From: Anaerolineae bacterium
GTDB lineage: Bacteria; Chloroflexota; Anaerolineae; B4-G1; DUEL01
DNA: 64,000 nucleotides
Reading direction: 5' to 3'
Assembly: GCA_025060135.1 (NCBI GenBank)
Contig: JANXCY010000009.1
Span: 23,433 to 87,432 of the forward strand
Shown here: positions 1 through 64,000 of the stretch, in pieces
Numbering within the stretch: position 1 is the first letter of the stretch
Layout of the letters: every line of letters starts with the position of its first letter
Program-made: the position numbers and the translations under genes
The notes under the pieces: model-generated
What the model was told of the DNA's origin: nothing
The model's input: only the letters and a program-made list of their open reading frames with translations
Database searches by the model: none

Positions 1-959
1 AGGTCGCCCCGGCCATCCCGCCGCAGATGGGGCACACCCCGGCCGCGCAGACGGAAGACGGTACCGGTCTGGGTGCCAGCGGGAATCTCTATCTCTTCCT
101 CTCCCTCCAGCGTGGGAACGGTCACCCGTGCGCCCAGCGCGGCCTGGGCCACGTTGATACCCAGTTCCACCAGCAAATCGTCGCCCTGGCGACGGAAATA
201 CGGATGGGGTTCTACCTCCAAGACAATGTAGAGATTCCCTGGCGGGCCGCCCCGTTCTCCTGGCTCCCCCTCGCCAGCCAGCCGGACCTGGGTGCCCGTA
301 TCCACGCCAGCGGGGATGTTAACCGTCAGTTTCCGGGTCATATGCACCCGACCCTGACCGCCGCAGCGGGCACAAGGGGTGGCCACGACCTCTCCGGCTC
401 CTCCGCAGACCGGACAGGTGGTTACGTTGACGAAGGAACCAAAAATGGTGCGCTGAACCTGCCGTACCTGACCGGAGCCATTACAGGTGGCACACCGGAC
501 CGGCGTAGTCCCTGGGGCCGCGCCGCTCCCCCGGCATTCCGGGCAGAGTTCCAGGCGGGTAATCTCAATCTCCTTTTTGCACCCAAAGACGGCCTCCTCA
601 AACCGCAGCCGCAGGTCGTAGCGCAGGTCGGCGCCCCGACGAGGCCCCCGCCGACGGCCCGGTCGGAAGCCGAAGTCCACGCCGAAGACCTCTTCAAAAA
701 TCTCAAACGGGTCACGGAAGCCGAAGTCAAAGCCGACCCCCGAGGGTCCAGCGTAGCCATAGCGGTCATAAGCGGCCCGTTTCTCAGGATCGGAGAGAAC
801 CTGATAGGCCTCGTTGATTTCTTTGAAACGAGCCTCCGCATCCGGCTCCGTAGAAACGTCCGGATGGTACTTGCGGGCCAGTTGCCGGTAGGCCCGCTTG
901 ATTTCGTCCGGTGTGGCGTTCCGGCTGACACCCAGAACTTCGTAATAGTCCCGTTTCAT
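1..959 (-). CDS. dnaJ: Chaperone protein DnaJ (partial, C-terminus beyond window)
   Basis: Hsp40 co-chaperone that delivers substrates to DnaK and stimulates its ATPase. The ORF track misses it because it runs off the window edge. The minus-strand translation starts MKRDYYEVLGV at the ATG ending at 959. A J domain follows with the HPD motif (KYHPDVS), then a Gly/Phe-rich stretch (GFDFGFRDPFEIFEEVFG) and four zinc-binding CxxCxGxG-type repeats (CPECRGSG, CATCNGSG, CPVCGGAG, CARCGGQG). The substrate-binding domain begins before the edge. About 319 codons are visible and roughly 50-60 are missing if it has normal length. It starts 6 nt after the dnaK stop, so it is the last visible gene of the hrcA-grpE-dnaK-dnaJ operon. 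Confidence 0.97.
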   Translation of the reverse strand, partial: MKRDYYEVLGVSRNATPDEIKRAYRQLARKYHPDVSTEPDAEARFKEINEAYQVLSDPEKRAAYDRYGYAGPSGVGFDFGFRDPFEIFEEVFGVDFGFRPGRRRGPRRGADLRYDLRLRFEEAVFGCKKEIEITRLELCPECRGSGAAPGTTPVRCATCNGSGQVRQVQRTIFGSFVNVTTCPVCGGAGEVVATPCARCGGQGRVHMTRKLTVNIPAGVDTGTQVRLAGEGEPGERGGPPGNLYIVLEVEPHPYFRRQGDDLLVELGINVAQAALGARVTVPTLEGEEEIEIPAGTQTGTVFRLRGRGVPHLRRDGRGD

Positions 960-965
960 CGCGCA

Positions 966-2780
966 TCACCCAGACTTCGAGGAACAGCGAGCGCTGCCGG
1001 CGGTTTCCATTGCCCGGTAGAGTTCGGCCATCGCCTGCCGGACCCGGGGGATGTCTCCCGTCCCCAGAGCCTCTTCCAGGGACTGGATCTGTTCGTCTAT
1101 CTGGCGAGAGGCCGCTGGGTCCAGCAGTTCCCCCATTTCCTGCAACAGTTTTCGGGCCGAATAGATGAGACCATCGGCGGCGTTGCGGGTTTCCGCCCAC
1201 TCCTTTTTTCGCCGGTCCTCTTCCCGATGGGCCTCCGCGTCCCGGATCATCCGCTCCACCTCTTCGTCGCTCAACCCGCTGGAGGGGATCACCTGCATGC
1301 TCTGCTCCCGTCCGGTGGCTTTATCCCGCGCGGAGACGTGAAGGATGCCGTCAGCGTTGATGTCAAAAGTAACCTCAATCTGGGGGACACCGCGCGGGGC
1401 CGGGGGGATGCCGTCCAGGATGAAATAGGCCAGACTTTTGTTGTCGGCGGCCATCGGGCGCTCCCCTTGGACGACGTGAATCTGCACTTGGGTCTGGTTG
1501 TCGGTAGCGGTGGAGAAAATCTGGGTCCGTCGAACGGGAATGGTGGTATTGCGCTCAATGACCGGCGTCGCCACACCCCCCAGGGTCTCAATGCTCAGCG
1601 TGAGAGGCGTAACGTCCAGCAGGAGGACGTCTTTCACCTCCCCAACCAGAATGCCAGCCTGAATAGCCGCGCCCAGGGCTACCACCTCATCTGGGTGGAC
1701 GCCCCGATGGGGCTCCCGTCCGAAGAATTCGGCGACGATGCGTTGGACCGCAGGCATCCGGGTCTGCCCACCCACCAGAATCACCTGCCCAATGTCGGAG
1801 GGCTTCAGGCGCGCGTCCGCCAGCGCCTGACGGCACGGCTCCAGGGTACGCAGAATCAGGTCTTCCGTCAACTGCTCCAGTTTCGCCCGGGTCAGGTGCA
1901 TCTGGAGGTGTTTGGGGCCGGAAGCGTCAGCGGCAATAAAGGGGAGATTGATCTCCGTCTCCAGCACCGACGAGAGTTCGATCTTCGCCTTCTCCGCCGC
2001 CTCCTTCAGCCGCTGGAGCGCCTGCCGGTCCTGGCGCAGGTCTATCCCGTGCTCCCGGGCAAACTCATCGGCGATGTAGTCTATGATGCGGCGGTCAAAG
2101 TCATCGCCGCCCAGGAAGGTATCGCCGCTGGTGGCCCGGACCTCAAAGACCCCATCGCCCACGTCCAGGATGGAAATATCAAATGTCCCGCCGCCCAAGT
2201 CGTAGACAGCGATGAGTTCGTCTTTCTGTTCACCCAGCCCATAGGCCAGCGCCGAAGCCGTCGGTTCGTTGAGGATGCGCAGGACCTCCAGTCCGGCGAT
2301 TCTCCCGGCATCCCGCGTGGCCTGGCGCTGGCTGTCGTTGAAGTAGGCAGGGACGGTGATGACGGCCTGAGTGACCGGCTCACCCAGAAAGGCCTCCGCG
2401 TCCGCCTTGATTTTAGCCAGAATCATGGCCGAAATCTCCGGCGGAGCGTACTCCTGTCCATTCATCCAGACCCGGACGTCGCCATTAGGGGCGGGAGTTA
2501 CCCGATACGGGACGACCTGAAGGGCCCGCTGGACCTCAGGGTCGTCGTACTTTCGCCCCATAAAGCGCTTGATGGAGAAGATGGTGTTTTCCGGATTGAT
2601 GATGGCCTGCCGCTTGGCGACCTGCCCCACCAGCCGCTCTCCCGTTTTGGGGTTGACGGCGACAACGGAAGGGAACAGCCGCTCCCCCTCCGCACTGGGG
2701 ATAATGACTGGCTCGCCGCCGGTCATCGCTGCGCAGACAGAGTTGGTGGTGCCCAGGTCAATGCCGATGATCTTGCTCAT
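966..2780 (-). CDS. dnaK: Molecular chaperone DnaK (Hsp70)
   Basis: ATP-dependent Hsp70 chaperone of 604 aa, near the usual bacterial length though slightly short at the C-terminus. The N-terminus reads [10 protein letters not shown], the phosphate-1 motif of the actin-like ATPase. The DLGGGTFD phosphate-2 motif and the LVGGQTRMP motif follow. The substrate-binding domain (LSIETLGG...) and a helical lid come after. The start ATG overlaps the grpE stop as ATGA, implying translational coupling. A 959-aa plus-strand ORF lies opposite this gene and is the familiar antisense shadow of dnaK. Confidence 0.98.
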
Positions 2781-3394
2781 GCCGACTCCTGCGGTGAGGA
2801 TTCCGGGGGCCGGTTCGCTCGGGCCACCCGCACCAGTGCAGGACGGATGACCCGGTCGCCCAGCATGTACCCCCGCTGCACTTCGCCAATAATCTGTCCC
2901 TCCTGATAGCCAGGGGCATCCTCATAGGTTACCGCTTCGTGGTAGAGGGGGTCAAAGAACTTCCCCGTCGTCTCGATCGGCTTCAACCCCTCTGCTTCCA
3001 GGATGAGTTCCAGTTTTCGCTTGATGAGAAAGACTCCTTCCACCCAGGTGAGGCTCTGCAGGCCTGGGGGAAGGGTCTGGATGGCCCGCTCCAGGTCATC
3101 CAGAACGGGCAGGATACGGGCCATCAGGACGGCATTGTTCAGGCGGACCCGTTCCAGAAATTCCGCTTCCTGTCGCTTGCGGTAGTTGGCGAATTCCGCC
3201 TGGGTGCGCTGCCAGCCGTCCAGGTACTCGCTCGCCTGGGCCCTGGCCGCTTCCAGTTCCTGGCGCAGTCGCTCCAGTTCGGCTTCCAGTGTCTCCGGCC
3301 TCGGCTCTTCGGTAACCGCTGCGGTCTCTCCGGCGGTCATCCCGGTTTGAGGGGTTCCCTCTGGGAATACCGACTCTTGCCGTTCGGCCGCCAT
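2777..3394 (-). CDS. grpE: Nucleotide exchange factor GrpE
   Basis: GrpE releases ADP from DnaK. I chose the ATG at 3394 ([10 protein letters not shown]) because AAGGAGGTC lies just upstream. The ORF-track start at 3634 would add about 80 residues read from inside hrcA. The 205-aa product has an acidic N-terminus, a long Glu-rich coiled coil ([15 protein letters not shown]), the central [10 protein letters not shown] segment, and the C-terminal beta domain ending [13 protein letters not shown]. It begins 10 nt after hrcA and overlaps dnaK by 4 nt. Confidence 0.96.
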
Positions 3395-3404
3395 GCTGAC
3401 CTCC

Positions 3405-4496
3405 TTACTCCGTAGAGCGCATTTCGTATTCCGGGTTTTGAGGCAGTGGGGATTCGGTACGGACAACGAAGACGTCGTAGACCAGTTCGGAGAGGACGCC
3501 AGCGACGAAGCGGACCGCGGAGATGGCCCGGCCGTAGCCCATGCGGGTGGGGCCCAGGACGCCCAGCGCGCCCGTTGCCAGGCCGGCCACGCCGTAGCGG
3601 CTGAGGATGAGGCTACAGGCCCGCAGTTCGTCAAAGCGGCCCTCGCCCCCGATCATCACTCGCACGCTGCCCACGGTGGAGCCCAGCGCGTGGGCCAGGA
3701 TCGCCTCCAGGAAACTGCGCTCCTCAATGACCCGCAGGATCCCCTGGGCATGGGGGCCCTCCTGGAATTCCGGTTCCTGGAGGAGTTCGCTCAGCCCGTC
3801 GTGGTAAATTTCCTCGGGGGCAACCGCGCTGGCCCGCCGCATCATTCCCACCACCAGCCGGGCCACATCCGCCTCCAAGAGCGGCAGGCTCCCGATGCGG
3901 GGCTCAATCTCGTCGGCGGTGAGGCCCGCGCAGAGTTGATTCAGCCGGTCCGCCGCCTCGCTGAGCACGGCTTGCGGCAGCGGTTCGGGCAGGGTGAGCA
4001 TCTGCTGCCGGACCATGCCGCCCTGGAGAACCAAGACCAGCAGGACCAGGCGGCCCTGAGTGGAGATGAGTTGCATATGCCGGTAGCGGGGCTGGGCGGC
4101 CTGCGGCGCGGTCACCAGGGCCGCGCCCCGGGCGGTGCGCGCCAGCACCGACGCTGCCAGCGGCAGCCATTCTTCCACATCATCCCGGACCTGCTGGAAC
4201 TGATGAGCAATCGTACGGCGCTCCGCCAGCGGCAATTCCGTCTCCCGCAGCAGCCGCTCCACAAAGTAGCGGTACCCCTCGTGGGTCGGCTGGCGTCCAG
4301 CGGAGGTGTGGGGATGGGTCAGGTACCCCAACTCCTCCAGGCGCGCCATCTCGTTGCGCACCGTCGCCGGGCTCACATCCAACCCGTATTTCTCCACCAG
4401 CGTCCGGGAGGCGACGGGCGCCCCCGTCTGGACGAATTCCCGCACCACCAGTTCCAGAATCATCTGCTGTCTCGGGGTCAAATCCTCCGCCACCAT
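3405..4496 (-). CDS. hrcA: Heat-inducible transcription repressor HrcA
   Basis: HrcA represses heat-shock genes by binding the CIRCE inverted repeat. The 363-aa protein starts MVAEDLTPRQQMILELVV, a winged-helix domain containing the DVSPATVRNEMARLEELGYL recognition region, followed by the GAF-like dimerisation domain (IGGEGRFDEL). AGAGGTGG precedes the start. It heads the hrcA-grpE-dnaK-dnaJ operon. I see no CIRCE or strong sigma-A promoter in the ~130 bases upstream. The only CIRCE in the window is about 6 kb away, near ftsH. Confidence 0.95.
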   Translation of the reverse strand: MVAEDLTPRQQMILELVVREFVQTGAPVASRTLVEKYGLDVSPATVRNEMARLEELGYLTHPHTSAGRQPTHEGYRYFVERLLRETELPLAERRTIAHQFQQVRDDVEEWLPLAASVLARTARGAALVTAPQAAQPRYRHMQLISTQGRLVLLVLVLQGGMVRQQMLTLPEPLPQAVLSEAADRLNQLCAGLTADEIEPRIGSLPLLEADVARLVVGMMRRASAVAPEEIYHDGLSELLQEPEFQEGPHAQGILRVIEERSFLEAILAHALGSTVGSVRVMIGGEGRFDELRACSLILSRYGVAGLATGALGVLGPTRMGYGRAISAVRFVAGVLSELVYDVFVVRTESPLPQNPEYEMRSTE

Positions 4497-4970
4497 CCAA
4501 CCACCTCTGTGGAGTCCTATAAAGTCATACCGGTTTAAAGTCTCGGAAAATCGTGCCGGATAATGCCGCTTTCGGGAGCGTGCTCACCCCTCCTCACCCC
4601 CGGCCCTCTCTCCTCCCCAAAACGGAGAGGGGAGAGGGAAAACGAGAGAGTTTTGCGGCGGCTGGAGGCTATCGCCCAACCCCATTTCTCTTCCTCCCTC
4701 TCCCCCGAGCGAAGCGAGGAGGGAGAGGAGGAGTCAAGGGAAATGAGGGAAGCACGAATTTTCAGGACTTTTGCCCGGCACGAGTTGATGAGACTCAGCC
4801 ACCTCAGTGCTCTTTAACCGGATTTCCGCAGTCGGCCCTGCAGTGCAGGCACAGGCTGCCCGACCTCAGCTACAGGCTCACAGCCTACGCTACAAGGCTC
4901 ACAGCCTGTGCTACAGGCTCACAGCCTACGCTACGGATCACCCGGAAAGATAGGGGCGCGACTTCGGTCT
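4497..4970. other. Intergenic region with inverted and tandem repeats
   Basis: There is no convincing gene in this 474-bp gap between hrcA (5' side) and the membrane protein at 4971 (3' side). It holds C/T- and G/A-rich imperfect inverted repeats around 4590-4640 and 4690-4740 (CCTCCCTCTCCCC opposite GGAGGGAGAGG), and a 20-bp tandem repeat at 4871-4931. The small ORFs here (4553..5227 and 4563..4817) are low-complexity and look like repeat translations. The hrcA promoter should lie in the first 100 bases, but no good consensus is visible. Confidence 0.6.
4871..4931. repeat. Three tandem copies of a ~20-bp unit
   Basis: The unit TACAGGCTCACAGCCTACGC occurs at 4871-4890 and 4912-4931, with a 21-bp variant at 4891-4911 (TACAAGGCTCACAGCCTGTGC). 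Each unit contains the small palindrome AGGCTcacAGCCT. Related GCAGGCT/AGCCTGC palindromes recur near 47160, 50190, 52625 and 62005. Confidence 0.85.
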
Positions 4971-7658
4971 TTAAGGGATGCGCATTCTCCTCAACAACAC
5001 CGAATTCCACTCCGAAAGCACGGCCTCTCCTCCCGCAATATCCGGTGGATACCGCTCCCAGGTATAGGGGTCCCACCATCCTACCTCCAGCCAATATTCC
5101 CCGGCAGGAGCATCCGGCGCAATCTGGAAGGTATACGTGTCTTCGTAGACTTTGCCCACTTCCCACCAGTGGACAGGCAACTGTTGATTCGCCTCTCCCC
5201 AAAGGAGGTTGCCAGTGGCCGGGTTGACAGTGGTCCCCAGCAAATGGACGAAACCGTTCACCGGACGGTCGGCCCGGGTCAACAGTCGCCAGTACAGGGT
5301 TACTGTGATAGCGTCCCCTGGCCACGCGTGCTCCGAGGAAACAGTATATCCGATCAGATGAATAATCTCCCCAAAGCGAATGTCTACGGGAATCTCGCCC
5401 AGGTTCTGGGTATCCTTCGCATAAGGAAGGGGTTCCCTGACCCGGACTTCCCACAGCGAGAGCAAACTACCAGCGGGGAGGGCTCGCCCGTGCTCGTAGA
5501 CGGGCAGGGTGGCCCTGCCCGTCGGATCGTAGACGGCGACGCCGATGGTATATACCCCCGGCGGAGCATCCGCTGCCAGAGGCATCCGCCGGTGATCCGC
5601 CCAGAATTCCCCCGGTTTCAGGTTCAACGGGAGGTCAGTCTGGGCAATTTTGTCGTCGCCCTGCAGGACCTGCACCGTTGCTGAGCGAGGGCCGTCCAGC
5701 GGCCTCAGCGCCCGCCAGTAGAGGGTCAGTTCCAGTTCCTCTCCCGGCGCCAGGACCCCCCGTTCCAACCGATAGCCGACCAGCGCTACCTCGCGCCCCC
5801 AGCGGTAATCCAGCACCGGCCCGGAATCGGGGACGACGACTCTCGGGCCCGGGAAGTGGAACGTATCCCCCAGTTGCCAGCCTCCCTTATTATACACCGG
5901 TAGCCGTTCCGTGAAAGTCGTCAGGCCCACCGCCAGAGTCCCGATGGTGGTCCTCGGGACAGTCTCCCGCACGGGCAGGAGGTAGCGGTCGCAGAAGGCA
6001 ACCCCTGGGGACCAGAGGGAGGTGGGGAAGGTGCCCAGGCCGGGATGGGTGATCTTCTGCCCCGCCGTCAGTCCTTCCACCGTCTGCAGGGAGAGGGAGA
6101 CGAAGTAGTCGGCCCCTACCGGGCCATCGGCTCGCCAGCAGAGGATGACCGGGAGGTTGTGGCCCGGGCGAATTTCCTCTGCTTCCACTCGGTAGCCCAG
6201 AAGCGTGATGCTCTCACCGAAGCGAATGTCGGCCCGATGGGAAACCCGCTCCTCCACTTCCGTCATCGTCAGCGGCGCGGGGCGGGCATAGGCGGGCCGG
6301 ATGACCCCGAAGGGCATCCAGAGGGCCAGCGCCAGTAGCAGCGCGCCCAGGGCCAGGAAGAGCCACCGGCGCGCCCGCGCGGGGGCCAGTTGCACCCAGC
6401 CCAGGGCCAGCAGGGTGGCATGGGCACCGATCGCCGGATAGAGTAGCCGCCCCTGGGAGCCGCCGGTGGTCAGGGTCCAGCGCACCAGCCCCACCGCGAC
6501 GATCAGCGCCCAGAGGAGGAGGTACCCCACCCGGCCCAGCGTGCCCCAGTCCTTCCGGCGCGCCGCGCGCGCTCCAAAAAGCACCAGACCCGCCGCGCCA
6601 AGAGCCACCAGCAGGCCATAGACCCAATAGACCCACCCCGGCGCGGCCAGGTTGAACCAGCCAAAGACGGCCCAGTAGGACATCCAGACCAGCCGGGCCT
6701 CGGTCTGGAAGAAGTCCATCAGGCCAAACCCGGGCTCCCGGCGGCCCACCAGCGGGAGCATGGCCGCCAGGCCCGTAGGGTCGCCGTAGAGGTGCCAGTT
6801 GCGCCCGTACCACCACCCGCAGACCGCCAGCGCAATCCCGAAGGTGAGGAGGAAACCACGAAGACGCGAAGACACAAAGAAAAAATTTTTTGTACTTCGG
6901 GTCTTCGTGTCTTGGTGGTAAAAAACCAGCGCCAGGGCGGCGAAGGGCCAGAGGAGGAGGCCGCTCAGTTTGGTCAGCGCGGCCGCGCCCAGGAGCAGGC
7001 CGGCCTCACTCCACCCCCTACGGAAGGAAGTGCCACCAAAGGCGGCAGGGGAAGGGTGAGGCGCCAGCACCACCAATGTCCAGGTGGCGATGCAGGCGGC
7101 CAGCGCGTCGTTGTTCACCAGGCTGGAGGTGAAGAGAAAGCCCGGGGTGAGGGCAACCGTCATCGCCGCCCCCGCCGCCACCCATTCCTTCTGCGGGAAC
7201 AGCCTCCGCGCCAGCACATATGTCCCCCAGACCGTCCCGGCGCCGAAGAGGATGGAAAGCAGGCGGGCCAGGCGAATCGCCAGCGCCGCCCCCCGGTACG
7301 GGAATCGCTCCGCATCGGTGTGGATGTAGTGGTTCTGGTTGTCCCGGTGCCCGATGGGCAAGAGAGCGGGGAACGGATTCTCGCGCCGGTAGAGATCCGC
7401 CAGGTCGCCCTGGGGCACCCACCGGGTCAGGGCTGCCGCCAGCAGGTAGAAAAGGGGCGGCTGGCTGGCCTCCTGCCGGGCCAGGTGCGGATACTGGTCT
7501 GGCGGCTGGCGGGGCAGGGTCCAATGCTCCGCGACGTACCGGACGTAGGCGTAGTGCCAGGACTCATCGTTCCCCTCAAAGAGGGGGACGGTGAGGCTGT
7601 AGAGCAACGCCAGAACCGTGAACAGTCCAGCGTAAAAGGCAGGATGGGAGCGCTTCAT
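4971..7658 (-). CDS. GT39/ArnT-like membrane protein with extracytoplasmic C-terminal beta domains
   Basis: Large integral membrane protein of 895 aa. I set the start at ATG 7658 (MKRSHPAFYAGLF), which overlaps the upstream stop as ATGA; the ORF-track start at 7853 lies inside the upstream gene. An N-terminal helix is followed by a GNDESWHYAYVRY loop of the kind seen in lipid-linked-sugar glycosyltransferases (DUF2142/PMT-like). About ten membrane segments run to residue ~450. The last ~430 residues are extracytoplasmic and contain three related beta-sandwich units (RFGESITLLGYRV, WGREVALVGYRL, RFGEIIHLIGYTV). The C-terminal domain (APDAPAGEYWLEVGWWDP) is shared with the neighbour upstream. 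A palindromic repeat is translated in frame around residue 245. Cell-envelope glycosylation is likely, but the substrate is unknown. Confidence 0.75.
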   Translation of the reverse strand: MKRSHPAFYAGLFTVLALLYSLTVPLFEGNDESWHYAYVRYVAEHWTLPRQPPDQYPHLARQEASQPPLFYLLAAALTRWVPQGDLADLYRRENPFPALLPIGHRDNQNHYIHTDAERFPYRGAALAIRLARLLSILFGAGTVWGTYVLARRLFPQKEWVAAGAAMTVALTPGFLFTSSLVNNDALAACIATWTLVVLAPHPSPAAFGGTSFRRGWSEAGLLLGAAALTKLSGLLLWPFAALALVFYHQDTKTRSTKNFFFVSSRLRGFLLTFGIALAVCGWWYGRNWHLYGDPTGLAAMLPLVGRREPGFGLMDFFQTEARLVWMSYWAVFGWFNLAAPGWVYWVYGLLVALGAAGLVLFGARAARRKDWGTLGRVGYLLLWALIVAVGLVRWTLTTGGSQGRLLYPAIGAHATLLALGWVQLAPARARRWLFLALGALLLALALWMPFGVIRPAYARPAPLTMTEVEERVSHRADIRFGESITLLGYRVEAEEIRPGHNLPVILCWRADGPVGADYFVSLSLQTVEGLTAGQKITHPGLGTFPTSLWSPGVAFCDRYLLPVRETVPRTTIGTLAVGLTTFTERLPVYNKGGWQLGDTFHFPGPRVVVPDSGPVLDYRWGREVALVGYRLERGVLAPGEELELTLYWRALRPLDGPRSATVQVLQGDDKIAQTDLPLNLKPGEFWADHRRMPLAADAPPGVYTIGVAVYDPTGRATLPVYEHGRALPAGSLLSLWEVRVREPLPYAKDTQNLGEIPVDIRFGEIIHLIGYTVSSEHAWPGDAITVTLYWRLLTRADRPVNGFVHLLGTTVNPATGNLLWGEANQQLPVHWWEVGKVYEDTYTFQIAPDAPAGEYWLEVGWWDPYTWERYPPDIAGGEAVLSEWNSVLLRRMRIP
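6854..6920. repeat. Palindromic dispersed repeat inserted in frame in a coding region
   Basis: AACCACGAAGACGCGAAGACACAAAG runs into an A/T-rich centre (AAAAAATTTTTT) and then the approximate reverse complement CTTCGGGTCTTCGTGTCTTGGTGGT. The host gene translates it as HQDTKTRSTKNFFFVSSRLRG between two hydrophobic segments, without breaking the frame. Sequences like this are common as intergenic dispersed repeats in several bacterial genomes. Confidence 0.8.
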
Positions 7659-9964
7659 GGAATCACGATGGTACTGACAAAAAGGGAATTCCATTCGGAA
7701 AGAGCAACGCCTTCCCCGGCCACCACACGCGGCGGGTAGCGCTGCTGAGTCTCCGGGTCCCACCAGCCCACTTCCAGCCGGTACTCCCCGGGCGGAGCGT
7801 CGGGCGCCACCCGGAAGATGTACGTATCCCGATAGAGGCCGCCCGGCCGCCACCAGTTGATGCCCATCTGCTTATCTTCCTGTCCCCAGAGGGGGGTGCC
7901 GGTGGCCGGGTTCACCGTTGGCCCGATCAGGTGGACAAAACTGTTGGCCCCGCGATCCACCGGGCGGGAAATTTCCCACCAGAAGGTAACGGAGACCTCC
8001 TGGCCCGGCTCGGCGCGGTGGGTGGAGACGGCGTAGCCGCAGAGGTGCAGCGTCTCCCCGAACCAGACGTCCACCTGGGCCTGCGCGCCGTGGATAGATT
8101 CGCATGTGGAGTGGTGGCGCAGGAAGGGGGTGTGCGGGTCCAGCCAGAAGGTCTTGAGCGCGGCCAGCCCGACCAGCGATCCGGCAACCCACCAGCGGGG
8201 CTTCAGGTAACCTGTAGCATAAGATTCATCTAAGGCTCCGGCGTAAGATAAATCTTGGGCTACAGGGCGCCGCCAAAGGACAGCCAGGGCCAGAAGGACA
8301 ACCACTGTTATTCCACTCACCCCGTCTCCCACCCGCTGGGCCATCGTGCCCTCGTATTGCAGGAGAACGGTGTGCCGTCCGGGGGGGATGTCCATTAAAA
8401 TATAGCCACTTCCTTCGGCGGGCTGCAGGGGTCGGCGTTCACCGTCCAGGTACCCCACCCAGCCGGGGAAATAGAGGGCGTGGAACGCGCCCTGGAAGGC
8501 TATCGGCGTCTCCAGTTCCGCCTCCAGATATCCTGTCCGCCGCTCCCAGCGGAGCACCTGTCCTCCCTCTGGGAGGTTGGAGACGGGCGACCTGGCGATG
8601 CGGTCGGCCTCGTCCGGGGTGAAGGGGACGGTCCGCCAGCGGGGGAGGAGTTCCCGGAAGTAACTCAGGTCCGGAAAGCCCGAGCGCAGGGTGAACTCCC
8701 GCACGTCGGCCAGAGTAGGGTCGCGCGGGACCTCGGCGTGGTGGGTAAGGAGGGATGGATATAGGGAAGGGAGCGCGATGCCCACACCGAGGACAGCCGT
8801 CAGCGCGGCGAGGAGGCCAACCCAGCGGCGCGGGGCAACGGCCAGCAAAAGCCCGGTCCCCAGAGCCACCACCAGGCCTATGGAAGCCAGGAGCCGCCAG
8901 CGGAAATTCAGATACTGCATAATGCCCAGCGGGGTGATGGTGGCCCAGACGGGAGTGGCGGCAGCGGTCTGCATCCAGAGGGCGACGGCTCCCCAGAGGG
9001 CCAGTCCTCCAGCCAGGACCGCGTCGGCCCCTCGTCCACGCCGGGCCAGCAGCGGCATCGCCGCCAGCGTCAGGGGGATCAGAAACGCCGGGAGCGGCCC
9101 CAGAGTCTGCCCGGTGTCGTTGTTGACCAGGCCGGCGTCAAAGACCAGGGGCCAGGCAAAGAACTCTGAAAGGCGCATCACCCCTGTCGTCGGCGAAGCC
9201 CACGACCGGTCGGTCGCGTTCGCCAGTTGTACCGCCCACCGTTCGGCCATAAAGGGGAGCAGGAAGAAGGCCGCCAGCAGCAGCCCGCCGACCAGGGCCA
9301 GCACGGCCATCCAGAGGCCGGTCCGGCCCGCGCGGAGAGTCAGGAAGAGCCACCAGAGGGCCAGGACCGGCAGGGCCAAGAGCGCGCCCGCGTTGTGGGT
9401 GAGGATGAGGGCGGCCCAGGCAACCGAGGCCAGAGCCAGCCGAAGCCCGGAAGGGCTCTCGGCCAGAGCCAGCAGTCCCCAGAGGACCCAGGGATAGAGG
9501 GCGATAGCCATTCCCTGAGGCGACCCGCGCTCAAAGAGTTCCCGCAGGAGGTAGGGCGAATAGGTGTAGAGAGCGGCGCTGGCCAGCGCGACGTCGGCCC
9601 GGCGGAAGAGGACCAGTCCCAGGCCGAAGGCCCCCAGCGACGCGGCCATAAAGGCCAGCGCGACCACCAGCCGCCAGGTGAGGGCGAATGGAACACCAGC
9701 GACATGGAAGACCGTCATCAGGAAATAGATGAGGGGGGAGTAAAACGTGAAGAGGGGCCCGCCCAGGCCCCCGTTGATGCCGGGGACCCAGCGCGGGTAG
9801 AGCCAACCATCCGCCTGCGCGGCGGCGAAGACGACCGCACGGTAGACGTGGAAAAGCGCCGCGTCCACCGCGTGCTCCTCAATGGGATTGCTCAGTGCGG
9901 GCAACGCGGCAAAGAGCGGCAATAGAAGGGCCAGAGTCCAAGGGAAGAGTCGCGTCTTTCCCAT
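7655..9964 (-). CDS. PTPS-related / YfhO-like polytopic membrane protein
   Basis: Integral membrane protein of 769 aa that I relate to the 6-pyruvoyl-tetrahydropterin-synthase-related membrane family. That name is historical; there is no PTPS activity here. Evidence includes the conserved first loop (VYRAVVFAAAQADGWLYPRWVPG), the FYSPLIYFLMTV segment, about 11 further membrane helices to residue ~560, and a YfhO-like periplasmic stretch (FHALYFPGWVGYLDGE). The last ~150 residues form a beta domain (APDAPPGEYRLEVGWWDP) nearly identical to the C-terminus of the next gene. The stop overlaps that gene's ATG. A 56-bp palindromic repeat is read in frame near residue 570. A role in envelope polysaccharide or lipid glycosylation is plausible by analogy only. 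Confidence 0.72.
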   Translation of the reverse strand: MGKTRLFPWTLALLLPLFAALPALSNPIEEHAVDAALFHVYRAVVFAAAQADGWLYPRWVPGINGGLGGPLFTFYSPLIYFLMTVFHVAGVPFALTWRLVVALAFMAASLGAFGLGLVLFRRADVALASAALYTYSPYLLRELFERGSPQGMAIALYPWVLWGLLALAESPSGLRLALASVAWAALILTHNAGALLALPVLALWWLFLTLRAGRTGLWMAVLALVGGLLLAAFFLLPFMAERWAVQLANATDRSWASPTTGVMRLSEFFAWPLVFDAGLVNNDTGQTLGPLPAFLIPLTLAAMPLLARRGRGADAVLAGGLALWGAVALWMQTAAATPVWATITPLGIMQYLNFRWRLLASIGLVVALGTGLLLAVAPRRWVGLLAALTAVLGVGIALPSLYPSLLTHHAEVPRDPTLADVREFTLRSGFPDLSYFRELLPRWRTVPFTPDEADRIARSPVSNLPEGGQVLRWERRTGYLEAELETPIAFQGAFHALYFPGWVGYLDGERRPLQPAEGSGYILMDIPPGRHTVLLQYEGTMAQRVGDGVSGITVVVLLALAVLWRRPVAQDLSYAGALDESYATGYLKPRWWVAGSLVGLAALKTFWLDPHTPFLRHHSTCESIHGAQAQVDVWFGETLHLCGYAVSTHRAEPGQEVSVTFWWEISRPVDRGANSFVHLIGPTVNPATGTPLWGQEDKQMGINWWRPGGLYRDTYIFRVAPDAPPGEYRLEVGWWDPETQQRYPPRVVAGEGVALSEWNSLFVSTIVIP
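8211..8266. repeat. 56-bp palindromic repeat inside a coding region
   Basis: CCTGTAGCATAAGATTCATCT is followed, after a 13-nt loop, by AAGATAAATCTTGGGCTACAGG, an imperfect inverted repeat. It is read as AQDLSYAGALDESYATG within the membrane protein at 7655..9964, just after its last hydrophobic segments. It adds a multiple of three and so keeps the reading frame. Confidence 0.75.
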
Positions 9965-10130
9965 ACTCAGGATGTTAAAATTGCGGGCGCTCTCGTGGTA
10001 TCCAGATGCCGGTCCGGATCAAATCCATTCAGGAACTCCACCGCTTCTTTGACCGAATGGAAGGTAAAAACGACCCATAGCCTCCCCTAAGGCACTACCG
10101 GGATGGGCGATTTCCCTTTCCTCCATCCCC

Positions 10131-10553
10131 CTACCTCCGCAAAGTCAGAATCACCTCTTGCAGGGGAACATTATGCCGTTGAGGATTCGCCCGCCATTTT
10201 TCGCCCCGCCGACGCAAAGGCCGAATCGTATAATCTTGAAAACCAATTCCCAAAGCCAACTCGCCCAGATAGCGATCCGTCGGAATGTGAATGCCATAAG
10301 GCGCCCTGTCGCCCAGCACCAGGATAAAAGGTGCTCCTGGCCGGAGTACCTGATACACCTGCTGTAACACTTCAAACATATCGTTGAAATAGCCCGTTAC
10401 CATCAGATCATAACTCTTCTTTCCGCCCTTTTGGTGCCGGATTTCAGAAAGTTGGGCAATCTTTGCCTGTAATTCCGTGTGAACGGATGGTGAAGCGGCT
10501 TGCAGACCATCGCTGAGCCGCTCGGTCCGAAAAAAGTACCCAATCGGGCAGTA
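10131..10553 (-). pseudogene. Remnant of a DNA methyltransferase (C-terminal third only)
   Basis: The minus-strand frame ends with about 120 residues typical of the C-terminus of site-specific DNA-methyltransferase-like proteins: QKGGKKSYDLMVTGYFNDM, then VYQVLRPGAPFILVLGD, IPTDRYLGELALGIGF and KWRANPQRHNVPLQE. The catalytic (D/N/S)PP(Y/F) motif and the first SAM-binding half are absent. The upstream part of the ORF (MRVLNRSRYGR...) resembles nothing and crosses the CIRCE region. I therefore regard it as a 5'-truncated gene left by a deletion. It lies downstream of a CIRCE-type promoter, which probably belonged to another gene. Confidence 0.65.
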
Positions 10554-10651
10554 TCGGATGCTTGAAGGGGCTCCGCCGGCCCCCAAAAAGCCATTTGCTT
10601 GCGGGTCAGAGATGCGGGAAACGCGTCCGATGCGCCCATAACGGCTCCTAT

Positions 10652-10678
10652 TTAGCACTCTCACAGCGAGAGTGCTAA
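10652..10678 (-). promoter_or_regulatory. CIRCE operator (HrcA-binding site)
   Basis: TTAGCACTC-N9-GAGTGCTAA is a perfect match to the CIRCE consensus with the canonical 9-nt spacer. The minus-strand promoter at 10692-10720 would start transcription near 10685, placing CIRCE at roughly +7 to +33, its classic position. ftsH begins 127 bp away on the other side, so the operator could alternatively affect ftsH. The HrcA repressor is encoded in this window. Confidence 0.95.
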
Positions 10679-10691
10679 AATTCGTTATTTC

Positions 10692-10720
10692 ATGCTACCA
10701 CGCGTGGGGGAATCTGTCAA
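10692..10720 (-). promoter_or_regulatory. Sigma-A-type promoter immediately upstream of CIRCE
   Basis: On the minus strand, TTGACA (10720-10715) is followed after 17 nt by TAGCAT (10697-10692). The -35 is perfect and the -10 matches 4 of 6. It fires toward the methyltransferase remnant. The first ATG downstream with a ribosome-binding site (GGAG at about -6, ATG at 10639) opens only a 78-codon frame I do not recognise. Confidence 0.65.
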
Positions 10721-10763
10721 GGAAGTCGCTCCCTGGCTGGCTGGTAATCTGGAGGATTTGCGG

Positions 10764-10769
10764 TATAAT
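10764..10769 (+). promoter_or_regulatory. Probable ftsH -10 element
   Basis: TATAAT lies 36 bp before the ftsH GTG. The -35 region 16-18 nt upstream is poor (CTGGTA/TGGTAA). If this is the promoter, CIRCE lies about 90-115 bp upstream of it, too far for ordinary HrcA repression. Confidence 0.5.
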
Positions 10770-10804
10770 AACCTTGACAGGAGTTAGCGGAATGGGAGGC
10801 TAAC

Positions 10805-12742
<1,938 letters not shown>

Positions 12743-15555
12743 ATGTGCCTTGCCACCCGTCCGGGCGCTCCGACTTTGATGATGAAGGCTGAGGAGTTTT
12801 GCCCGAAGGTACGCCTTTGCGAGACCTTCGCGCTGCTCACACTCACCCCCACCACCAACACCACCAGCCTACCACCCTCCCCCTGCTTCCTCGCCCCCCA
12901 CGCCGCCACTAACCCCACCGGCGCCAACAGCCACAGCGCCGGGTCCGGCACCGGCACGTACCGGTTCAGCGTGCGCGGATCGTAGGGATTGAAGGTACGG
13001 TTGGGCGTCAGAAACCGCCCCGTTGCCGGATCGTAGCACCCGTGAGCATACAACAACCCGCTCACCCGGTCAAGTTGCGCCCCCAAGAAGCCAAAGGCAC
13101 TCTCATAGGCTCCCTGCTCCTCCAGGATGCCACCGAAGGGCCGGTAGGTGCGGGCCAGGATGACGGTGCTGCTCCCATCGGCCATCTGCCGCAGGCTCCC
13201 TTCGCCGTCCCGCAACGGGTAGGCCCAGGCAGGGGTGTATTCGGCCAGAAGGGCGCGTCCGTGGAGGTAGAGGGTAGGCGTGAGGCCGGCAGTGGAGGCC
13301 AGCAGTTCCCCCTGGAAAACAGCGTAGGTAACGGTGAGCGGCACGCCCTGAGCCCAGGTGGTCAGCCCCAGAGCCGCTGGTCATCGGCGTTGTAGGCGGC
13401 CTCGGCCAGCGCGACGTAGGCGCCGCCGGTGTAGAGTTCCACGCGCACCAGGTGGCCGGCAGCATCGTAGGTGTAGCGGGTTTCGCCTTCGGCGGGGGCG
13501 GTGCCGCCGGGGGTCTGGCGAATGAGGTTGCCCCGGCGGTCAAAGGTGTAGTGCCAGGTGATGCCGTCGCGGGAGGAGTGGGCAGTGAGGAGTTGATTGG
13601 CAGGGTTGTAGGTGTAGCGGGTAACGACGGTAGCGCCGACGGTTTCGGTCATCACGGTGACGTTGCCCACAGCATCATAGGCGTACTCGAACCGCTCGCC
13701 GGTGGAGTATTGGGCGCCGGTGAGCCGGTGCAGCGGGTCGTAGAGCCTGTCCTGAGCGAAGCGAAGGATGTAGGTGATGACGCGGGTCACCACCTCCTCT
13801 GCACCCCCGCTCCCGCGCGCCTCCGCTCGCCGGCTCCCCTGCACCTCCGCACCCGCGCTTCCCTCCACCGCTGCCTCCGCCCCGCCGCTCAGCAGCCCCG
13901 CTCCCGCGCAGACGACGGCCACCACCAGCAACACCGCCCCCACCGGCGCGGCCCCGCGCAGCCGCCGCCTGCTCCGCCCCAGCGCCAGCAAGGCCAGCGG
14001 CGCCGGCAGCAGGAGCAGTGGATCCGGCTTCAGTAGCGGCAACCCGGGCCCACGCCCGCCGGCCAGAGGCCACAGCCCCCGCGCCTGCGCGGTGTTGGAC
14101 GGGCCGCTCTCGCCCGCCGCATTCTGCGCGGTGACGACGTAATAGAGCCCCGCCGCCCCGTCCAACTCGTATTCATACCGCGCCAGTAGGGGCGCGGTAA
14201 CCGCTACCGCGCCTCCCCCGTAGGTGCCGCAATCCCCAGCGGGCGGTACAGCGCATCGTAGTCATACCTCGTCACCCCCACCGCGTCCGTCACCACCGTC
14301 CGGTGGCCCAGCGCATCGTAGGCGATCTCCACGGTGAACCCGGGCACCTCCCCCACGGGCGGGTATTCTATCCGCATCGGCCGCCCCAATGGGTCGTAGG
14401 CTGTGGTAACGGTGATCGGGCCGGATGCGTCCGGATAGACCTCGCCCACGCGCCGGCCCAGCGCGTCGTAGAGGTAGCGAGTAACGTTCCCCAGCGCGTC
14501 GGTAACGACCCCCCGCTGGCCGAATTCGTCGTAACCGTAGAGCGTGGTGTTCCCCAGCGGGTCGGTTGTAGAGATGACATGGCCGTACTCTTCATAGGCG
14601 TAGCGGGTCGTGTGCCCCAGCGCGTCGGTCTGGGCCAACAGGTTGTTGCGGGCATCGTAGATGGAGCGGGTCGTGCGCCCCTGCGCATCGGTCGTCCTCA
14701 GCAGGTTCCCCCGGCTCTCGTATTCCATCCGGGTAACGCTCTCCAGCGTGTCGGTGATGGCCAAGAGGTACCCACAGCAACGGTCTCACTCCATCCACGT
14801 CGTCCGCCCCAGCGCTTCGGTTACCTGTTTGGGCCGGAAGTCCCAGTCATACGTCCGGACTTGCTCGTGCAGACCCCCACCCCCACCGCCGCCACGCCCA
14901 ACAATTCATCCTGGCCGTTAAAGGCCCCATCGGTGGAATCCGTCGCGACCCCCGAAAAAGTCGCTTCCGGCTGGACCCCTCCCACCCGGATATAGGCCGG
15001 TCGGACCAGGGTATTTGAAATCCCGCCACCCCAGACCGTCAGGGAGACCGTGTAGAGCCCGACCACCCAGTAAGTGTGCACCGGCGACGCCACCGTGGCC
15101 GTCGTCCCATCCCCGAACGACCAGAGCCGGGCCTCAATGGTCCCGGTGGAGCGGTCGGTGAATTGGATGGTCAACGAAGCCGTGCCGGCCCGAGGCATGG
15201 CCGTAAAGTCGGCCCGGGGCACAGGTTGGCGCGACCCGGCCGGGGCCTCTACCCGCTCCAGTACCCTCTCCGGCTCCAGTGCCATCCGCGCCGAAGCGGC
15301 CTCAGGCCCGGAGATCAGAACGACGAAAAGAACCAGAAGCGTAATCAGGGGAAGAAGAAGGGCAACAAAGAGGGCAACGTTCTTCCAGCAGACGGGAGAA
15401 GGACGAGGGAAATACCCGCCCCCCTCTGTTCCACCACTGGTCTCCTCTTTTCGCCCATTCCTCCTGGTGAGGAATAAAGAACAGAGGGCAGGGGAATGAC
15501 CTGCTCATTTAGAGATTTTCCAGCCGATTCGCCCCAAAGGGAACGATCCTCTCAG

Positions 15556-15628
15556 CACCCCCGGTGGGACTCGAACCCACAGCCCGCGGCTTAGAAGGCC
15601 GCTGCTCTTCCTCTTGAGCTACGGGGGC
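15556..15628 (-). tRNA. tRNA-Arg (anticodon TCT)
   Basis: The minus strand folds as a complete cloverleaf: acceptor GCCCCCG/CGGGGGT, D-stem GCTC/GAGC, anticodon stem GCGGC/GCCGC with loop CTTCTAA (anticodon TCT, reading AGA), and T-arm GTGGG-TTCGAGT-CCCAC. The discriminator is G and CCA is not encoded. The first acceptor pair is G-U. No separate promoter is visible and it lies 40 bp after the 148-aa gene, so it may be co-transcribed with that gene. Confidence 0.95.
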
Positions 15629-15668
15629 ATTCCGGTTCCAGGGAACCATTCACCGGTCCCGCCCCACC

Positions 15669-16115
15669 CTACTCGGCCACCGGCTGGAGCCCCTTATAAA
15701 CCTCCCGGCCCGCCAGGGTGCGCAGAATCGTCTCCGCCGAACGCCCCAGGAGACTTGCCAACTGGCGAGGTGTGAGCGGGGTGTTCCCATTGGCCAGAAA
15801 GGCCCGAAAGACCGCATCTACCAGCGGCAACCCGGCATGGAGGTACCCGCGTTGACGGCTGCAGTGCTCCCGAATCAGGTGCTCCAGACCATCCATCCGG
15901 GTGACCTCTGCCGTCTCCGGGTCCACCCAGTCAATCGTGGCAATATCCAGATGGTTGGCAAACACCGCCTGGTGCTCCGGGCAGAGATGATGCCAGAGTT
16001 CCACCCGCAGATTCCGGTTCGCCTGCTCCCACCAGCGGCGGTTAATCTGGAAAGGGGTATCGATCGTTGGTCGGATCCGATTCAACCGTTTCCCAGGAAG
16101 GCTGCTCTCACCCAT
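15669..16115 (-). CDS. Conserved hypothetical protein with C-terminal helix-turn-helix-like segment
   Basis: A 148-aa soluble protein that I do not recognise. The N-terminal half is rich in Trp/His (RRWWEQANRNLRVELWHHLCPEH). The last ~45 residues (LTPRQLASLLGRSAETILRTL) look like a winged-helix or helix-turn-helix unit. It begins 12 nt after the stop of the 522-aa gene, so the two are probably one operon. The paired layout suggests a shared function, but nothing in the sequence identifies it. Confidence 0.6.
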   Translation of the reverse strand: MGESSLPGKRLNRIRPTIDTPFQINRRWWEQANRNLRVELWHHLCPEHQAVFANHLDIATIDWVDPETAEVTRMDGLEHLIREHCSRQRGYLHAGLPLVDAVFRAFLANGNTPLTPRQLASLLGRSAETILRTLAGREVYKGLQPVAE

Positions 16116-16127
16116 TCCAGTCCTGCC

Positions 16128-17696
16128 CTACCAGCCAGGCCGCCCCCGGCTGACCCAGTAGTAATCCCCAACAAAGGTGTACCGGTCATCGGTCACCAGG
16201 GTGGTCAGGATCGGGCCGGGCGGCACCCGCATCACCAGGTTGACCGCGCTGTATAGAGTGGCCGCGTGGACCGTCCCCTGGGGGCTCAGCTTGGCCAGTT
16301 CCGGGAAGATTTCCGCCACCACATCGGCCAGAGAACGACGTTCCCGTCGCACCCGTTCTTCCACCCCATCCAGGGCCGCCCAGTCGTTCACCGCGATGAC
16401 CATCAACTCCTCATATTCGCAGGAGATCATATGGCGACCCATCTCAAACCGCAGGGCGCCCTCTTCCACGCTAACCGCCCGCACCCATTCCCGCTTCGGA
16501 CGGGTAGGACGGCGCCGGATCAGCACCACTCCCGGCTCCGGACCCCGCCGGATTTCCACATAGGCCCCCACGGGCAGGTTGTGCCGCTCGTACCATTCCC
16601 CCAGACCGTAGACGAAGCGGCGCTCCCGCACCACCCACCCGGGCATCTCCTCGCCCGTCTCCTCGTCCCGAAAAACGAAACGAATCCGATGGGTTCGCCC
16701 CGTGGGACACACGCGCGCCACGAAAGGCGAAAGGGGTAACGTGCCCGACCGCCGATGAGGATAGGTCAGCACAATCCGGACGGGTTCCTCATCTCGGGGC
16801 AGGGCCACCATCTCGGACCACTCATCGCCCAGCCAGCGCTCCAGATTGAGCAGGCTCTCATCCAGCAGCCGGTGGTCGTATTCCACCTGGCGGGGCTGGA
16901 GACGGGCCGGAGGCTCCAGAATGGGCGCTGGCTCCAGCCGCCGCAGGTACCAGAGAATCCGCCCCGCTGGCCCCACCTCATCAAACCGTTCGTCCTCAAA
17001 GAGGGCATAGTTCAGAGAAAAAAGCGCCAGTTCCGGATGAACCTCTTTCGGCATATCCAGATAGCCAATCAGCGCCTCCGCCGGCAGGGGTCCCCCACCC
17101 GCCTCATCCAGCACCGCTTCGGCCACATTCAGCAGGCCCGGGGAAATCTCCACCAGCAGGCTTTTCAGAAACCAGTGCCCGGCCAGCGCCACAAAGCCCG
17201 GCTCTGCCTCCAGGCGCACCGCCAACGCCTGTCGGACATACTGCCCATAGCGGTCATACAGCTCCTCGGGCGAGAATACAGGCCCCGGATCCTCCCAGGA
17301 GACTTCATTCAGTTTATGACCCGGCAGTTCGGCCGCAAACTCCCGCACCTGGCCCCCCGGAAAGGCCACCTGAATCACCCGGAACGGCCCCAACTGCGGG
17401 TTCTGCCCCTCCCGAACGCCGATGACCTGACCCGAGAGGAAATCCAAAAACGGGAAGAAGACCGTATCGCCCACCTGGTAGGAGTTTTGGGGCAGATAGA
17501 GACTTCCCCCGGAGAGAATACGGGCGATCCGCTCTTCCTCGCTGCGGCACCGAAACGCCACCAGAGCCCGAGCCATCTCGTCGGTGGAAAGAGGCCTCTC
17601 CCTCTCCACCAGCAAATTTTTCAGGTATTCCAGATCAGCGGCTGTGGGCTGAAACTCTTTCCAGTACGAGGGTTCCTGCGTCTTCCGTGGAATCAC
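16128..17696 (-). CDS. Conserved hypothetical protein (522 aa)
   Basis: Cytoplasmic protein without signal or membrane segments; I cannot assign it to a named family. The N-terminus (LSTDEMARALVAFRCRSEEER) could be a helical wHTH-like domain. A beta-rich segment resembling a small barrel follows (YQVGDTVFFPFLDFLSGQVIGV). The centre is Trp/Leu-rich. The C-terminal half has Arg-rich beta stretches (VLIRRRPTRPKREW) and the end reads FVGDYYWVSRGRPGW. A strong promoter sits 290 bp upstream, leaving a long leader. Nucleic-acid binding is a guess from the basic patches only. Confidence 0.6.
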   Translation of the reverse strand: MIPRKTQEPSYWKEFQPTAADLEYLKNLLVERERPLSTDEMARALVAFRCRSEEERIARILSGGSLYLPQNSYQVGDTVFFPFLDFLSGQVIGVREGQNPQLGPFRVIQVAFPGGQVREFAAELPGHKLNEVSWEDPGPVFSPEELYDRYGQYVRQALAVRLEAEPGFVALAGHWFLKSLLVEISPGLLNVAEAVLDEAGGGPLPAEALIGYLDMPKEVHPELALFSLNYALFEDERFDEVGPAGRILWYLRRLEPAPILEPPARLQPRQVEYDHRLLDESLLNLERWLGDEWSEMVALPRDEEPVRIVLTYPHRRSGTLPLSPFVARVCPTGRTHRIRFVFRDEETGEEMPGWVVRERRFVYGLGEWYERHNLPVGAYVEIRRGPEPGVVLIRRRPTRPKREWVRAVSVEEGALRFEMGRHMISCEYEELMVIAVNDWAALDGVEERVRRERRSLADVVAEIFPELAKLSPQGTVHAATLYSAVNLVMRVPPGPILTTLVTDDRYTFVGDYYWVSRGRPGW

Positions 17697-17986
17697 TTCC
17701 GTTGTCCCTCAGCCATTAAACTTCATCGGAAATCGGAGGCAGACGAACATGGGCGTTTGCGGAAAATCTATCCCATCCGTCTCCACCCGTGTATCTCCGT
17801 ATCCATCCGCGTGCGACCCTGAAATCGGATGCGGACGTACGGGGACCCGCGCGGATGGTTCCCCGGTGATCGCCGATGCGCATCCGCTCTATCGGGCTAT
17901 CGCTGATAGGGTCTGTGATATGGTATCTACCCAAACGCAGACACCGCTTCGGACCCGGAGGGATACTCCCGCGTTGGGTTAGGGAG
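17697..17986 (-). other. Long 5' leader of the 522-aa gene
   Basis: Transcription from the promoter at 17987-18015 would give an untranslated leader of about 285 nt. The stretch contains repeated ATCCGCGT/ATCCGTCT-like words and small inverted repeats (ATCGGGCTATCGCTGATAGGG region), but I recognise no known riboswitch, T-box or leader-peptide pattern. ORFs crossing it look random. Confidence 0.5.
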
Positions 17987-18015
17987 ATTATACCAGAACT
18001 CAACGGGTTTGACAA
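17987..18015 (-). promoter_or_regulatory. Strong sigma-A-type promoter for the 522-aa/148-aa/tRNA-Arg unit
   Basis: On the minus strand, TTGTCA is followed after exactly 17 nt by a perfect TATAAT. It lies 35-63 bp past the metK stop and points away from metK into the 522-aa gene's leader. Confidence 0.75.
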
Positions 18016-18049
18016 ATTGAGCAAACGGAAAACGCCGATACCCCAAGCG

Positions 18050-19237
18050 TCAGAAAAGCGGGAACTCCCGGTGGATAATCCGATCCCGAATCTGATGGAC
18101 CTGGCTCAGGTGCTCATCCAGAATCGCCTCCACGTCGGCCCGAATGCTGGGGGTGAGGGCACCGGAGACGGGGCGCACCTGCGCGGTTGCAATCAGGGGC
18201 TGGTCCAGCGGCCGCCCGATCTGAGAGAGGATATAGACGGTGGCTTCGCGTATGGTCGGTACTCGCTCCACAATCTCCCGGGCCACCAGCATGGCCAGCA
18301 CGTTATAAATCTTGCCCACATGCGAGATAGGGTTCTTGCCACAGGCCGCCTCCAGGCTTGCGGAGCGGAAGGGAGTGATCAGACCATTCACCCGATTGCC
18401 TCGTCCCACCGCCCCGTCGTCGCCCATTTCGGCAGAGGTACCCGTGAGGGTGAGGTAGACGGCTCCGGCGTCCACATCGTCGGCGGTGTTAACCCGAACC
18501 ACCACTTGGCGGGTATCTAACTGGCTCGCGTAGGACTGGATCGCCTCTTGCACCGCGTGTTTCAGCTCCAGGTATTCGGCTGCATCCCCAATATGCGTGG
18601 CGATAAAGGGAAGCGCCACGGTGAGCACCATCTCGTCTCCTCGCCGCGCACCCATCACTTTGACGTCCTCACCAATGGGGAACTGATCAATCAACTGATA
18701 GTTGATATACCGGGAAGTCTCATAGACCGCCCGTTCCAGTCCGGACCGGGGCCAGTGGCTGACACCGAAACTGGTATCGTTGGCCGTTACCTCTTCCACC
18801 ACATATACCAGTTCCTCGGCCCCCCGTCCGATGAAGGAGTCAATCACCATGTGCCGATCCGGGTCCAGATAGCGCATAGTCTCCCGGATGTACTGGCGGG
18901 CGGCCTGAATGGCAATGGTGTCCAGAGGGATCTTCCGACCCCGGTACACCGGGGTACCACGACCGGCAATCTGGATGCGAATGGGACGAATCATCTGCCC
19001 CCCACCATAGCCAACTTCCACTTCCCCGGCCACCAACTGTACCTTATCAAAGTTGTGATGCAGCAGCGTGCCGAGATGCTCCAGGCACCAGCGGCAGTAT
19101 TCCACGGAAATCCGCTCGGCGATACCGTCGCAAAGGCTGTCGGGGTGGCCAATCCCTTTGCGCTCCACAATCTCTACCGGGAGGTCCTCAATGTACGGCC
19201 CACTGGCCTCCATCACGACAATGTTTCGCTGGGACAT
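18050..19237 (-). CDS. mat: S-adenosylmethionine synthetase, archaeal type
   Basis: Makes S-adenosylmethionine from methionine and ATP. The 395-aa product belongs to the archaeal-type MAT family, which has little similarity to bacterial MetK. Diagnostic stretches are [67 protein letters not shown] and [15 protein letters not shown]. Start ATG 19237 has GGAGGG upstream; the longer 493-aa ORF would run back through the riboswitch. It is preceded by a SAM-I riboswitch and terminator, so its product should repress its own expression. Confidence 0.95.
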
Positions 19238-19303
19238 CTTTTCCCTCCGTATGTAGATGGGGCTCCCGGTTGGGGCACTCAGGGGCAGACCTGGGGACAG
19301 GAA

Positions 19304-19337
19304 GATAAAAAGCCCCTTCTGGAAAGACGGAAGGGGC
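19304..19337 (-). terminator. Riboswitch-controlled intrinsic terminator
   Basis: On the minus strand, GCCCCTTCC-GTCTTTCC-AGAAGGGGC forms an 8-bp GC-rich stem followed by TTTTTATC. It lies between the SAM-I aptamer and the mat start, the normal place for an S-box expression platform. Confidence 0.9.
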
Positions 19338-19353
19338 ACGACAGGCGCGCCGC

Positions 19354-19490
19354 CTCTTATCTTCCAGAACGATCCCGTTCTGCCGGAATTGGCACCTGGG
19401 GTGAGACAGGCTCCGGTTACCGACCAGCCAGTCCCCACCCTGGTTGCCGAGGCTTCACAGGGCCGGTCCCTCCGCCTCTCTGGATAAGAG
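19354..19490 (-). ncRNA. SAM-I (S-box) riboswitch
   Basis: The minus strand carries the full S-box signature in order: P1 CTCTTATC paired with GATAAGAG, then GAGAGGCGGAGGGACCGGCCC, TGAAGCCTCGGCAACC, and GGTGCCAATTCCGGCAGAA before P1 closes. SAM binding stabilises P1 and permits the downstream terminator, shutting off mat. P3 (GGTGGGGACTGGCTGG...) is somewhat extended. Confidence 0.97.
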
Positions 19491-19519
19491 TGCCGCCGGG
19501 GCAATCCGAATTTAATCGC

Positions 19520-19547
19520 ATCATACCACAAGAACCGGATTTGTCAA
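19520..19547 (-). promoter_or_regulatory. Promoter of the SAM riboswitch / mat transcript
   Basis: TTGACA is followed after 16 nt by TATGAT on the minus strand. Transcription would begin about 20 nt before the riboswitch P1 stem. Its -35 box sits one nucleotide from the -35 of the divergent fumarase promoter. Confidence 0.85.
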
Positions 19548-19548
19548 C

Positions 19549-19578
19549 TTGACAGCCAACCCCTTTTGATGGTATACT
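19549..19578 (+). promoter_or_regulatory. Promoter of the fumarase operon
   Basis: TTGACA and TATACT are separated by 18 nt on the plus strand, about 100 bp upstream of the fumarase alpha start. Together with the opposite promoter it forms the palindrome TGTCAAcTTGACA. Confidence 0.75.
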
Positions 19579-19681
19579 GAACACCGTTATCCAGCGAACT
19601 ATCCCGCCGGACCCATCCCATCTCGGGCCCGCTGGTTTCTTTCTCCCCCCCATCCGGGTGAACACGAGGAGGGAATGCATT

Positions 19682-20551
19682 ATGGAAGACCTGACCCCCT
19701 CTCTGGTAGAACTGATCCGGCGCGCCTCCACCGACCTGCCCGCAGACGTGGAAGCGGCGCTCCGGGCGGCCCGCGATCGGGAAGAAGCCGGTTCCGCAGC
19801 CGCCAGCGCGCTGGGCGCAATCCTGGAGAACGTCGCGCGGGCGCGTGCTCGCTCCCAGCCTATCTGCCAGGACACCGGGACGCCCTTCTTTTACGTCCGT
19901 TATCCCACCGGAATCCGCGCCAGGGATCTGCGCGCGCAGATGGAAGCCGCAGTCGTAGAAGCCACCCGCCGTGCCTATTTGCGCCCGAATGCGGTGGACG
20001 CGCTGACAGGCCGCAACAGCGGCAACAATCTGGGAGTGGGATTTCCGGTTTTTCACATGGAGGAAGGAGACGACGACACCCTGGAGGTCGCACTGCTCCT
20101 GAAAGGCGGGGGCAGCGAGAACGTTAGCATCCAGTACAGCCTCCCCCACGAGCCCCTCAACGCTGGACGGGACCTGGAGGGAGTCCGACGAGTAGTCTTG
20201 GAAGCCGTCTACCGGGCCCAGGGTGAGGGATGTGCACCCGGTATCCTGGGCGTCTGTATCGGAGGCGACCGAGGAACCGGATACACCGTGGCCAAGCGGC
20301 AACTGCTTCGCCCGCTGGATGACGTCCACCCGTTGCCGGAACTGGCCGCGCTGGAACAGCGTCTGCTCCAAGAGAGCAATGAACTGGGCATTGGGCCGAT
20401 GGGTTTCGGCGGGAAGACCACCATCCTGGGGGTCAAAATCGGGGTGGCTCACCGACTGCCCGCTTCCTACTTCGTTACTGTGGCTTATATGTGCTGGGCA
20501 TGTCGCCGGGCTCGCCTGACGGTACGCGGCGATGAGGTCCGCTACGGCTGA
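19682..20551 (+). CDS. Fumarate hydratase class I, alpha subunit
   Basis: Iron-sulfur fumarase/tartrate dehydratase alpha subunit (289 aa) that hydrates fumarate to malate in the citric acid cycle. Three cysteine sites of the labile [4Fe-4S] cluster are visible: PICQDTGTPFF, GVCIGGDRGTGY and MCWACRRARL. The TGRNSGNNLG and NELGIGPMGFGG motifs are also family markers. I chose ATG 19682 (MEDLTPSL) because GAGGAGGG lies 8 nt upstream. The beta subunit follows 15 nt later, so this is a two-subunit enzyme. L(+)-tartrate dehydratase is the main alternative. Confidence 0.92.
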   Translation: MEDLTPSLVELIRRASTDLPADVEAALRAARDREEAGSAAASALGAILENVARARARSQPICQDTGTPFFYVRYPTGIRARDLRAQMEAAVVEATRRAYLRPNAVDALTGRNSGNNLGVGFPVFHMEEGDDDTLEVALLLKGGGSENVSIQYSLPHEPLNAGRDLEGVRRVVLEAVYRAQGEGCAPGILGVCIGGDRGTGYTVAKRQLLRPLDDVHPLPELAALEQRLLQESNELGIGPMGFGGKTTILGVKIGVAHRLPASYFVTVAYMCWACRRARLTVRGDEVRYG

Positions 20552-20566
20552 AAGAGGTCAGACAGC

Positions 20567-21199
20567 ATGGCCGTTTACGATCTGAGCACGCCAATGGCGG
20601 AAGACGCGGTTCGTTCCCTTCGGGTGGGCGATACCGTTTACCTTTCCGGCATCATTGTAACCGGGCGGGACGCTGCCCACAAATACATGGTCGAGACGTT
20701 CATCCGTCCAGCGGCCATACCGGAGAGCGAGCGGGCCCTTTACGAGGCCCTGCGCCGCTGGCTGGCCGGGAGCGCCATCTACCACTGTGGGCCCGTGGTC
20801 CGGCAGCGGGAAGACGGGCGATGGGAGTTCGTCGCTGCTGGCCCCACTACCTCTATCCGGGAGGAGCCCTATCAGGCCGACGTGATCGCTCACTTCGGCC
20901 TGCGGGGGGTCATCGGTAAGGGAGGAATGGGTCCCCGAACGCTGAGAGCCTGCCAGGAATACGGGGCGGTCTATCTCCATGCGGTGGGCGGGGCCGCCGT
21001 GTTGATGGCCGATACCGTCCGAGAGGTCCTGGCCGTCTATAAAAAGGACGAATTCGGAATCCCGGAAGCCTTCTGGGTTATCCGTGTGGAAGGTCTCCCC
21101 TTGGTGGTCACCATGGATAGCCACGGGCGCTCCATCCATGCAGAGGTCCGGGCGGCATCCGAGGCATATCTCCGGCGGCTGGTCGGCGCATCCACGTAA
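20567..21199 (+). CDS. Fumarate hydratase class I, beta subunit
   Basis: C-terminal-domain subunit (210 aa) of the two-subunit iron-sulfur fumarase. Characteristic stretches are VYLSGIIVTGRDAAHK, AGPTTSIREEPY and VIGKGGMG. It pairs with the alpha subunit just upstream; AAAGAGGTCAG provides the ribosome-binding site. The stop codon TAA merges with the T-tract of a terminator that serves the tRNA on the opposite strand. Confidence 0.92.
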   Translation: MAVYDLSTPMAEDAVRSLRVGDTVYLSGIIVTGRDAAHKYMVETFIRPAAIPESERALYEALRRWLAGSAIYHCGPVVRQREDGRWEFVAAGPTTSIREEPYQADVIAHFGLRGVIGKGGMGPRTLRACQEYGAVYLHAVGGAAVLMADTVREVLAVYKKDEFGIPEAFWVIRVEGLPLVVTMDSHGRSIHAEVRAASEAYLRRLVGAST

Positions 21200-21235
21200 A
21201 AAACCCTCCCCGGGCGCCCCGCTGGTGGGAGGGTT
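21198..21235 (-). terminator. Intrinsic terminator of tRNA-Pro
   Basis: The minus-strand hairpin AACCCTCCC...GGGAGGGTT is followed by TTTTTTACG. The T-tract overlaps the stop codon of the fumarase beta gene on the other strand. The stem may also stop plus-strand transcription, but no T-run follows in that direction. Confidence 0.8.
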
Positions 21236-21240
21236 GGCTC

Positions 21241-21318
21241 TGGTCGGGGCGGACGGATTTGAACCGTCGGCCTCTACAACCCCATTGTAGCGCGCTAGCC
21301 AAACTGCGCCACGCCCCG
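21241..21318 (-). tRNA. tRNA-Pro (anticodon GGG)
   Basis: Cloverleaf on the minus strand: acceptor CGGGGCG/CGCCCCG, D-stem GCGC, anticodon stem CTACA/TGTAG with loop ATGGGGT (anticodon GGG), T-arm GACGG-TTCAAAT-CCGTC, discriminator A and an encoded CCA. Unlike the tRNA-Arg in this window, the CCA tail is in the DNA. It has its own promoter and terminator. Confidence 0.96.
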
Positions 21319-21327
21319 ACTGTTTAT

Positions 21328-21355
21328 ATTATAGCAGGTCTGCCCATTTTGGCAA
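21328..21355 (-). promoter_or_regulatory. tRNA-Pro promoter
   Basis: TTGCCA and TATAAT separated by 16 nt on the minus strand, with the -10 about 10 nt before the tRNA 5' end. Confidence 0.8.
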
Positions 21356-21467
21356 GGGCTGAATGCCGGTCTGCGAGTATAGACTCTCAAAACACCGTTG
21401 GGGAGCGGCTTCGCTGCCACCCCAAAACGGACCCAGCGCGGCTGCCGCTGTGAAAGGATAACCGCCG

Positions 21468-22316
21468 ATGCTATCTGTGGGTGAAGCGATTCGCGTCCGC
21501 CGCAGTACCCGTCGGTACACCGACCGGCCAGTGCCAGATGCCCTACTGGCCCATCTGCTGGCATTCGCCGCCCACACCCCCCACCTGACCGACCGGCCTC
21601 CCCGGGTGACGGTCGTCAGCGGCCGGGAGCGGGTGGCGCGCATCCTGGCCCGCTACCTGGGGGTCTATGGGCTGGTTCAGGGCGCGCCGCACCTGCTGGT
21701 GGGGCTGATTCCGGAGGACGCCGACCAGGCCCGGCTGGACCTGGGGTATGTCCTGGAGGCGGTAGTGCTGGAGGCGACGCGGCTGGGGTTGGCCACCTGC
21801 TGGATGACCGGCTCCTACCACCCGGAGCGAGCCGCCGATGAGGTGGAGCGGCGGCCAGGAGAAATGGTCGCCGCGACGGTGGCGCTGGGGTACGCCCGGG
21901 AGGACCCACTGGCCCGTCTCCACGACGGCGCGCTCCGGCGGCTGGTAGGGGCTCACCGCCGCCGCCCACTGGAAGAGATCGTCTTTGACAGGGAGTGGGG
22001 CATGCCCTGGTCGCCGGTCGGGGCCGACTCGGTTCTGGAGGAGGTCCTGGAGGGTGCCCGGCTGGCTCCCTCGGCGGAGAACCGTCAGCCCTGGCGGTTC
22101 GTGGTGGAAAGCGGCCCGCCGTTGGCTTTGCATCTTTTTCTGAACCGACCATCCCCGATAGACGCGGGGATCGTGATGGCCCACGTGGCACTGGCCGGGG
22201 CGGAGGTGGGATGGAGGGGGCGCTGGCTCCTGCGCTGGCAGGACCGGACGTTAGCAGAGATGGTGGGTGCCCCACGGGATGTCATCCCGGTCGGGACCTT
22301 CATGGTGCACGATTAA
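21468..22316 (+). CDS. Nitroreductase-family protein (TM1586-like)
   Basis: A 282-aa protein with two nitroreductase-like halves. The first opens MLSVGEAIRVRRSTRRYTDRPV, the typical FMN-binding start, followed by LDLGYVLEAVVLEATRLGLATCW. The second half contains ARLAPSAENRQPWRF. This doubled arrangement fits the putative TM1586-type nitroreductases. It probably binds FMN; the substrate is unknown. AAGGA lies before the ATG. It stands alone on the plus strand between tRNA-Pro and mobB. Confidence 0.8.
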   Translation: MLSVGEAIRVRRSTRRYTDRPVPDALLAHLLAFAAHTPHLTDRPPRVTVVSGRERVARILARYLGVYGLVQGAPHLLVGLIPEDADQARLDLGYVLEAVVLEATRLGLATCWMTGSYHPERAADEVERRPGEMVAATVALGYAREDPLARLHDGALRRLVGAHRRRPLEEIVFDREWGMPWSPVGADSVLEEVLEGARLAPSAENRQPWRFVVESGPPLALHLFLNRPSPIDAGIVMAHVALAGAEVGWRGRWLLRWQDRTLAEMVGAPRDVIPVGTFMVHD

Positions 22317-22378
22317 TCCCCCTTCGTGCCAGTGCCTGTTCTCCTTCCGGCCGCCGGTGGTGGCAGGCAAGAGAGAAG

Positions 22379-22415
22379 AAAAAGGGGTTGGCGGCCTCTG
22401 TTCGCCGCAACCCCC
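22379..22415 (-). terminator. Intrinsic terminator after mobB
   Basis: On the minus strand, GGGGGTTG...CAACCCC forms a GC-rich stem with an inner CGGCG/CGCC pairing, followed by TTTTTCTTC. It lies 25 nt past the mobB stop and closes the seven-gene minus-strand cluster. Confidence 0.75.
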
Positions 22416-22439
22416 ATTCCCCCGAAACCCCGCACGGGG

Positions 22440-22931
22440 CTATTCCGCGCGCAGAAATCGCTCCTCTATCAGGTCAGCCAGACCCACCACATCGTCCAGG
22501 CTGAACTGGGGCACGTCCAGGTCGTAGGTCTGGTCGGTGGCGATGGCGACCAGTTCCTCCGGCGAGCAGAGCAGTTCCCGTCCTCTCTCGGCCCGGCTGA
22601 CCTCAATCTTGGGCGCCGGTCCCCGCTTATATCCTTCCGTCAGTACAATATCGGCATCCTGGATGGTGGCGACGATTTCCGGCAGGGTCAGTTCCCGCTC
22701 CAGCCGCTGGATGTGGGCAATACGGTTCGGAGAGGCGATGACAACATGGTCGGAGCCGGCCCGAGCATGCCGCCAGGTATCCTTGCCTGGCTGGTCAATC
22801 TCAAAGCCGTGCACATCGTGTTTAACCGTTGCCACCCGATAACCGCGCCGTTTCAACTCGGGGATCAGTTTCTCCAGGAGGGTGGTCTTGCCCACTCCGG
22901 ATTTGCCGACGATGGAGATGACCGGTACCAT
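22440..22931 (-). CDS. mobB: Molybdopterin-guanine dinucleotide biosynthesis adapter protein MobB
   Basis: P-loop GTPase of 163 aa that assists GMP attachment to molybdopterin. It starts VISIVGKSGVGKTTLLEKLI (Walker A), continues VATVKHDVHGFEID, and has the TEGYKRGPAPKIEVSR motif near the middle. It is the last gene of the minus-strand cluster and has a terminator just downstream. An fdhD gene for formate dehydrogenase maturation lies elsewhere in the window, so the organism probably makes a molybdenum or tungsten enzyme. Confidence 0.93.
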   Translation of the reverse strand: MVPVISIVGKSGVGKTTLLEKLIPELKRRGYRVATVKHDVHGFEIDQPGKDTWRHARAGSDHVVIASPNRIAHIQRLERELTLPEIVATIQDADIVLTEGYKRGPAPKIEVSRAERGRELLCSPEELVAIATDQTYDLDVPQFSLDDVVGLADLIEERFLRAE

Positions 22932-22971
22932 CTTCCGGATGAATCACCAGGACGCAAAGGCGCAGGTTTGT

Positions 22972-24216
22972 TTATCGGATCAGGAAGGGGGCCACATCCT
23001 GAAGGGTGCGCCGCCAGCGGCGGAGTTGCTCCCGGACGATGGCCGGTACGGTGGAGGACTGGGGCGCGGGTGGCCGATGGGAGGCAGTCTCCCAGAGGAT
23101 GTCTGCCACCCGCCGGGCCGCTTCTGGCGAAGCCAGACGACGGGCTTCTCCGGCGGCGACTCGACGGGCTGTGGGGTTGGCGACCAGGCGGGCCACGGCG
23201 GTCGCGGTCCTTTCCGGCCCCGGCGCCCATATGCCCGCTCCGGCCTGAACGACCAGTTGGACGTTGGGGGTTTCCTGGGCGGGGATGGCCCCCCACAGGA
23301 CCATCGGAATCCCGACGGTGAGCGCCTCGGCGATGGTCGTGGGGCCTGCTTTGGTGACCAGCACATCAGCGGCGCGCATCCACTCATGGATGTTTTCCAC
23401 GAACCCCTCCACCCGCGTCGGCCCGGGCCAGGGAATGGCCAAGAGACGGGCCCGCAACCTCTCGTTCTGTCCGGCGATGAGGATCAACTGGGCCGTCGGC
23501 GTAGCAGCGGCGACGGCCCGAGCGACCGCCTCCAGCGGCTCAAATCCCACGCCGCCGCCCATCAACAGGACAGTAGGTCGCTCCGGCTCCAGCCCCAGCC
23601 TCCGGCGGACGGCGATCGGGTCTTCGGTGGCAATGCGCTGGAACTGGGAGCCTACAGGCAGACCGGTAACTTCTATACGTTCCGGCTCTATGCCGTGTCG
23701 CTGGAGTTGTTCCCGGGCCGCCTCGGTGGCGACCAGATACCGGTAGACACCAGGAGCCGCCCACGCGGCGTGCATAACCACCAGGTCGGTCCCCACCGCC
23801 ACGAAGGGGGTAGAACGTCCGGCCCATTCCAGGGCCCGGGACAGGGTATACACGGGAACCGGGTGAAAGGAGACGATGAGGTCTGCAGGATGCTCCCGGA
23901 ACAGGCGCAGGGCCCGGGGATAGGTAACCGGCCACACCAGGTGGCAAAGGGTCCAGACCCGCCGTCGGCCATTCAGGATGCGGAATCCCCACCCATAGAT
24001 GCGTCCCCCTCCCCGTAGGGCGATCGGATACCAGTCCGGGGCCCGGCAGAGGGGCCACGGGGCGTATTCGGCCAGAACGTCCACTAAGGTTACCTGAGCC
24101 AGATCGCCGTACCGCTCTCTTAGCGCCTCGGCGACAGTGCGGGCCACCCGCAGGTGTCCACCACCGGTGCGGGAATGCAGCAGCAAAAATCGTAGCGGGC
24201 GTGAGTTATGGGCCAT
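22972..24216 (-). CDS. MGDG-synthase / processive diacylglycerol glycosyltransferase-like protein
   Basis: GT-B glycosyltransferase of 414 aa resembling MurG and monogalactosyldiacylglycerol synthase. The N-terminal domain has [22 protein letters not shown]. The C-terminal nucleotide-sugar domain has [18 protein letters not shown] and the [21 protein letters not shown] signature with PAQETPN. I chose ATG 24216 because GGAGGAG lies upstream; the ORF-track start adds 16 residues overlapping DUF951. It overlaps the DUF951 gene by 11 nt. A role in glycolipid synthesis is likely; the acceptor is unknown. Confidence 0.85.
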
Positions 24217-24421
24217 GGTGCTCCTCCAGCATCGGTCCCAGAACGGTCTTGACCCCTTTTTCAAAACGGGAGCGGGGAAGCATCACCCGTCGTCCACAGG
24301 TCAGGCAACGGATGCCGATGTCGGACCCCACGCGGGTTACTACCCACCGGTATCCCCCGCAGGGATGAGGTTTGCGCATCTGAACGACGTCGCCGACGTG
24401 GATGGCCAGTGGCGGTTTCAT
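24206..24421 (-). CDS. DUF951 family protein
   Basis: Small 71-aa protein, start [23 protein letters not shown]. It has the DUF951 pattern: a [23 protein letters not shown] core, a CLTCGR zinc-ribbon-like pair and FEKGVKTVL near the end. Four cysteines (one CG, one CxxC) suggest a metal site. The function of this family is unknown. Its end overlaps the glycosyltransferase start. Confidence 0.85.
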
Positions 24422-24485
24422 GGTCAAGAGCAAAGGCGTAAGGGACCCCACGGCCTGCGGTCCGTTGCCGGCCAGGCGGCCTGCG

Positions 24486-25802
24486 TTACGGCGGAGGATG
24501 GATCAGGCGAACCCGGGCCACCCGCCGGCCATCCATTTCCTCCACTCGGAGTCGCCGTCCATCCTCCAGGATAACTTCGTCGCCCACCGATGGAATCCGG
24601 TCCAGGCGACCCATCACCCACCCGCCGACGGTAGTATAGAAGGGGTCGCTCAGGCTCAGACCCAGGGCCTCATTGGCTTCGTCCAGGGTCATCAGCCCAT
24701 CCAGCAGGACACTCCCATCCGGGAGGTGTTGGGCCTGGGGGGGAGCGGCCTCAAAGAGGTCGCCGATGTCCCCCACAATCTCTTTCAGCAGGTCTTCCAG
24801 GGTTACCAGGCCCGCGGTGCCGCCGTATTCGTCCACCAGGATGGCGATGTGCTGACGAGCACGTCGGAAATGAGCCAGCAGATCGGCGATGGAGACGGTT
24901 TCCGGCAGGAAGAGGGCTTCCCGCATCAGCGCGCGAGCCCTCAGATCGGAGCGGCATGCCCGGATGGGCCGCAGGAGGTCCTTCAGGTAGACCATGCCGA
25001 TGATGTGGTCCAGGTCCTCCTCAAAGACGGGGAATTTCGTCAGTGCGGTCCGCTCTGCCAGGTCGGCCAGTTCGTCCACGGTGGCGTCGGCAGGGACGCA
25101 GACCATCTCGGTGCGGGGGACCATCACCCTGGCAGCCCGGCTGGAGCGCAGGTCAAAGACGGCGCGCAGCATCTGCTCCTCTTCGGCGTTCAGGATTCCC
25201 TCCTCCTGACTGGCCTCAATGAGCATCTTCAGTTCTTGAACGGAATGGACCCGCTCGTGGCCGCTGGCCGGGCGAATCCCCAGCAATCGGAGCAGGCTGT
25301 TCCCGGCGCCGTTCAGGGCCCAGATCGCTGGCCGGAATATCTGAAAGACAGCCAGCATGGGCCGGGCGACCAGGAATGCTGTCCGCTCCGGGTTCTGGAG
25401 GGCGATGGATTTGGGCGCCAGTTCACCCGCCACAACGTGCAGAAAGGTGATGCAGGCGAAGGCCATAGCGGCAGCGATGGAGTGAGCCGTCGGGCCCACC
25501 CAAGATGTCGGAAGGAATTCCAGGAGCGGGACGAAGAGGTGAGCCAGGGCTGGCTCACCGATCCATCCCAGGGCCAGGCTGGCCATCGTGATACCCAGTT
25601 GGGTGGCCGCAATGAAACGGTCCGGGTCATCCAGAGCCCGCCGGACGATCCGGGCGGTGGGATGGCCCTGGGTAGCCAGTTCTTCCACCCGCGTCCGCCG
25701 GACGCTCACCAGACCGAATTCGGCAGCGACAAAGAACGCGTTCAACAGAACGAAGAAGCAGACACCCAGTAAGCCAGTTAGAATGGGCCAGAGAGTGTTC
25801 AT
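24486..25802 (-). CDS. CNNM/CorC-type transporter-associated protein (DUF21-CBS-CorC)
   Basis: A 438-aa membrane protein of the family often labelled 'hemolysin'. It has an N-terminal DUF21 domain with about four membrane segments ([34 protein letters not shown]), a CBS pair (residues ~200-325, [12 protein letters not shown] and [21 protein letters not shown]) and a C-terminal CorC_HlyC domain with [22 protein letters not shown]. Family members are implicated in Mg2+ or Co2+ movement. ATG 25802 overlaps the stop of the upstream peptidase gene by 4 nt (ATGA); the longer ORF start is a read-in. Confidence 0.9.
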
Positions 25803-27052
25803 TTCTGTCCGGCGTATGGTGTGTTCCGTCGTCCTGCCAGGGCGATGGGGATGGCCAGAAGCAGGCTCAGTCCCCAGAGCGCCAGCCCCACCCCGTTCTC
25901 TGAAAGCCAGAGCATCCACGGCCCCATGCCGCTCAGGTCAGCCCGCCAGGCCCGCTCCAGTTGGTCCAGGGAAAGGTGCAGGGCCTGCTGCACCCCGGCG
26001 TCGCAATCCGCGCCATCGGCATACGTCAACAGGAGGGCCCGGAGGCCACTATCGCCATGCTTCCGGCGGAGGTACCGCACCAGGCTCCCACTCTCGGCGT
26101 AGGCCAGCAGAGCCATCTCCGGGTTAGTAGGGAAGGGAGGACAGAGGTCCCGCAGGGGGATGAGCCGCCCCTCCCGTCGCGCCCGATCCAGGAGGGCGTC
26201 CAGATTGGGGTCGGGATGGGTCTGATTGGCCATCGCCAATCCCTCGTTCAACCAGGTCGGAATCCAGGTGTATCCCTCCGGCCCCACCAGGCGGTAGATC
26301 AGGAGGTGGGTCAGTTCATGGGGGATGTCCTGTTCCATCTGGAGGAGGTATCCATCATCGGCCGGGATGGTCAGGAGGACAACGCCCAGTTCGGGGTGAG
26401 CCTGACCCTGCACCCATGTCCGGCCCGCCATCCGCAGCGCGGCCTGCAGGTCCATCAGGGAGGGGTAGAGGTAGATGTCCACCTTCTCCGGCAGCGGCGC
26501 ATGCAGGGATCGGGCGATCCGTTCCAGACTGGCTTTCGCAATATCCAGCGCGGCCTGGATGTAGGGAGGGTTGTCGACCGCGCTGTGGACAGTAACCGGG
26601 CCGGCGGTCCGGGTGAACCAGTCCATCCGGTTATCCTCGTAGCGGAATGTGGAGGGGGGAGTTGTCAACTGGTGGCCCGCCGAGTCCCGCACTTCCCACC
26701 ACCAGGTAACAGCGCCGAAGGGAGGAAAGGGGAACAGACGCAGGTCGCGGGTAAAGGTCGTCTGAACGGAGGGGCCGGGTTCTATGGGGATGGGGTTCAC
26801 CTCTACCCGCTCGTCCCCTTCGGATTGAAGGTAAAGGTACAGGGCGGTGATGTTAGCCTGCGCGGTGATCCGGACGGAGAAGACGGCCTGCTGGCCGAAG
26901 GTGTAGGTAACGGCAGCCTCTTCCACCCTGATGGGTATCTCCTGGGCTCCCACGAGGCCGGTGGGCACTCCAATGGCCATTATGAGTATCAACAGGGTTG
27001 GGAGTCTCCATATCGTACGGTGGGCTCCGTTACACTGGTTCCCACTCCTCAT
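25799..27052 (-). CDS. Secreted/anchored gluzincin, peptidase-MA-like
   Basis: A 417-aa zinc-metallopeptidase-like protein. An N-terminal hydrophobic segment (LPTLLILIMAIGVPTGLVGA) acts as signal or anchor. A beta-rich region follows, then the catalytic pattern HELTHL (residues ~243-248) with the third ligand in WLNEGLA 30 residues on. A C-terminal membrane helix (GVGLALWGLSLLLAIPIALA) ends in basic residues. This is the peptidase-MA arrangement. The start is uncertain: ATG 27052 and 27058 lie inside the end of the HEAT gene and both have GAGG very close. The stop overlaps the CNNM start, so translation is coupled. It is probably processed or active outside the membrane next to the S2P of the same operon. 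Confidence 0.82.
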   Translation of the reverse strand: MRSGNQCNGAHRTIWRLPTLLILIMAIGVPTGLVGAQEIPIRVEEAAVTYTFGQQAVFSVRITAQANITALYLYLQSEGDERVEVNPIPIEPGPSVQTTFTRDLRLFPFPPFGAVTWWWEVRDSAGHQLTTPPSTFRYEDNRMDWFTRTAGPVTVHSAVDNPPYIQAALDIAKASLERIARSLHAPLPEKVDIYLYPSLMDLQAALRMAGRTWVQGQAHPELGVVLLTIPADDGYLLQMEQDIPHELTHLLIYRLVGPEGYTWIPTWLNEGLAMANQTHPDPNLDALLDRARREGRLIPLRDLCPPFPTNPEMALLAYAESGSLVRYLRRKHGDSGLRALLLTYADGADCDAGVQQALHLSLDQLERAWRADLSGMGPWMLWLSENGVGLALWGLSLLLAIPIALAGRRNTPYAGQK

Positions 27053-28016
27053 CTCCATCCTCGTCTTCTTCGTCCTCTTCGTCAAAGAAGTCAAACAGGA
27101 GGAAGGCGCCCAGGTCACCATGGAGGAATTCCAGTTCCCGCAGAGCATCCCGTGCGGCGCCGCGCAACGCTTCGTTGTCCGAACGGCGGCATTGGTCCAG
27201 GGCCTGGCGGGCCTCGTCGCCGCCGATTTGCCCAAGAGCCCAGATGGCGGCCTCTTGGACTTCAGTGTCCACGTCCTCTATCAGTTCCAGAAGGACGGGG
27301 ACGGCGTCGGTCAGTTCCAGTTCGCCGCAGGCCCGGGCGGCCTCGTAGCGCATCTGCGGACTGGGGCTGTGGAGTTCCCGCATCACTTCGGAGGCCCAGC
27401 GGTCATCGGCACTGCGGCCCATGGCAAAGACCGCACTGACGCGCATCCGCTCGTCCGGATGGCGGTAGGCCGCGCGGATCAGTTCGGCCACGATCTCTTC
27501 GCCCGAATAGGCCAGGGATTCCAGGGCCCGTCGCCGGACCTCCAGGTCTTCCTGCTCATTGGTACAGGCCGCCATCAGGGCCTGGAAGGCTTGCTGGTGG
27601 GGACGGGGGCGGATTTTGCCCAGTTCGCCGGAGAGCATAAAGCGACCCAGGGAGGTGGCGGCTGCGGCCCGGACCTCCGCCGAGGGGTCGTTCAGCAGCA
27701 CGTCGGCCAGCACCGGCACCAGGCGGATGTCCTCGTTCTCCCAGAGGCCCTCCACGGCTGCCAGACGTACGGCGGCGTCCGGATCGTCCAGCACCCGCCG
27801 GAACACTTCGTCAAAGTTGACTTCAAAGTCGTTTTCAGCGATTTCCACCATCATCTGGGCCATTTTTCGACGGGTGTCTACCGGCAGCCCGCCCCAAACG
27901 GCCCAGACCGCCTCGGCCTGGCTTCGCTCCAGGTTGGAGAGACCATAGAGGGTCCGGCGGTCCGCCCGACCGGATTGCAGAGCATCCAGAATCTCAGCAA
28001 ACGTGGGTTTCTTCAT
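27030..28016 (-). CDS. HEAT-repeat protein with acidic tail
   Basis: A 328-aa soluble protein made of HEAT/PBS-lyase-type helical repeats (AEVRAAAATSLGRF, MRVSAVFAMGRS, EVQEAAIWALGQIGG), which are protein-binding scaffolds. The C-terminus is strikingly acidic (FFDEEDEEDEDGDEEWEP). It overlaps the S2P stop (ATGA at 28016) and the peptidase start, so it is translationally coupled on both sides. It may act as an adaptor for the two proteases, but that is inference from position. Confidence 0.85.
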   Translation of the reverse strand: MKKPTFAEILDALQSGRADRRTLYGLSNLERSQAEAVWAVWGGLPVDTRRKMAQMMVEIAENDFEVNFDEVFRRVLDDPDAAVRLAAVEGLWENEDIRLVPVLADVLLNDPSAEVRAAAATSLGRFMLSGELGKIRPRPHQQAFQALMAACTNEQEDLEVRRRALESLAYSGEEIVAELIRAAYRHPDERMRVSAVFAMGRSADDRWASEVMRELHSPSPQMRYEAARACGELELTDAVPVLLELIEDVDTEVQEAAIWALGQIGGDEARQALDQCRRSDNEALRGAARDALRELEFLHGDLGAFLLFDFFDEEDEEDEDGDEEWEPV

Positions 28017-29317
28017 CGGTTCAACCAGGACCAGGGAATTAACGGGTTCACAATATCCAGCACGATGATGAACAGGGAAAGCGCGATCAGGATGGCCATT
28101 CCAGCCATATGGATTTTGGCTTCGGTTTCCGGAGCGATACGACGGCCCCGGATGGCCTCAATGAGGACAAACAGGGCCCGCCCTCCGTCCAAGGCAGGGA
28201 GGGGGAGCAGGTTGGTCATCCCCAGGGCCAGACTGATGAGTGCGGCGACGGAGAGCGCCAGGAGAGGGACCCCCATTTCCAGGCTTTGTTGAAGGGAATA
28301 GGCCAGGAGGCCCAGAATCCCTGGAACGCCGACCGGGCGGGCAGCCTCCGCAACAGAGACCTGACCACTGGAGACCAGTCGCGGGAGCATCAGGATACTC
28401 AGGACGACGCCTGCGATGGTCTTTCCGGCGGCCACAGTGGCGCGGGGTAGGGAGTACCGTTCCAGCGATTCCGGGTCGGGCCAGCTTTGCAACCCAATGC
28501 CCAGGAAGCCATGCCCATCGGTCAGGACAGGGGTGGCCATGAGGGTCAGCCACTCCCCTTCACGCCGGACCGTCAACTCCAGCGGGCGCCCCGGGGAGGA
28601 GCGAATCCACTCCCGCAGTTCCGTTGCTCCGTCCTCCAACCGCTCTCCGTTGATAGCGATGATGATGTCGCCGGGGGAGATACCGGCGGCCTGAGCGGGA
28701 CTCCCCGGGACCACTTCCTGAACCCGGACAAAGTAGCGGGTGGGCACGCCGGTCATAAACCCGATCACCAGCAGGAGAAGGGCGGCCAGGATGTTGAGCA
28801 GCGCGCCAGAAAGGAGCACGGCGAGCCGCCACCGCTTCGGCTGCGCGGCCAGGCTCCGGGGATGGGAGGGGTCCTCCTCGCCCAGCATACGGACAAATCC
28901 GCCCAGTGGGAGCAGGTTCAGGGAGTAGATGGTACCGGGCTCCAGTGCGGTCAGCGTGCCGCGCACCCAGGGGGCCGGGGGCGGCGACTCCTCGTCAGGA
29001 ATAAAGGTGGTCCGCCGAATCTCCCCCACGCGCGGAAGGCCACCTGAATGGGGCTCCAGCCGGACCTCCACGGGCTGGCCCGGGCCCAGGCCAGGAGGCA
29101 AGCGAACCGAGCCGGGCAGGAACAGCGGCTGCCCATCCAGTTCCAGCGTTCCGGCCTCCCGGGCCAGGGTGAACAGGCGGGGCGGAAAGCCCAGGCCGAA
29201 TTCCAGAATGTGCACACCCGCCCGCCGGGCGCTCAGGAAATGCCCCAGTTCGTGAATCAGGATCATCGGCCCCAGCATCAGAACCAGGGCCAGTGCCAGC
29301 CAGAGGAAAAGTTCCAT
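28013..29317 (-). CDS. RseP-like site-2 protease with an extended loop
   Basis: Intramembrane zinc metalloprotease of 434 aa. The first helix carries HELGH (residues ~22-26), a PDZ domain spans ~200-275 (VPGSPAQAAGISPGDIIIAINGE), and the last helices carry NLLPLPALDGGRALF, the conserved N..P...LDG motif. Unusually, ~85 residues separate the GFPPRLF stretch from the LNLLPLGGFVRM loop, which normally follow within ~15 residues. The extra segment (GTLELDGQPLFLPGS...) is soluble and Pro/Gly-rich. First gene of the cluster reaching mobB. Confidence 0.93.
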   Translation of the reverse strand: MELFLWLALALVLMLGPMILIHELGHFLSARRAGVHILEFGLGFPPRLFTLAREAGTLELDGQPLFLPGSVRLPPGLGPGQPVEVRLEPHSGGLPRVGEIRRTTFIPDEESPPPAPWVRGTLTALEPGTIYSLNLLPLGGFVRMLGEEDPSHPRSLAAQPKRWRLAVLLSGALLNILAALLLLVIGFMTGVPTRYFVRVQEVVPGSPAQAAGISPGDIIIAINGERLEDGATELREWIRSSPGRPLELTVRREGEWLTLMATPVLTDGHGFLGIGLQSWPDPESLERYSLPRATVAAGKTIAGVVLSILMLPRLVSSGQVSVAEAARPVGVPGILGLLAYSLQQSLEMGVPLLALSVAALISLALGMTNLLPLPALDGGRALFVLIEAIRGRRIAPETEAKIHMAGMAILIALSLFIIVLDIVNPLIPWSWLNR

Positions 29318-29391
29318 ACCTCACCTACCCAAAAGGTCCAGGACAGTTCGTCCTTTCTCCGAAAAAGCCTTATCGCATCTTGGGCTGAGCC

Positions 29392-30513
29392 CTACAACGG
29401 GCGTTCGTAGATGCGGTGAGTCTTATAGAAGTTCACTCCCAGCCCCTCCATCTCCCGCATCATTTTGGCGTTCTGTTCGTTGACCTGGACGATCTCGGCG
29501 TGGCGAAAGCCCCGCTCGTGGACCGTCTTTTCCAGTTCGGTGAACATAATAGCGTCCACGCCCAAGCCCTGGTATTTCGGCAGGATGCCGCCGCCGTTGA
29601 AGTCAATCCGGTCGGTGTGATGGAATTCCCACATAAGCATCGCCCAGCCGAAGGGGTAAAGACGTCCACCGCATTTTTGCAGGGCCCGATTGACGTTCGG
29701 GAATCCCAGGATGAAACCGACGATCTCATCGCCCTTGACGACCGCTTTGGAGAGATCGGGCTGGGTCAGGTTGACGAGCCGGTCAATGATGCGCTGGGCA
29801 TCCTCCCCGGTGATGGGGACGAACTCCCGGTTCTCGGCGAAGGCGGCGTTGTAGGCCTCCACGACGCGGGGAGCGATGGCCCGCATCTCCGCTTTGGTGC
29901 GGAAGGTGAGCACCCGGAAGCCGCGCCGGGCCTTCACCCGTTCGGCGATCTCCCGAATCCGTTCCGGCAGTTGGGTGCTTCCGGGCAGATAGCCGGAAAA
30001 GTAGTCCGTCTGTTTCTGGAAACCAGCCTCCTGGATGAGACGGTCGTAGTACGGGTAATTGTAAGCAATGCCCAGGGCAGGCAGGTACTCAAACCCCCGA
30101 ACCAGCACGCCCAGGGAGTCCCCGGCGGAGAAGCCCTCGGGCCCGCTGATGGTCTCCAGCCCCCGCCGTCGGGCCCAGTCAAAGGCGGCGTCAAAGAGGG
30201 CACGGGAAACCTCCTCGTCGTCCACTGAGTCAAAAAGGGCAAAGAAGGCTCCTCTCTGGCCCCGGTAGGCATTGCGCTTGCGGGGCTCCAGGATGGCGAT
30301 GCGCCCCACCACTTCTTTTCCGATGGTGGCCAGGAAAAAGTCGGCGTCGGAATGGCGGTAATAGGGGTGGCGCTCCCGATCCAGTTGCTTGCGGGCACTG
30401 GAAACCAGTGGGGGCACCCAGTACGGGCATCCCCGATAGAGACGGAAGGGGAAACCGACAAAGCGTTCCACATCCTGAGGGTTGTCAGTCCGGACCTGAT
30501 GAATATGCACCAT
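29392..30513 (-). CDS. GNAT-like acetyltransferase family protein
   Basis: A 373-aa cytoplasmic protein that looks like a double GNAT-fold protein. The N-terminal half has FFLATIGKEVVGRIAILEPR. The C-terminal half has the acetyl-CoA-type loop ILPKYQGLGVDAIMFTELE, then HAEIVQVNEQNAKM and a Tyr near the end. It begins 21 nt after degV, so the two are likely co-transcribed. The substrate is unknown. Confidence 0.78.
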   Translation of the reverse strand: MVHIHQVRTDNPQDVERFVGFPFRLYRGCPYWVPPLVSSARKQLDRERHPYYRHSDADFFLATIGKEVVGRIAILEPRKRNAYRGQRGAFFALFDSVDDEEVSRALFDAAFDWARRRGLETISGPEGFSAGDSLGVLVRGFEYLPALGIAYNYPYYDRLIQEAGFQKQTDYFSGYLPGSTQLPERIREIAERVKARRGFRVLTFRTKAEMRAIAPRVVEAYNAAFAENREFVPITGEDAQRIIDRLVNLTQPDLSKAVVKGDEIVGFILGFPNVNRALQKCGGRLYPFGWAMLMWEFHHTDRIDFNGGGILPKYQGLGVDAIMFTELEKTVHERGFRHAEIVQVNEQNAKMMREMEGLGVNFYKTHRIYERPL

Positions 30514-30534
30514 CGGCGTGGCTCCCGAGAGAAC

Positions 30535-31380
30535 TTACGGTGTAACAAAGTAACTGACGGCCAGCACTCCGGGCCCGGCATGGGTAACGATGGCCGGAGG
30601 CAGTTCGTAGATGGGGACTTCGGGAATGCCCAGACGGGCCGAGAAGTCCGCGGCCAGTTCCCGGGCCGTGGCCTCGGCGTCGGCGTGCATGACCGCCAGG
30701 TAGGATTCCGGGCTGGGGGGACATCCGGCCAGGACCAGTTCCCGCAACCGCTCCAGCGCCCGCCGCCGGGTCCGCTGTTTCTCAAAGGGCTCTACACGCC
30801 CGTCCTGCAGGGTAAGGATGGGTTTGACTTGCAGAAGTCCGCCCAAGAGGGCCTGAGCACCGCCGATGCGCCCGCCCCGGTGGAGGTACTCCAGCGTGTC
30901 CACCACAAAATAGACCCGCTGGCGGGCCAGCAGGTCCTGAACCTGGGCGATGATGGTATCGGCCTCCACTCCCTCCTGCGCCCAGCGGGCTGCCAGGAGG
31001 GCCGCTGTTGCCAGCGGCGCGGCGATGGTGCGGGTATCCACCACCCGGATGTCCGCTCCGGGGAAGTCCTGGGCCGCCGTCAACGCGCTGCGGACGGTGC
31101 CGCTCAGTTCCGAGGAAGGATGCAAGCAGATGATGGTCCGATACCCCTCAGCCAGCAGCCGCTCAAAAACGGGATGGTAGAGAGCGGGAGGCGGCGCTGC
31201 TGTCTTGGGTAACGTCGGCGACGCGCGCAATTTCTGCAGGAACGTCCGGGTGTCCATTTCCGTGTCGTCCCGGTAGGACTCCTCGCCAAAGATGATGATC
31301 TGCGGAATCATGGGAATATCGTAGGCCCGGGCCCATTCGGGCGGCAGGCCGGAAGTCGTATCGGTAACAATTTTGATCAC
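30535..31380 (-). CDS. DegV family fatty-acid-binding protein (FakB-like)
   Basis: A 281-aa DegV protein, which binds a fatty acid and in many bacteria presents it to the kinase FakA. Motifs are IVTDTTSGLPPEWA at the N-terminus, LHPSSELSGTVRSA in the middle and LEYLHRGGRIGGAQALLGGLLQVKPIL. It starts at a GTG with AAGGAG 6 nt upstream. A clear promoter lies 45 bp before it. No fakA is visible in the window. Confidence 0.93.
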   Translation of the reverse strand: MIKIVTDTTSGLPPEWARAYDIPMIPQIIIFGEESYRDDTEMDTRTFLQKLRASPTLPKTAAPPPALYHPVFERLLAEGYRTIICLHPSSELSGTVRSALTAAQDFPGADIRVVDTRTIAAPLATAALLAARWAQEGVEADTIIAQVQDLLARQRVYFVVDTLEYLHRGGRIGGAQALLGGLLQVKPILTLQDGRVEPFEKQRTRRRALERLRELVLAGCPPSPESYLAVMHADAEATARELAADFSARLGIPEVPIYELPPAIVTHAGPGVLAVSYFVTP

Positions 31381-31423
31381 GCTGGCTCCTTTTGTCCCGA
31401 GAGGGATCGTTCCCCCTTAGCGA

Positions 31424-31451
31424 ATTATACCGGACAATTGCCAGGAGACAA
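31424..31451 (-). promoter_or_regulatory. Promoter of the degV-GNAT unit
   Basis: TTGTCT and a perfect TATAAT with a 16-nt spacer on the minus strand, in the 151-bp gap between fdhD and degV. Confidence 0.75.
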
Positions 31452-31531
31452 GGGGAGAGGTGAGAATGCTGGCCGATGGGCTGGCTGTTTCCCTCTCTGG
31501 CGTTCTGCGCACAATCGCGCCGGCCTGCAGG

Positions 31532-32332
31532 CTACTGTTCGTCGGTCTTCTCGCCCTGTACGTCCGGGTGGGGAAGACTCAATCGGTGGGGACTGGTGTA
31601 GACGTGAAAGCGGTTGCCCCGCGCGTAGCCGATGAGAGCGATGTTCCAGAGGCGAGCCATTTCGACTGAGAGGGAAGTCGGGGAGGAAAGGGAAACCACC
31701 ACCGGGATGCCCATTCGGGCCGCCTTCACCAGCATCTCTGAACTGATCCGTCCGGTGGTGAGGAGGATACGGTCTCGGAGCGATTGACCCTGCCGCAGGC
31801 AGAGGCCGGCCAGTTTGTCCACGGTGTTGTGGCGGCCCACGTCTTCCGCCACCTGGAGTAGCGTTTCTCCTTCGGCCAGGGCGGAGGCATGCACGCCGCG
31901 CGCCTGACGGTGGAGGACAGCCGCGTCCTGCAGACGACGCATCAGCCGGATCACCTGCGCCGGGGTTACGATGAGGTCGCTTTCCAGCGGCGGATGGGCC
32001 TCCTTCCAGTCCTGGAATGTCGTCCCGCCCCCGCAGCCGGTGGTCAGCGTGCGCATAACGGGGATTCCCACATCCCGGTACAGCCACACGTCCACGCAAC
32101 GACGGCTCCCGCAGACGCGCACGCTGACCACGTCCTCTATCCCTTCTATCAGCCCTTCGTTGTAGAGAAAGCCCAGGGCCAGTTCTTCCAACAGGATGGG
32201 CGTGCACCGCAGGCCGACCAGGTCCTGTCCGTTGACGGCCAGGGTGATCTCCTCCTCCACGGGCAGGACGCCTTCCACCTGCCGGAGGGAGCCCTGTTCG
32301 TAAATCAGCATGCTGGCCGGGTAGATGCTCAT
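31532..32332 (-). CDS. fdhD: Formate dehydrogenase accessory sulfurtransferase FdhD
   Basis: A 266-aa protein that supplies sulfur to the molybdenum/tungsten cofactor of formate dehydrogenase. Family stretches are LRCTPILLEELALGFLYNEGLI, LTTGCGGGTTF with the conserved Cys, AEDVGRHNTVDKLAG and LLTTGRISSEMLVKAARMGIPVVVS. ATG 32332 overlaps the upstream kinase stop (ATGA); the ORF-track start adds residues read from the kinase gene. No formate dehydrogenase subunit is in the window. Confidence 0.93.
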   Translation of the reverse strand: MSIYPASMLIYEQGSLRQVEGVLPVEEEITLAVNGQDLVGLRCTPILLEELALGFLYNEGLIEGIEDVVSVRVCGSRRCVDVWLYRDVGIPVMRTLTTGCGGGTTFQDWKEAHPPLESDLIVTPAQVIRLMRRLQDAAVLHRQARGVHASALAEGETLLQVAEDVGRHNTVDKLAGLCLRQGQSLRDRILLTTGRISSEMLVKAARMGIPVVVSLSSPTSLSVEMARLWNIALIGYARGNRFHVYTSPHRLSLPHPDVQGEKTDEQ

Positions 32333-33522
32333 CTCAGATACCAGAACTGGTGCTGGGGATCGTAGTCCCAGCCGTAGGCCGAGAGATCCAGCGAGCGACG
32401 CGGCCAGCCTTCCGCCACCCGGCGCCATGTATCTTCCCAGGAACGAATGCCTCCCAGCGCGTCGGCGGCTTCTACATTACATGCGCCCACCGCCACTGCG
32501 GCGGTTACTGCCTGCGCCGGGGACATCCCGCGCAGGAAGGCGCTCAGGAAGCCCGCGATGGTGGCATCTCCAGCGCCCGTGGTGCCGACGACGTCCACCT
32601 GGAAACATGGTGCCCAGATTTCCTGGTCCGCCCAGGCCGTCAGGTCGGACGGCCGCCCTCGTCCCAGGCCGGCCAGAGTCCTGGCATCGCCGGTCCGTAG
32701 ATAGAAGCCCCGGTCCCCCAATTTCAGCCCCACAATCCGGACGCCCATTGCCAGTAACTGGTCGCTGAGGTCTGAGAGCAGAGGCGGCGTGATCCATGGC
32801 AGGATGTCTGTACCCTGGGCCGAACGAGACAGCGCCTCATAAGTGGGCCGACGGAGCATAAAGAGGATTTCCTCAACGCTGGGGAGGAAAATGTCCACGT
32901 AGGGGAGGGTCGCCTGAAGGATGGCTTCCCAATCCGCACGCCCAGCGTCCGATGAGGGGTCCGGGAAGGCCATGTCCAGTGACGTCGTCACCCCCATCTC
33001 CCGGGCCCGGCGGAAAACGGTTGTCAATTCGCGGCCGCCGTCCTCGTACATTCGGCGCATCACGGGTGGATAGCCGAAATGGAAGAGCCGCGCGCTGCGC
33101 AGGAGATCGTACCGGACATCCTCCGCGCTGAACGTATCGTTCGCTCCGGGATAGTGCAGAAATATACGGTCTATCCCGGGAGGGTTGATGACAATCGTGT
33201 AGGAGGTACTGGCGCCCGGATCTACGATCATGCCCGCTACCAGGCCAGGGTCAACGCGGACGACCAGTTGCTGGATGGCCTGCCCGAAGAAGTCCGCGCC
33301 GATCTTCCCCATCAGCAGGGTGCGGATGCCCAGCCGGTGCAGTGCCAATCCGGTATTGGAGACCGGACCACCTGTGGAGACGGTGGCGGGCCCAACGGCG
33401 ATCAGCCGGCCTGGCTGAAACAGGGTTATGAAGACGCCGGGGGAGAGAGAGCCCCATTGGGGGATAATATCCAGGCACAAATGCCCGGCAACCACGACGT
33501 CCAACGGATGCCGATTACTCAT
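32329..33522 (-). CDS. PfkB-family carbohydrate kinase
   Basis: A 397-aa ribokinase-fold sugar or nucleoside kinase. The N-terminal GG motif lies in [17 protein letters not shown]. The C-terminal ATP/anion-hole signature is [22 protein letters not shown]. The end ([17 protein letters not shown]) is an unusual aromatic tail. The start overlaps the transketolase stop by 8 nt (ATGAGTAA) and the stop overlaps fdhD by 4 nt. Next to transketolase, a pentose or ketose substrate is reasonable, but the sequence does not decide it. Confidence 0.88.
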
Positions 33523-35518
33523 GCCCCAGTTTCCTCAGGGCCTGTTCGATCACCGCCTGGGGAGTGAAGCCGAACTGGTCCATCAGAACCGGGTAGGGAG
33601 CCGAGGCGCCGAAGCGATGGACGCCGATGACAGCCCCATCCGGGCCTATGTACCGCTCCCAGCCCAGAGGGACAGCGGCTTCTATCGCGATTTTGGGGAC
33701 GGTCGATGGCAGGACGGCGGCCCGGTACTCCGGCGACTGAGCGTCAAAGAGTTCCCATGAGGGCATGGAGACCACCCGGGCCCGCACTCCGCGTTCGGCC
33801 AAGCCCTCCTGCGCGGCCAGGGCCAGATGGACCTCGGAGCCGGAGGCGATCAGGACCACATCCGGGTGCCCCTCGGGGGCATCTCGCAGGACATAGGCGC
33901 CCCGGGCCAGGTTGTCCGCACCCGCCATCTGGCTCCGGTCCAGCACCGGCAGGTTCTGACGGGTCAGCAGCAGAGCCGTCGGGCCATGGCGGCGGCGCAG
34001 CGCGGCCCGCCAGGCCTCGGCGGTCTCGTTGGCATCACAGGGACGGATCAGGACGAGGTTGGGGATGGCGCGCAGGGCGGCCAGATGTTCCACCGGTTGA
34101 TGGGTAGGTCCGTCCTCCCCGATCCAGAGGGAATCGTGGGTCCAGACGTACACCACTGGCAGGTGCATCATCGCGGCCAGGCGAACTGCCGGTCGCATGT
34201 AGTCGGAGAAGACCAGAAAGGTCCCGCCGTAAGGGATGAGGCCACCGTGGAGAGCCATCCCGTTGAGGATTCCGCCCATCCCGTGCTCTCGAACTCCGAA
34301 GCGAAGGTTGCGGCCAGCGGGTGTTTCTTTCTGGAAGTCGTCGTAGCCTCTGAGCAGGGTCAGGTTGGAAGGCGCCAGGTCGGCAGAGCCACCGATGAGA
34401 GTGGGAAGAACGGAAGCCAGCGCGTTCAGGACCATGCCGGAGGCCTTACGGGTGGCCATAGGGCCGTCAGCAGGGGAAAAGGAGGGGATGGCTTCCTCCC
34501 AGCCACCGGGAAGTTCGCCCGACCAGAGACGCTCCAGGAGCGCGGCCTCGCGGGGGTACTGGCGGGCATATTCGGCGAACATGGCCTGCCAGCGGGCCTG
34601 GGCGGCGGCTCCCTCCTCCACCGCCCGCCGGAAGATGGGCAGGACCTCCGGTGGCACCCAGAACTGGGCATCCGGCGGCCATCCCAGTGCCTCTTTGGTC
34701 CGCCGGACTTCTTCCTCCCCCAGGGGCTCGCCGTGCGCCGAGGCGTCGTCCTGTTTGTTGGGGCTCCCATAGGCGATGTGGGTCCGGCAGATGATGAGGG
34801 ACGGGCGGGCGGTTTCCCGGCGCGCGGCCCGAATGGCCGCCGCAATCGCCTTCAGGTCGTAGCCATCCACTTTCTGGACGTGCCAGCCGTAGGCGCGGAA
34901 GCGGGCGGCGACGTCTTCGGTGAAGGTGATGTCGGTGGGGCCTTCAATGGAGATGTCGTTGTCGTCGTAGAGATAGACCAGTTTGCCCAGGCCCAGGTGT
35001 CCGGCCAGCGAGGCCGCCTCGTGGCTGATACCCTCCATCAGGTCGCCGTCGGAGACAATGGCATAGGTGTAGTGGTCAAAGATAGGGAAACCGGGCCGGT
35101 TGAAGGTGGCGGCCAGGAATCGTTCAGCGATAGCCATCCCGACGCCGTTGGCGAAGCCCTGTCCCAGGGGGCCGGTGGTGGTCTCCACGCCAGGGGTCAG
35201 GCCGTACTCGGGGTGGCCTGGGGTACGGCTGCCCCACTGCCGGAAGGCCATCAGGTCTTCCAGCGTTAGGTCGTAGCCAGTGAGGTACAGCAGGCTGTAG
35301 AGAAGCATGGAACCGTGGCCGGCGGAGAGGACGAAGCGATCCCGGTCCGGCCACTGTGGGTCCTTTGGATTATGCTTAAGGAAACGGGTCCAGAGGACAT
35401 AGGCTACGTCGGCCATGCCCATGGGCATGCCGGGGTGACCCGATCGGGCCTTCTGAACCCCGTCCATAGCCAGGGTGCGGATGGTGTTGATGCAGAGTTG
35501 GTGAATGTCAGGTCGCAT
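33515..35518 (-). CDS. tkt: Transketolase
   Basis: Thiamine-diphosphate enzyme of 667 aa that moves two-carbon units between sugars in the pentose phosphate pathway. Motifs are [40 protein letters not shown], the ThDP-binding [19 protein letters not shown]...NDISIEG, and the pyrimidine-domain stretch [18 protein letters not shown] with [18 protein letters not shown]. Length is normal. GAGGTG lies before the ATG. First gene of the tkt-kinase-fdhD unit. Confidence 0.97.
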
Positions 35519-35600
35519 ATAAGCACCTCGCTATGCTGAGATACTCCTTTTGCCGTTGTAATCCAAGCCCTGTTGTAGCCAGCATGGTATGCGTCCACGG

Positions 35601-35690
35601 CCCAAAGTCTGTTTCGCCGCCGAGACGCCGAGCCCGCAGAGCATTTGCTGAGGTCAAACGCTGCCCCCGGCGTCTCTGCGGTCTGTTTGG
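35601..35690. repeat. Degenerate palindromic dispersed repeat
   Basis: The 180-bp gap between tkt and the NACHT gene contains GAGACGCCG (35622-35630) and its perfect complement CGGCGTCTC (35668-35676). Flanking words (GCCGCCGAGACGCCGAGCC, GGCGTCTCTGCGG) have the look of a common dispersed repeat. It could also fold as a terminator for the NACHT transcript, though no T-run follows. Confidence 0.6.
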
Positions 35691-35698
35691 CAGTAGAG

Positions 35699-38296
35699 TT
35701 ATGGTGGGGATTCTGCCTGAGAACCGATTCTCTCCGGCTCAGCCGTTACTGCCAGCCCGTGGCGGGCGCTCAGTTCCCGGAGGGATCCAAAAGCCGCCTG
35801 GGCGACTTCCGGTTCGGGGTCGTTCAGAGCACGGCGAAGGGCGTCCACGTGTTCGGGGCGGCCTACCCAACCCAGGGTTTGAGCGGCGGCCCGACGAATG
35901 GGGGCCGGCCCTTCTGCCAGGGCCCGGAGGAGGGGGCCAAAGGCGGCCTCGCCCAGGCCCACTCCCTCGCCTTGCTGGGCGGCCCAGGTAATGAGCCAGC
36001 CCATACTGGAGGGGACAGGGGGCGAAGGAGGAGGGACGGGAGTGGCTTTCTCTTCCCGTTCGGATAGAACGGTGGCCGCAGCAGAGCGGACAATCCACTG
36101 GGGGTCTTCCCGCGCGGCCCGGGCCAGCAATTCTCGGGCCCAGATAGCGTCCATCTCTCCCAGCCCATAGGCGGCAGCCCGCCGGATCATAAAGTCCTCG
36201 CTCTGGAGGGCTTCCCGGAGCGTCCGATAGCCCTCTTCTCCCTGACGGGCCAGTGCCCGGGCAGCCTCCACTTGGAGCGTTTCGTCTCCTGATTCCAGCA
36301 CGCGGACCAGCCACTCTACCGCAGCCGGGATGCCGATTTCTCCCAGCGCCTGAACCGCTGCGATCCGGACGGCTTCGTGGGGGTCCTCCAGCGCCTTGAC
36401 GATGGCGGAGAGGTCAGCTTTTTCGCGCAGGACGGCCATCATCCGGGCCGCGATGGCCCGTACCGTTGGATTGGGGCTACGAAGGGCGTGGCGCAGAAAC
36501 AGCGGTACACCCGGGTCGCCGGTCCAGATCAGCGCCTCCGCCAGTCGCTGACGGGATTCATCCGAGAGGTCAGGAGAGAGAAGGGAGCGACCCAGAAGAG
36601 CCATTACGCCATTGCGCCACGGGGCATCTGGCGGAGCCAGCGCGGCCCAGCGGGCTGCCCTCCGCAGGCGGCTCTGCCAGAGGTCATCGGGGCGGGAAAG
36701 CCAGGCGCGCACCACTGGTTCCATCCCGCCGATTTCGGCGTAGAAATCGGCTACCGGAAGCCAGGAGGGATCGTCCAGATGCGTGACCAGCTGGTCGGGC
36801 GCCAAGGCCAACGCTTCGGCGGTGAGCATCGCCTGCCAGAGAGGATGGGCAAACCGGTACTGGTCGGGGGCACAGGCGACCAGTGGCCCCCCCGGTCCTA
36901 GGAACGCCTTCACCCGCGCGGCCACGGCCAACCGCACTCGTTTCGGTTCGGGGAGCCTCGGGCGTTCCGACGGGGGTTCTTCTGGAGGAGAGGGGCCCTC
37001 TTCGGAAACGGGCGCTGCCGCCGAAGCCTCGCCTTCCGAGGCCGTATGGGGAGGAAGCCCCCTCTCTTCGGAGATCGGCTCCACCAGGGTTTCGTTCTCC
37101 CCCGCGGAAGCTTCCGCCAGGGGAAAGGCGGAAAGCAGTTGCTGGCGGATGAAGGCTTCCAGTTCCTGACGGGAACAGACGAATCGGCCCTCTTCCTGGA
37201 GTTTCCACGCCAGGGCGTACAGGATGTCCAGAGGGCTCATCCCCCCAGCCCATTCCAGGTCCGCAGAGAAGTCGGGCATCCCCTCTGCCCATTTCTCCAG
37301 GCGCTGACGGAAGGGGGCTACCCGTTTCGGCGGGAGAGTGCCGTGCTCCAGCAGCCATCCAGCGGCGAGCGCCACATCCAGCAGCGATTCGGTCTGTTTC
37401 CATATGCGCGTCAGATTTTCGGTTGCCTGGTCCAAAGGAAAATGTTCGGGCGTGGGCAGGCGGGTCAGGAAATCCTGGACCTCCGGACGGTCCCAGGGAC
37501 AGATCCGCAGGGGGATAAAACCGGCATGAATTAAAGGAGCGTACTGCTGGGCTCCCACAGCGACCACCCAGATATTGCCCGGGAAGGCATCGGCCAGTTC
37601 GGCCAGCCATGCGGTGGCTGGTGCCTGGGCGGCAGGAGGCAGTTCGTCCCATCCATCGGCCAGGACCAGCGCTCCACCCGCCTGGAGAGCCTGACGGAGC
37701 GGGGTCGCGGCGGAGCCAGGGGCGCCGATGGTCTGCAGCGCGCCCTGCACCAGTTGCTGGAGAGGGGTCGGGGACTTCTTTCCCTCCGATGCCGGAGCCC
37801 AGTCCAGCGCTGGGAGGTACACATAGAGGGGAAGGCGTCGGAGCGATGGGTCCGACGAGGCGCCATTTTCCTGGCGCGCGTGGGTCAGCGCCAGATGGGC
37901 CAGAAGGGTGGTTCGTCCGGACGCGGGGCTACCCACGATCAGAATTCGGGGATGACCCCGGAGGGCATCGGCTGGCAATAACGGCGGAGGGGCAGAGGAC
38001 CTGTCCTGCTCCGGGTCAGGGAAGGCAAGCGGGAGAAACAGGCGCACCGGCACGAAGTACTGCTCCAGGGGACCCAGGTCGGCCAGAGCATGGGCGCTTT
38101 GGGCCCAGCGGATGAGCCGCTCCCGGTATCGGGCCTCCCATCCGGCGGTCATCTGGCTGAAAGTGCGCAGGGCTATGCGTTTCAGTTCCTGCCAGCCCCG
38201 CAGGAACGGGTCCCGCAGGAGGTAGCCCAGACCCATCAGCAAAAGGGTGAATCCTGCGCCTACCAGAGCGGAGTAAATGTCCAGTTGCCAGCCCAT
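35699..38296 (-). CDS. Membrane-anchored NACHT-type STAND NTPase with C-terminal HEAT repeats
   Basis: An 865-aa protein. One N-terminal membrane helix (ALVGAGFTLLLMGLGYLL) puts the rest in the cytoplasm. The NTPase domain has a Walker A-like GSPASGRTT (residues ~119-127; Arg replaces the usual Lys), Walker B ALVLADGWDEL (~208-218) and a sensor-like VVAVGAQQY. An acidic Pro/Glu-rich linker lies near residue 400-450. From residue ~590 there are HEAT repeats (VRIAAVQALGEIGIPAAVEWL, FMIRRAAAYGLGEMDAIWA, IRRAAAQTLGWVGRPEHVDAL). NACHT/HEAT proteins act as ligand-triggered switches, including in anti-phage defence. No effector domain is evident. It starts 7 nt after the NTP-transferase-like gene. 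Confidence 0.82.
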   Translation of the reverse strand: MGWQLDIYSALVGAGFTLLLMGLGYLLRDPFLRGWQELKRIALRTFSQMTAGWEARYRERLIRWAQSAHALADLGPLEQYFVPVRLFLPLAFPDPEQDRSSAPPPLLPADALRGHPRILIVGSPASGRTTLLAHLALTHARQENGASSDPSLRRLPLYVYLPALDWAPASEGKKSPTPLQQLVQGALQTIGAPGSAATPLRQALQAGGALVLADGWDELPPAAQAPATAWLAELADAFPGNIWVVAVGAQQYAPLIHAGFIPLRICPWDRPEVQDFLTRLPTPEHFPLDQATENLTRIWKQTESLLDVALAAGWLLEHGTLPPKRVAPFRQRLEKWAEGMPDFSADLEWAGGMSPLDILYALAWKLQEEGRFVCSRQELEAFIRQQLLSAFPLAEASAGENETLVEPISEERGLPPHTASEGEASAAAPVSEEGPSPPEEPPSERPRLPEPKRVRLAVAARVKAFLGPGGPLVACAPDQYRFAHPLWQAMLTAEALALAPDQLVTHLDDPSWLPVADFYAEIGGMEPVVRAWLSRPDDLWQSRLRRAARWAALAPPDAPWRNGVMALLGRSLLSPDLSDESRQRLAEALIWTGDPGVPLFLRHALRSPNPTVRAIAARMMAVLREKADLSAIVKALEDPHEAVRIAAVQALGEIGIPAAVEWLVRVLESGDETLQVEAARALARQGEEGYRTLREALQSEDFMIRRAAAYGLGEMDAIWARELLARAAREDPQWIVRSAAATVLSEREEKATPVPPPSPPVPSSMGWLITWAAQQGEGVGLGEAAFGPLLRALAEGPAPIRRAAAQTLGWVGRPEHVDALRRALNDPEPEVAQAAFGSLRELSARHGLAVTAEPERIGSQAESPP

Positions 38297-38303
38297 GTTG
38301 TCC

Positions 38304-39431
38304 TCACAGCGATGGCTGTCTCCGGGTTTCCAGGATTTCCACCAGGGCCATCAACCCACCGTTCACCAGCGACTGGCCGCCCAGCAGGAGGGGGATGGAA
38401 GCCCGGGCAGCGGCGTGCGTAAACGCCCGCAGGAAGGGGTCTTCCACCTCCTGCCAGCGAAGGAGGTCGGCGTTGAACCGGTCCGCGGGAGAGGGCCAGC
38501 ATCCCCGTGCGGCCATCAGGACGCGGGTATCCATCAGGGCGGCCTCGGCCAGCGAAGAGAGTTCAGCGAAGAAACCGTCTACCCCGACCTGTTCCAGGAA
38601 ATGGGCCAAGAGGCTGCGCACTTCGCCCCGGCGCAGGCGCCCACTGGCCACCATACCCCGCTCCTCCACGAAGAGGCGAACCCAGCAACGGGTAGCCTGG
38701 TCCAGCGCCATCCACGCGGCCGGGGCCGTCCGACCGATGATGGCCAGATGGCCTCCATCCCGCCCCATCACCTCCAAGACCCTCTCTACGGGCCCGGTGG
38801 GCCAATCCAGTGCATTCAGGGCCGCGCGCAGCCGGGGGCCGACCCGGGGATGCAGGCGGGCAATCAACAGGTCGGCGGGCGTATCCAGGTCCAGGCGGGT
38901 CGCGGCGGAAGGGTCCAGGGCCCGGGTAGGGATGTCCCATTCTTCGGAAAGAGCCCAACCCAGGGCGTTATCCCGTTCCAAGGTGGCCACTCGGGAGGCC
39001 AGAGCGCGGGCGGGGTAGAACGCGATCCAGTCCGACGAATACCGGTTGTTGGTAACAGCCTGAGGGCGGTCTCCGAGAAAATCGCTCAGAGCATCCTGCC
39101 AATCCCGGGAGGTCATCAGAGGCGCCGAGCCGCCTCCAGCATAGAGCACCCGGTCCGCGCCGATGCGTTCGATCAGGCCCGCCAGGCGACGGCCAAAGTG
39201 AAATGGCTCGTCGGGACGGTCCACGTCCACCTCCAGCGGCAGTCCCGGCAGGTCCGGGACCCAGGAGGGGTCGTCGGTCGCAATCACCGCCTGTTCCACC
39301 CGGCCGGTCTGCCCGAGGGTTTCCAGCAGGTCTCCGGCGGCGGCCTGATGGGCGCGCCGGAGGGCACTTTCCACCGGACTCCCGGCCCATCCACCGACCA
39401 TCAGGAGCAGCGTGATCCGGTCCTGGCTCAA
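38304..39431 (-). CDS. Nucleotidyltransferase-like protein (GT-A fold suspected)
   Basis: A 375-aa cytoplasmic protein starting at TTG (MSQDRITLLLMVGGW). The first ~190 residues resemble a degenerate NTP-transferase: an opening strand-loop, ADRVLYAGGGSAPLMT in place of a DxD region, and TRLDLDTPADLLIARLHP. The C-terminal half is helical and unassigned. MobA/CofC-type guanylyltransferases are the closest thing I recognise, but the nucleotide-binding motif is weak. It lies between hpf and the NACHT gene. Confidence 0.55.
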   Translation of the reverse strand: MSQDRITLLLMVGGWAGSPVESALRRAHQAAAGDLLETLGQTGRVEQAVIATDDPSWVPDLPGLPLEVDVDRPDEPFHFGRRLAGLIERIGADRVLYAGGGSAPLMTSRDWQDALSDFLGDRPQAVTNNRYSSDWIAFYPARALASRVATLERDNALGWALSEEWDIPTRALDPSAATRLDLDTPADLLIARLHPRVGPRLRAALNALDWPTGPVERVLEVMGRDGGHLAIIGRTAPAAWMALDQATRCWVRLFVEERGMVASGRLRRGEVRSLLAHFLEQVGVDGFFAELSSLAEAALMDTRVLMAARGCWPSPADRFNADLLRWQEVEDPFLRAFTHAAARASIPLLLGGQSLVNGGLMALVEILETRRQPSL

Positions 39432-39453
39432 TAGACCACTGCTATCCTCAGTT

Positions 39454-40005
39454 CTATCGCAGTTCCGGGATAATCAGGCCGTAGTTGCCATCCCGGCGGC
39501 GGTAGATCACGTTAATCCCACCTTCCTCAGCGTTCAGGAAAACAAAGAACTGATGGCCGAGGAGTTCCATTTGCTCAATGGCCTCCTCCGGAGTCATCGG
39601 GAGCATTTCAAACCGCTTCACCCGGACAACCCTGCCCGAGATGACCTCTTCGGGCGACAGCCCCTCTTCTTCCCAGAGTTCTTCCTCTCCCTCTCCGCGC
39701 TGCCAGCGGTCCTGCCGCCGGGTCTTATAGCGGGTGATCTGACGCCGCATTTTATCCAGCGCGGCGTCAATCGCGGCAAACATATCGGCGGCCCGCTCCT
39801 CTGCCCGGAGCATCACCCGGGGGGTACGGATGGTCAGTTGGGCGACCTGCCGCTGGTTACTGGAGCGGATATTTTCCACGGCCAGGTCCACGCGAGCGTC
39901 GGTGATGTTCGGCAGGTATCGGCTCAGTTTGCTGACTTTCTTTTCCACATACTCCTGCAGGCGAGGGGTTAATTCGATGTTTCGGGTAAACAACTGAATT
40001 TGCAT
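39454..40005 (-). CDS. hpf: Ribosome hibernation promoting factor, long form
   Basis: A 183-aa protein that pairs inactive 70S ribosomes as dimers. The N-terminal HPF/RaiA domain (MQIQLFTRNIELTPRLQEYVEKK) is followed by an Arg/Glu-rich linker and the C-terminal dimerisation domain (VVRVKRFEMLPMTPEEAIEQMELLGHQFFVF). ATG 40005 has GAGGTGA upstream; the ORF-track start is too early. Confidence 0.95.
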   Translation of the reverse strand: MQIQLFTRNIELTPRLQEYVEKKVSKLSRYLPNITDARVDLAVENIRSSNQRQVAQLTIRTPRVMLRAEERAADMFAAIDAALDKMRRQITRYKTRRQDRWQRGEGEEELWEEEGLSPEEVISGRVVRVKRFEMLPMTPEEAIEQMELLGHQFFVFLNAEEGGINVIYRRRDGNYGLIIPELR

Positions 40006-40043
40006 CGGATTCACCTCGGGATGAGGTTGAGTGTGGAATGGGA

Positions 40044-40068
40044 CAGCGGGTAGCCGGGCCACCCGCTG
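40044..40068 (-). other. Hairpin in the hpf leader
   Basis: CAGCGGGT-AGCCGGGCC-ACCCGCTG is a perfect 8-bp stem 39 nt upstream of hpf, between comF and hpf. No T-tract follows on either strand. It could slow ribosomes or protect mRNA, or have no role. Confidence 0.5.
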
Positions 40069-40100
40069 CAGGTTTCCGGATGGACTCTCTCCCTATGGGG

Positions 40101-40856
40101 TCAAAAAGCCCGCGCCAGCGTGAACGCCCAGACCGACCGGGCCCCACCCTTGCGCAGGGCATCAGCACATGCTTCCAGAGTGGCGCCGGTCGTGCAGACA
40201 TCGTCCACCAGCAGAACCTGGCGACCGCTCAGCCGGTCAGTGGTGCAGCGGAAAGCATCCTCCACGTTGCGGCGACGGTCTGCGGCTGGCAGGCGCATCT
40301 GAGGGAGGGTGGCTCGCACCCGGCAGAGAGACTCCTCATCCATTGGCAGGCCGATGCGGCGGCTCAGCGCCCAGGCCAGTAGCGCGGCCTGATTGTAACC
40401 GCGCCCTCGCAGGCGGGAGGGGTGAAGAGGGACAGGAACGACGATCTCGGCAGGAAGGGAGGCTCGCTGCCAGCATTCGGCCATCAATGCTCCCAGCGGG
40501 TCTGCCAGTTCGCGGGCATGGCGGTATTTTAGACAGTGAATCGCCCATCGGATGGGGCCATGAAAGGGGAACACCGACCGGATGCCTTCCAATTGGGACG
40601 GGGTCTCCCGGCAGGAACCACAGAGCGTTCCCCCGGGTATCGGGACTCCGCAGCGGGAACAGATAGGTCCGGAAAGACGGGGAAGCCACCGGGTACAGCC
40701 CGCACACAACCAGATACCGACCCGACGACAGACCACGCACCGAGGAGGGAAGAAAAGGTTGAATAGCGGTCCGAGCAGGACTTCCGGAAACAGGATACGC
40801 GGTGGGGAAGAAACCACGGTCTGGCTCCGATGCACGTTCCCCGATCGGGTGGACAA
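40101..40856 (-). CDS. comF: ComF family phosphoribosyltransferase-like protein
   Basis: A 251-aa (or shorter) ComF protein, used in DNA uptake in competent bacteria. It has an N-terminal zinc-finger region (CVVCRRVGIWLCAGC, CSRCGVPIPGGTLCGSC), the VVPVPLHPSRLRGRGYNQ motif and a C-terminal PRPP-binding loop VLLVDDVCTTGATL. The start is uncertain: the track start is a TTG, and in-frame starts nearer FPPRC are possible. It lies 42 nt after tadC, so it belongs to the Tad transcription unit. Confidence 0.9.
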   Translation of the reverse strand: MSTRSGNVHRSQTVVSSPPRILFPEVLLGPLFNLFFPPRCVVCRRVGIWLCAGCTRWLPRLSGPICSRCGVPIPGGTLCGSCRETPSQLEGIRSVFPFHGPIRWAIHCLKYRHARELADPLGALMAECWQRASLPAEIVVPVPLHPSRLRGRGYNQAALLAWALSRRIGLPMDEESLCRVRATLPQMRLPAADRRRNVEDAFRCTTDRLSGRQVLLVDDVCTTGATLEACADALRKGGARSVWAFTLARAF

Positions 40857-40898
40857 CCACCCGTCTGCCCTGTAAACGCGCCCTTTCCTTCCTGCGGC

Positions 40899-41843
40899 CT
40901 ATCCTCCGCCGAATATCCTGCCAACGCCGGACCGAAGGACGATAATGACACCCGGTCCCAGCAGGACGATCAACAGGGCAGGGAAAATCAGGAAGACGAT
41001 GGGGATAATCATCTTGATCGGCGCCTGGCGGGCCAGTTCCTCCGCCCGCTGCCGTCGGCGCACCCGCATCTGGTCGGACTGAATTCGGAGGACCTTCGCG
41101 ATACTGACGCCCAACTGGTCAGCCTGAATCAGCGCGGCGACAAAACTGGAGACCTCTCGAACGTCCATGGTATCGGCCATGTTCCGCAGCGCTTCCCGTC
41201 GGAGTCTCCCCAACTGGATTTCCTGAAGGACCCGGGCAAACGCGCGGCTCAATTCGTTGTCCCACTTTTCCACCACTTTGGCCATCGCCGCATCAAAGGA
41301 GAGACCGGCCTCCACGCAAATGGTGAGCAGGTCCAGCGCGTCGGGCAGAGATTTGAGAATTTCTTGTTGACGCCGGCGGATCCGGGAGCCCAGCCACGAG
41401 CCGGGCAGGTAGAAGCCCAGCCCGAATGCCGCGCCAATCAGCGCTATCTTCTGGATGGTCGGGATACTGGCAGGGCCCAACACTAGAAAAGCGCCGCCGC
41501 CCAGCAGAATGCACAGGATGTAGCGAATCGCTACAAACTCCCCCGGCCCGATTTTCTGGGAAAGGCCCGCCAGTTCCAGGTTGCGGCGAGTGCGCTGGAG
41601 GGTCTGGGCGGGGGTCATCCGGCTGATCAGGCGGCTGACCGCCTGGAGCAGAGGACGAATGACCCGTTCGGTGAAAGGCAGGGAGAGTTCCAGTTCCTCC
41701 AGGGTCGCCGTGCGGCCCATTGCGCCCAGTTCCACCAGGCGGGCCTGCAGGGCGTCTTCGCCGCGCGGGGCGCGGCGTCCGATCAGCACCAGGGCCAGCC
41801 CGGCTACCATCAGCAAGCCCACCAGAATCAGCACCATCCCCAT
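40899..41843 (-). CDS. tadC: Tad pilus membrane platform protein TadC (T2SF family)
   Basis: A 314-aa inner-membrane protein of the type II secretion F family. It has one N-terminal membrane segment, a T2SF domain with GLSFDAAMAKVVEKWDNELSRAFARVLQEI, and two C-terminal hydrophobic segments (IIPIVFLIFPALLIVLLGPGVI). In Tad systems TadB and TadC form the platform on which the CpaF ATPase acts. Downstream of tadB with a 60-nt gap. Confidence 0.92.
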   Translation of the reverse strand: MGMVLILVGLLMVAGLALVLIGRRAPRGEDALQARLVELGAMGRTATLEELELSLPFTERVIRPLLQAVSRLISRMTPAQTLQRTRRNLELAGLSQKIGPGEFVAIRYILCILLGGGAFLVLGPASIPTIQKIALIGAAFGLGFYLPGSWLGSRIRRRQQEILKSLPDALDLLTICVEAGLSFDAAMAKVVEKWDNELSRAFARVLQEIQLGRLRREALRNMADTMDVREVSSFVAALIQADQLGVSIAKVLRIQSDQMRVRRRQRAEELARQAPIKMIIPIVFLIFPALLIVLLGPGVIIVLRSGVGRIFGGG

Positions 41844-41903
41844 AGGTCCAGTTCGCTCCTTTCAGGGGCGCCCCGGAGTAGAGCCTGTCCTACCCGCAAC
41901 GGT

Positions 41904-42857
41904 CTATACCTCAATATCCGCGATTTTGCGCATCGTGAAGAAACCAATGGTCATGGTAATCCCTGCCACCACCAGCATGATCCGACCACAGGGGTCTTGA
42001 AACAGCGGGCCCATAAAACCGGGGTTAATCATGTACACAATGCCCGCCACACCAACGGGCAGCAGGCTGACCACGTAGCCGGAATAGCGGGCCTGGGCGG
42101 TCAGAGCCCGGATTTCTCCTTTGATGCGCACCCGTTCCCGGATGGTGAAACTGATCGTATCCAGGACCTCGGCCAGATTACCACCGACTTCCTGTTGAAT
42201 CTTGATGGCCGTAACGGTCATATCCAGGTCGTCGGAGGGAACACGACGGAGCAGGTTATCCAGAGCCCGATCCAGCGGAAGGCCCAACTGGGCCTCTTTC
42301 ACCACCCGGTCAAACTCCTCAGAGGCGGGAGGGTTCATCTCCCTGGCAACGACCTCCATGGCCTGAAGGACACTGTACCCAGCGCGGAGGGAATTGACCA
42401 TCATGTTAATGATATCCCCCAACTGGTCATTGAAGGCTTTCAGCCGTTTACCCTGGAGGTAGGCCACGTACCAGCGGGGAGCGAAGAAACCCAGAATCAG
42501 TCCGACCAGAGAGAGATACGGATCGCGACGCCACAGGAAAATCAGGACCGGAAAGAGGATCATACAGATCACTGTGGCGGCAATAAACTCTCCGGCGGTC
42601 AGTTTCAGGTTAGCGCGCGCCAGTTGGGTGCGCAGGTTGCGGGCCAGGCCCCGCTCTGCCAGGGCCCGATCCAGGCGCTCCCCCAACGGCGAGAACCGGG
42701 TGCCAGGTCCTCTCTCTTTTTGCTTTCGCTGCACCCCCAGCGTATACCGGTCCAGCCGTTCGCTGACCTCATCCCTCCGCCCACGACCGCTCAGGAGCAG
42801 ATAGACGAAAGCGCTCGCCAGCAACCCGATCCCCAGCATCAGCAACAGATTCTCCAT
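41904..42857 (-). CDS. tadB: Tad pilus membrane platform protein TadB (T2SF family)
   Basis: A 317-aa T2SF protein, start MENLLLMLGIGLLASAFVYLLL (ATG 42857 with GAGGAGGAGG upstream). The cytoplasmic domain has QLGDIINMMVNSLRAGYSVLQAMEVV and PLDRALDNLLRRVPSDDLDM, and C-terminal helices follow. It partners with TadC. It lies between cpaF and tadC, the standard Tad order. Confidence 0.92.
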   Translation of the reverse strand: MENLLLMLGIGLLASAFVYLLLSGRGRRDEVSERLDRYTLGVQRKQKERGPGTRFSPLGERLDRALAERGLARNLRTQLARANLKLTAGEFIAATVICMILFPVLIFLWRRDPYLSLVGLILGFFAPRWYVAYLQGKRLKAFNDQLGDIINMMVNSLRAGYSVLQAMEVVAREMNPPASEEFDRVVKEAQLGLPLDRALDNLLRRVPSDDLDMTVTAIKIQQEVGGNLAEVLDTISFTIRERVRIKGEIRALTAQARYSGYVVSLLPVGVAGIVYMINPGFMGPLFQDPCGRIMLVVAGITMTIGFFTMRKIADIEV

Positions 42858-42981
42858 CCCCTCCTCCTCAAGGCGCGCGGACCCGTTGATGGGGACGACC
42901 AAGGGGCCACCCCAACCCCAAAAACATCATCCTTTCGGCACGATGCCCGCCAGTCCCATCCCCAATTTCCCGGCGGTTCCT

Positions 42982-44364
42982 TTACCGGCGCATCCGTTCC
43001 CCGATGCCAAAGATGGTCGGCGGCAGATGGATGCCTGCCTGCTCAATTTTATCCATGAACTTCGGACGAATTCCGGTGGGGCGCAGCCGACCGATCACCT
43101 TCCCATTCTCGTAGCCCGCGATCTCAAACTTGAAAATCTCCGACATGGTGATGACATCGCCTTCCATCCCTTCCACCGAGGAGATGCTCACCACTTTCCG
43201 GGAACCATCCCGCATCCGCTCCAACTGGACAATCACATCCAGCGCGCTGGCGATCTGCTCCCGAATGGCCCGGTGGGGCAGGTCCATCCCGGCCATCAGG
43301 ATCATGTTCTCCAGGCGGGCCAGCGCGTCCCGCGGGGAGTTCGCGTGAATGGTAGTCATAGAGCCCTCATGGCCGGTGTTCATCGCCTGGAGCATATCAA
43401 ACGCCTCTGCGCCCCGGCACTCCCCCACGATAATCCGGTCGGGCCGCATCCGCAGGCTGTTGATGACCAGGTCGCGGATGGTTACCTCCCCCCGGCCCTC
43501 AATGTTCGGCGGGCGGGATTCCAGCGTAACCACATGCTCTTGCTGCAACTGCAACTCCGCCGCGTTCTCAATCGTGATGATCCGCTCGTCGTTGGGGATG
43601 TAGGCGGAAAGGATGTTCAGGAACGTCGTCTTTCCAGTACCAGTACCGCCGGAAACAACAATGTTCAACTTCGCCTGCACGCAGGCTTTCAGGAACTCCA
43701 TCGCCTCCGGGGTAATGGAGCCCAGTTCAATCAGTTTCTCAGCGGTCAACGGAATCTTGAAAAACTTCCGGATGGTCAGCACCGGGCCGATGAGGGAGAG
43801 GGGCGGGATAATGGCGTTGACCCGCGAACCATCAGGCAGGCGGGCGTCCTGATAGGGGACGCTTTCGTCAATCCGTCGGCCCAGAGGAGCGATGATGCGT
43901 TCTATGATGCGCATCAGGTGCTCCTCCGATTCAAAGGAAGCGTTGGTGCGTTCAATTTTGCCGAACCGCTCCACGTAGATGTTTTTGGGGCCATTCACCA
44001 TAATCTCGGTAACGGTGGGGTCGGCCAGGAACGGCTCCAGCGGCCCCAGCCCCAAAATCTCCGCCACGATCTGCTCAAAGAGCCGCTCCCGCTCTGCCCG
44101 ACTGAGAACGATCCGCTCTTCGGCCAGGATGTTCTCAAACATCTCTCGGATGGTGCGCCGGACCTCCTCCTGTCGGCTGACATCCATCGTGGGGTCCAGT
44201 TCGTCAATCAGTTTGTTCTGGATACGGGTTTTGAGGTCCCGGTACGTATCCCGCAGGGAGGAGGGCGCGGGGGTGGGACGGAATGTTGGCGCACTGGGCC
44301 CCGATGGCCCGGTCGGTGCCGTTGGTGGTTGGGTTCCTTTCTCAATCCGTCTTAACAGCGACAT
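42982..44364 (-). CDS. cpaF: Tad/CpaF pilus assembly ATPase
   Basis: A 460-aa hexameric secretion ATPase of the TadA/CpaF family that powers pilus extension and retraction. After a disordered Pro/Thr-rich N-terminus comes the helical domain ([21 protein letters not shown]), Walker [13 protein letters not shown] (~238-249), the Asp box [11 protein letters not shown], the His box ([21 protein letters not shown]) and the arginine-containing [27 protein letters not shown] precedes the ATG. Confidence 0.95.
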
Positions 44365-44461
44365 CGCTCACCTCGCCTATCGCTCATCGCCAGTCGTACA
44401 TCGCTCATCGCGTATCGCCCGTTGTCCCTCGTGGATGGTAGCCCGTCCCAGGGGACGGTCG

Positions 44462-45760
44462 TCAAATCCCCAGGGCTCGACCCAGAAGACGGCGGCTGAC
44501 TTCCACGGAGACGGCTTCTTCTTCCTCTTCGGTTTTCCGGAGTTCACTCAGCCGTTCCAGGACCCCGGCGGCCAGTTGGACGAAAGCCTGACCGATGGGT
44601 TTGCTGGCTTCCTCGGTGGCGATGGGGAGTCCTCGATTGGCGGCGATGATGCCCGCCCGTTCATCGTACGGGATGTGAGCCAGGGCAGGGATCAGGGCCC
44701 GTTCAATCTGGTCCAGCCGCAGGCCGGTCTTCCGGTCAGCCTGATTGATGACCAGGCCGAGTTTCTCGCGGGGGTAGCCCAGCCGGTCCGCCAAGTCCAG
44801 AAAGTGGCGGGCGTCCTTGATGTCCGGGATCAGTGGTGTGATGACCAGCAGGATCAGGTCGGCCCGGTCCATAAAGGTCAGCGTCAGCTCGTTGAGCAGA
44901 CTCCAGGTATCCACCACCACCAAGTCAAACTCCCGCAGGAGGCCATCCAGGATGATCCCGATACGGCGGCTGCTCTCAGTCATTCCGCCATCGGCGCCGA
45001 TGACCGCATCGGCGGCTTCGGGGTGGGGCGGAGCCAGCAGGGCTTTGATACCCGAAGCATGGGGAGTCAGGACGCTGGTCAGCAGGTCGCTATCCAGTTC
45101 CTCCACCCGCACGGCCAGATCGGCGATGGTGCGGGCGGGCTGCAAGTTCAGCATCACTCCCACATCCCCGAACTGGAAACTGCCGTCCATAATGGCCACC
45201 TTCTGGCTCATACCCAGGCGGGTCTGGAGGGCCACGGCCAGGTTGACAGCGATCGTGGTGCAGCCGGCTCCGCCTTTTGGCGAAAAGACCACAATCAGTT
45301 GCCCGTGGCGGACGGCGGGGCGACCGACCGCGCCGGGAGCGGTAACAGTGGGAGCCGGCGCGATGCGTGCCGCCTGCACCTGCCCGATTTCGTAGACCCG
45401 GCGGATGGTGGCCATCAACTCATCCCCGCTGGGAGGCTTGACCAGGAAATCCCGCGCGCCAGCAGCCATCGCCCGGCGCATATAGCCCGTCTCCCCCTGG
45501 ACGGAGAGGATGATAATCTGGGTGGTGGGCACCTCCCGCGCGATCTGTTCGGTGGCAGTAATCCCGTCCATCCCGGGCAGGTTGATGTCCATGATCACAA
45601 CGTGGGGGACCAGTTCCCGCGCCATCTGGACCCCTTCCTCCCCGGTGGCGGCCGTACCTACAACCTCTATATCCGGGGCGAAGGAGAGCAGTTTGCGCAG
45701 GTTCTCCCGGGTTTCGGCAATATCATCTACGATGAGGACACGGATTTTTTCGGCAGGCAC
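44462..45760 (-). CDS. cpaE: CpaE/TadZ-like receiver-ATPase of the Tad pilus
   Basis: A 432-aa localisation factor. An N-terminal receiver domain (VLIVDDIAETRENLRKLL, phospho-acceptor in VIMDINLPGMDG) is followed by a linker and a MinD/ParA ATPase with the deviant Walker A VVFSPKGGAGCTTIAVNLA (~157-175). GTG 45760 was chosen because TGGAGGAAAC precedes it; upstream in-frame sequence lies in cpaB. A receiver that keeps its aspartate suggests control by a histidine kinase, and a DegS/DegU-type pair is encoded ~11 kb away. Confidence 0.93.
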   Translation of the reverse strand: MPAEKIRVLIVDDIAETRENLRKLLSFAPDIEVVGTAATGEEGVQMARELVPHVVIMDINLPGMDGITATEQIAREVPTTQIIILSVQGETGYMRRAMAAGARDFLVKPPSGDELMATIRRVYEIGQVQAARIAPAPTVTAPGAVGRPAVRHGQLIVVFSPKGGAGCTTIAVNLAVALQTRLGMSQKVAIMDGSFQFGDVGVMLNLQPARTIADLAVRVEELDSDLLTSVLTPHASGIKALLAPPHPEAADAVIGADGGMTESSRRIGIILDGLLREFDLVVVDTWSLLNELTLTFMDRADLILLVITPLIPDIKDARHFLDLADRLGYPREKLGLVINQADRKTGLRLDQIERALIPALAHIPYDERAGIIAANRGLPIATEEASKPIGQAFVQLAAGVLERLSELRKTEEEEEAVSVEVSRRLLGRALGI

Positions 45761-45800
45761 GTTTCCTCCAGAGACGGCTCTACAACGGCTCTCGGTGAAC

Positions 45801-46871
45801 CTACTCGGTGGGCCCTCCCCCTGCCGGAGCGCTGAGGCTGATCGCTTCTTCCAGCGGGTTCGTCTCGGGCGCGATGACCGCGTAGGGCAATTTCGGCGGG
45901 ACGGTGAAGTTGTAGCGGACGATGATGTAATCCTGGGAGACCGTTTCGGTGGAGACCAGTTCCCTGTCCTCCGGATTGCGCAGGGCAAGGGTGATGTCCG
46001 CCTTCATTTCCACTAGCGCCTTGAGGACCAGGGCTTCCTGAGGGTCGACCATCAGGATAACAGCCTGAACGTTCATCATTACAGGTGTGGGGGTCGGCTC
46101 GGCAGCGGTGCCCGAGACGGGTTGTCCCCCTTCTGTGGTCGGAGTGGGCTGAGGGACCGCCATCGGGACCGGTTCCTGGTACGTGCCCACGCCCAGCACC
46201 TCCGCGTTTTGAATGGTCACCTGGGCTACATAGCGGGCCTGAGTGCTCCCCGTCGAGGGGTATACCATAATGACCTGGCCGGTGGGCAGAAGTTCTACCC
46301 GTCCATAGACTCCCTGGCACAGTTGCCCTTCAGCGCACTGGAAGGCGGCCCACTGGTTGGGCAGGAGACTCTGGAAATCCTGATCCAATTCCTGGATCGT
46401 CCACGAGGCCAGTACATCCACACGGTCGCCGGGCTGGATAGACCAGGCCACTGCTCCCAGGCGGTCCACCGGGATGGCGACGGCGCGCTTGCCTTTCTTA
46501 ACCCGGAGAGCCGCTGGGGAGCCCATGGCCCCCAGGGCTTCCGAGCTGGAGGCCAGCATGCCCGGCATCAGGGGCATCCCCTGGGGAATATCCACCCGTG
46601 CGATATAGCCGATGACCTGGGCCGGGTCGGTAAAATAACTCGGCGGCAGGTAGGCGATCGGCCAGTCCAGCACCATCACCAGCTCAGGAGAGAGGGGCAT
46701 TCCCGGGGTCAGATTGTTCGCAGCGACCAGGATTTTCATCGTTTGGGGCACCTCGGTGGGAGCAGGGGTTTCCCCACCCCTTCGGGGGGGGCGCATCAGC
46801 AGCGCGCCGGCAATGAGCGCAACGCCGATGATTAAGAGGCCTACCAGAACCAGGGTCCGCCGGCTTGCCAT
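45801..46871 (-). CDS. cpaB: CpaB/RcpC pilus assembly protein
   Basis: A 356-aa protein with an N-terminal membrane helix (TLVLVGLLIIGVALIAGALLM). An SAF domain follows (ILVAANNLTPGMPLSPELVMVLDWP, IPQGMPLMPGML), then the CpaB/RcpC domain (KRAVAIPVDRLGAVAWSIQPGDRVDVL). In diderms CpaB works with the secretin. No secretin gene is visible here, and its retention suggests a wall-linked role. It has its own promoter at 47000-47027. Confidence 0.93.
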   Translation of the reverse strand: MASRRTLVLVGLLIIGVALIAGALLMRPPRRGGETPAPTEVPQTMKILVAANNLTPGMPLSPELVMVLDWPIAYLPPSYFTDPAQVIGYIARVDIPQGMPLMPGMLASSSEALGAMGSPAALRVKKGKRAVAIPVDRLGAVAWSIQPGDRVDVLASWTIQELDQDFQSLLPNQWAAFQCAEGQLCQGVYGRVELLPTGQVIMVYPSTGSTQARYVAQVTIQNAEVLGVGTYQEPVPMAVPQPTPTTEGGQPVSGTAAEPTPTPVMMNVQAVILMVDPQEALVLKALVEMKADITLALRNPEDRELVSTETVSQDYIIVRYNFTVPPKLPYAVIAPETNPLEEAISLSAPAGGGPTE

Positions 46872-46999
46872 TCCTTATCCCTCCCGATGAGAGTTAGAGC
46901 CCATCATTACGGCGACCCAATGCCGTAACGGCAGGGCTGACGTCATGGACCGGGCAGCGCTGGCCATTAGGCCTGGGCCAACTGCCCGTGTCATAGATA

Positions 47000-47027
47000 A
47001 TCATATTCCATTTTCAGTAAATGTCAA
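47000..47027 (-). promoter_or_regulatory. Promoter of the cpaB-cpaE-cpaF-tadB-tadC unit
   Basis: TTGACA and TATGAT separated by 16 nt on the minus strand, giving a leader of ~125 nt before cpaB. The leader contains GGCCCAGGCCTAATGGCC and CCGTTACGG palindromes but no riboswitch I recognise. Confidence 0.8.
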
Positions 47028-47049
47028 ATACGGGAGCACCCAGGAGAAA

Positions 47050-47082
47050 TTTTGTTGCGGCGGCCCAGCCGCCGCAACAAAA
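47050..47082. terminator. Perfect 15-bp palindrome, probable bidirectional terminator
   Basis: TTTTGTTGCGGCGGC-CCA-GCCGCCGCAACAAAA is a perfect inverted repeat with a 3-nt loop. Its T/A ends fold into the stem, so it is not a textbook T-tract terminator. Its position between the VWA-gene end and the cpaB promoter supports separating the two Tad transcription units. Confidence 0.65.
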
Positions 47083-47088
47083 CCCTGG

Positions 47089-47236
47089 GCTCTTCGGGAA
47101 CTTGCGGGGTGGGTGGTCCATTAGTGGGCAGTGCGGCGCAAGGGGGATCTGGTGAACGTAGGCTCAAGCCTGCGCCACCCTCGCCTGGCCGATTTTGTGG
47201 GCCGCATGCCCCCTCACCCCGAATTCCCAAAGAACC
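47089..47236. repeat. Copy 1 of a ~150-bp dispersed element
   Basis: Starts GCTCTTCGGGAAC and ends TTCCCAAAGAACC, so the ends form an imperfect inverted repeat. Inside are GGGGTGGGTGGTCC, GTGGGCAGTG and the palindrome GTAGGCTCAAGCCTGC. A clearly related copy in the same orientation lies at 52555..52707. No transposase is present. Confidence 0.8.
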
Positions 47237-47293
47237 AACCCGTTCTTTGAGATCGCGGACCGTCGTGCCCCCTTTGCTGAAGTTCTCGCACCG

Positions 47294-49459
47294 TTATTCT
47301 ACCAGCCGCAGGAAGATGCGCTCGTAGAGTTCGTCGAAGATCTGATTCAGTTTCTCCGGGCGGTCGGCGTTCCGGTGGACTCCACCCGTGATGTTCGCTA
47401 CCGTCTCCATCAACTCAAAATCGGCCGAGTCCCCCAGGGTGATGGTGTAGATCACGATGTTGTTGTTGCGGGCCTGCTCGGCGTAGTAGAGGGTGCACTC
47501 TTTCCCCCGGCGTTCCTCTTCCCGGGAGGGCACACTCAGGCCGTATTTCTGAATGAGGTTGTACGTGTAACAGGTGCTGTTGGGGACCTGATTGGGCCGG
47601 CCGTCGGTCATCAAAATCATGATGTGGGCCGCACCGGGCCGACCATACTGGCCAGATCGGGTGCTCAGAACGTCAATCCCTTTTAAAATCCCATCGGCGA
47701 TATTGGTAGACCCAGCGGCCTGGGTGGCATTCAGCGCGGCAACGACCGTATTGGTGATGACCGAAGGGTTACAATTTGCGACACCCCGCCGACGCAGGCA
47801 TTCCAGTGGGGAGTCAATCGTGGCGCTATCGGAGTAGGAGACGTACCCAATCTGGTCATACCGGTAATCCAGCATCCCTACGAACCGCTTGGCGGCCTCA
47901 ATGGCGGCCCGGATGGGCTGCTCGTCGTCGTAGATGTCGTCCTTGCGGCGGTCCGGGTTGGGGCCGCTATTGCAGTTGGGAGAGTAGGCGCAGGTAGACT
48001 GCCCACAGCCGCCGGGATAACCGCCGAAGCGAGCATCGCAGGGGTTGCAGGCCCAATCTGTGCGTCCATTGGAGAATACGCCCGTTCGTTCGATGTTAGT
48101 ATTCACGGAAGTTGAAGGGTCGTTGGTGATCACGATGCGGTCCAGAGCGAAGCCAGCCCCGCCCGCCCAGATGCGGAGGGTGTGCTGGGAACCGGCGGTC
48201 AAGTAGATAGGCGTGTCATTCAGCCGACGCCATCTCCAGAAATTGGGATCAGCACCATTATAGCTGACGCCTCGTGAAAATTCAGGTGTATAAGTGATGG
48301 GACTACTATTCACATTCCAGAAAATCCGGAGGTCCAGATTCTGAGGATGACGCCAGCTACTCTGAGCCTGACCGCGCACCCAGATGTAGTAGTTGCCGGT
48401 CCTCAGTACGGTGAAATCATAATCTACCCGGGGCGCTGGGAATGGGCCGCCGGGGACATCCATCTTGCAATAACACTGGGTGTATCCAGAGGCCGCGCAC
48501 TGGCCGTTGTTGACAACAGCATCCAGGCGGCAGGTAACGCCATAACCCGGGGAAAAGGTGGCCTGTGTCTCATGATCGGAATAGGGCATATGCATAATGT
48601 AAGCCCCTCGGCTATCCCGACCCGAGGCGCCGTCGCCCGCCTCCCGCTGCATCACCCAGTATGTGTAGTAGGGCACGTACAGATAACGGTTATATGGGTT
48701 GCTGGCCCGGGAGTACTCTTCCGCCTCGATATAATAGTAGTTATATTGCTGGCTACCCAGGGCATAGGTGAACACCGTGGTAGCGCCGCAGTGGGCAGGT
48801 GGACCGTTGGGCGGGCCGTTCCAGGGGAGAGGGTAAATCAGACCCCCCGGATACGGGATGCCTGATTGGGCCTGCCAGCATCCGTAGCAGAGAGTGTCAA
48901 ACTCCATAGAGCCGGAGCGGTCAAAGACGATGACGATATCCAGGTTTTTGATATTTTCGGCGGTGGCCGAGGCGCTGACCCAGAGAGAATCAAAGCCCAG
49001 GAAGCGCATGAAAATGACCGGCACCCGCTGTCTGACCCTTACCCGGATGCGGTCGGCTGTGTTGGGCTGCTGGGCGGGTGGCAGGCTCAGGTCCCGGAAA
49101 CTGGCGGTGTCCAGAATGATGATGGTGTCCGCCTGGTCCTCGGGAGGGCCCTGAACATGCGATCCATTGATCTCCAGACGGGTTCTCGGGTTTCCATCGT
49201 TATAACCGTTATCCCGTAGAAATTCCCGGGCCCGGGCATGGGCGGCGCTTTCCAGCGGGAGTTCCGGGGCCGCCGCCAGCGCAGCCGCATCCACCGCCCG
49301 TACGATGCGGACCCGTTCGCTATAATACACCCCCAGATCCACAGCCAGCCCCACAAAAGCCAGCAGGGTGAACACGCCCACCATCACCAGGATTATGCTC
49401 TGCCCGTGCTGGTTACCCCCCTCGCGAAAGCACCGGAACAGCCATTTCGGGCATCTCAT
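47294..49459 (-). CDS. TadG-like pilus protein: VWA domain interrupted by a carbohydrate-binding-like insertion
   Basis: A 721-aa surface protein. The N-terminus has the TadG/Flp-like hydrophobic segment GQSIILVMVGVFTLLAFVGLAVDLG. The VWA metal-binding motif is DRSGSM at ~180-186, but the rest of the VWA fold (EQPIRAAIEAAKRFVGML, VSYSDSATI, TDGRPNQVP) resumes only at ~515. Between lie a Tyr/Gly/Cys-rich stretch and a CBM6/35-like domain (YYIEAEEY...NYYIWVRGQ...HTLRIWAGGAGFALDRIVI). Cysteines are frequent in the insertion. ATG 49459 has AGGAGGT upstream. It probably acts as a tip or adhesive subunit. Confidence 0.85.
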   Translation of the reverse strand: MRCPKWLFRCFREGGNQHGQSIILVMVGVFTLLAFVGLAVDLGVYYSERVRIVRAVDAAALAAAPELPLESAAHARAREFLRDNGYNDGNPRTRLEINGSHVQGPPEDQADTIIILDTASFRDLSLPPAQQPNTADRIRVRVRQRVPVIFMRFLGFDSLWVSASATAENIKNLDIVIVFDRSGSMEFDTLCYGCWQAQSGIPYPGGLIYPLPWNGPPNGPPAHCGATTVFTYALGSQQYNYYYIEAEEYSRASNPYNRYLYVPYYTYWVMQREAGDGASGRDSRGAYIMHMPYSDHETQATFSPGYGVTCRLDAVVNNGQCAASGYTQCYCKMDVPGGPFPAPRVDYDFTVLRTGNYYIWVRGQAQSSWRHPQNLDLRIFWNVNSSPITYTPEFSRGVSYNGADPNFWRWRRLNDTPIYLTAGSQHTLRIWAGGAGFALDRIVITNDPSTSVNTNIERTGVFSNGRTDWACNPCDARFGGYPGGCGQSTCAYSPNCNSGPNPDRRKDDIYDDEQPIRAAIEAAKRFVGMLDYRYDQIGYVSYSDSATIDSPLECLRRRGVANCNPSVITNTVVAALNATQAAGSTNIADGILKGIDVLSTRSGQYGRPGAAHIMILMTDGRPNQVPNSTCYTYNLIQKYGLSVPSREEERRGKECTLYYAEQARNNNIVIYTITLGDSADFELMETVANITGGVHRNADRPEKLNQIFDELYERIFLRLVE

Positions 49460-49469
49460 TTTGCACCTC

Positions 49470-50111
49470 CTACTGACTTTGACGGGCATCTGAAACCACC
49501 CGCATCACAGAGCGGGAGTACAACTGCAAAACGCGCGGCAACCCCAGGGGCCGATAGTTCCACAACGTCCAGTGCGCGTAGAAGACTTCCACCACGACGA
49601 GCCGATTGTCCAGCGCTTCGTATCCAGCGGCCACCCGCTGCTGATTGATCGTGCGGGTCTCGTTCTCGTGACGGGCAAGGTCAATCTCTGCTACCCGGCT
49701 GTCTCCTACAGTGATAGGCCTTGTAATGATCGCGGTCCCCGAGATCACCGTCATCGTTCCCGTCAGGTATCGCGTGATGTCGCCCCGCGTCCCATCGGAT
49801 TGGATCGGAATATGCGTGATGATGATTCCGGTGTTGGGATCCGGCGGGGAAGCCCGGAAGAAGAGCACCTGCTGGTTGTTCAACGTCGTGTATCCGCCGC
49901 TGTTCAGCATCCAGCGGGCCGCGTCTTCATCGGTATACCGGGCCCGCGCGACAAACCGGACCCCTTCCCGGCAGGCAGTGGTAACCAGGAGGTAACTGCG
50001 CAGGGCCAGGGCAGTCTCCACCATCCCGATAATCAGCAGGATCAGGAACGGCAGAATAACCGCCAGTTCCACGATACTCTGTCCGCTCTGGCGCACCTTC
50101 TTACCGTTCAT
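49470..50111 (-). CDS. tadE: TadE-like minor pilin
   Basis: A 213-aa pseudopilin-like protein with N-terminal GQSIVELAVILPFLILLIIGMVETALALRSYL, the TadE motif with the conserved Glu. The extracytoplasmic part is beta-rich. ATG 50111 has AAAGGAG upstream; the longer ORF start is a read-in. It ends 10 nt before the VWA gene. Confidence 0.9.
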   Translation of the reverse strand: MNGKKVRQSGQSIVELAVILPFLILLIIGMVETALALRSYLLVTTACREGVRFVARARYTDEDAARWMLNSGGYTTLNNQQVLFFRASPPDPNTGIIITHIPIQSDGTRGDITRYLTGTMTVISGTAIITRPITVGDSRVAEIDLARHENETRTINQQRVAAGYEALDNRLVVVEVFYAHWTLWNYRPLGLPRVLQLYSRSVMRVVSDARQSQ

Positions 50112-50374
50112 TTCCGCTCCTTTCCCCCGATGCGGTGCTGCTCTCAGAGGGTATCGGAACAGGCTGAAAGACGCTGACTCTGGGCGCAGCGCAGGCTGGG
50201 AGCCAGCCTCCACAGACCTGGCGGCCTGTATGACATGCTTCAAAATTCCCAACGATGTAGGTCCTGGGGAAGAGACGCACGCTCAGCGAAGGGCCGCCTT
50301 CACTCCTCAACGCTCCTCCCGCCCGGTTTCGTGCAGGCACGGCGCGCACTTTCGCTCTCCCTGCGGCCATCCGC

Positions 50375-51004
50375 TCAGGGAAGGACCCTCCCATCCACTC
50401 CGCTAATCATCAGGGTGTGGACCTGGGTACCGGCGGTCGTGGTGATGGTCCACACCGGCGATGGGTCGGCCATACTGGTAGGCTTCAGCCGGGCGGTTAC
50501 CCCGGCGTTTTTGTAGCGGGCCAGGAAGTCCGCTCCCCCAGCGACCCACCAGGCCTTCAGCGCCTGAGGACTATCCACCAGCCAACGGTCTTCGGTGAAG
50601 ACGGGCAAAGGATAAGGAATAGGCATCTCCTGGAGGAGCCAGGCCTGCCCTGCCTCCACCACCACCACAGCCATCCGACCGGCCGCTGGAGCGTAATAGA
50701 GAACGGTCCAGATGCTCTGGGTTGGCCACCTCCCCCGGATCGGCTGCCACTGGGCGGAGAGAGAGGCAGGCCGCGCATCCGGTTGCCAGGCCCGGGCCAC
50801 TCCTCCGGCCGCGCGGAAGGCTTCCCGGGCCGTGGGCTCCAGCGGCAGGGGGATGAGCGGGCCCGCGGGGATCCGGCTCTCCTCCGGCCCCGCCGCTGGC
50901 CACATCAGGAGAATCGCCAGCCCCAGCGCGGCGATAAAGGCCAGCCCCCCTATCAGCCCCCATCGGCCTCCATCTCTCTTCGGCGCAGCGCGCGGAGGGC
51001 GCAT
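50375..51004 (-). CDS. Membrane-anchored protein, PepSY-like C-terminus
   Basis: A 209-aa protein with one N-terminal membrane segment (WGLIGGLAFIAALGLAILLM) and an extracytoplasmic region I cannot place in a family. The end (SPVWTITTTAGTQVHTLMISGVDGRVLP) resembles the strand-turn-strand of PepSY-type modules. Between a secreted protein and tadE, it likely belongs to the pilus surface unit. The start is followed closely by Arg/Lys, which fits an inside-positive orientation. Confidence 0.6.
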   Translation of the reverse strand: MRPPRAAPKRDGGRWGLIGGLAFIAALGLAILLMWPAAGPEESRIPAGPLIPLPLEPTAREAFRAAGGVARAWQPDARPASLSAQWQPIRGRWPTQSIWTVLYYAPAAGRMAVVVVEAGQAWLLQEMPIPYPLPVFTEDRWLVDSPQALKAWWVAGGADFLARYKNAGVTARLKPTSMADPSPVWTITTTAGTQVHTLMISGVDGRVLP

Positions 51005-51009
51005 CGGGC

Positions 51010-51051
51010 GTAGTCCGTGCTCCGTAGTCCGTGTTCCGTAGTCCGTGTTCC
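51010..51051. repeat. 14-bp tandem repeat, three copies
   Basis: GTAGTCCGTGCTCC followed by two copies of GTAGTCCGTGTTCC, in the 56-bp gap between the two surface genes. The unit count could vary between strains. Confidence 0.9.
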
Positions 51052-51060
51052 GTCAAGCTC

Positions 51061-52524
51061 TCAGCGGAAATTCCGCAGCACTACCGGCAGGTAGACCCGG
51101 GAGCATTTCTGATCCTCGTTGCCGTCATAGTAGGTCTCCCAATCAGTTACCTGCCCGCTGGCGTTCGGCACACCCTGGATGTACACCACATGCAGGGCCT
51201 CCCCGGACAGGAACGGTGCCACCGCCGGGCTGGCCGAATGCCGCGGGGCATTCAGCCCGAAGCGGCGAATTTCGCCCCACTCTATGGCCTCTTCAGCGTT
51301 CTCCGGCACCGTCAGCGCTTCGGTATAGTAGATGTTGTAATCCGGGTTGTCGGTCGTCCCGTCGTTGGCGTGCCAGACCACCACCGGCTTCCCGTCCGCC
51401 CGGAAGCCCACCGACGGGCGCAGGAAACGGATGTACTCCGCGACCGCGCCGGTGGAAGTATAGGGCCGGTCTGTGCCTTGAAACCCTCCTCCCAGTTCAT
51501 ACCAGTAGAATCTCCCGGTGGAGTCCTGAGGCCACTGGTCGCCGTTGTTCGTGGAGCGGATGTAGGCCAGGGTATACCTCTCACACTGTTCTTGAGCGGT
51601 AGAGCACCCCTCGTCTGTCCAGGCATTGTTCATATCCCACGCCACCAGCACGGTGCTGCTGAAAACAGCGATGGCCGGACTGTGGGGGGCATAACCCAGA
51701 TCTTGTTGCAACAGACGGGACGATGGGGCCCAACCGCTCGTCGTTCGGCGCCGGTAGAAGATGGAGTAGTAGCCATCTTCGCTGGTGGGCTCGGTTGCCC
51801 AGACCACGTGAACCGCGCCTCCGTTCCAGGCGATGGCGGGGAGGCGAGCGTTTTGATTCTCAGACACAGTTTCTGCGGGGATGTTCGGGCTCCGGTAATA
51901 AACAGTGCCCACGTCTTTTCCCTGCGAAAGGTCGCGCCGATAATAGGTATACGCGAAGTGGGGCTGCCCCGCGCCATCCAGCGCAACGTCCACCGCGCCG
52001 TAGCCTGGTTCACTTTGGGACCCTGATAAGTGGGTAGTATAAACAACGGTCTGGACAGGGCCGCACGTGCCCCCCAGAGGGCAGACCCGGTAGCGAACCG
52101 CCTGGGAAGTGAATTGATCGCACGGGCTCTGGGTGATGTAGGCGACAACAGCGGTGTAGGGATTGGTACCGGTAACCGCTACGGCGGCCCAGCGGGCGCA
52201 TTCGCTGCTGGTGCCCGTATGCACCGGTACCCGCGCGCTCCAGCCGCCGGTACGCTCCGAGGCCCAGCGCAGGTAGACGGAGCCCTTCATGGCTCCTCCG
52301 CCGTCCTGATATGCCTCCGACCAGGCAACGACAACCCGGTCTCCGTCCGGGCTGACGGCAATATCCGCGTAATAGGAGAAACGGTTCGGGCTTCCAGAGA
52401 GATTGGTGGCGATGTGCAGGAACGCGGCGCGTGGCGCGGCCAGCGCTCCGGAGAAGGCCAGGGCGCCCAGCATTCCGGCCAGCAGGGCCGCGATCCCTAA
52501 AAGGACCCGCTTTGAACGCGGCAT
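51061..52524 (-). CDS. Secreted beta-propeller-like (sialidase-type) protein with YLPVVLRN C-terminal tail
   Basis: A 487-aa exported protein. The signal segment is VLLGIAALLAGMLGALAFSGALA. The body contains repeated strands with Asp-box-like and 'VVAWSE/VHVVWATEP/VVVWHAND' motifs typical of sialidase-fold beta propellers. There is no clear catalytic Arg triad, so an enzymatic role is unsupported. The C-terminus KCSRVYLPVVLRNFR matches a tail I associate with secreted proteins of Anaerolineae and relatives. It sits in the pilus surface operon. Confidence 0.75.
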   Translation of the reverse strand: MPRSKRVLLGIAALLAGMLGALAFSGALAAPRAAFLHIATNLSGSPNRFSYYADIAVSPDGDRVVVAWSEAYQDGGGAMKGSVYLRWASERTGGWSARVPVHTGTSSECARWAAVAVTGTNPYTAVVAYITQSPCDQFTSQAVRYRVCPLGGTCGPVQTVVYTTHLSGSQSEPGYGAVDVALDGAGQPHFAYTYYRRDLSQGKDVGTVYYRSPNIPAETVSENQNARLPAIAWNGGAVHVVWATEPTSEDGYYSIFYRRRTTSGWAPSSRLLQQDLGYAPHSPAIAVFSSTVLVAWDMNNAWTDEGCSTAQEQCERYTLAYIRSTNNGDQWPQDSTGRFYWYELGGGFQGTDRPYTSTGAVAEYIRFLRPSVGFRADGKPVVVWHANDGTTDNPDYNIYYTEALTVPENAEEAIEWGEIRRFGLNAPRHSASPAVAPFLSGEALHVVYIQGVPNASGQVTDWETYYDGNEDQKCSRVYLPVVLRNFR

Positions 52525-52554
52525 CGGTGCTTTTCCTTCAGCGAAACGATTTCA

Positions 52555-52707
52555 GCTCTTCGGGAATGGGCGGGGTGGGTGATCCTATTGGTGGGCAGTG
52601 GGGCACCCGATGCATCTGGCGAACGCAGGCGAAAGCCTGTGCTACTCTCGCCTTGCCGGTTTTTGTAGGCTGGGTGCTCCCTCACCCCCGGTCATTCCCA
52701 AAGAACC
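52555..52707. repeat. Copy 2 of the ~150-bp dispersed element
   Basis: Same layout and orientation as the element at 47089..47236: GCTCTTCGGGAA start, GGGGTGGGTGATCC, GTGGGCAGTG, GCAGGCGAAAGCCTG palindrome, and ATTCCCAAAGAACC end. It fills the gap between the secreted propeller gene and the TadE-fusion gene. Confidence 0.8.
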
Positions 52708-52712
52708 CCAAT

Positions 52713-55700
52713 TTAAGGTTGCAGCAGCAGGTCCACGCCGTAGTTCCGCTCGTCGGCGACGACGGTAACCGTGGCGGTACCCCACTGGAGTTGACCACTC
52801 ACCCATGTGGCGGCGTAGACGGTATAGGTGCCGGGCGGGATGTTATAGAAGTGGTAGGTGCCGTCGTGGATGGTGCGGGTGCGCAGGACCTGGCTGCCCT
52901 GTCTGTAGGCCCAGACGTTCACCCCGGTCAGGGGTTGAGGGACACCGCCGACCAGGGCGCGCACCAGCCCCCCGATGGAAGCAGTGCCCGGCACCGGGTC
53001 CGGAATCGGCCAGTAGGTGCAGACGCTGCAACTCAGGTCGTCCAAAAAGAAGAAGGTGCCGTAGTAGTCATTGTCGTGGGTGCCGTAGAAATAGACCTGG
53101 ATGTTCTGGCCGGCCAGGGCAGATACGTTCACCCCCCTGTTGGTGAAGTTCACATCAAAGCGCTGCCAGGTTTCGGTAACAACGCCCCCGTTCACGATGG
53201 CGACAGGTGCCGTAATAGGGCTTCCGTTGCTCTGACGCAACTGGACATAGAGGACATCGTCGGCGTCCGGGATGCCCCGGTAACTGCAATCGGTGAGACT
53301 GCCAGCCACAGCGTGCCATCCGCTCACCACCAGGTGGGTGAGCGTGTAGACGTTGGTGGGAACCTGGACGGTCTGGAAAAGATACGGGCTGTAGGATGCG
53401 CAGGTCGGATAGGAGCCCAGAGAGGCGTGGAGCCGCATGGAAAAGGCGCCCGAGCGCTGGAGGTAGCCGGTGTGCTGGTAAGCCCCGAGCCCTCCGGCGC
53501 TCCAGTAGGTGAAGATGCGCTGCGGGTTCCCCTCAAACCCACCCACCTGCAGGAGTTCGCTGCACTCTTGGAGGCCGGGCGGCTTGATCTCCCCTTCGTC
53601 CCACGGTGGCGGCTCCGGTGGGCGGCAGATCGCATCGGTGATCACATAGGTCACCCGGACCGGGACCCAGTCCAGATTGAAGGTTTTGGACGAGGAGGCC
53701 CCGTTGTGGGCCGACACCCGGACGCGGAAAGCGTTGTTGGCCAATTCGCTTACCGTCCAGGTTCGGCCCCAGGTGTCGTTGGGCCCACCCAGAACCGCCG
53801 TACGTTCGCTGGTGGAGAGGGTGCCATCCTGCTTCCTGGATGTCCAACTGGACCCGTTGTTCCAGGACAACTCGGCCCCCATAGAGCCGCTCCCCGCCGT
53901 GCTGTTGACCCACCAGTCCAGCCGAACCTCTATGCCCTGGATCGTGGCGGTGGTGGGGACAGAGAGGCTATAGTTGTAGAACTGATGGGTCTGAGTCGTA
54001 TTGGAGGATACCGAGACGCTGGCGGCTCCGCCACCGTCCGTATAGGCGTTGGTCGCGCTCGAAAAATTGCCATTATCGGTAGACGGGTTGAACCAGCCCG
54101 TGGTAATGGTCTGAGGGTAGAAACAACCCGCCGTAACGATCACGGACGTCAGGTTGTTCTCTTCGTTATCCTCCGCCACATAGTTAGTGGTATCCACCCG
54201 GGCGGAAATCCGGTACTGCCCCTCGGCCGGGAGCCAGAGTTGAGCCGTGATGACGGTGGATTCGCGCGGGCCGATGCCTGCCACCCACTGTTTGACCAGG
54301 CCCAGTTGCCCGGGGGCTGGCGGCGGCTGACTCAGCGCGGTGACGTAGAAATCCACGTCAAAGATTTCCGTGGTGAGGCCCGCGGTGGTGTTGGAAATCA
54401 CTGCCGTAACGGTAAAGATGTTCCGTACCGGGATGCGCGAGGGGAAATTCAGCGCCGCCACCATCATATCGGGCCGGACAGGGCGAACATACAGGTCGGC
54501 GGAGTAGGCAACCCGGGTGGCCGTGTTCCCGCAGGTACCGGAACCGGTGTGGCTTTCCAGCCGGTAATAGCCTGCGCTCCCCATGGGAATCTGGACCGGC
54601 AGGTCCAGGGCATCCCAGGTACTGGTATCCACGTTGATGCCGGTCATCAGGACGGCGGAGGAGATACCGCCAGTAACCGAAGTCCGGCACCAGAGGAGCC
54701 GGTGTGGATTCCCGGACGGGGGATGGTCGTACAGGCTGACGGAAATCCAGTCCAGCGGGAGGACAGAGTGGGTGGAGGCAACGATGTAGGGCCCGCTAAC
54801 AGTCCATTGTTTGGTTGCCGTATCGGTGGGCTCCGTGGTATCCCACTGCTGGTTGCCGTTGATGTCTATCCAGGCCCGCAGATTGGCGGTACCAGGCCGG
54901 TTGGCATAGACGGTGAGAACGGCGGTACCTGTAGAGTCGGTTTGAGCCTCGCCGTAGCCGGGGCCGGTGCCAGAGTAATCAAAGGAGCCGAAACTGGTGG
55001 AATAACTGACCCGGACATTGGGCAACACCTCTCCGGTATCCTGATCGGTAACCCGGACCGACACAGGATGGCCCCGCCCGGTGGGAAGTTGATTGGTAGC
55101 GGTGTCAAACTGGATGTCCACCCGGTAGCGGATGGGGCGAGGAGTAGGTGTGGGCGTGGTGGGAGTCGGAGTTACCGGAGCCTGGGTGGGGACAATGAAG
55201 GTGGGCGGCGGTCGGAAGGTCGGCGGGGGGATGTTGCCGAAGCCAACCTGGGTGCCCTCGTTTAGCATCGTAACATGCGATTCTACCCGGACGTACGGGG
55301 CAAAGGCCCGGAAGATCGGGTCCATCAATTCCACGTTGTGGACCACCCGGATCCGAATCGGGAGGCCAGGGAGGCTGGGGTGATCCAGTTGCTCCTGGGC
55401 GTCAAAGGCCGGGAAGCCCCAGACCTGGACGCCAAAGAAGCCCGGGGTACCCGAATACGCGTTGAAGTTGGCCGTGGTCAGCCCGATGGCGTTCGGGTTG
55501 ATCCGGAGGCCCACGGCCCGCTCCAGCGCGACCAATTTGATCATCGCTACCCGACGTCCGTTGTAGTTCTCCAGGGTCTCCGCGGCACTACAGCGGTTGC
55601 TCAGTTCGGTGTACCGGGTGGGGCGAGGGGTGATGTTGTTCCACCAGTTGGCCCACCAGGCGGCAGTAGCGTCCGAACCGGTACATGGGTCAAAGGGGTC

Positions 55701-55955
55701 GCAGTGCTCGCGACTCGCGGTCCCCTCCAGCTGGCACCCCTGAGGGGGCTGATACGTGATGGCCCAGCGGGCCGCCTCCCGGGCAGCGTGCTGGACTGCC
55801 AGGTACCCTTGAAGGATCAGGGCGCCTTCAATGATCAGAAAAATGATCAGCAGCAGCACCGGGAGGACAAGGGCAAACTCCACCATGGATTGTCCCCGGC
55901 TCCATCGCCAGGGCAATCGGCATCCGTTCCAGCGCGCATTCCTTACCTGTTCCAT
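52713..55955 (-). CDS. Giant TadE-fusion surface protein
   Basis: A 1080-aa protein whose N-terminus is a TadE pilin module (GQSMVEFALVLPVLLLIIFLIIEGALI, residues ~21-47). A ~200-residue pilin-like ectodomain follows, then a Pro/Thr linker (PTQAPVTPTPTTPTPTP, ~250-272). Next come an invasin/Big-like unit (FGEAQTDSTGTAVLTV type, ~275-370) and a further beta unit. A CARDB-like repeat follows (~490-610; VISNTTAGLTTEIFDV...YVAEDNEENNLTSVIV), then jelly-roll-like domains (TFFFLDDLSCSVC) and a carboxypeptidase-regulatory-like end (SIGGLVRALVGG...YHFYNIPPGTYTVYAAT). TadE proteins are usually 120-250 aa. ATG 55955 follows GGGAGGGGCAA. Confidence 0.85.
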   Translation of the reverse strand: MEQVRNARWNGCRLPWRWSRGQSMVEFALVLPVLLLIIFLIIEGALILQGYLAVQHAAREAARWAITYQPPQGCQLEGTASREHCDPFDPCTGSDATAAWWANWWNNITPRPTRYTELSNRCSAAETLENYNGRRVAMIKLVALERAVGLRINPNAIGLTTANFNAYSGTPGFFGVQVWGFPAFDAQEQLDHPSLPGLPIRIRVVHNVELMDPIFRAFAPYVRVESHVTMLNEGTQVGFGNIPPPTFRPPPTFIVPTQAPVTPTPTTPTPTPRPIRYRVDIQFDTATNQLPTGRGHPVSVRVTDQDTGEVLPNVRVSYSTSFGSFDYSGTGPGYGEAQTDSTGTAVLTVYANRPGTANLRAWIDINGNQQWDTTEPTDTATKQWTVSGPYIVASTHSVLPLDWISVSLYDHPPSGNPHRLLWCRTSVTGGISSAVLMTGINVDTSTWDALDLPVQIPMGSAGYYRLESHTGSGTCGNTATRVAYSADLYVRPVRPDMMVAALNFPSRIPVRNIFTVTAVISNTTAGLTTEIFDVDFYVTALSQPPPAPGQLGLVKQWVAGIGPRESTVITAQLWLPAEGQYRISARVDTTNYVAEDNEENNLTSVIVTAGCFYPQTITTGWFNPSTDNGNFSSATNAYTDGGGAASVSVSSNTTQTHQFYNYSLSVPTTATIQGIEVRLDWWVNSTAGSGSMGAELSWNNGSSWTSRKQDGTLSTSERTAVLGGPNDTWGRTWTVSELANNAFRVRVSAHNGASSSKTFNLDWVPVRVTYVITDAICRPPEPPPWDEGEIKPPGLQECSELLQVGGFEGNPQRIFTYWSAGGLGAYQHTGYLQRSGAFSMRLHASLGSYPTCASYSPYLFQTVQVPTNVYTLTHLVVSGWHAVAGSLTDCSYRGIPDADDVLYVQLRQSNGSPITAPVAIVNGGVVTETWQRFDVNFTNRGVNVSALAGQNIQVYFYGTHDNDYYGTFFFLDDLSCSVCTYWPIPDPVPGTASIGGLVRALVGGVPQPLTGVNVWAYRQGSQVLRTRTIHDGTYHFYNIPPGTYTVYAATWVSGQLQWGTATVTVVADERNYGVDLLLQP

Positions 55956-56228
55956 TTGCCCCTCCCAGGAACAGTTCATGTGAGGAACAACCATCCCCCT
56001 CTGACTGCCGGTGCAGGCCGGTTTCTCTCGGCGTTTGTTCCCAAATAGGGCCTGATCTCCGGGATCGGCAAGAGTCATTCGGTCCCGCAGATAATCCCGA
56101 TGCCAGCAATAGCAAACCGCCGGGCCTGGAATCTGGGGGGTGCATTGCAGTCCGCAGTTCCAGCCCGGCCCTGTAGAAGTCTGCGACGTGGCCTGGTGGA
56201 TGCCAGGTATGACAGGGATTTCATCCTT
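55956..56228 (-). other. Long leader of the pilus surface operon
   Basis: About 265 nt between the promoter and the TadE-fusion ATG. It contains inverted words (CCTGGCATCCACCAGG, GGGCCGGGCTGG), but I recognise no established riboswitch. A GGGGGATGGTTGTTCCTC stretch looks a little like the start of a fluoride aptamer, but the rest of that motif is missing. Confidence 0.5.
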
Positions 56229-56257
56229 ATTATAACCGAGTAAAAGGTTTTTGACAA
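56229..56257 (-). promoter_or_regulatory. Promoter of the pilus surface operon
   Basis: TTGTCA and a perfect TATAAT with a 17-nt spacer on the minus strand. It is divergent from the response-regulator promoter ~30 bp away. Confidence 0.78.
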
Positions 56258-56285
56258 GAGTACTTTGGTCATAGTTTGGGAGTCA

Positions 56286-56315
56286 TTGGGCATCGTACGG
56301 AATTTGTGGTATAAT
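56286..56315 (+). promoter_or_regulatory. Promoter of the two-component pair
   Basis: Perfect TATAAT (56310-56315) with a weak TTGGGC 18 nt upstream. Transcription should start near 56322, which makes the upstream ATG at 56322 an unlikely translation start and supports the TTG at 56337. Confidence 0.6.
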
Positions 56316-56336
56316 GTTCAGATGAAAGGAGGGAGG

Positions 56337-57050
56337 TTGAGCAGGATTCGGGTACTGATTGTGGATGACCATCCGTTCTTCCGAGAGGGGCTGCGACAGG
56401 TACTGGCGGCGGAAAAAGACCTGGAGGTGGTGGGAGAGGCACCGGATGGAGTAGAAGCGGTAGCGCAGGTGGATCGGCTGCTTCCCCACGTGGTCATTAT
56501 GGATGTCAACCTGCCTCGCCTGAACGGTCTGGAAGCGACCCGCCGGATTAAAGATACCCATCCGGAGGTCCAAGTGGTTATCCTAACCGCCTACGATGAT
56601 GAGGAGCAAGTGTACCATGCTGTGCGGGCCGGAGCCTCGGCATACCACTCCAAAGACGTCAGTCCTCAGGAACTGGTGGCCACCATCCACCATATCTGCG
56701 CGGGCCGGTATGTCCTGCGTCAGACGGTGTTGACGGAGCGGGAACTGGGATGGTGGCTGCGGGAGCGATACCAGCAGTTCGGTGGGGAAGTCTTGACTGG
56801 CGAACGGTATCTGGCACCGTTATCGGCCCGCGAGATGGAAGTGTTGCGGTTAATGGTGGCCGGGTTGAGCAATAAGGAAATCGCCTACCGCCTGGGCATC
56901 AGTTACCAGACGGTGAAGAACCACGTAACAGCCATTCTGGAAAAACTGGGAGTAGCCGACCGGACTCAGGCGACCGTGTATGCGCTCCGGCATGGCTGGA
57001 TTCCCCTTCAATCTCTGGAGGCGGCGACCTCCCGAAGTAATGGCTCGTAG
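56337..57050 (+). CDS. NarL/DegU-type response regulator
   Basis: A 237-aa regulator. The receiver domain (VLIVDDHPFFREGLRQVL, phospho-acceptor in VIMDVNLPRLNG, residue ~56) is followed by a LuxR-type helix-turn-helix (LSAREMEVLRLMVAGLSNKEIAYRLGISYQTVKNH). TTG 56337 has AAGGAGGGAGG directly upstream; longer starts lie before the expected transcription start. The histidine kinase gene follows 66 nt later. Its promoter faces away from the pilus surface operon, which is a good candidate target. Confidence 0.9.
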   Translation: MSRIRVLIVDDHPFFREGLRQVLAAEKDLEVVGEAPDGVEAVAQVDRLLPHVVIMDVNLPRLNGLEATRRIKDTHPEVQVVILTAYDDEEQVYHAVRAGASAYHSKDVSPQELVATIHHICAGRYVLRQTVLTERELGWWLRERYQQFGGEVLTGERYLAPLSAREMEVLRLMVAGLSNKEIAYRLGISYQTVKNHVTAILEKLGVADRTQATVYALRHGWIPLQSLEAATSRSNGS

Positions 57051-57116
57051 AAGGAGTTAGGGAACAGCGAATCTTTCCCAACCCAGCGTCTATCACTCCC
57101 GAAGGAGGGATACGCG

Positions 57117-58166
57117 ATGTCCGAATCGGCTTCCTCATCGGCTCCACCGATGCAGACGTTTCTGGACGAATGCCGAAAGGAGTATACTCAGGTCCAGGCA
57201 GAACTCAAAGAGGTAGACATGCTGATCCAGCAGACGGCCAGCGAGGTGGAACGGCTGGCCCAGCGGAGCACCCATGCGGCGAACCGTCTTCAGCAAGTAG
57301 AACTCCACTTTGATACGATCCCCCGCCAGGACATTCGGGAAGCGTACCAGGCGCTGATGGAAACGCAGCAGCGCCTTTTCACGATGCGGGGGCAACTGGA
57401 GAAACTCCAATCTGATCAGCAACACCTGCAGCGATATGCCCGCCTCCTGCAGCGAATTCTGGAATCCTGGCAGGGGGGCACCGTTTCCCCGGGACCAGGA
57501 TCCACTCCGGAGGAGGGAGTCCCCCCGGTTGTGCGGGCGATTGAGGCCCAGGAGCGGGAGCGCCAGATTCTGGCCCGTCAGATGCACGACGGCCCGGCCC
57601 AGGCCCTGACCAATCTGGTCCTCCAGGCCGAAATCTGCGAGCGGCTGTTCTCGGTGGACCCCGAGCGGGCCCGTGCCGAACTGGCGAATCTGAAGTCGGC
57701 CGTGGTAGCGACGTTCCAGCGAGTGCGGAGTTTCATTGCGAACCTGCGCCCGATGATGCTGGATGACCTGGGCCTGGTGCCCACGCTCCGCCGTCACGTA
57801 GAAGACCTGGCCGAAGGAGGATTCAGGGTCCAATTGAGCATCACTGGTCGGGAGCGCCGATTCGCTTCTTACAAAGAAGTCACCATTTTCCGGGTGATTC
57901 AGGAACTGTTGATCAATGCGCGGGAAATCTCTTATGCCACGCGGGCTCAGGTGAGCGTGGACATCGGGGAAGACCGGGTGCGGGTATCGGTAGAGGATGA
58001 CGGGAGCGGGTTTGAGCCAGCGGAACTGGGAAAGGGTGGCGCCGTTGCAGAAAAGATGGGGCTGGAAACTCTCCGGGAACGGGTGGAGATGTTAGGAGGA
58101 CGGTTCCAGATAGAGAGCAGTCCCGGTCGGGGCACCCGAGCAATGTTTGAATTGCCTCTCCCCTGA
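57117..58166 (+). CDS. Soluble DegS-type sensor histidine kinase
   Basis: A 349-aa kinase without membrane segments. The first ~120 residues form a long coiled coil (VQAELKEVDMLIQQTASEVERLAQRS...). The HisKA_3 dimerisation domain has phospho-acceptor His in ILARQMHDGPAQALTNL (~156). The ATPase domain has the N-box QELLINAREI, G1 VEDDGSGF and GLETLRERVEMLGG. This matches the DegS layout. GGAGGG precedes the ATG. It should phosphorylate the regulator just upstream. Confidence 0.92.
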   Translation: MSESASSSAPPMQTFLDECRKEYTQVQAELKEVDMLIQQTASEVERLAQRSTHAANRLQQVELHFDTIPRQDIREAYQALMETQQRLFTMRGQLEKLQSDQQHLQRYARLLQRILESWQGGTVSPGPGSTPEEGVPPVVRAIEAQERERQILARQMHDGPAQALTNLVLQAEICERLFSVDPERARAELANLKSAVVATFQRVRSFIANLRPMMLDDLGLVPTLRRHVEDLAEGGFRVQLSITGRERRFASYKEVTIFRVIQELLINAREISYATRAQVSVDIGEDRVRVSVEDDGSGFEPAELGKGGAVAEKMGLETLRERVEMLGGRFQIESSPGRGTRAMFELPLP

Positions 58167-58362
58167 ACGACTCGGGTCGGCGCTGGAATCCAGACGTTCA
58201 TTGGAGCCAGCGACTCAGTCCACACCGAGTGGGGGTCCGATTTTTCTGCCCCGGGTAGCACCGACCATCCTGGAAAAAACTGCAGCATCGTTCGCGTAAG
58301 CCCCGAAAGTTAGAAGGGCTCGCTATCGCCTCACCTCATCCCTCGCCCACGAAAACCGGCTT

Positions 58363-58416
58363 TTGACAAATCCGTTTCAGATAGTATAATATTACTGAAC
58401 TTGTTCACTTTGTGAA
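58363..58416 (+). promoter_or_regulatory. PadR-gene promoter with palindromic operator candidate
   Basis: TTGACA (58363-58368) and TATAAT (58385-58390) with a 16-nt spacer. Immediately downstream are TGAAC-TT-GTTCA (58396-58407) and the overlapping TTCAC-TTT-GTGAA (58404-58416), near the start of transcription. This is a plausible autorepression site for the PadR protein. Confidence 0.7.
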
Positions 58417-58426
58417 TATTCATTCT

Positions 58427-58978
58427 ATGAGCACTTCCTCGCGCCAATCCCTGCCTCTGGATAAAATCGCCCTGGGCTTCCTGATGGCCGGTCCGGCCCA
58501 CGGTTACGACCTGCACCGCCGGGTGGCCCAGGAATTGAGCTTGATCTGGCACGTCGGCATGGGCCACCTCTACAACGCGCTCCGGGACCTGGAGCAGGCT
58601 GGGCAGGTTCAATCCACTCTCCTCCCTCAGGCCGACCGTCCTCCGCGCAAAATCTACGCTATCACGCCAGCCGGACGGGAGGAGTTCCTGGCCTGGGTTC
58701 GCCGCCCCGTGCCCGCCGTGCGGGACCTGCGAGCGGAGTTTCCGATCAAACTCTACTTCCTTCGCGCGCTGGGCCTGGAGGGCTGGGCGGAACTAATAGA
58801 GGCCCAGCGAACCCTTCTATCGGCCCGCCTGGCCCAACTGGAAGCGCAGTATGACCGGGCCGATCCCACCGCCTTTCACCGTCTGGTGCTGGACCTGCGC
58901 CGCCGCCAGACCCGGGCCGCGCTGGAATGGCTGGAACGTTTAACCGCAGAGCCTGGGGAGAAGGCAGGGAAAAGTTGA
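58427..58978 (+). CDS. PadR-family transcriptional regulator
   Basis: A 183-aa winged-helix regulator. LDKIALGFLMAGPAHGYDLHRRVAQEL is the PadR recognition region, followed by HLYNALRDLEQAGQVQS and KIYAITPAGREEFLAW. The C-terminal half is a helical dimerisation domain. ATG 58427 is used; no Shine-Dalgarno is visible and the message may be nearly leaderless (a GTG at 58412 is also possible). It precedes an ABC importer operon in the same direction and may control it. Confidence 0.9.
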   Translation: MSTSSRQSLPLDKIALGFLMAGPAHGYDLHRRVAQELSLIWHVGMGHLYNALRDLEQAGQVQSTLLPQADRPPRKIYAITPAGREEFLAWVRRPVPAVRDLRAEFPIKLYFLRALGLEGWAELIEAQRTLLSARLAQLEAQYDRADPTAFHRLVLDLRRRQTRAALEWLERLTAEPGEKAGKS

Positions 58979-59052
58979 ATCAATCGTTGTGTCCTCTGCG
59001 TTTTCTGCGAGGCGTTCAATTCCACAGCATAGTCAAGGAGGACACCATTCCG

Positions 59053-60123
59053 ATGAAACGGGCTATCTTCGTGCTGGGTGTTCTTTGCCTGCTGAGCGCC
59101 TGCGCCTGGGGGGTGTCTTCCCCCACCCCATCGCCGCTGGTCGTAACCGATGCCCTGGGCCGGGAGGTTACCCTGGCCGCGCTGCCTCAGCGCCTGGTCG
59201 TCGCAGGCAAGGCGACCATTATGATCGTGGACGCGCTGTATCTCTTCCCGGAGGGGCCCCAGCGGCTGGCCGCCGTTGGCTCCACCGGGCAGGGGGGCGA
59301 TTTCCTGCCCATCGTGGACCCCAACGCTGCCGCCAAAGCGACGTTGAGCGCCGAGGCCGGGCCGGAACAGATTGCCGCCGCTGGGCCCGACCTGGTCATC
59401 CTGAAAAGTTACCTGCGCGAGAAACTGGGCGCGCCGGTGGAAGCCCTGGGTATTCCCGTCTTCTACGTCTCCCTGGAGACACCAGAGCAGTATCTAACCG
59501 AACTGCGCGCCCTGGGCCAGATTCTGGGCAATCCGGCCCGGGCCGAAGAGGTGATCGCATTTTATCAGGAACGGATGGAGCGGGTCCGGGGACGGGTCGC
59601 CGAAATCCCCGACGACCGGAAGCCCCGGGTACTGGTCCTTCAGCACTCGGTCAAAGGGGGTGAGACCGCCTACTCCCTTCCCCCCGCCGCCTGGATGCAG
59701 ACCCGGCTGGTCGGAATGGCCGGTGGACACCCGGTCTGGCTGGAGGTCCAGGGGAGCGGATGGACAGTGGTCACGCTGGAGCAGATCGCCGCCTGGGACC
59801 CCGACCAGGTCTATGTGATTGACTATTTCGGCGACCCGACGCAGGCCGTGGAGAAGTTCCAGGCTGACCCCGTTGCCCGGAACCTGAGGGCCATGCAGTC
59901 CGGGCAGGTCTTCGCCTTCCCCAAAGACACCTACAGTTGGGATCAACCGGATACGCGCTGGATTCTGGGCCTGCAGTGGCTGGCTGCCCATATCCATCCA
60001 GACCTTTTCGCCGACCTGGACATCTTTCAGGAATTCACCACCTTCTATCGGACTCTCTACCGCCTGGACGACGCGGCCATAGAGGGCCAGTTGCGGCCAC
60101 TGTTAAAGGGGTCGCTCCCTTAA
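59053..60123 (+). CDS. ABC importer substrate-binding lipoprotein (FecB/BtuF type)
   Basis: A 356-aa binding protein. The lipoprotein signal is MKRAIFVLGVLCLLSAC with the lipobox Cys at 17. The mature part is a class III periplasmic-binding fold (VVTDALGREVTLAALPQRLVV, DLVILKSYLREKL, DQVYVIDYFGDPTQAVEKF). Such proteins bind ferric siderophores, heme or cobalamin. The sequence does not decide which. AAGGAGGA is 10 nt before ATG 59053. First of three importer genes. Confidence 0.9.
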   Translation: MKRAIFVLGVLCLLSACAWGVSSPTPSPLVVTDALGREVTLAALPQRLVVAGKATIMIVDALYLFPEGPQRLAAVGSTGQGGDFLPIVDPNAAAKATLSAEAGPEQIAAAGPDLVILKSYLREKLGAPVEALGIPVFYVSLETPEQYLTELRALGQILGNPARAEEVIAFYQERMERVRGRVAEIPDDRKPRVLVLQHSVKGGETAYSLPPAAWMQTRLVGMAGGHPVWLEVQGSGWTVVTLEQIAAWDPDQVYVIDYFGDPTQAVEKFQADPVARNLRAMQSGQVFAFPKDTYSWDQPDTRWILGLQWLAAHIHPDLFADLDIFQEFTTFYRTLYRLDDAAIEGQLRPLLKGSLP

Positions 60124-60164
60124 GAAGCATCCGCTCCCATCCGCGTCCCCCGCGTCCGTTTCCG

Positions 60165-61181
60165 ATGAAGGTTCATACCCACGAACTTGCGGGCGGGTTC
60201 TTACGGAACCGGCTTTTCGCCTTTCTCCTGCTGGCGCTGCTGGTCGCGGCGGCCCTGTCCGTCTTCTTCGGCCGCTACCCCCGGCCCGGGTGGCTCTCGC
60301 CGGACCGGCTACAGGCCGACCCGCTGGCCGCGCAGTTGCTCTGGAACCTGCGGCTACCGAGGGTAACGGCGGCAATCCTGACCGGCGCGGCCCTCTCTGC
60401 CAGTGGGCTGACGCTCCAGATGCTCTTCCGCAACCCGCTGGTGGAGCCGGGCTTCCTGGGCGTCTCGCAGGGAGCGGCCTTCGGCTCGGCGTTCGCCATC
60501 CTCTATCTGGGCCGCTCCGCGCTCACAGTCCAGGCCAGCGCCGCCGCCTTCGCCCTCCTGGGCCTCTGGCTGACGTATTTCCTGGCCGGACGTCTCCGCT
60601 ATGGCGGCTGGATTCTGCGCATGGTCCTGGCCGGGATCGCCGTTTCGGCCCTCTTTTCCGCTGGGGTGGGCATACTCAAGTACCTGGCGGATCCACTGAC
60701 CCAGTTGCCGGAAATCACCTTCTGGCTGCTGGGCGGCCTCTGGAGCACCCGCTGGCCGAACGTTCTGCCCATCCTGCCGCTGACCGCCCTCTCGCTGACG
60801 GTACTTTTCCTGGCCCGTTGGCGGCTGAACGTGCTCGCCTTGGAAGAGGAGACAGCCTTCTCACTGGGCGCTGCGCCGGGTCGGGAGCGGCTGGCCCTCC
60901 TGCTGGCCGCTGTCGGGGCAACCGCCGCCGTCGTCTCCCTGGCGGGAACCGTGGGCTGGGTGGGGCTCATCATCCCCCACCTGGCCCGGCGGCTGGTGGG
61001 CGCGGATGCCCGTTGGGCGCTCCCGACCTCCCTGCTCCTGGGCGGCCTCTTTGTCCTCCTCTGCGACAACCTGGCCCGTACCGTCAGCGCGGGTGAAGTC
61101 CCGCTGGGCATCCTCACATCCCTCTCCGGCGCGGCGGCGTTCCTGGTCATCCTGACCCGCTTCAGGGTGAAATCGGCATGA
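60165..61181 (+). CDS. FecCD-family ABC importer permease
   Basis: A 338-aa permease with about ten membrane helices. Family motifs are LRLPRVTAAILTGAALSASGLTLQMLFRNPLVEPGFLGVSQGA near the start and GWVGLIIPHLARRLVGADARW near the end. Start ATG 60165 chosen; the ORF-track start lies inside the binding protein. Overlaps the ATPase gene by 4 nt (ATGA). Confidence 0.92.
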   Translation: MKVHTHELAGGFLRNRLFAFLLLALLVAAALSVFFGRYPRPGWLSPDRLQADPLAAQLLWNLRLPRVTAAILTGAALSASGLTLQMLFRNPLVEPGFLGVSQGAAFGSAFAILYLGRSALTVQASAAAFALLGLWLTYFLAGRLRYGGWILRMVLAGIAVSALFSAGVGILKYLADPLTQLPEITFWLLGGLWSTRWPNVLPILPLTALSLTVLFLARWRLNVLALEEETAFSLGAAPGRERLALLLAAVGATAAVVSLAGTVGWVGLIIPHLARRLVGADARWALPTSLLLGGLFVLLCDNLARTVSAGEVPLGILTSLSGAAAFLVILTRFRVKSA

Positions 61182-61999
61182 GCCATCCTCCCATTCTCTC
61201 ACTCCATCACGTCTGGTTCTCCTATAACGGCGCCCACGACGTCCTTCAGGACGTCTCCCTGGAAGTGTACCCGGGCACCATCAATGCCATTCTGGGACCG
61301 AACGGCGCTGGGAAGAGCACCCTTTTGCACCTGATCCTGGGGCTATACCGGCCCCGACAGGGGGAGATTCGGGTCGGCGGACAGCCCCTGACCGCTTACT
61401 CCCGCCGGAGCCGGAGCCGCCAGATGGCCTGGGTCCCCCAGCGGGAGCACTTCCCCTTTGAGTTCCGCGTCCTGGAATATGTTCTCCTGGGCCGAACCCC
61501 GCATCTGGACTTTCTGCAAATGCCCGGGCCGGGAGATGTCCAGGCCGCCCGGCAGGCACTGGAGCGGCTGGGGATCGCCGACCTGGCTGACCGGCGCGTC
61601 TCCGCGCTGAGCGGCGGCGAGCACCAGATGGTCCTCATCGCCCGCGCCGTCGCCCAGGAGACACCGATCCTGCTCCTGGACGAGCCGACGGCCCATCTGG
61701 ACCTGGCCAATCAGCGGCGCATCCTGACGCTCCTGGAGGACCTGGCGGCCCAGGGCACAACGGTCCTCTTCACCACTCACGACCCTGAGGCCGCGCTGGC
61801 GGTCGCCGATACCTGTACGCTCATGCGGTCCGGACGGATTCTCGATCAGGGCCCCGCCGCCGAGGTCATCACCACTGAGACCCTGACCCGAACCTATGAG
61901 ACCCCGCTGCGAGTCCTCTCCGTGGATGGGGCTCGGGTCGTCCGACTGGATTTACCGCCCCGGCCACTCAGAGCGTGTCTGAAAAATAAGGTCGCATAG
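61178..61999 (+). CDS. ABC importer ATPase (FecE/BtuD type)
   Basis: A 273-aa ATPase. Walker A is GPNGAGKST, the Q-loop is VPQREHF, the signature is LSGGEHQMVLIARAVAQ, Walker B is PILLLDEPTAHLDL, and the H-loop is TTHD. The last codons run into a palindromic repeat just downstream. Translationally coupled to the permease. Confidence 0.95.
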   Translation: MSHPPILSLHHVWFSYNGAHDVLQDVSLEVYPGTINAILGPNGAGKSTLLHLILGLYRPRQGEIRVGGQPLTAYSRRSRSRQMAWVPQREHFPFEFRVLEYVLLGRTPHLDFLQMPGPGDVQAARQALERLGIADLADRRVSALSGGEHQMVLIARAVAQETPILLLDEPTAHLDLANQRRILTLLEDLAAQGTTVLFTTHDPEAALAVADTCTLMRSGRILDQGPAAEVITTETLTRTYETPLRVLSVDGARVVRLDLPPRPLRACLKNKVA

Positions 62000-62031
62000 C
62001 GCAGGCTGTGAGCCTGGCATCAAACGACCTT
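61988..62031 (+). terminator. Hairpin at the end of the importer operon, built from a repeat
   Basis: AAGGTCG...CGACCTT forms an outer 7-bp stem enclosing GCAGGCTgtgAGCCTGGC. The ATPase stop codon lies inside it. No T-run follows directly, so it may be a weak terminator or mRNA stabiliser. The inner part belongs to the GCAGGCT/AGCCTG repeat family. Confidence 0.5.
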
Positions 62032-62061
62032 AAAGCCGGTATTTCTCCGGGCTCTGGAGGC

Positions 62062-62089
62062 TGGTCAAACGTGCCCCCTGTGGTATAAT
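62062..62089 (+). promoter_or_regulatory. Promoter of the anchored-protein / histidine-kinase unit
   Basis: Perfect TATAAT (62084-62089) with TGGTCA 16 nt upstream, ~50 bp before the ATG at 62137. Confidence 0.65.
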
Positions 62090-62136
62090 GCCTACGGGTA
62101 TCCTGTGAATCTACTCAACCTCAGAAAGGGCCGGAA

Positions 62137-62586
62137 ATGAGCGATATACCGGTAACGATCTGGATTGTCGGCGGAATCGCCATCTTGATCATCGCGGTGG
62201 CCATCATCCGGCTCATCCTGGCCGCGCGCCGGATCAACCTGACCAGCCCCGAATCGCCCGATCAGCAATCAGAGTGGATGCGGACAACCCCACCGCCGGA
62301 AACGATGGCGGCCACCCAGGCCGATGGCGAGGGGATAACCCTCTATGATCACGATGCAGGCGAAAAACTCGCGGCACCGTTTGCAGAACAGATTGAGGAC
62401 ATCCTCCGCGCCCGGTTGGAAGCCGACCCGTACCTGCGGTCGCTGCAGGTGGACCTGGGAACCGGACCGGATGGCGGTCTGGAAATCTGGGTGAACGGTG
62501 TACGGTACACGGACATCCACCAGTTGCCTGATGACCGCCTGCGTCAGGCTTTCCAGGAGGCTATTGCCGACTGGCAGGCCGCCTGA
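62137..62586 (+). CDS. Small membrane-anchored protein of unknown function
   Basis: A 149-aa protein with an N-terminal membrane helix (IVGGIAILIIAVAIIRLILAA), a charged linker and a soluble C-terminal half (EDILRARLEADPYLRSLQVDLGTGPDGGLEIWVNGVRY). I do not recognise a family. The soluble part would face the cytoplasm if the helix is a signal anchor with its N-terminus outside. It is followed 50 nt later by a histidine kinase gene and may be part of its signalling. Confidence 0.65.
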   Translation: MSDIPVTIWIVGGIAILIIAVAIIRLILAARRINLTSPESPDQQSEWMRTTPPPETMAATQADGEGITLYDHDAGEKLAAPFAEQIEDILRARLEADPYLRSLQVDLGTGPDGGLEIWVNGVRYTDIHQLPDDRLRQAFQEAIADWQAA

Positions 62587-62636
62587 ACCCGACGCTCCCG
62601 TCCGGATGATGGATACCCTGCCCCGGGATACCGGGC

Positions 62637-63761
62637 ATGTTGGTCCTGCCGTTGCGTTGGTTCCTTCTTGGCCTGTTTCTGGCCATCGTCGCGGCGGTCC
62701 TTCTGGCCCTCTGGCTGGACCGTCGTCGCGCCCGGCGGCGCGCGGCGGAGACCTTCGCCGACACCGCTCTTCACGCCGTCCTGGAACGCGCTCCCTTCGG
62801 CTGGATGGTCCTGGAGAGCCCCGAGCGATATGTCTACGCCAACGAGTACGCCCGCCGTCTGTTGGAACTGGAATCTTCCTCCGGCCCGGTCCCGGCCGTG
62901 GAGTGGGGCTTTCTGCTGGACGACGATCGCGCCGACGTCCGGCGGGGACGGGCCCCCAAAGGCCGCTATCGTGTCCTTCGCCTTCCCTCCGGCCGGGCCG
63001 TCCGCTGGTGGCTGATGTCCGGCGAACGATGGGACTATCTCTTTCTGCTGGACGTTACCTCCCAGTATGAGGCCGAGGAGGCCCGCACCCAACTCTTCGC
63101 CGGTCTCTCCCACGAATTGCGGACCCCCGTGGGCGCCATCCTCACCCATCTGGAAATCCTCCGCCTGCCCGATATCCCCGAGGAGGCCAAGCGCCAATCC
63201 CTGCATCTGCTCCAGACCGAGACCCGGCGGCTGGCCCGGATGGTCCACCTGATGCTGGAACTGGGCCGTCTGGAGACCTCCCCGGAGATAGACCGGCGTC
63301 CGGTAGACCTGGCGGACCTGGCGGAACGGGCGATTTCCTCCCTGGCCTCCCAGGCGCAGGAGCGGGGCATTCATTTCTCCCTGGAGGCCGACACGCCTCT
63401 CCCCACCGTCTGGGGCGACCCGGACCGGCTGATGCAGGTCTTCCTGAACCTGCTGGATAACGTCCTCAAACATTGCCGTCCAGGTGACCGGGCGACCGTT
63501 ATCCTCCGGCGGGCCGAAGGGGGCGTGCTCTGCGCCGTCCGGGACACCGGACCAGGCATCCCGGCGGAACATTTGCCGCACGTTACCCGTCGTTTCTATC
63601 GGGCGGCGAAGCAGGAAGTGGAGGGGAGCGGGCTGGGCCTGGCGCTGGTGGAGGAAATCCTGCGCCGTCACGGAAGTCGCCTGGAGATTTCCAGCCGAAT
63701 GGAGGGAGAGACCGGGACATGCGTCCAATTCGTCCTGCCGACCATGCCCTTCAGGCTGTGA
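62637..63761 (+). CDS. PAS-domain sensor histidine kinase (PhoR-like)
   Basis: A 374-aa kinase. One N-terminal membrane helix (WFLLGLFLAIVAAVLLALWL) is followed by a PAS-like domain (LERAPFGWMVLESPERYVYANEYARRLLEL). The HisKA has GLSHELRTPVGAIL (His ~159). The ATPase N-box is NLLDNVLKHC, G1 DTGPGIP, F-box RFYRA and G2 GSGLGLALVEEI. No extracytoplasmic sensor domain is present. No adjacent response regulator is visible within the window. Confidence 0.9.
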   Translation: MLVLPLRWFLLGLFLAIVAAVLLALWLDRRRARRRAAETFADTALHAVLERAPFGWMVLESPERYVYANEYARRLLELESSSGPVPAVEWGFLLDDDRADVRRGRAPKGRYRVLRLPSGRAVRWWLMSGERWDYLFLLDVTSQYEAEEARTQLFAGLSHELRTPVGAILTHLEILRLPDIPEEAKRQSLHLLQTETRRLARMVHLMLELGRLETSPEIDRRPVDLADLAERAISSLASQAQERGIHFSLEADTPLPTVWGDPDRLMQVFLNLLDNVLKHCRPGDRATVILRRAEGGVLCAVRDTGPGIPAEHLPHVTRRFYRAAKQEVEGSGLGLALVEEILRRHGSRLEISSRMEGETGTCVQFVLPTMPFRL

Positions 63762-64000
63762 CCGCCATCCTTCGTCGCTGGGGGTGGCTGCTGGGCCTGG
63801 CGCTGGCGCTCCTGGCCTGCGCGCTGATCCCCATCCCCGGCTACGTGGTCATTGCACCAGGGGGAGGCGGCCCCGCCATCCCTGCCCTCCTGGGCCCCCA
63901 GATGCGCCTGGACCCGCCCTTCGCCCGCCCCGGCGACGAGGTCCGCCTCCACGTCACCGACCGCTCTCCCTGGGCCTACGTTCTCCTGACCGTGAACGGT
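63719..64000 (+). CDS. Membrane-anchored or secreted protein (partial)
   Basis: Reads MRPIRPADHALQAVTAILRRWGW followed by a hydrophobic segment (LLGLALALLACALIPIPGYVVIA) and a Pro/Gly-rich start of an extracytoplasmic region, then leaves the window. The ATG at 63719 has GGAGGGAG about 10 nt upstream and overlaps the kinase by 43 nt; a GTG at 63758 overlapping the kinase stop (GTGA) is the alternative. The LACAL stretch may be a lipobox. Function cannot be judged from 94 codons. Confidence 0.65.
   Translation, partial: MRPIRPADHALQAVTAILRRWGWLLGLALALLACALIPIPGYVVIAPGGGGPAIPALLGPQMRLDPPFARPGDEVRLHVTDRSPWAYVLLTVNG

Follow-up and report, generated by a model that had tools for sequence, protein, structure and literature searches.

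A TadG-like minor pilin of Anaerolineae-type Chloroflexota with a VWA domain split by a predicted CBM-type jelly roll: a candidate two-headed Tad tip adhesin

The DNA analysed here, a 64,000-nucleotide stretch of an Anaerolineae contig (the window), carries a Tad pilus operon on its reverse strand (Table 1). The gene order is a giant TadE-CARDB gene, a BNR-like gene, a gene for a 210-residue protein, TadE, the TadG-VWA-CBM gene that is the subject of this study, RcpC, a CpaE-like gene, TadA, TadB and TadC; this order is kept in close relatives, and largely in distant ones whose contigs extend far enough. The 210-residue protein remains conserved in the operon down to ~23-35% identity. The giant TadE-like minor pilin stays near the TadG-VWA-CBM gene in relatives and is a candidate for a second tip protein. 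In the whole genome there is a single TadG-like gene, a single prepilin peptidase and one Flp-like pilin (EGQGLAEYGLILVLVAIVVIVIL, L112), the last below the Pfam cut-off. No secretin was found in the whole genome, though the Tad inner machine is present, which agrees with an envelope that has no secretin-bearing outer membrane. Downstream of the operon, the reverse-strand gene at 35699-38296 encodes a protein with HEAT repeats and a sub-threshold match to a NACHT-like NTPase. The exported BNR-like neighbour shares with other exported Chloroflexota proteins (L092, L093, L094, L105) a C-terminal tail of Y-L-P, hydrophobic residues and K/R (VYLPVVLRNFR, TYLPVILKP, YYLPTLFKEQ, YYLPVIVKEAAP, IYLPWASK), which may serve as a sorting or anchoring tag not yet characterised.

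Table 1. Coordinates of the Tad operon and of the parts of the TadG-VWA-CBM protein within the window
Feature	Position	Strand	Basis or remark
TadE-like protein with CARDB and carboxypeptidase-regulatory-like domains	52713..56078	-	Pfam; relatives' operons
Exported BNR-like neighbour	51061..52524	-	Pfam match below cut-off
Conserved ~210-aa neighbour	50375..51004	-	No Pfam match; kept in relatives' operon
TadE-like minor pilin	49470..50252	-	Adjoins the TadG-VWA-CBM gene in nearly all relatives
Shine-Dalgarno AGGAGGT	49465..49471	-	Read directly
TadG-like minor pilin gene, VWA split by CBM-like insert, 721 aa	47294..49459	-	ATG 49459; Pfam Tad, Tad_C, VWA
N-terminal pilin-like long helix, residues 29-76 (Pfam Tad 31-74)	49262..49405	-	Pfam, model
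Pilin-head region, residues 78-179 (Pfam Tad_C)	48953..49258	-	Pfam, model
VWA strand 1 and MIDAS motif DRSGSM, residues 183-195	48905..48943	-	Model; conserved in 44 sequences
Beta1-alpha1 loop insert, residues 197-523	47921..48901	-	Model, alignments; not present in the 7 insert-less TadG-VWA proteins
N-terminal Cys neck, residues 197-243 (C201, C204, C234)	48761..48901	-	Cys conservation and co-variation
CBM6/35/GH115_C-type jelly roll, residues 244-456 (predicted)	48122..48760	-	Models, Foldseek, GH115 C-terminal domain profile match
Variable low-confidence Cys loop within jelly roll, residues 305-350	48440..48577	-	pLDDT <60; C320-C331 co-vary
C-terminal Cys neck, residues 457-523 (C481, C484, C506)	47921..48121	-	Cys conservation and co-variation
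VWA remainder, residues 524-731	47297..47920	-	Pfam VWA E 5e-12, model
MIDAS T595	47705-47707	-	Within VWA remainder
MIDAS D629	47603-47605	-	Within VWA remainder
RcpC/CpaB	45801..46871	-	Pfam
CpaE/TadZ-like, receiver and ParA-type ATPase	44462..45988	-	Pfam
TadA/CpaF ATPase	42982..44364	-	Pfam
TadB (T2SSF)	41904..42902	-	
TadC (T2SSF)	40899..41843	-	

The gene lies within a 731-residue open reading frame (47294-49489) and contains no internal stops. Translation more likely starts at ATG 49459, giving 721 residues, than at the start of the longer frame, because a perfect AGGAGGT stands directly before this ATG and the upstream TadE gene has its stop at 49470; the initial annotation had chosen the same, better start. 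Residue numbers in this paper count from Met1 of the longer frame, so that those of the initial annotation are lower by 10. Its description of the product as a pilus protein is borne out by the conserved operon and by the Pfam domains: Tad (PF13400), the N-terminal hydrophobic helix domain, scores 41 bits against a cut-off of 22.3, above the gathering score, and Tad_C follows at residues 78-177. Pfam VWA matches only residues 524-718 (46.8 bits) and enters the profile at position 15, without strand 1. The match is partial because strand 1 and DRSGSM (residues 190-195) lie 327 residues upstream; thus, the VWA is indeed split, as the initial annotation had proposed, by an insert of about the length it gave (~330 residues) that immediately follows strand 1 and the MIDAS loop. 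The motifs YYIEAEEY and FALDRIVI, taken to mark a carbohydrate-binding unit, lie at opposite ends of a jelly roll that covers only ~210 of the 327 residues; Cys-rich necks make up the remainder. TDGRPNQVP was misplaced as the start of the resumed VWA: the motif occupies residues 628-636, and the VWA resumes at 524. NCBIfam gave only weak VWA or TadE-type matches, and a phmmer search of the PDB with the single protein no useful match; profile searches did match.

An AlphaFold2 model of the full protein, built with 23 sequences (pLDDT 78, pTM 0.62), places the pilin-like helix at 29-76, then the head, VWA strand 1 at 183-190 and the insert. After the insert, the VWA fold continues with helices at 525-539, 575-588, 597-608 and 657-675 plus the last helices, and with strands at 545-552, 556-563, 621-628 and 678-685. 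The Rossmann-type VWA is thus complete in the model and closes around the insert, so that the intact VWA around a discrete jelly roll for which the initial annotation had suggested looking was obtained, and the outcome it had named as refuting, a disordered insert or a VWA that fails to close, did not occur. The best Foldseek match of the whole model in the PDB is Streptococcus sanguinis PilB (E 1e-8); many VWA and I domains (vWF A3, integrin I, ITIH) match at TM by target of 0.65-0.76, and GH115 enzymes were independently matched for the insert. The MIDAS set is complete, with DxSxS (D190, S192, S194) and the distal T595 and D629. Apart from two S-to-T exchanges, these residues are kept in 44 of 44 family members, both Asp and the Thr in every one. 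The VWA head thus has a complete predicted MIDAS, a putative metal and ligand site.

Relatives were sought in related genomes and in GTDB contigs. Full-length relatives range from 80% identity in the same genus to ~27-41% in other Anaerolineae-type Chloroflexota. In alignments of 18 and of 23 sequences, the MIDAS motif, the CYGCW that follows it, IEAEEY and PRVDY are invariant or nearly invariant, as are W391, W418, DRIVI and C484/C506. Among the 44 family members examined, the insert is present in 37 (33 of pilin type and 4 secreted, spread over many independent assemblies) and absent from 7 related TadG-VWA proteins. It measures about 290-400 residues in most relatives and ~290-562 overall, differing between lineages; in some Anaerolineales (L050, L051, L053) it reaches ~490-560 residues, with extra Cys-rich loops. 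The insert-less proteins, of 370-397 residues, read LDIMLVFDRSGSMDDDSCS...PPQPITDAKDAAKAFVDM around the empty site, where only 28-48 residues (~92 in L099/L100) stand in place of 290-560. One Eggerthellaceae protein (L054) was dropped as an insert-bearing relative, only its VWA having matched. One genome (G037) that has the insert-bearing form also encodes a TadG-VWA paralogue with a degenerate MIDAS (SDIAGATK) and no insert (L057:1026-2111).

The initial annotation rested on one sequence, so that two adjacent genes joined together, or an assembly artefact, could have imitated an insertion. This reading is almost certainly wrong and was rejected: the relatives already exclude confinement to one assembly, with the same arrangement in all of the insert-bearing proteins, and in addition the window gene is free of stops, the insert-less homologues show the empty site and the model closes. 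Nor is the arrangement due to chance, 37 insert-bearing proteins having kept it. In a tree of the VWA computed without the insert columns, one branch with 100/100 support separates insert-bearing from insert-less proteins, a single change of state. This is consistent with one insertion, in an ancestor of the lineage; the tree being unrooted, a single loss is also compatible with it. The secreted proteins L092-L095 are without the pilin domain and have the same split VWA-CBM unit (with DUF11 in L092 and L093), and in the tree each stands beside a pilin-type protein of its own genome or family. With all rows counted, the secreted state requires 4 changes on the tree, so the split unit passed to secreted proteins without a pilin domain on at least four occasions; the nested VWA-CBM unit therefore travels as one piece. 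In a Thermoflexia MAG (G79), a further open frame for a secreted protein (L049:5827-7035) has DKSGSM and a CBM-like insert but stops short of the resumed VWA; it may be a secreted copy with a frameshift.

Modelled alone, the insert gives a pLDDT of 71 and a pTM of 0.77. In Foldseek this model matches GH115 C-terminal domains at E 2e-7, CBM6 structures (2cdp, 1uxz, 5fui) at TM by target of 0.65-0.71 and CBM35 (2wz8) at 0.70. The lowest confidence within the insert falls on 305-347, the Cys loop in the jelly roll, and on 496-499 in the C-terminal neck. The insert profile searched against the PDB found the C-terminal domain of the GH115 enzyme AxyAgu115A (E 0.004), and in a phylum sample it found relatives that stand free, in Chloroflexota proteins of kelch- and RHS-like type. 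The matching part of these is GH115_C (E 6e-13 and 1e-17), in one also CBM_6 (E 4e-4). The only curated-family match above cut-off is in these free-standing relatives, and not in the insert of the TadG protein, to which Pfam CBM_6 and CBM_35 have no match and GH115_C (residues 352-455) matches at 21.2 bits, below its cut-off of 24.1. In the same Chloroflexota sample, the insert-only search found no other VWA-nested insert beyond the Anaerolineae-type lineage. Taken together, model and profiles indicate that the insert core is a CBM6/CBM35/GH115_C-type jelly roll at the level of fold and superfamily. The CBM6/35 unit of the initial annotation thus holds for fold and superfamily; it lacks a match to either Pfam family and, seemingly, the canonical CBM6 Asn. 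By eye, against the CBM6 motif, whose canonical ligand residues are an aromatic pair and an Asn, W418 (invariant) is kept, and the ligand Asn position seems to be replaced, with F447-A448 before LDRI. The EAE and D450 of the insert, classically structural Ca2+ ligands, are conserved, and Trp and Tyr are conserved in the jelly roll. CBM-type jelly rolls may alternatively bind proteins or serve a structural role.

It is a possible, though not a probable, reading that the insert has lost sugar binding and is an arm beside the MIDAS that shapes or shields a protein-binding site. Arms flanking the MIDAS are common in the VWA domains of bacterial pili (PMC7835359; PMC8179133), and the VWA of the tip adhesins RrgA, GBS104 and Mfa5 is likewise opened by arms beside the MIDAS (PMC7835359). 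The apparent replacement of the Asn and the variable length of the insert also fit such an arm. The known arms, however, sit elsewhere in the fold: in RrgA, GBS104 and Mfa5, strand 4 and helix 4 flank ARM2, ARM1 is set inside strand C, and neither is a CBM jelly roll (PMC7835359), whereas the large insert of the TadG protein lies between strand 1 and helix 1. Only a short Cys loop (~640-665) occupies the RrgA-type ARM2 position of its VWA. The core is, moreover, recognisably of the CBM superfamily, with EAE, D450 and the Trp/Tyr conserved, and its free-standing relatives are GH115_C members, both of which speak against a mere arm.

The Cys residues of the insert were compared among the 37 insert-bearing sequences. 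C201 and C204 are invariant in all of them. C234 and C481 occur together in 33 and are both absent from 3, with one mismatch (Fisher p 5e-4); C484 and C506 are together in 34 and both absent from 2, with one mismatch (p 0.0045); for C320 and C331 the counts are 24 together, 12 without either and one mismatch (p 7e-9). Mapped onto the tree, these patterns come down to two independent events for each of the first two pairs and three for the last; the events being so few, the pairing is suggestive, not proof. C234 is in the N-terminal and C481 in the C-terminal neck; their co-variation suggests a disulfide that clasps the two necks, and a bond between opposite necks would shut the jelly roll at its base. 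Around the necks and the VWA there are some ten conserved Cys in total, and this brings in another reading, in which the protein is a mechanosensor and not an adhesin, its disulfide-rich VWA responding to force, as has been suggested for CpaL and PilY1, with the CBM-like domain serving only as an attaching hook. Deletion of CpaL, the TadG orthologue, stimulates surface sensing, and CpaL is a candidate mechanosensor (PMC12607857); the VWA cysteines of PilY1 have been implicated as well (PMC9210963). No signalling partner was identified here, and we consider this reading decidedly unlikely; it is also compatible with an adhesin and does not exclude it.

We lean, with slightly better than even confidence, towards a two-headed Tad tip adhesin, in which a TadG/CpaL-type minor pilin bears a VWA head and a CBM-like head on one chain. 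We propose the following: First, the protein would be built into a Chloroflexota Tad pilus as a minor pilin, with the fibre tip as its most likely place, by analogy with CpaL (PMC12607857) and with Myxococcus Tad tips (PMC12075869). Second, the CBM6/35-type beta-sandwich would stand beside the metal site by chain connectivity, because the loop into which it is inserted bears the first MIDAS motif. Third, disulfides (C234-C481, C484-C506) probably staple the necks, so that the insert would form a rigid side-arm and not a loose loop. Such a side-arm may bind polysaccharide, be it of the biofilm matrix, the sheath or other cells, a role suggested by its superfamily and by the glycan-binding module of PilC (PMC9934059), and the MIDAS, by analogy with PilB (PMC8179133), may contribute or modulate a second contact. 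A retracting pilus could then transmit its tension by way of these necks to the MIDAS loop, although any mechanical or allosteric coupling between VWA and jelly roll is speculative. The initial annotation, which had proposed that the insertion couples metal-dependent adhesion to glycan recognition, is borne out in its anatomy, while its functional part stays a proposal. A stricter form of this coupling, in which a captured glycan pulls on the MIDAS loop through the stapled necks and thus switches MIDAS affinity, seems to us rather unlikely.

Among known systems, CpaL and TadG each count as an established or proposed minor pilin of Tad pili; in those of Caulobacter and Aggregatibacter they share the TadG-like pilin module, CpaL has a VWA with a MIDAS and a proposed tip position, and a CBM insert is not reported (PMC12607857). 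This plain form is what the insert-less Chloroflexota TadG-VWA proteins (L055, L056, L096-L098) resemble. S. sanguinis PilB (PDB 7b7p; PMC8179133) is likewise a minor pilin with a bulky VWA and a complete MIDAS, and PilC (PMC9934059) demonstrates that pilins can bear a glycan-binding module; these, however, are modular type IV and not Tad minor pilins, with VWA and lectin on two separate pilins, and the arms of PilB are small and of non-CBM fold. In the Aeromonas split-domain RTX adhesin AhLap, ligand domains, including a fucose-binding CBM, bud from split host domains; there, the VWFA has a 9-kDa, mid-fold insert that is not a CBM, and the CBM buds from an Ig-like domain (PMC12077191). The GH115_C, CBM6 and CBM35 domains (6nps, 4zmh, 2cdp, 1uxz, 2wz8), with which the insert shares its fold and distant sequence similarity, are appended end to end to enzymes, whereas here the domain is nested in a VWA loop with extra Cys loops. 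The insertion loop thus differs from those of the earlier modular VWA pilins (PilB, CpaL) and split-domain adhesins (RrgA, Mfa5, AhLap), and we found no description in the open-access literature searched of a CBM nested in the loop between VWA strand 1 and helix 1, or of such a Tad pilin.

Anaerolineae-type Chloroflexota are mostly uncultured filamentous or biofilm bacteria, and how they recognise surfaces is barely known. The TadG-VWA-CBM protein provides for them a defined and conserved tip-adhesin candidate with two putative sites. The insert-less TadG-VWA proteins, the insert-bearing pilins and the secreted copies form a natural series for the nesting of a CBM in a MIDAS loop, and the split-domain rule for locating the ligand domains of adhesins is extended from RTX adhesins to Tad minor pilins. 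If switching by a captured glycan were true, the Tad pilus would grip only with the sugar and a second ligand both engaged under tension.

Follow-up and report, generated by a model that had tools for sequence, protein, structure and literature searches.

The Anaerolineae are filamentous bacteria that are common in sludge and sediments. The published accounts of Tad/flp gene clusters in Anaerolineae and Chloroflexales describe the same machinery genes as found here, together with Flp, and report a tadEEG arrangement for the Chloroflexales (PMC4877987, PMC7332563). According to the account of the Anaerolineae cluster, it is transcribed and linked to cell aggregation, and the adhesive subunit behind the aggregation appears to go unnamed there (PMC4877987). 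In the Kil system of Myxococcus xanthus the homologues of TadE, TadF and TadG (KilL, KilM and KilN) have been proposed to reside at the pilus tip (PMC12075869), and in Caulobacter the TadG orthologue CpaL, which possesses a vWA domain, has been placed at the tip, together with CpaJ and CpaK, in a model (PMC12607857). The large modular subunit of these published tips is TadG/KilN, not TadE (PMC12075869, PMC12607857). PilB and PilC of Streptococcus sanguinis are modular type IV pilins (PMC8179133, PMC9934059), and a survey of modular pilins of the N_methyl type singled out an 860-residue case for its number of domains (PMC8179133).

The DNA analyzed here, called the window, is a stretch of 64,000 nucleotides from an Anaerolineae bacterium (genome G000); all coordinates are window positions. 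It contains a Tad locus in which CpaB, TadZ/CpaE, CpaF/TadA, TadB, TadC, TadE and TadG occur together. The genes follow each other in the order of the first ten lines below, which also give the basis of each assignment, and are flanked by a divergent regulatory pair.

52713 to 55955, minus strand: long TadE fusion of 1080 aa, best read as a minor pilin (Pfam, reading frames of relatives, AlphaFold2 model)
51061 to 52524, minus strand: secreted sialidase/beta-propeller-like protein of 487 aa, ending in VYLPVVLRNFR (profile match, synteny)
50375 to 51004, minus strand: conserved protein of 209 aa, with a single hydrophobic segment at its N terminus (synteny)
49470 to 50252, minus strand: short TadE minor pilin (Pfam)
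47294 to 49489, minus strand: TadG-type minor pilin with Tad and Tad_C domains, a GH115_C-like insert and a vWA domain with DRSGS (MIDAS-like) (Pfam, sequence)
45801 to 46871, minus strand: CpaB/RcpC (Pfam)
44462 to 45988, minus strand: TadZ/CpaE of the response regulator-ParA type (Pfam)
42982 to 44364, minus strand: CpaF/TadA ATPase (Pfam)
41904 to 42902, minus strand: TadB, T2SSF (Pfam)
40899 to 41843, minus strand: TadC, T2SSF (Pfam)
56265 to 57050, plus strand: LuxR-type response regulator, divergent, a neighbour conserved in the class (synteny)
57117 to 58166, plus strand: DegS-like histidine kinase (synteny)

This order was kept wholly or partly in most of the first 20 related loci, the sialidase-like gene being missing or unrecognised in some. 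The leading part (long TadE, sialidase-like gene, 209-aa gene, TadE or TadG) recurred in most of 20 more distant loci, where relatives of the regulatory pair at 56265-58166 (response regulator and histidine kinase) usually lie just in front. Given its GH115_C-like insert and its vWA domain with DRSGS, the TadG-type pilin represents a second potential adhesive module in the locus. A profile search related the 487-aa protein to sialidase structures (best E 8.7e-5); it lacks a Pfam match for IPR008707 and its profile is that of sialidase propellers, which does not fit a tip adhesin of the PilC/PilY1 type. For the 209-aa protein, whose gene shows one of the most constant linkages to the locus throughout the class, we found no Pfam family and no PDB match below E 0.5.

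The counterpart of the sialidase-like gene in G021 (L074, 4014-6842, plus strand) also encodes domains similar to residues 274-500 of the long TadE, a fusion that hints at domain exchange between the two genes. Several apparently multi-domain proteins, including the one encoded at 51061-52524 (minus strand), end in the motif [VI]YLP[LV]V[LMI][RK]. The pattern matched 10 times in the genome (contigs C50, C51, C56, C58, C60, C67, C98 and C144) against 0 times in a reversed control, and 9 of the 10 matches lie 10-11 residues before the stop. It ends the gene adjoining the long TadE in many related loci and occurs in some other Chloroflexota (24 matches in G070, 12 in G071). The motif may serve as a tag for sorting or processing that has yet to be described; a search for a family or paper on it found none. 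On contig C56 (L064, 378-1433 and 1375-2115, minus strand) a gene with a sortase domain overlaps the end of the only prepilin peptidase gene.

The long TadE gene is a single open frame on the minus strand, with its ATG at 55955, preceded by GGGAGGGGCAA, and its stop at 52713. An earlier reading, made from the letters alone (the sequence-only reading), had placed it at exactly these coordinates, without giving the strand. In five congeners the gene is likewise a single frame, 69-82% identical along its whole length, and in a genome from a different family the identity is 46%; named metagenome-assembled genomes with the labels Anaerolineae, Thermoflexales and Chloroflexi also have it. That assembly or annotation joined two genes would agree with the situation in the more distant genome G059 (locus L082), where one open frame covers TadE to CARDB and another the C-terminal part, a state that may reflect a split gene or a frameshift. 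Because the frame is uninterrupted in the five congeners and also in further families, all independently assembled, we rejected the assembly error that the earlier reading had named as its possible refutation and give an artefact practically no chance. The long TadE is a real, single gene of 1080 residues. Its parts are as follows.

55755 to 55895, minus strand: prepilin site G/QSMVE (slash at the processing site) and TadE helix, residues 21-67 (Pfam, model, alignment)
55263 to 55574, minus strand: alpha/beta pilin head domain, residues 128-231 (model; 46-50% identity between families)
55131 to 55256, minus strand: disordered Pro/Thr linker, residues 234-275 (pLDDT <50 at 234-239 and 252-272; sequence)
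54798 to 55127, minus strand: beta domain 1, Big-like, residues 277-386 (model; weak Big_1)
54486 to 54788, minus strand: beta domain 2, no Pfam name, residues 390-490 (model; conserved in alignment A1)
54126 to 54473, minus strand: CARDB domain, residues 495-610 (Pfam; 15 of 15 orthologues; PDB sequence matches 2kl6 and 3idu)
53628 to 54119, minus strand: replaceable module or slot, residues 613-776 (19-27% identity and large indels between families, most flanking segments having ~40-56%)
53004 to 53594, minus strand: C-terminal jelly-roll, conserved and similar to carbohydrate-binding modules, residues 788-984 (model; Foldseek)
52716 to 52982, minus strand: CnaB/carboxypeptidase-regulatory-like end domain, residues 992-1080 (Pfam, here below cut-off; orthologues; model)

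The base of the protein is that of a TadE-type pilin. Pfam family PF07811 (TadE) matches residues 21-63 with 54.0 bits against a curated cut-off of 22.9, and the prepilin motif reads GQSMVEF, the Glu at +5 being invariant in 15 aligned sequences and in every site listed. The genome contains a single A24 prepilin peptidase gene, on contig C56. An AlphaFold2 model (18 sequences, single chain; mean pLDDT 77, pTM 0.45) has one N-terminal helix at residues 17-67; a prediction without the TadE helix at the start, which the earlier reading had named as a possible refutation, was thus not obtained. TadE proteins in general have 120-250 residues, as the earlier reading had said, but within the class TadE frames of 600-2357 aa recur. 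The length of 1080 aa, well away from the usual short chain, does not exclude membership because size is a matter of custom and not a homology criterion. The protein differs from the TadG/KilN/CpaL tip subunits in that it has PF07811 and lacks both PF13400 and a vWA domain.

In the model, the helix is followed by the alpha/beta head (to residue 231), a disordered linker (residues ~234-272) and six beta domains that extend to the end; the earlier description of a TadE helix, a Pro/Thr linker and several adhesion-type beta domains was accurate, the number being six. With a global pTM of only 0.45, the overall shape of the arm is not readable from this model. The predicted CARDB-like domain was confirmed by Pfam (residues 495-604, 47.8 bits against 22.7). 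The other two family names suggested by the sequence-only reading held in part: the carboxypeptidase-regulatory-like domain falls short of its cut-off of 32.3 bits in the window's protein (25.3 bits) and passes it in orthologue L071 (35.6 bits), and the Big-like domain is sub-threshold here (Big_1, 16.7 bits) and reaches E<=0.01 in 8 of 15 orthologues, below the cut-off in those checked. TadE, CARDB and CarboxypepD_reg were matched by all 15 aligned orthologues at E<=0.01.

A Foldseek search with the whole 1080-aa model returned only unspecific strings of beta-sandwiches (complement, macroglobulins, TM ~0.1) and was discarded; the jelly-roll was therefore modelled alone, and its pLDDT of 89.5 bears out the jelly-roll named earlier. 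Most of its best Foldseek matches were carbohydrate-binding modules or further carbohydrate-binding or adhesin domains, among them an alginate-binding module (TM 0.59), CBM4, CBM22, CBM30 and a gingipain adhesin; no solved structure matching it by sequence was found. Given these fold matches, it is plausible that this cap binds sugar, although with a best TM of ~0.6 the modelled likeness is no proof of sugar binding. A pilin module is here followed by domains that are not pilus-specific (CARDB; the CBM-like jelly-roll), which is the organization of a modular pilin. The analysis supports the earlier proposal that a pilin of a Tad locus bears a long multidomain arm of the adhesion type, the adhesive role itself being predicted.

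The arm is unevenly conserved. When families are compared, ~40-60% identity is seen in most segments that precede residue ~495 or lie beyond ~766 (lower at residues 91-135 and 901-945), and residues 631-765 show 19-27% identity with large insertions or deletions. In an all-against-all comparison the slot types had no detectable similarity to one another and did not track relatedness: G009, of the window's own family, has closely related flanks (score ratio ~0.5 and 0.7) and a slot unrelated to that of the window, and G024, of another family, has more distant flanks yet a related slot (ratio 0.33). Slots or extra modules elsewhere match DUF1349, GH43_C2, GH115_C, PA14 and GLEYA. As judged from these alignments, the arm consists of a conserved stalk and a conserved end cap (the CBM-like jelly-roll plus the CnaB-like domain) with a replaceable module between them. 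Such a frame with one replaceable module is a natural swap series, in which one can ask whether a single cassette sets the binding specificity of the pilus.

A profile of the long TadE family recovered long TadE frames throughout the class, one class of the Chloroflexota. Complete frames of 1069-2356 aa with the TadE motif were found in nearly 30 loci of six families, with conserved synteny, and other families of the class have versions of 700-830 aa; the search proposed earlier for the same TadE-plus-CARDB architecture in other Chloroflexota was thus successful. By a hand count among the matches listed from a phylum sample (roughly the best 150), frames of at least 500 aa made up about half within the class against ~3 of 124 outside it, a contrast that is only indicative. 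In congeners a second TadE fusion of ~620-670 aa was observed that shares the CnaB-like end domain (G002:C22:313777, G004:C35:26305, G005:C345:3685, G006:C89:282); the window's genome has two TadE genes only.

The sequence-only reading had regarded the long TadE as the main surface subunit, which would mean that the pilus shaft is built from 1080-aa TadE fusions. The operon in the window indeed has no Flp gene, and the locus begins with the long TadE. However, a 52-aa Flp-type pilin is encoded away from the locus (G000:C57:5491); it scores below the Pfam cut-off (27.5 against 32.2 bits), has the typical segment GQGLAEYGLIL and is similar by BLAST to the Flp proteins of L082, L159 and L160. The genome thus has its major pilin off-locus, recognised by a clear motif and a sub-cut-off score, and Flp matches were found in 54 of the 60 relatives, so that the idea of a genome without Flp, in which TadE would form the shaft, was rejected. 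Flp directly precedes the long TadE in L082 and L160, and in L159 it heads the operon that contains the long TadE. Given this separate Flp and its position in relatives, the main-subunit claim is not supported and a shaft of TadE fusions is extremely unlikely; the locus has three pilins of the TadE/TadG type, and the long TadE, as one of them, is best understood as a minor pilin. Searches of the genome found neither a secretin nor an N_methyl pilin above the cut-off, which makes another type IV pilus or a secretin-based system an unlikely user of the long TadE.

We consider it probable that the only type IV filament detected in this cell, the Tad/Flp pilus, includes the long TadE as a giant minor pilin whose arm sits at the tip. 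The tip position, for which we rely on analogy with the published tips, is likely. Judging from the motif, the prepilin peptidase would cut after Gly21 and expose the TadE helix. By homology to those tips, this helix may form a bundle with the helices of the other two minor pilins, the short TadE and TadG-vWA, and so a complex that starts the Flp filament; the three candidate tip-complex genes are present. The flexible Pro/Thr linker, visible in the anatomy of the protein, could then allow the six beta domains to reach out from the tip as an arm. Since one module of the arm is exchanged between lineages, with stalk and CBM-like cap conserved, pili of related species probably differ in the sugars or surfaces that they bind. 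From conserved linkage one may guess that the sialidase-like secreted neighbour is a non-pilin tip partner and that the adjacent two-component pair regulates the operon.

Two other positions have to be weighed against the tip. Many copies of the long TadE could decorate the shaft of the Flp filament with arms held sideways on their linkers, an arrangement that the long disordered linker permits and that the authors of PMC8179133 allow for modular pilins; considering that the locus has a TadE-TadE-TadG set, which elsewhere is modelled as one tip complex (PMC12075869, PMC12607857), we regard it as unlikely. The pilin helix could also stay in the membrane and the protein act outside the filament as a wall-spanning or surface-anchored adhesin, for which its arm is long enough to be considered and to which the lack of a secretin in the genome would offer a direct path from membrane to wall. 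Processed TadE-type proteins normally enter pilus assembly, and here the G/xxxxE processing site is conserved and the operon is shared with Tad assembly genes, which makes this location very unlikely.

Extended from the window to the class, the tip reading becomes tentative. Giant TadE tip adhesins of ~1070-2360 aa with an invariant base, stalk and cap, an exchangeable cassette and a sialidase-like tip partner may be a general feature of the Anaerolineae, which we hold to be possible rather than probable. If true, they would form the Tad counterpart of the PilY1/minor-pilin tip, with the large arm on TadE rather than on TadG.

A search of the open-access literature, which was not exhaustive, returned nothing relevant on TadE with CARDB or on long TadE proteins in Chloroflexota. 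As a principle, modular pilins and customised Tad tips have already been published; the giant form based on TadE, its class-wide distribution and the layout of scaffold plus cassette appear to be undescribed. The cluster accounts for Anaerolineae and Chloroflexales appear not to mention the size or domain content of TadE (PMC4877987, PMC7332563), and the long TadE family provides a concrete candidate for the adhesive subunit of Anaerolineae Tad/Flp pili. It resembles the Kil tips in that Tad minor pilins carry extra domains, variable ones giving target specificity there (PMC12075869), but the large modular subunit of Kil is KilN/TadG and here the largest arm is on TadE; moreover, beta-sandwich and CBM-like domains make up the arm, conserved parts enclose a replaceable slot, and predation is not implied. 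With CpaL it shares the combination of a Tad minor pilin and an adhesive or mechanosensing module (PMC12607857), although the counterpart of CpaL is the TadG-vWA gene at 47294-49489 and not the long TadE. The likeness to PilB and PilC lies in an adhesive or lectin module grafted on a pilin module, located at the tip of a filament of a monoderm. These two belong to the N_methyl class (IPR012902), the domain used in the published survey, whereas the protein described here is TadE-type and has many modules, with up to 2356 aa in relatives. The family thereby extends modular pilins to the TadE type, at sizes larger than the 860-residue case (PMC8179133).
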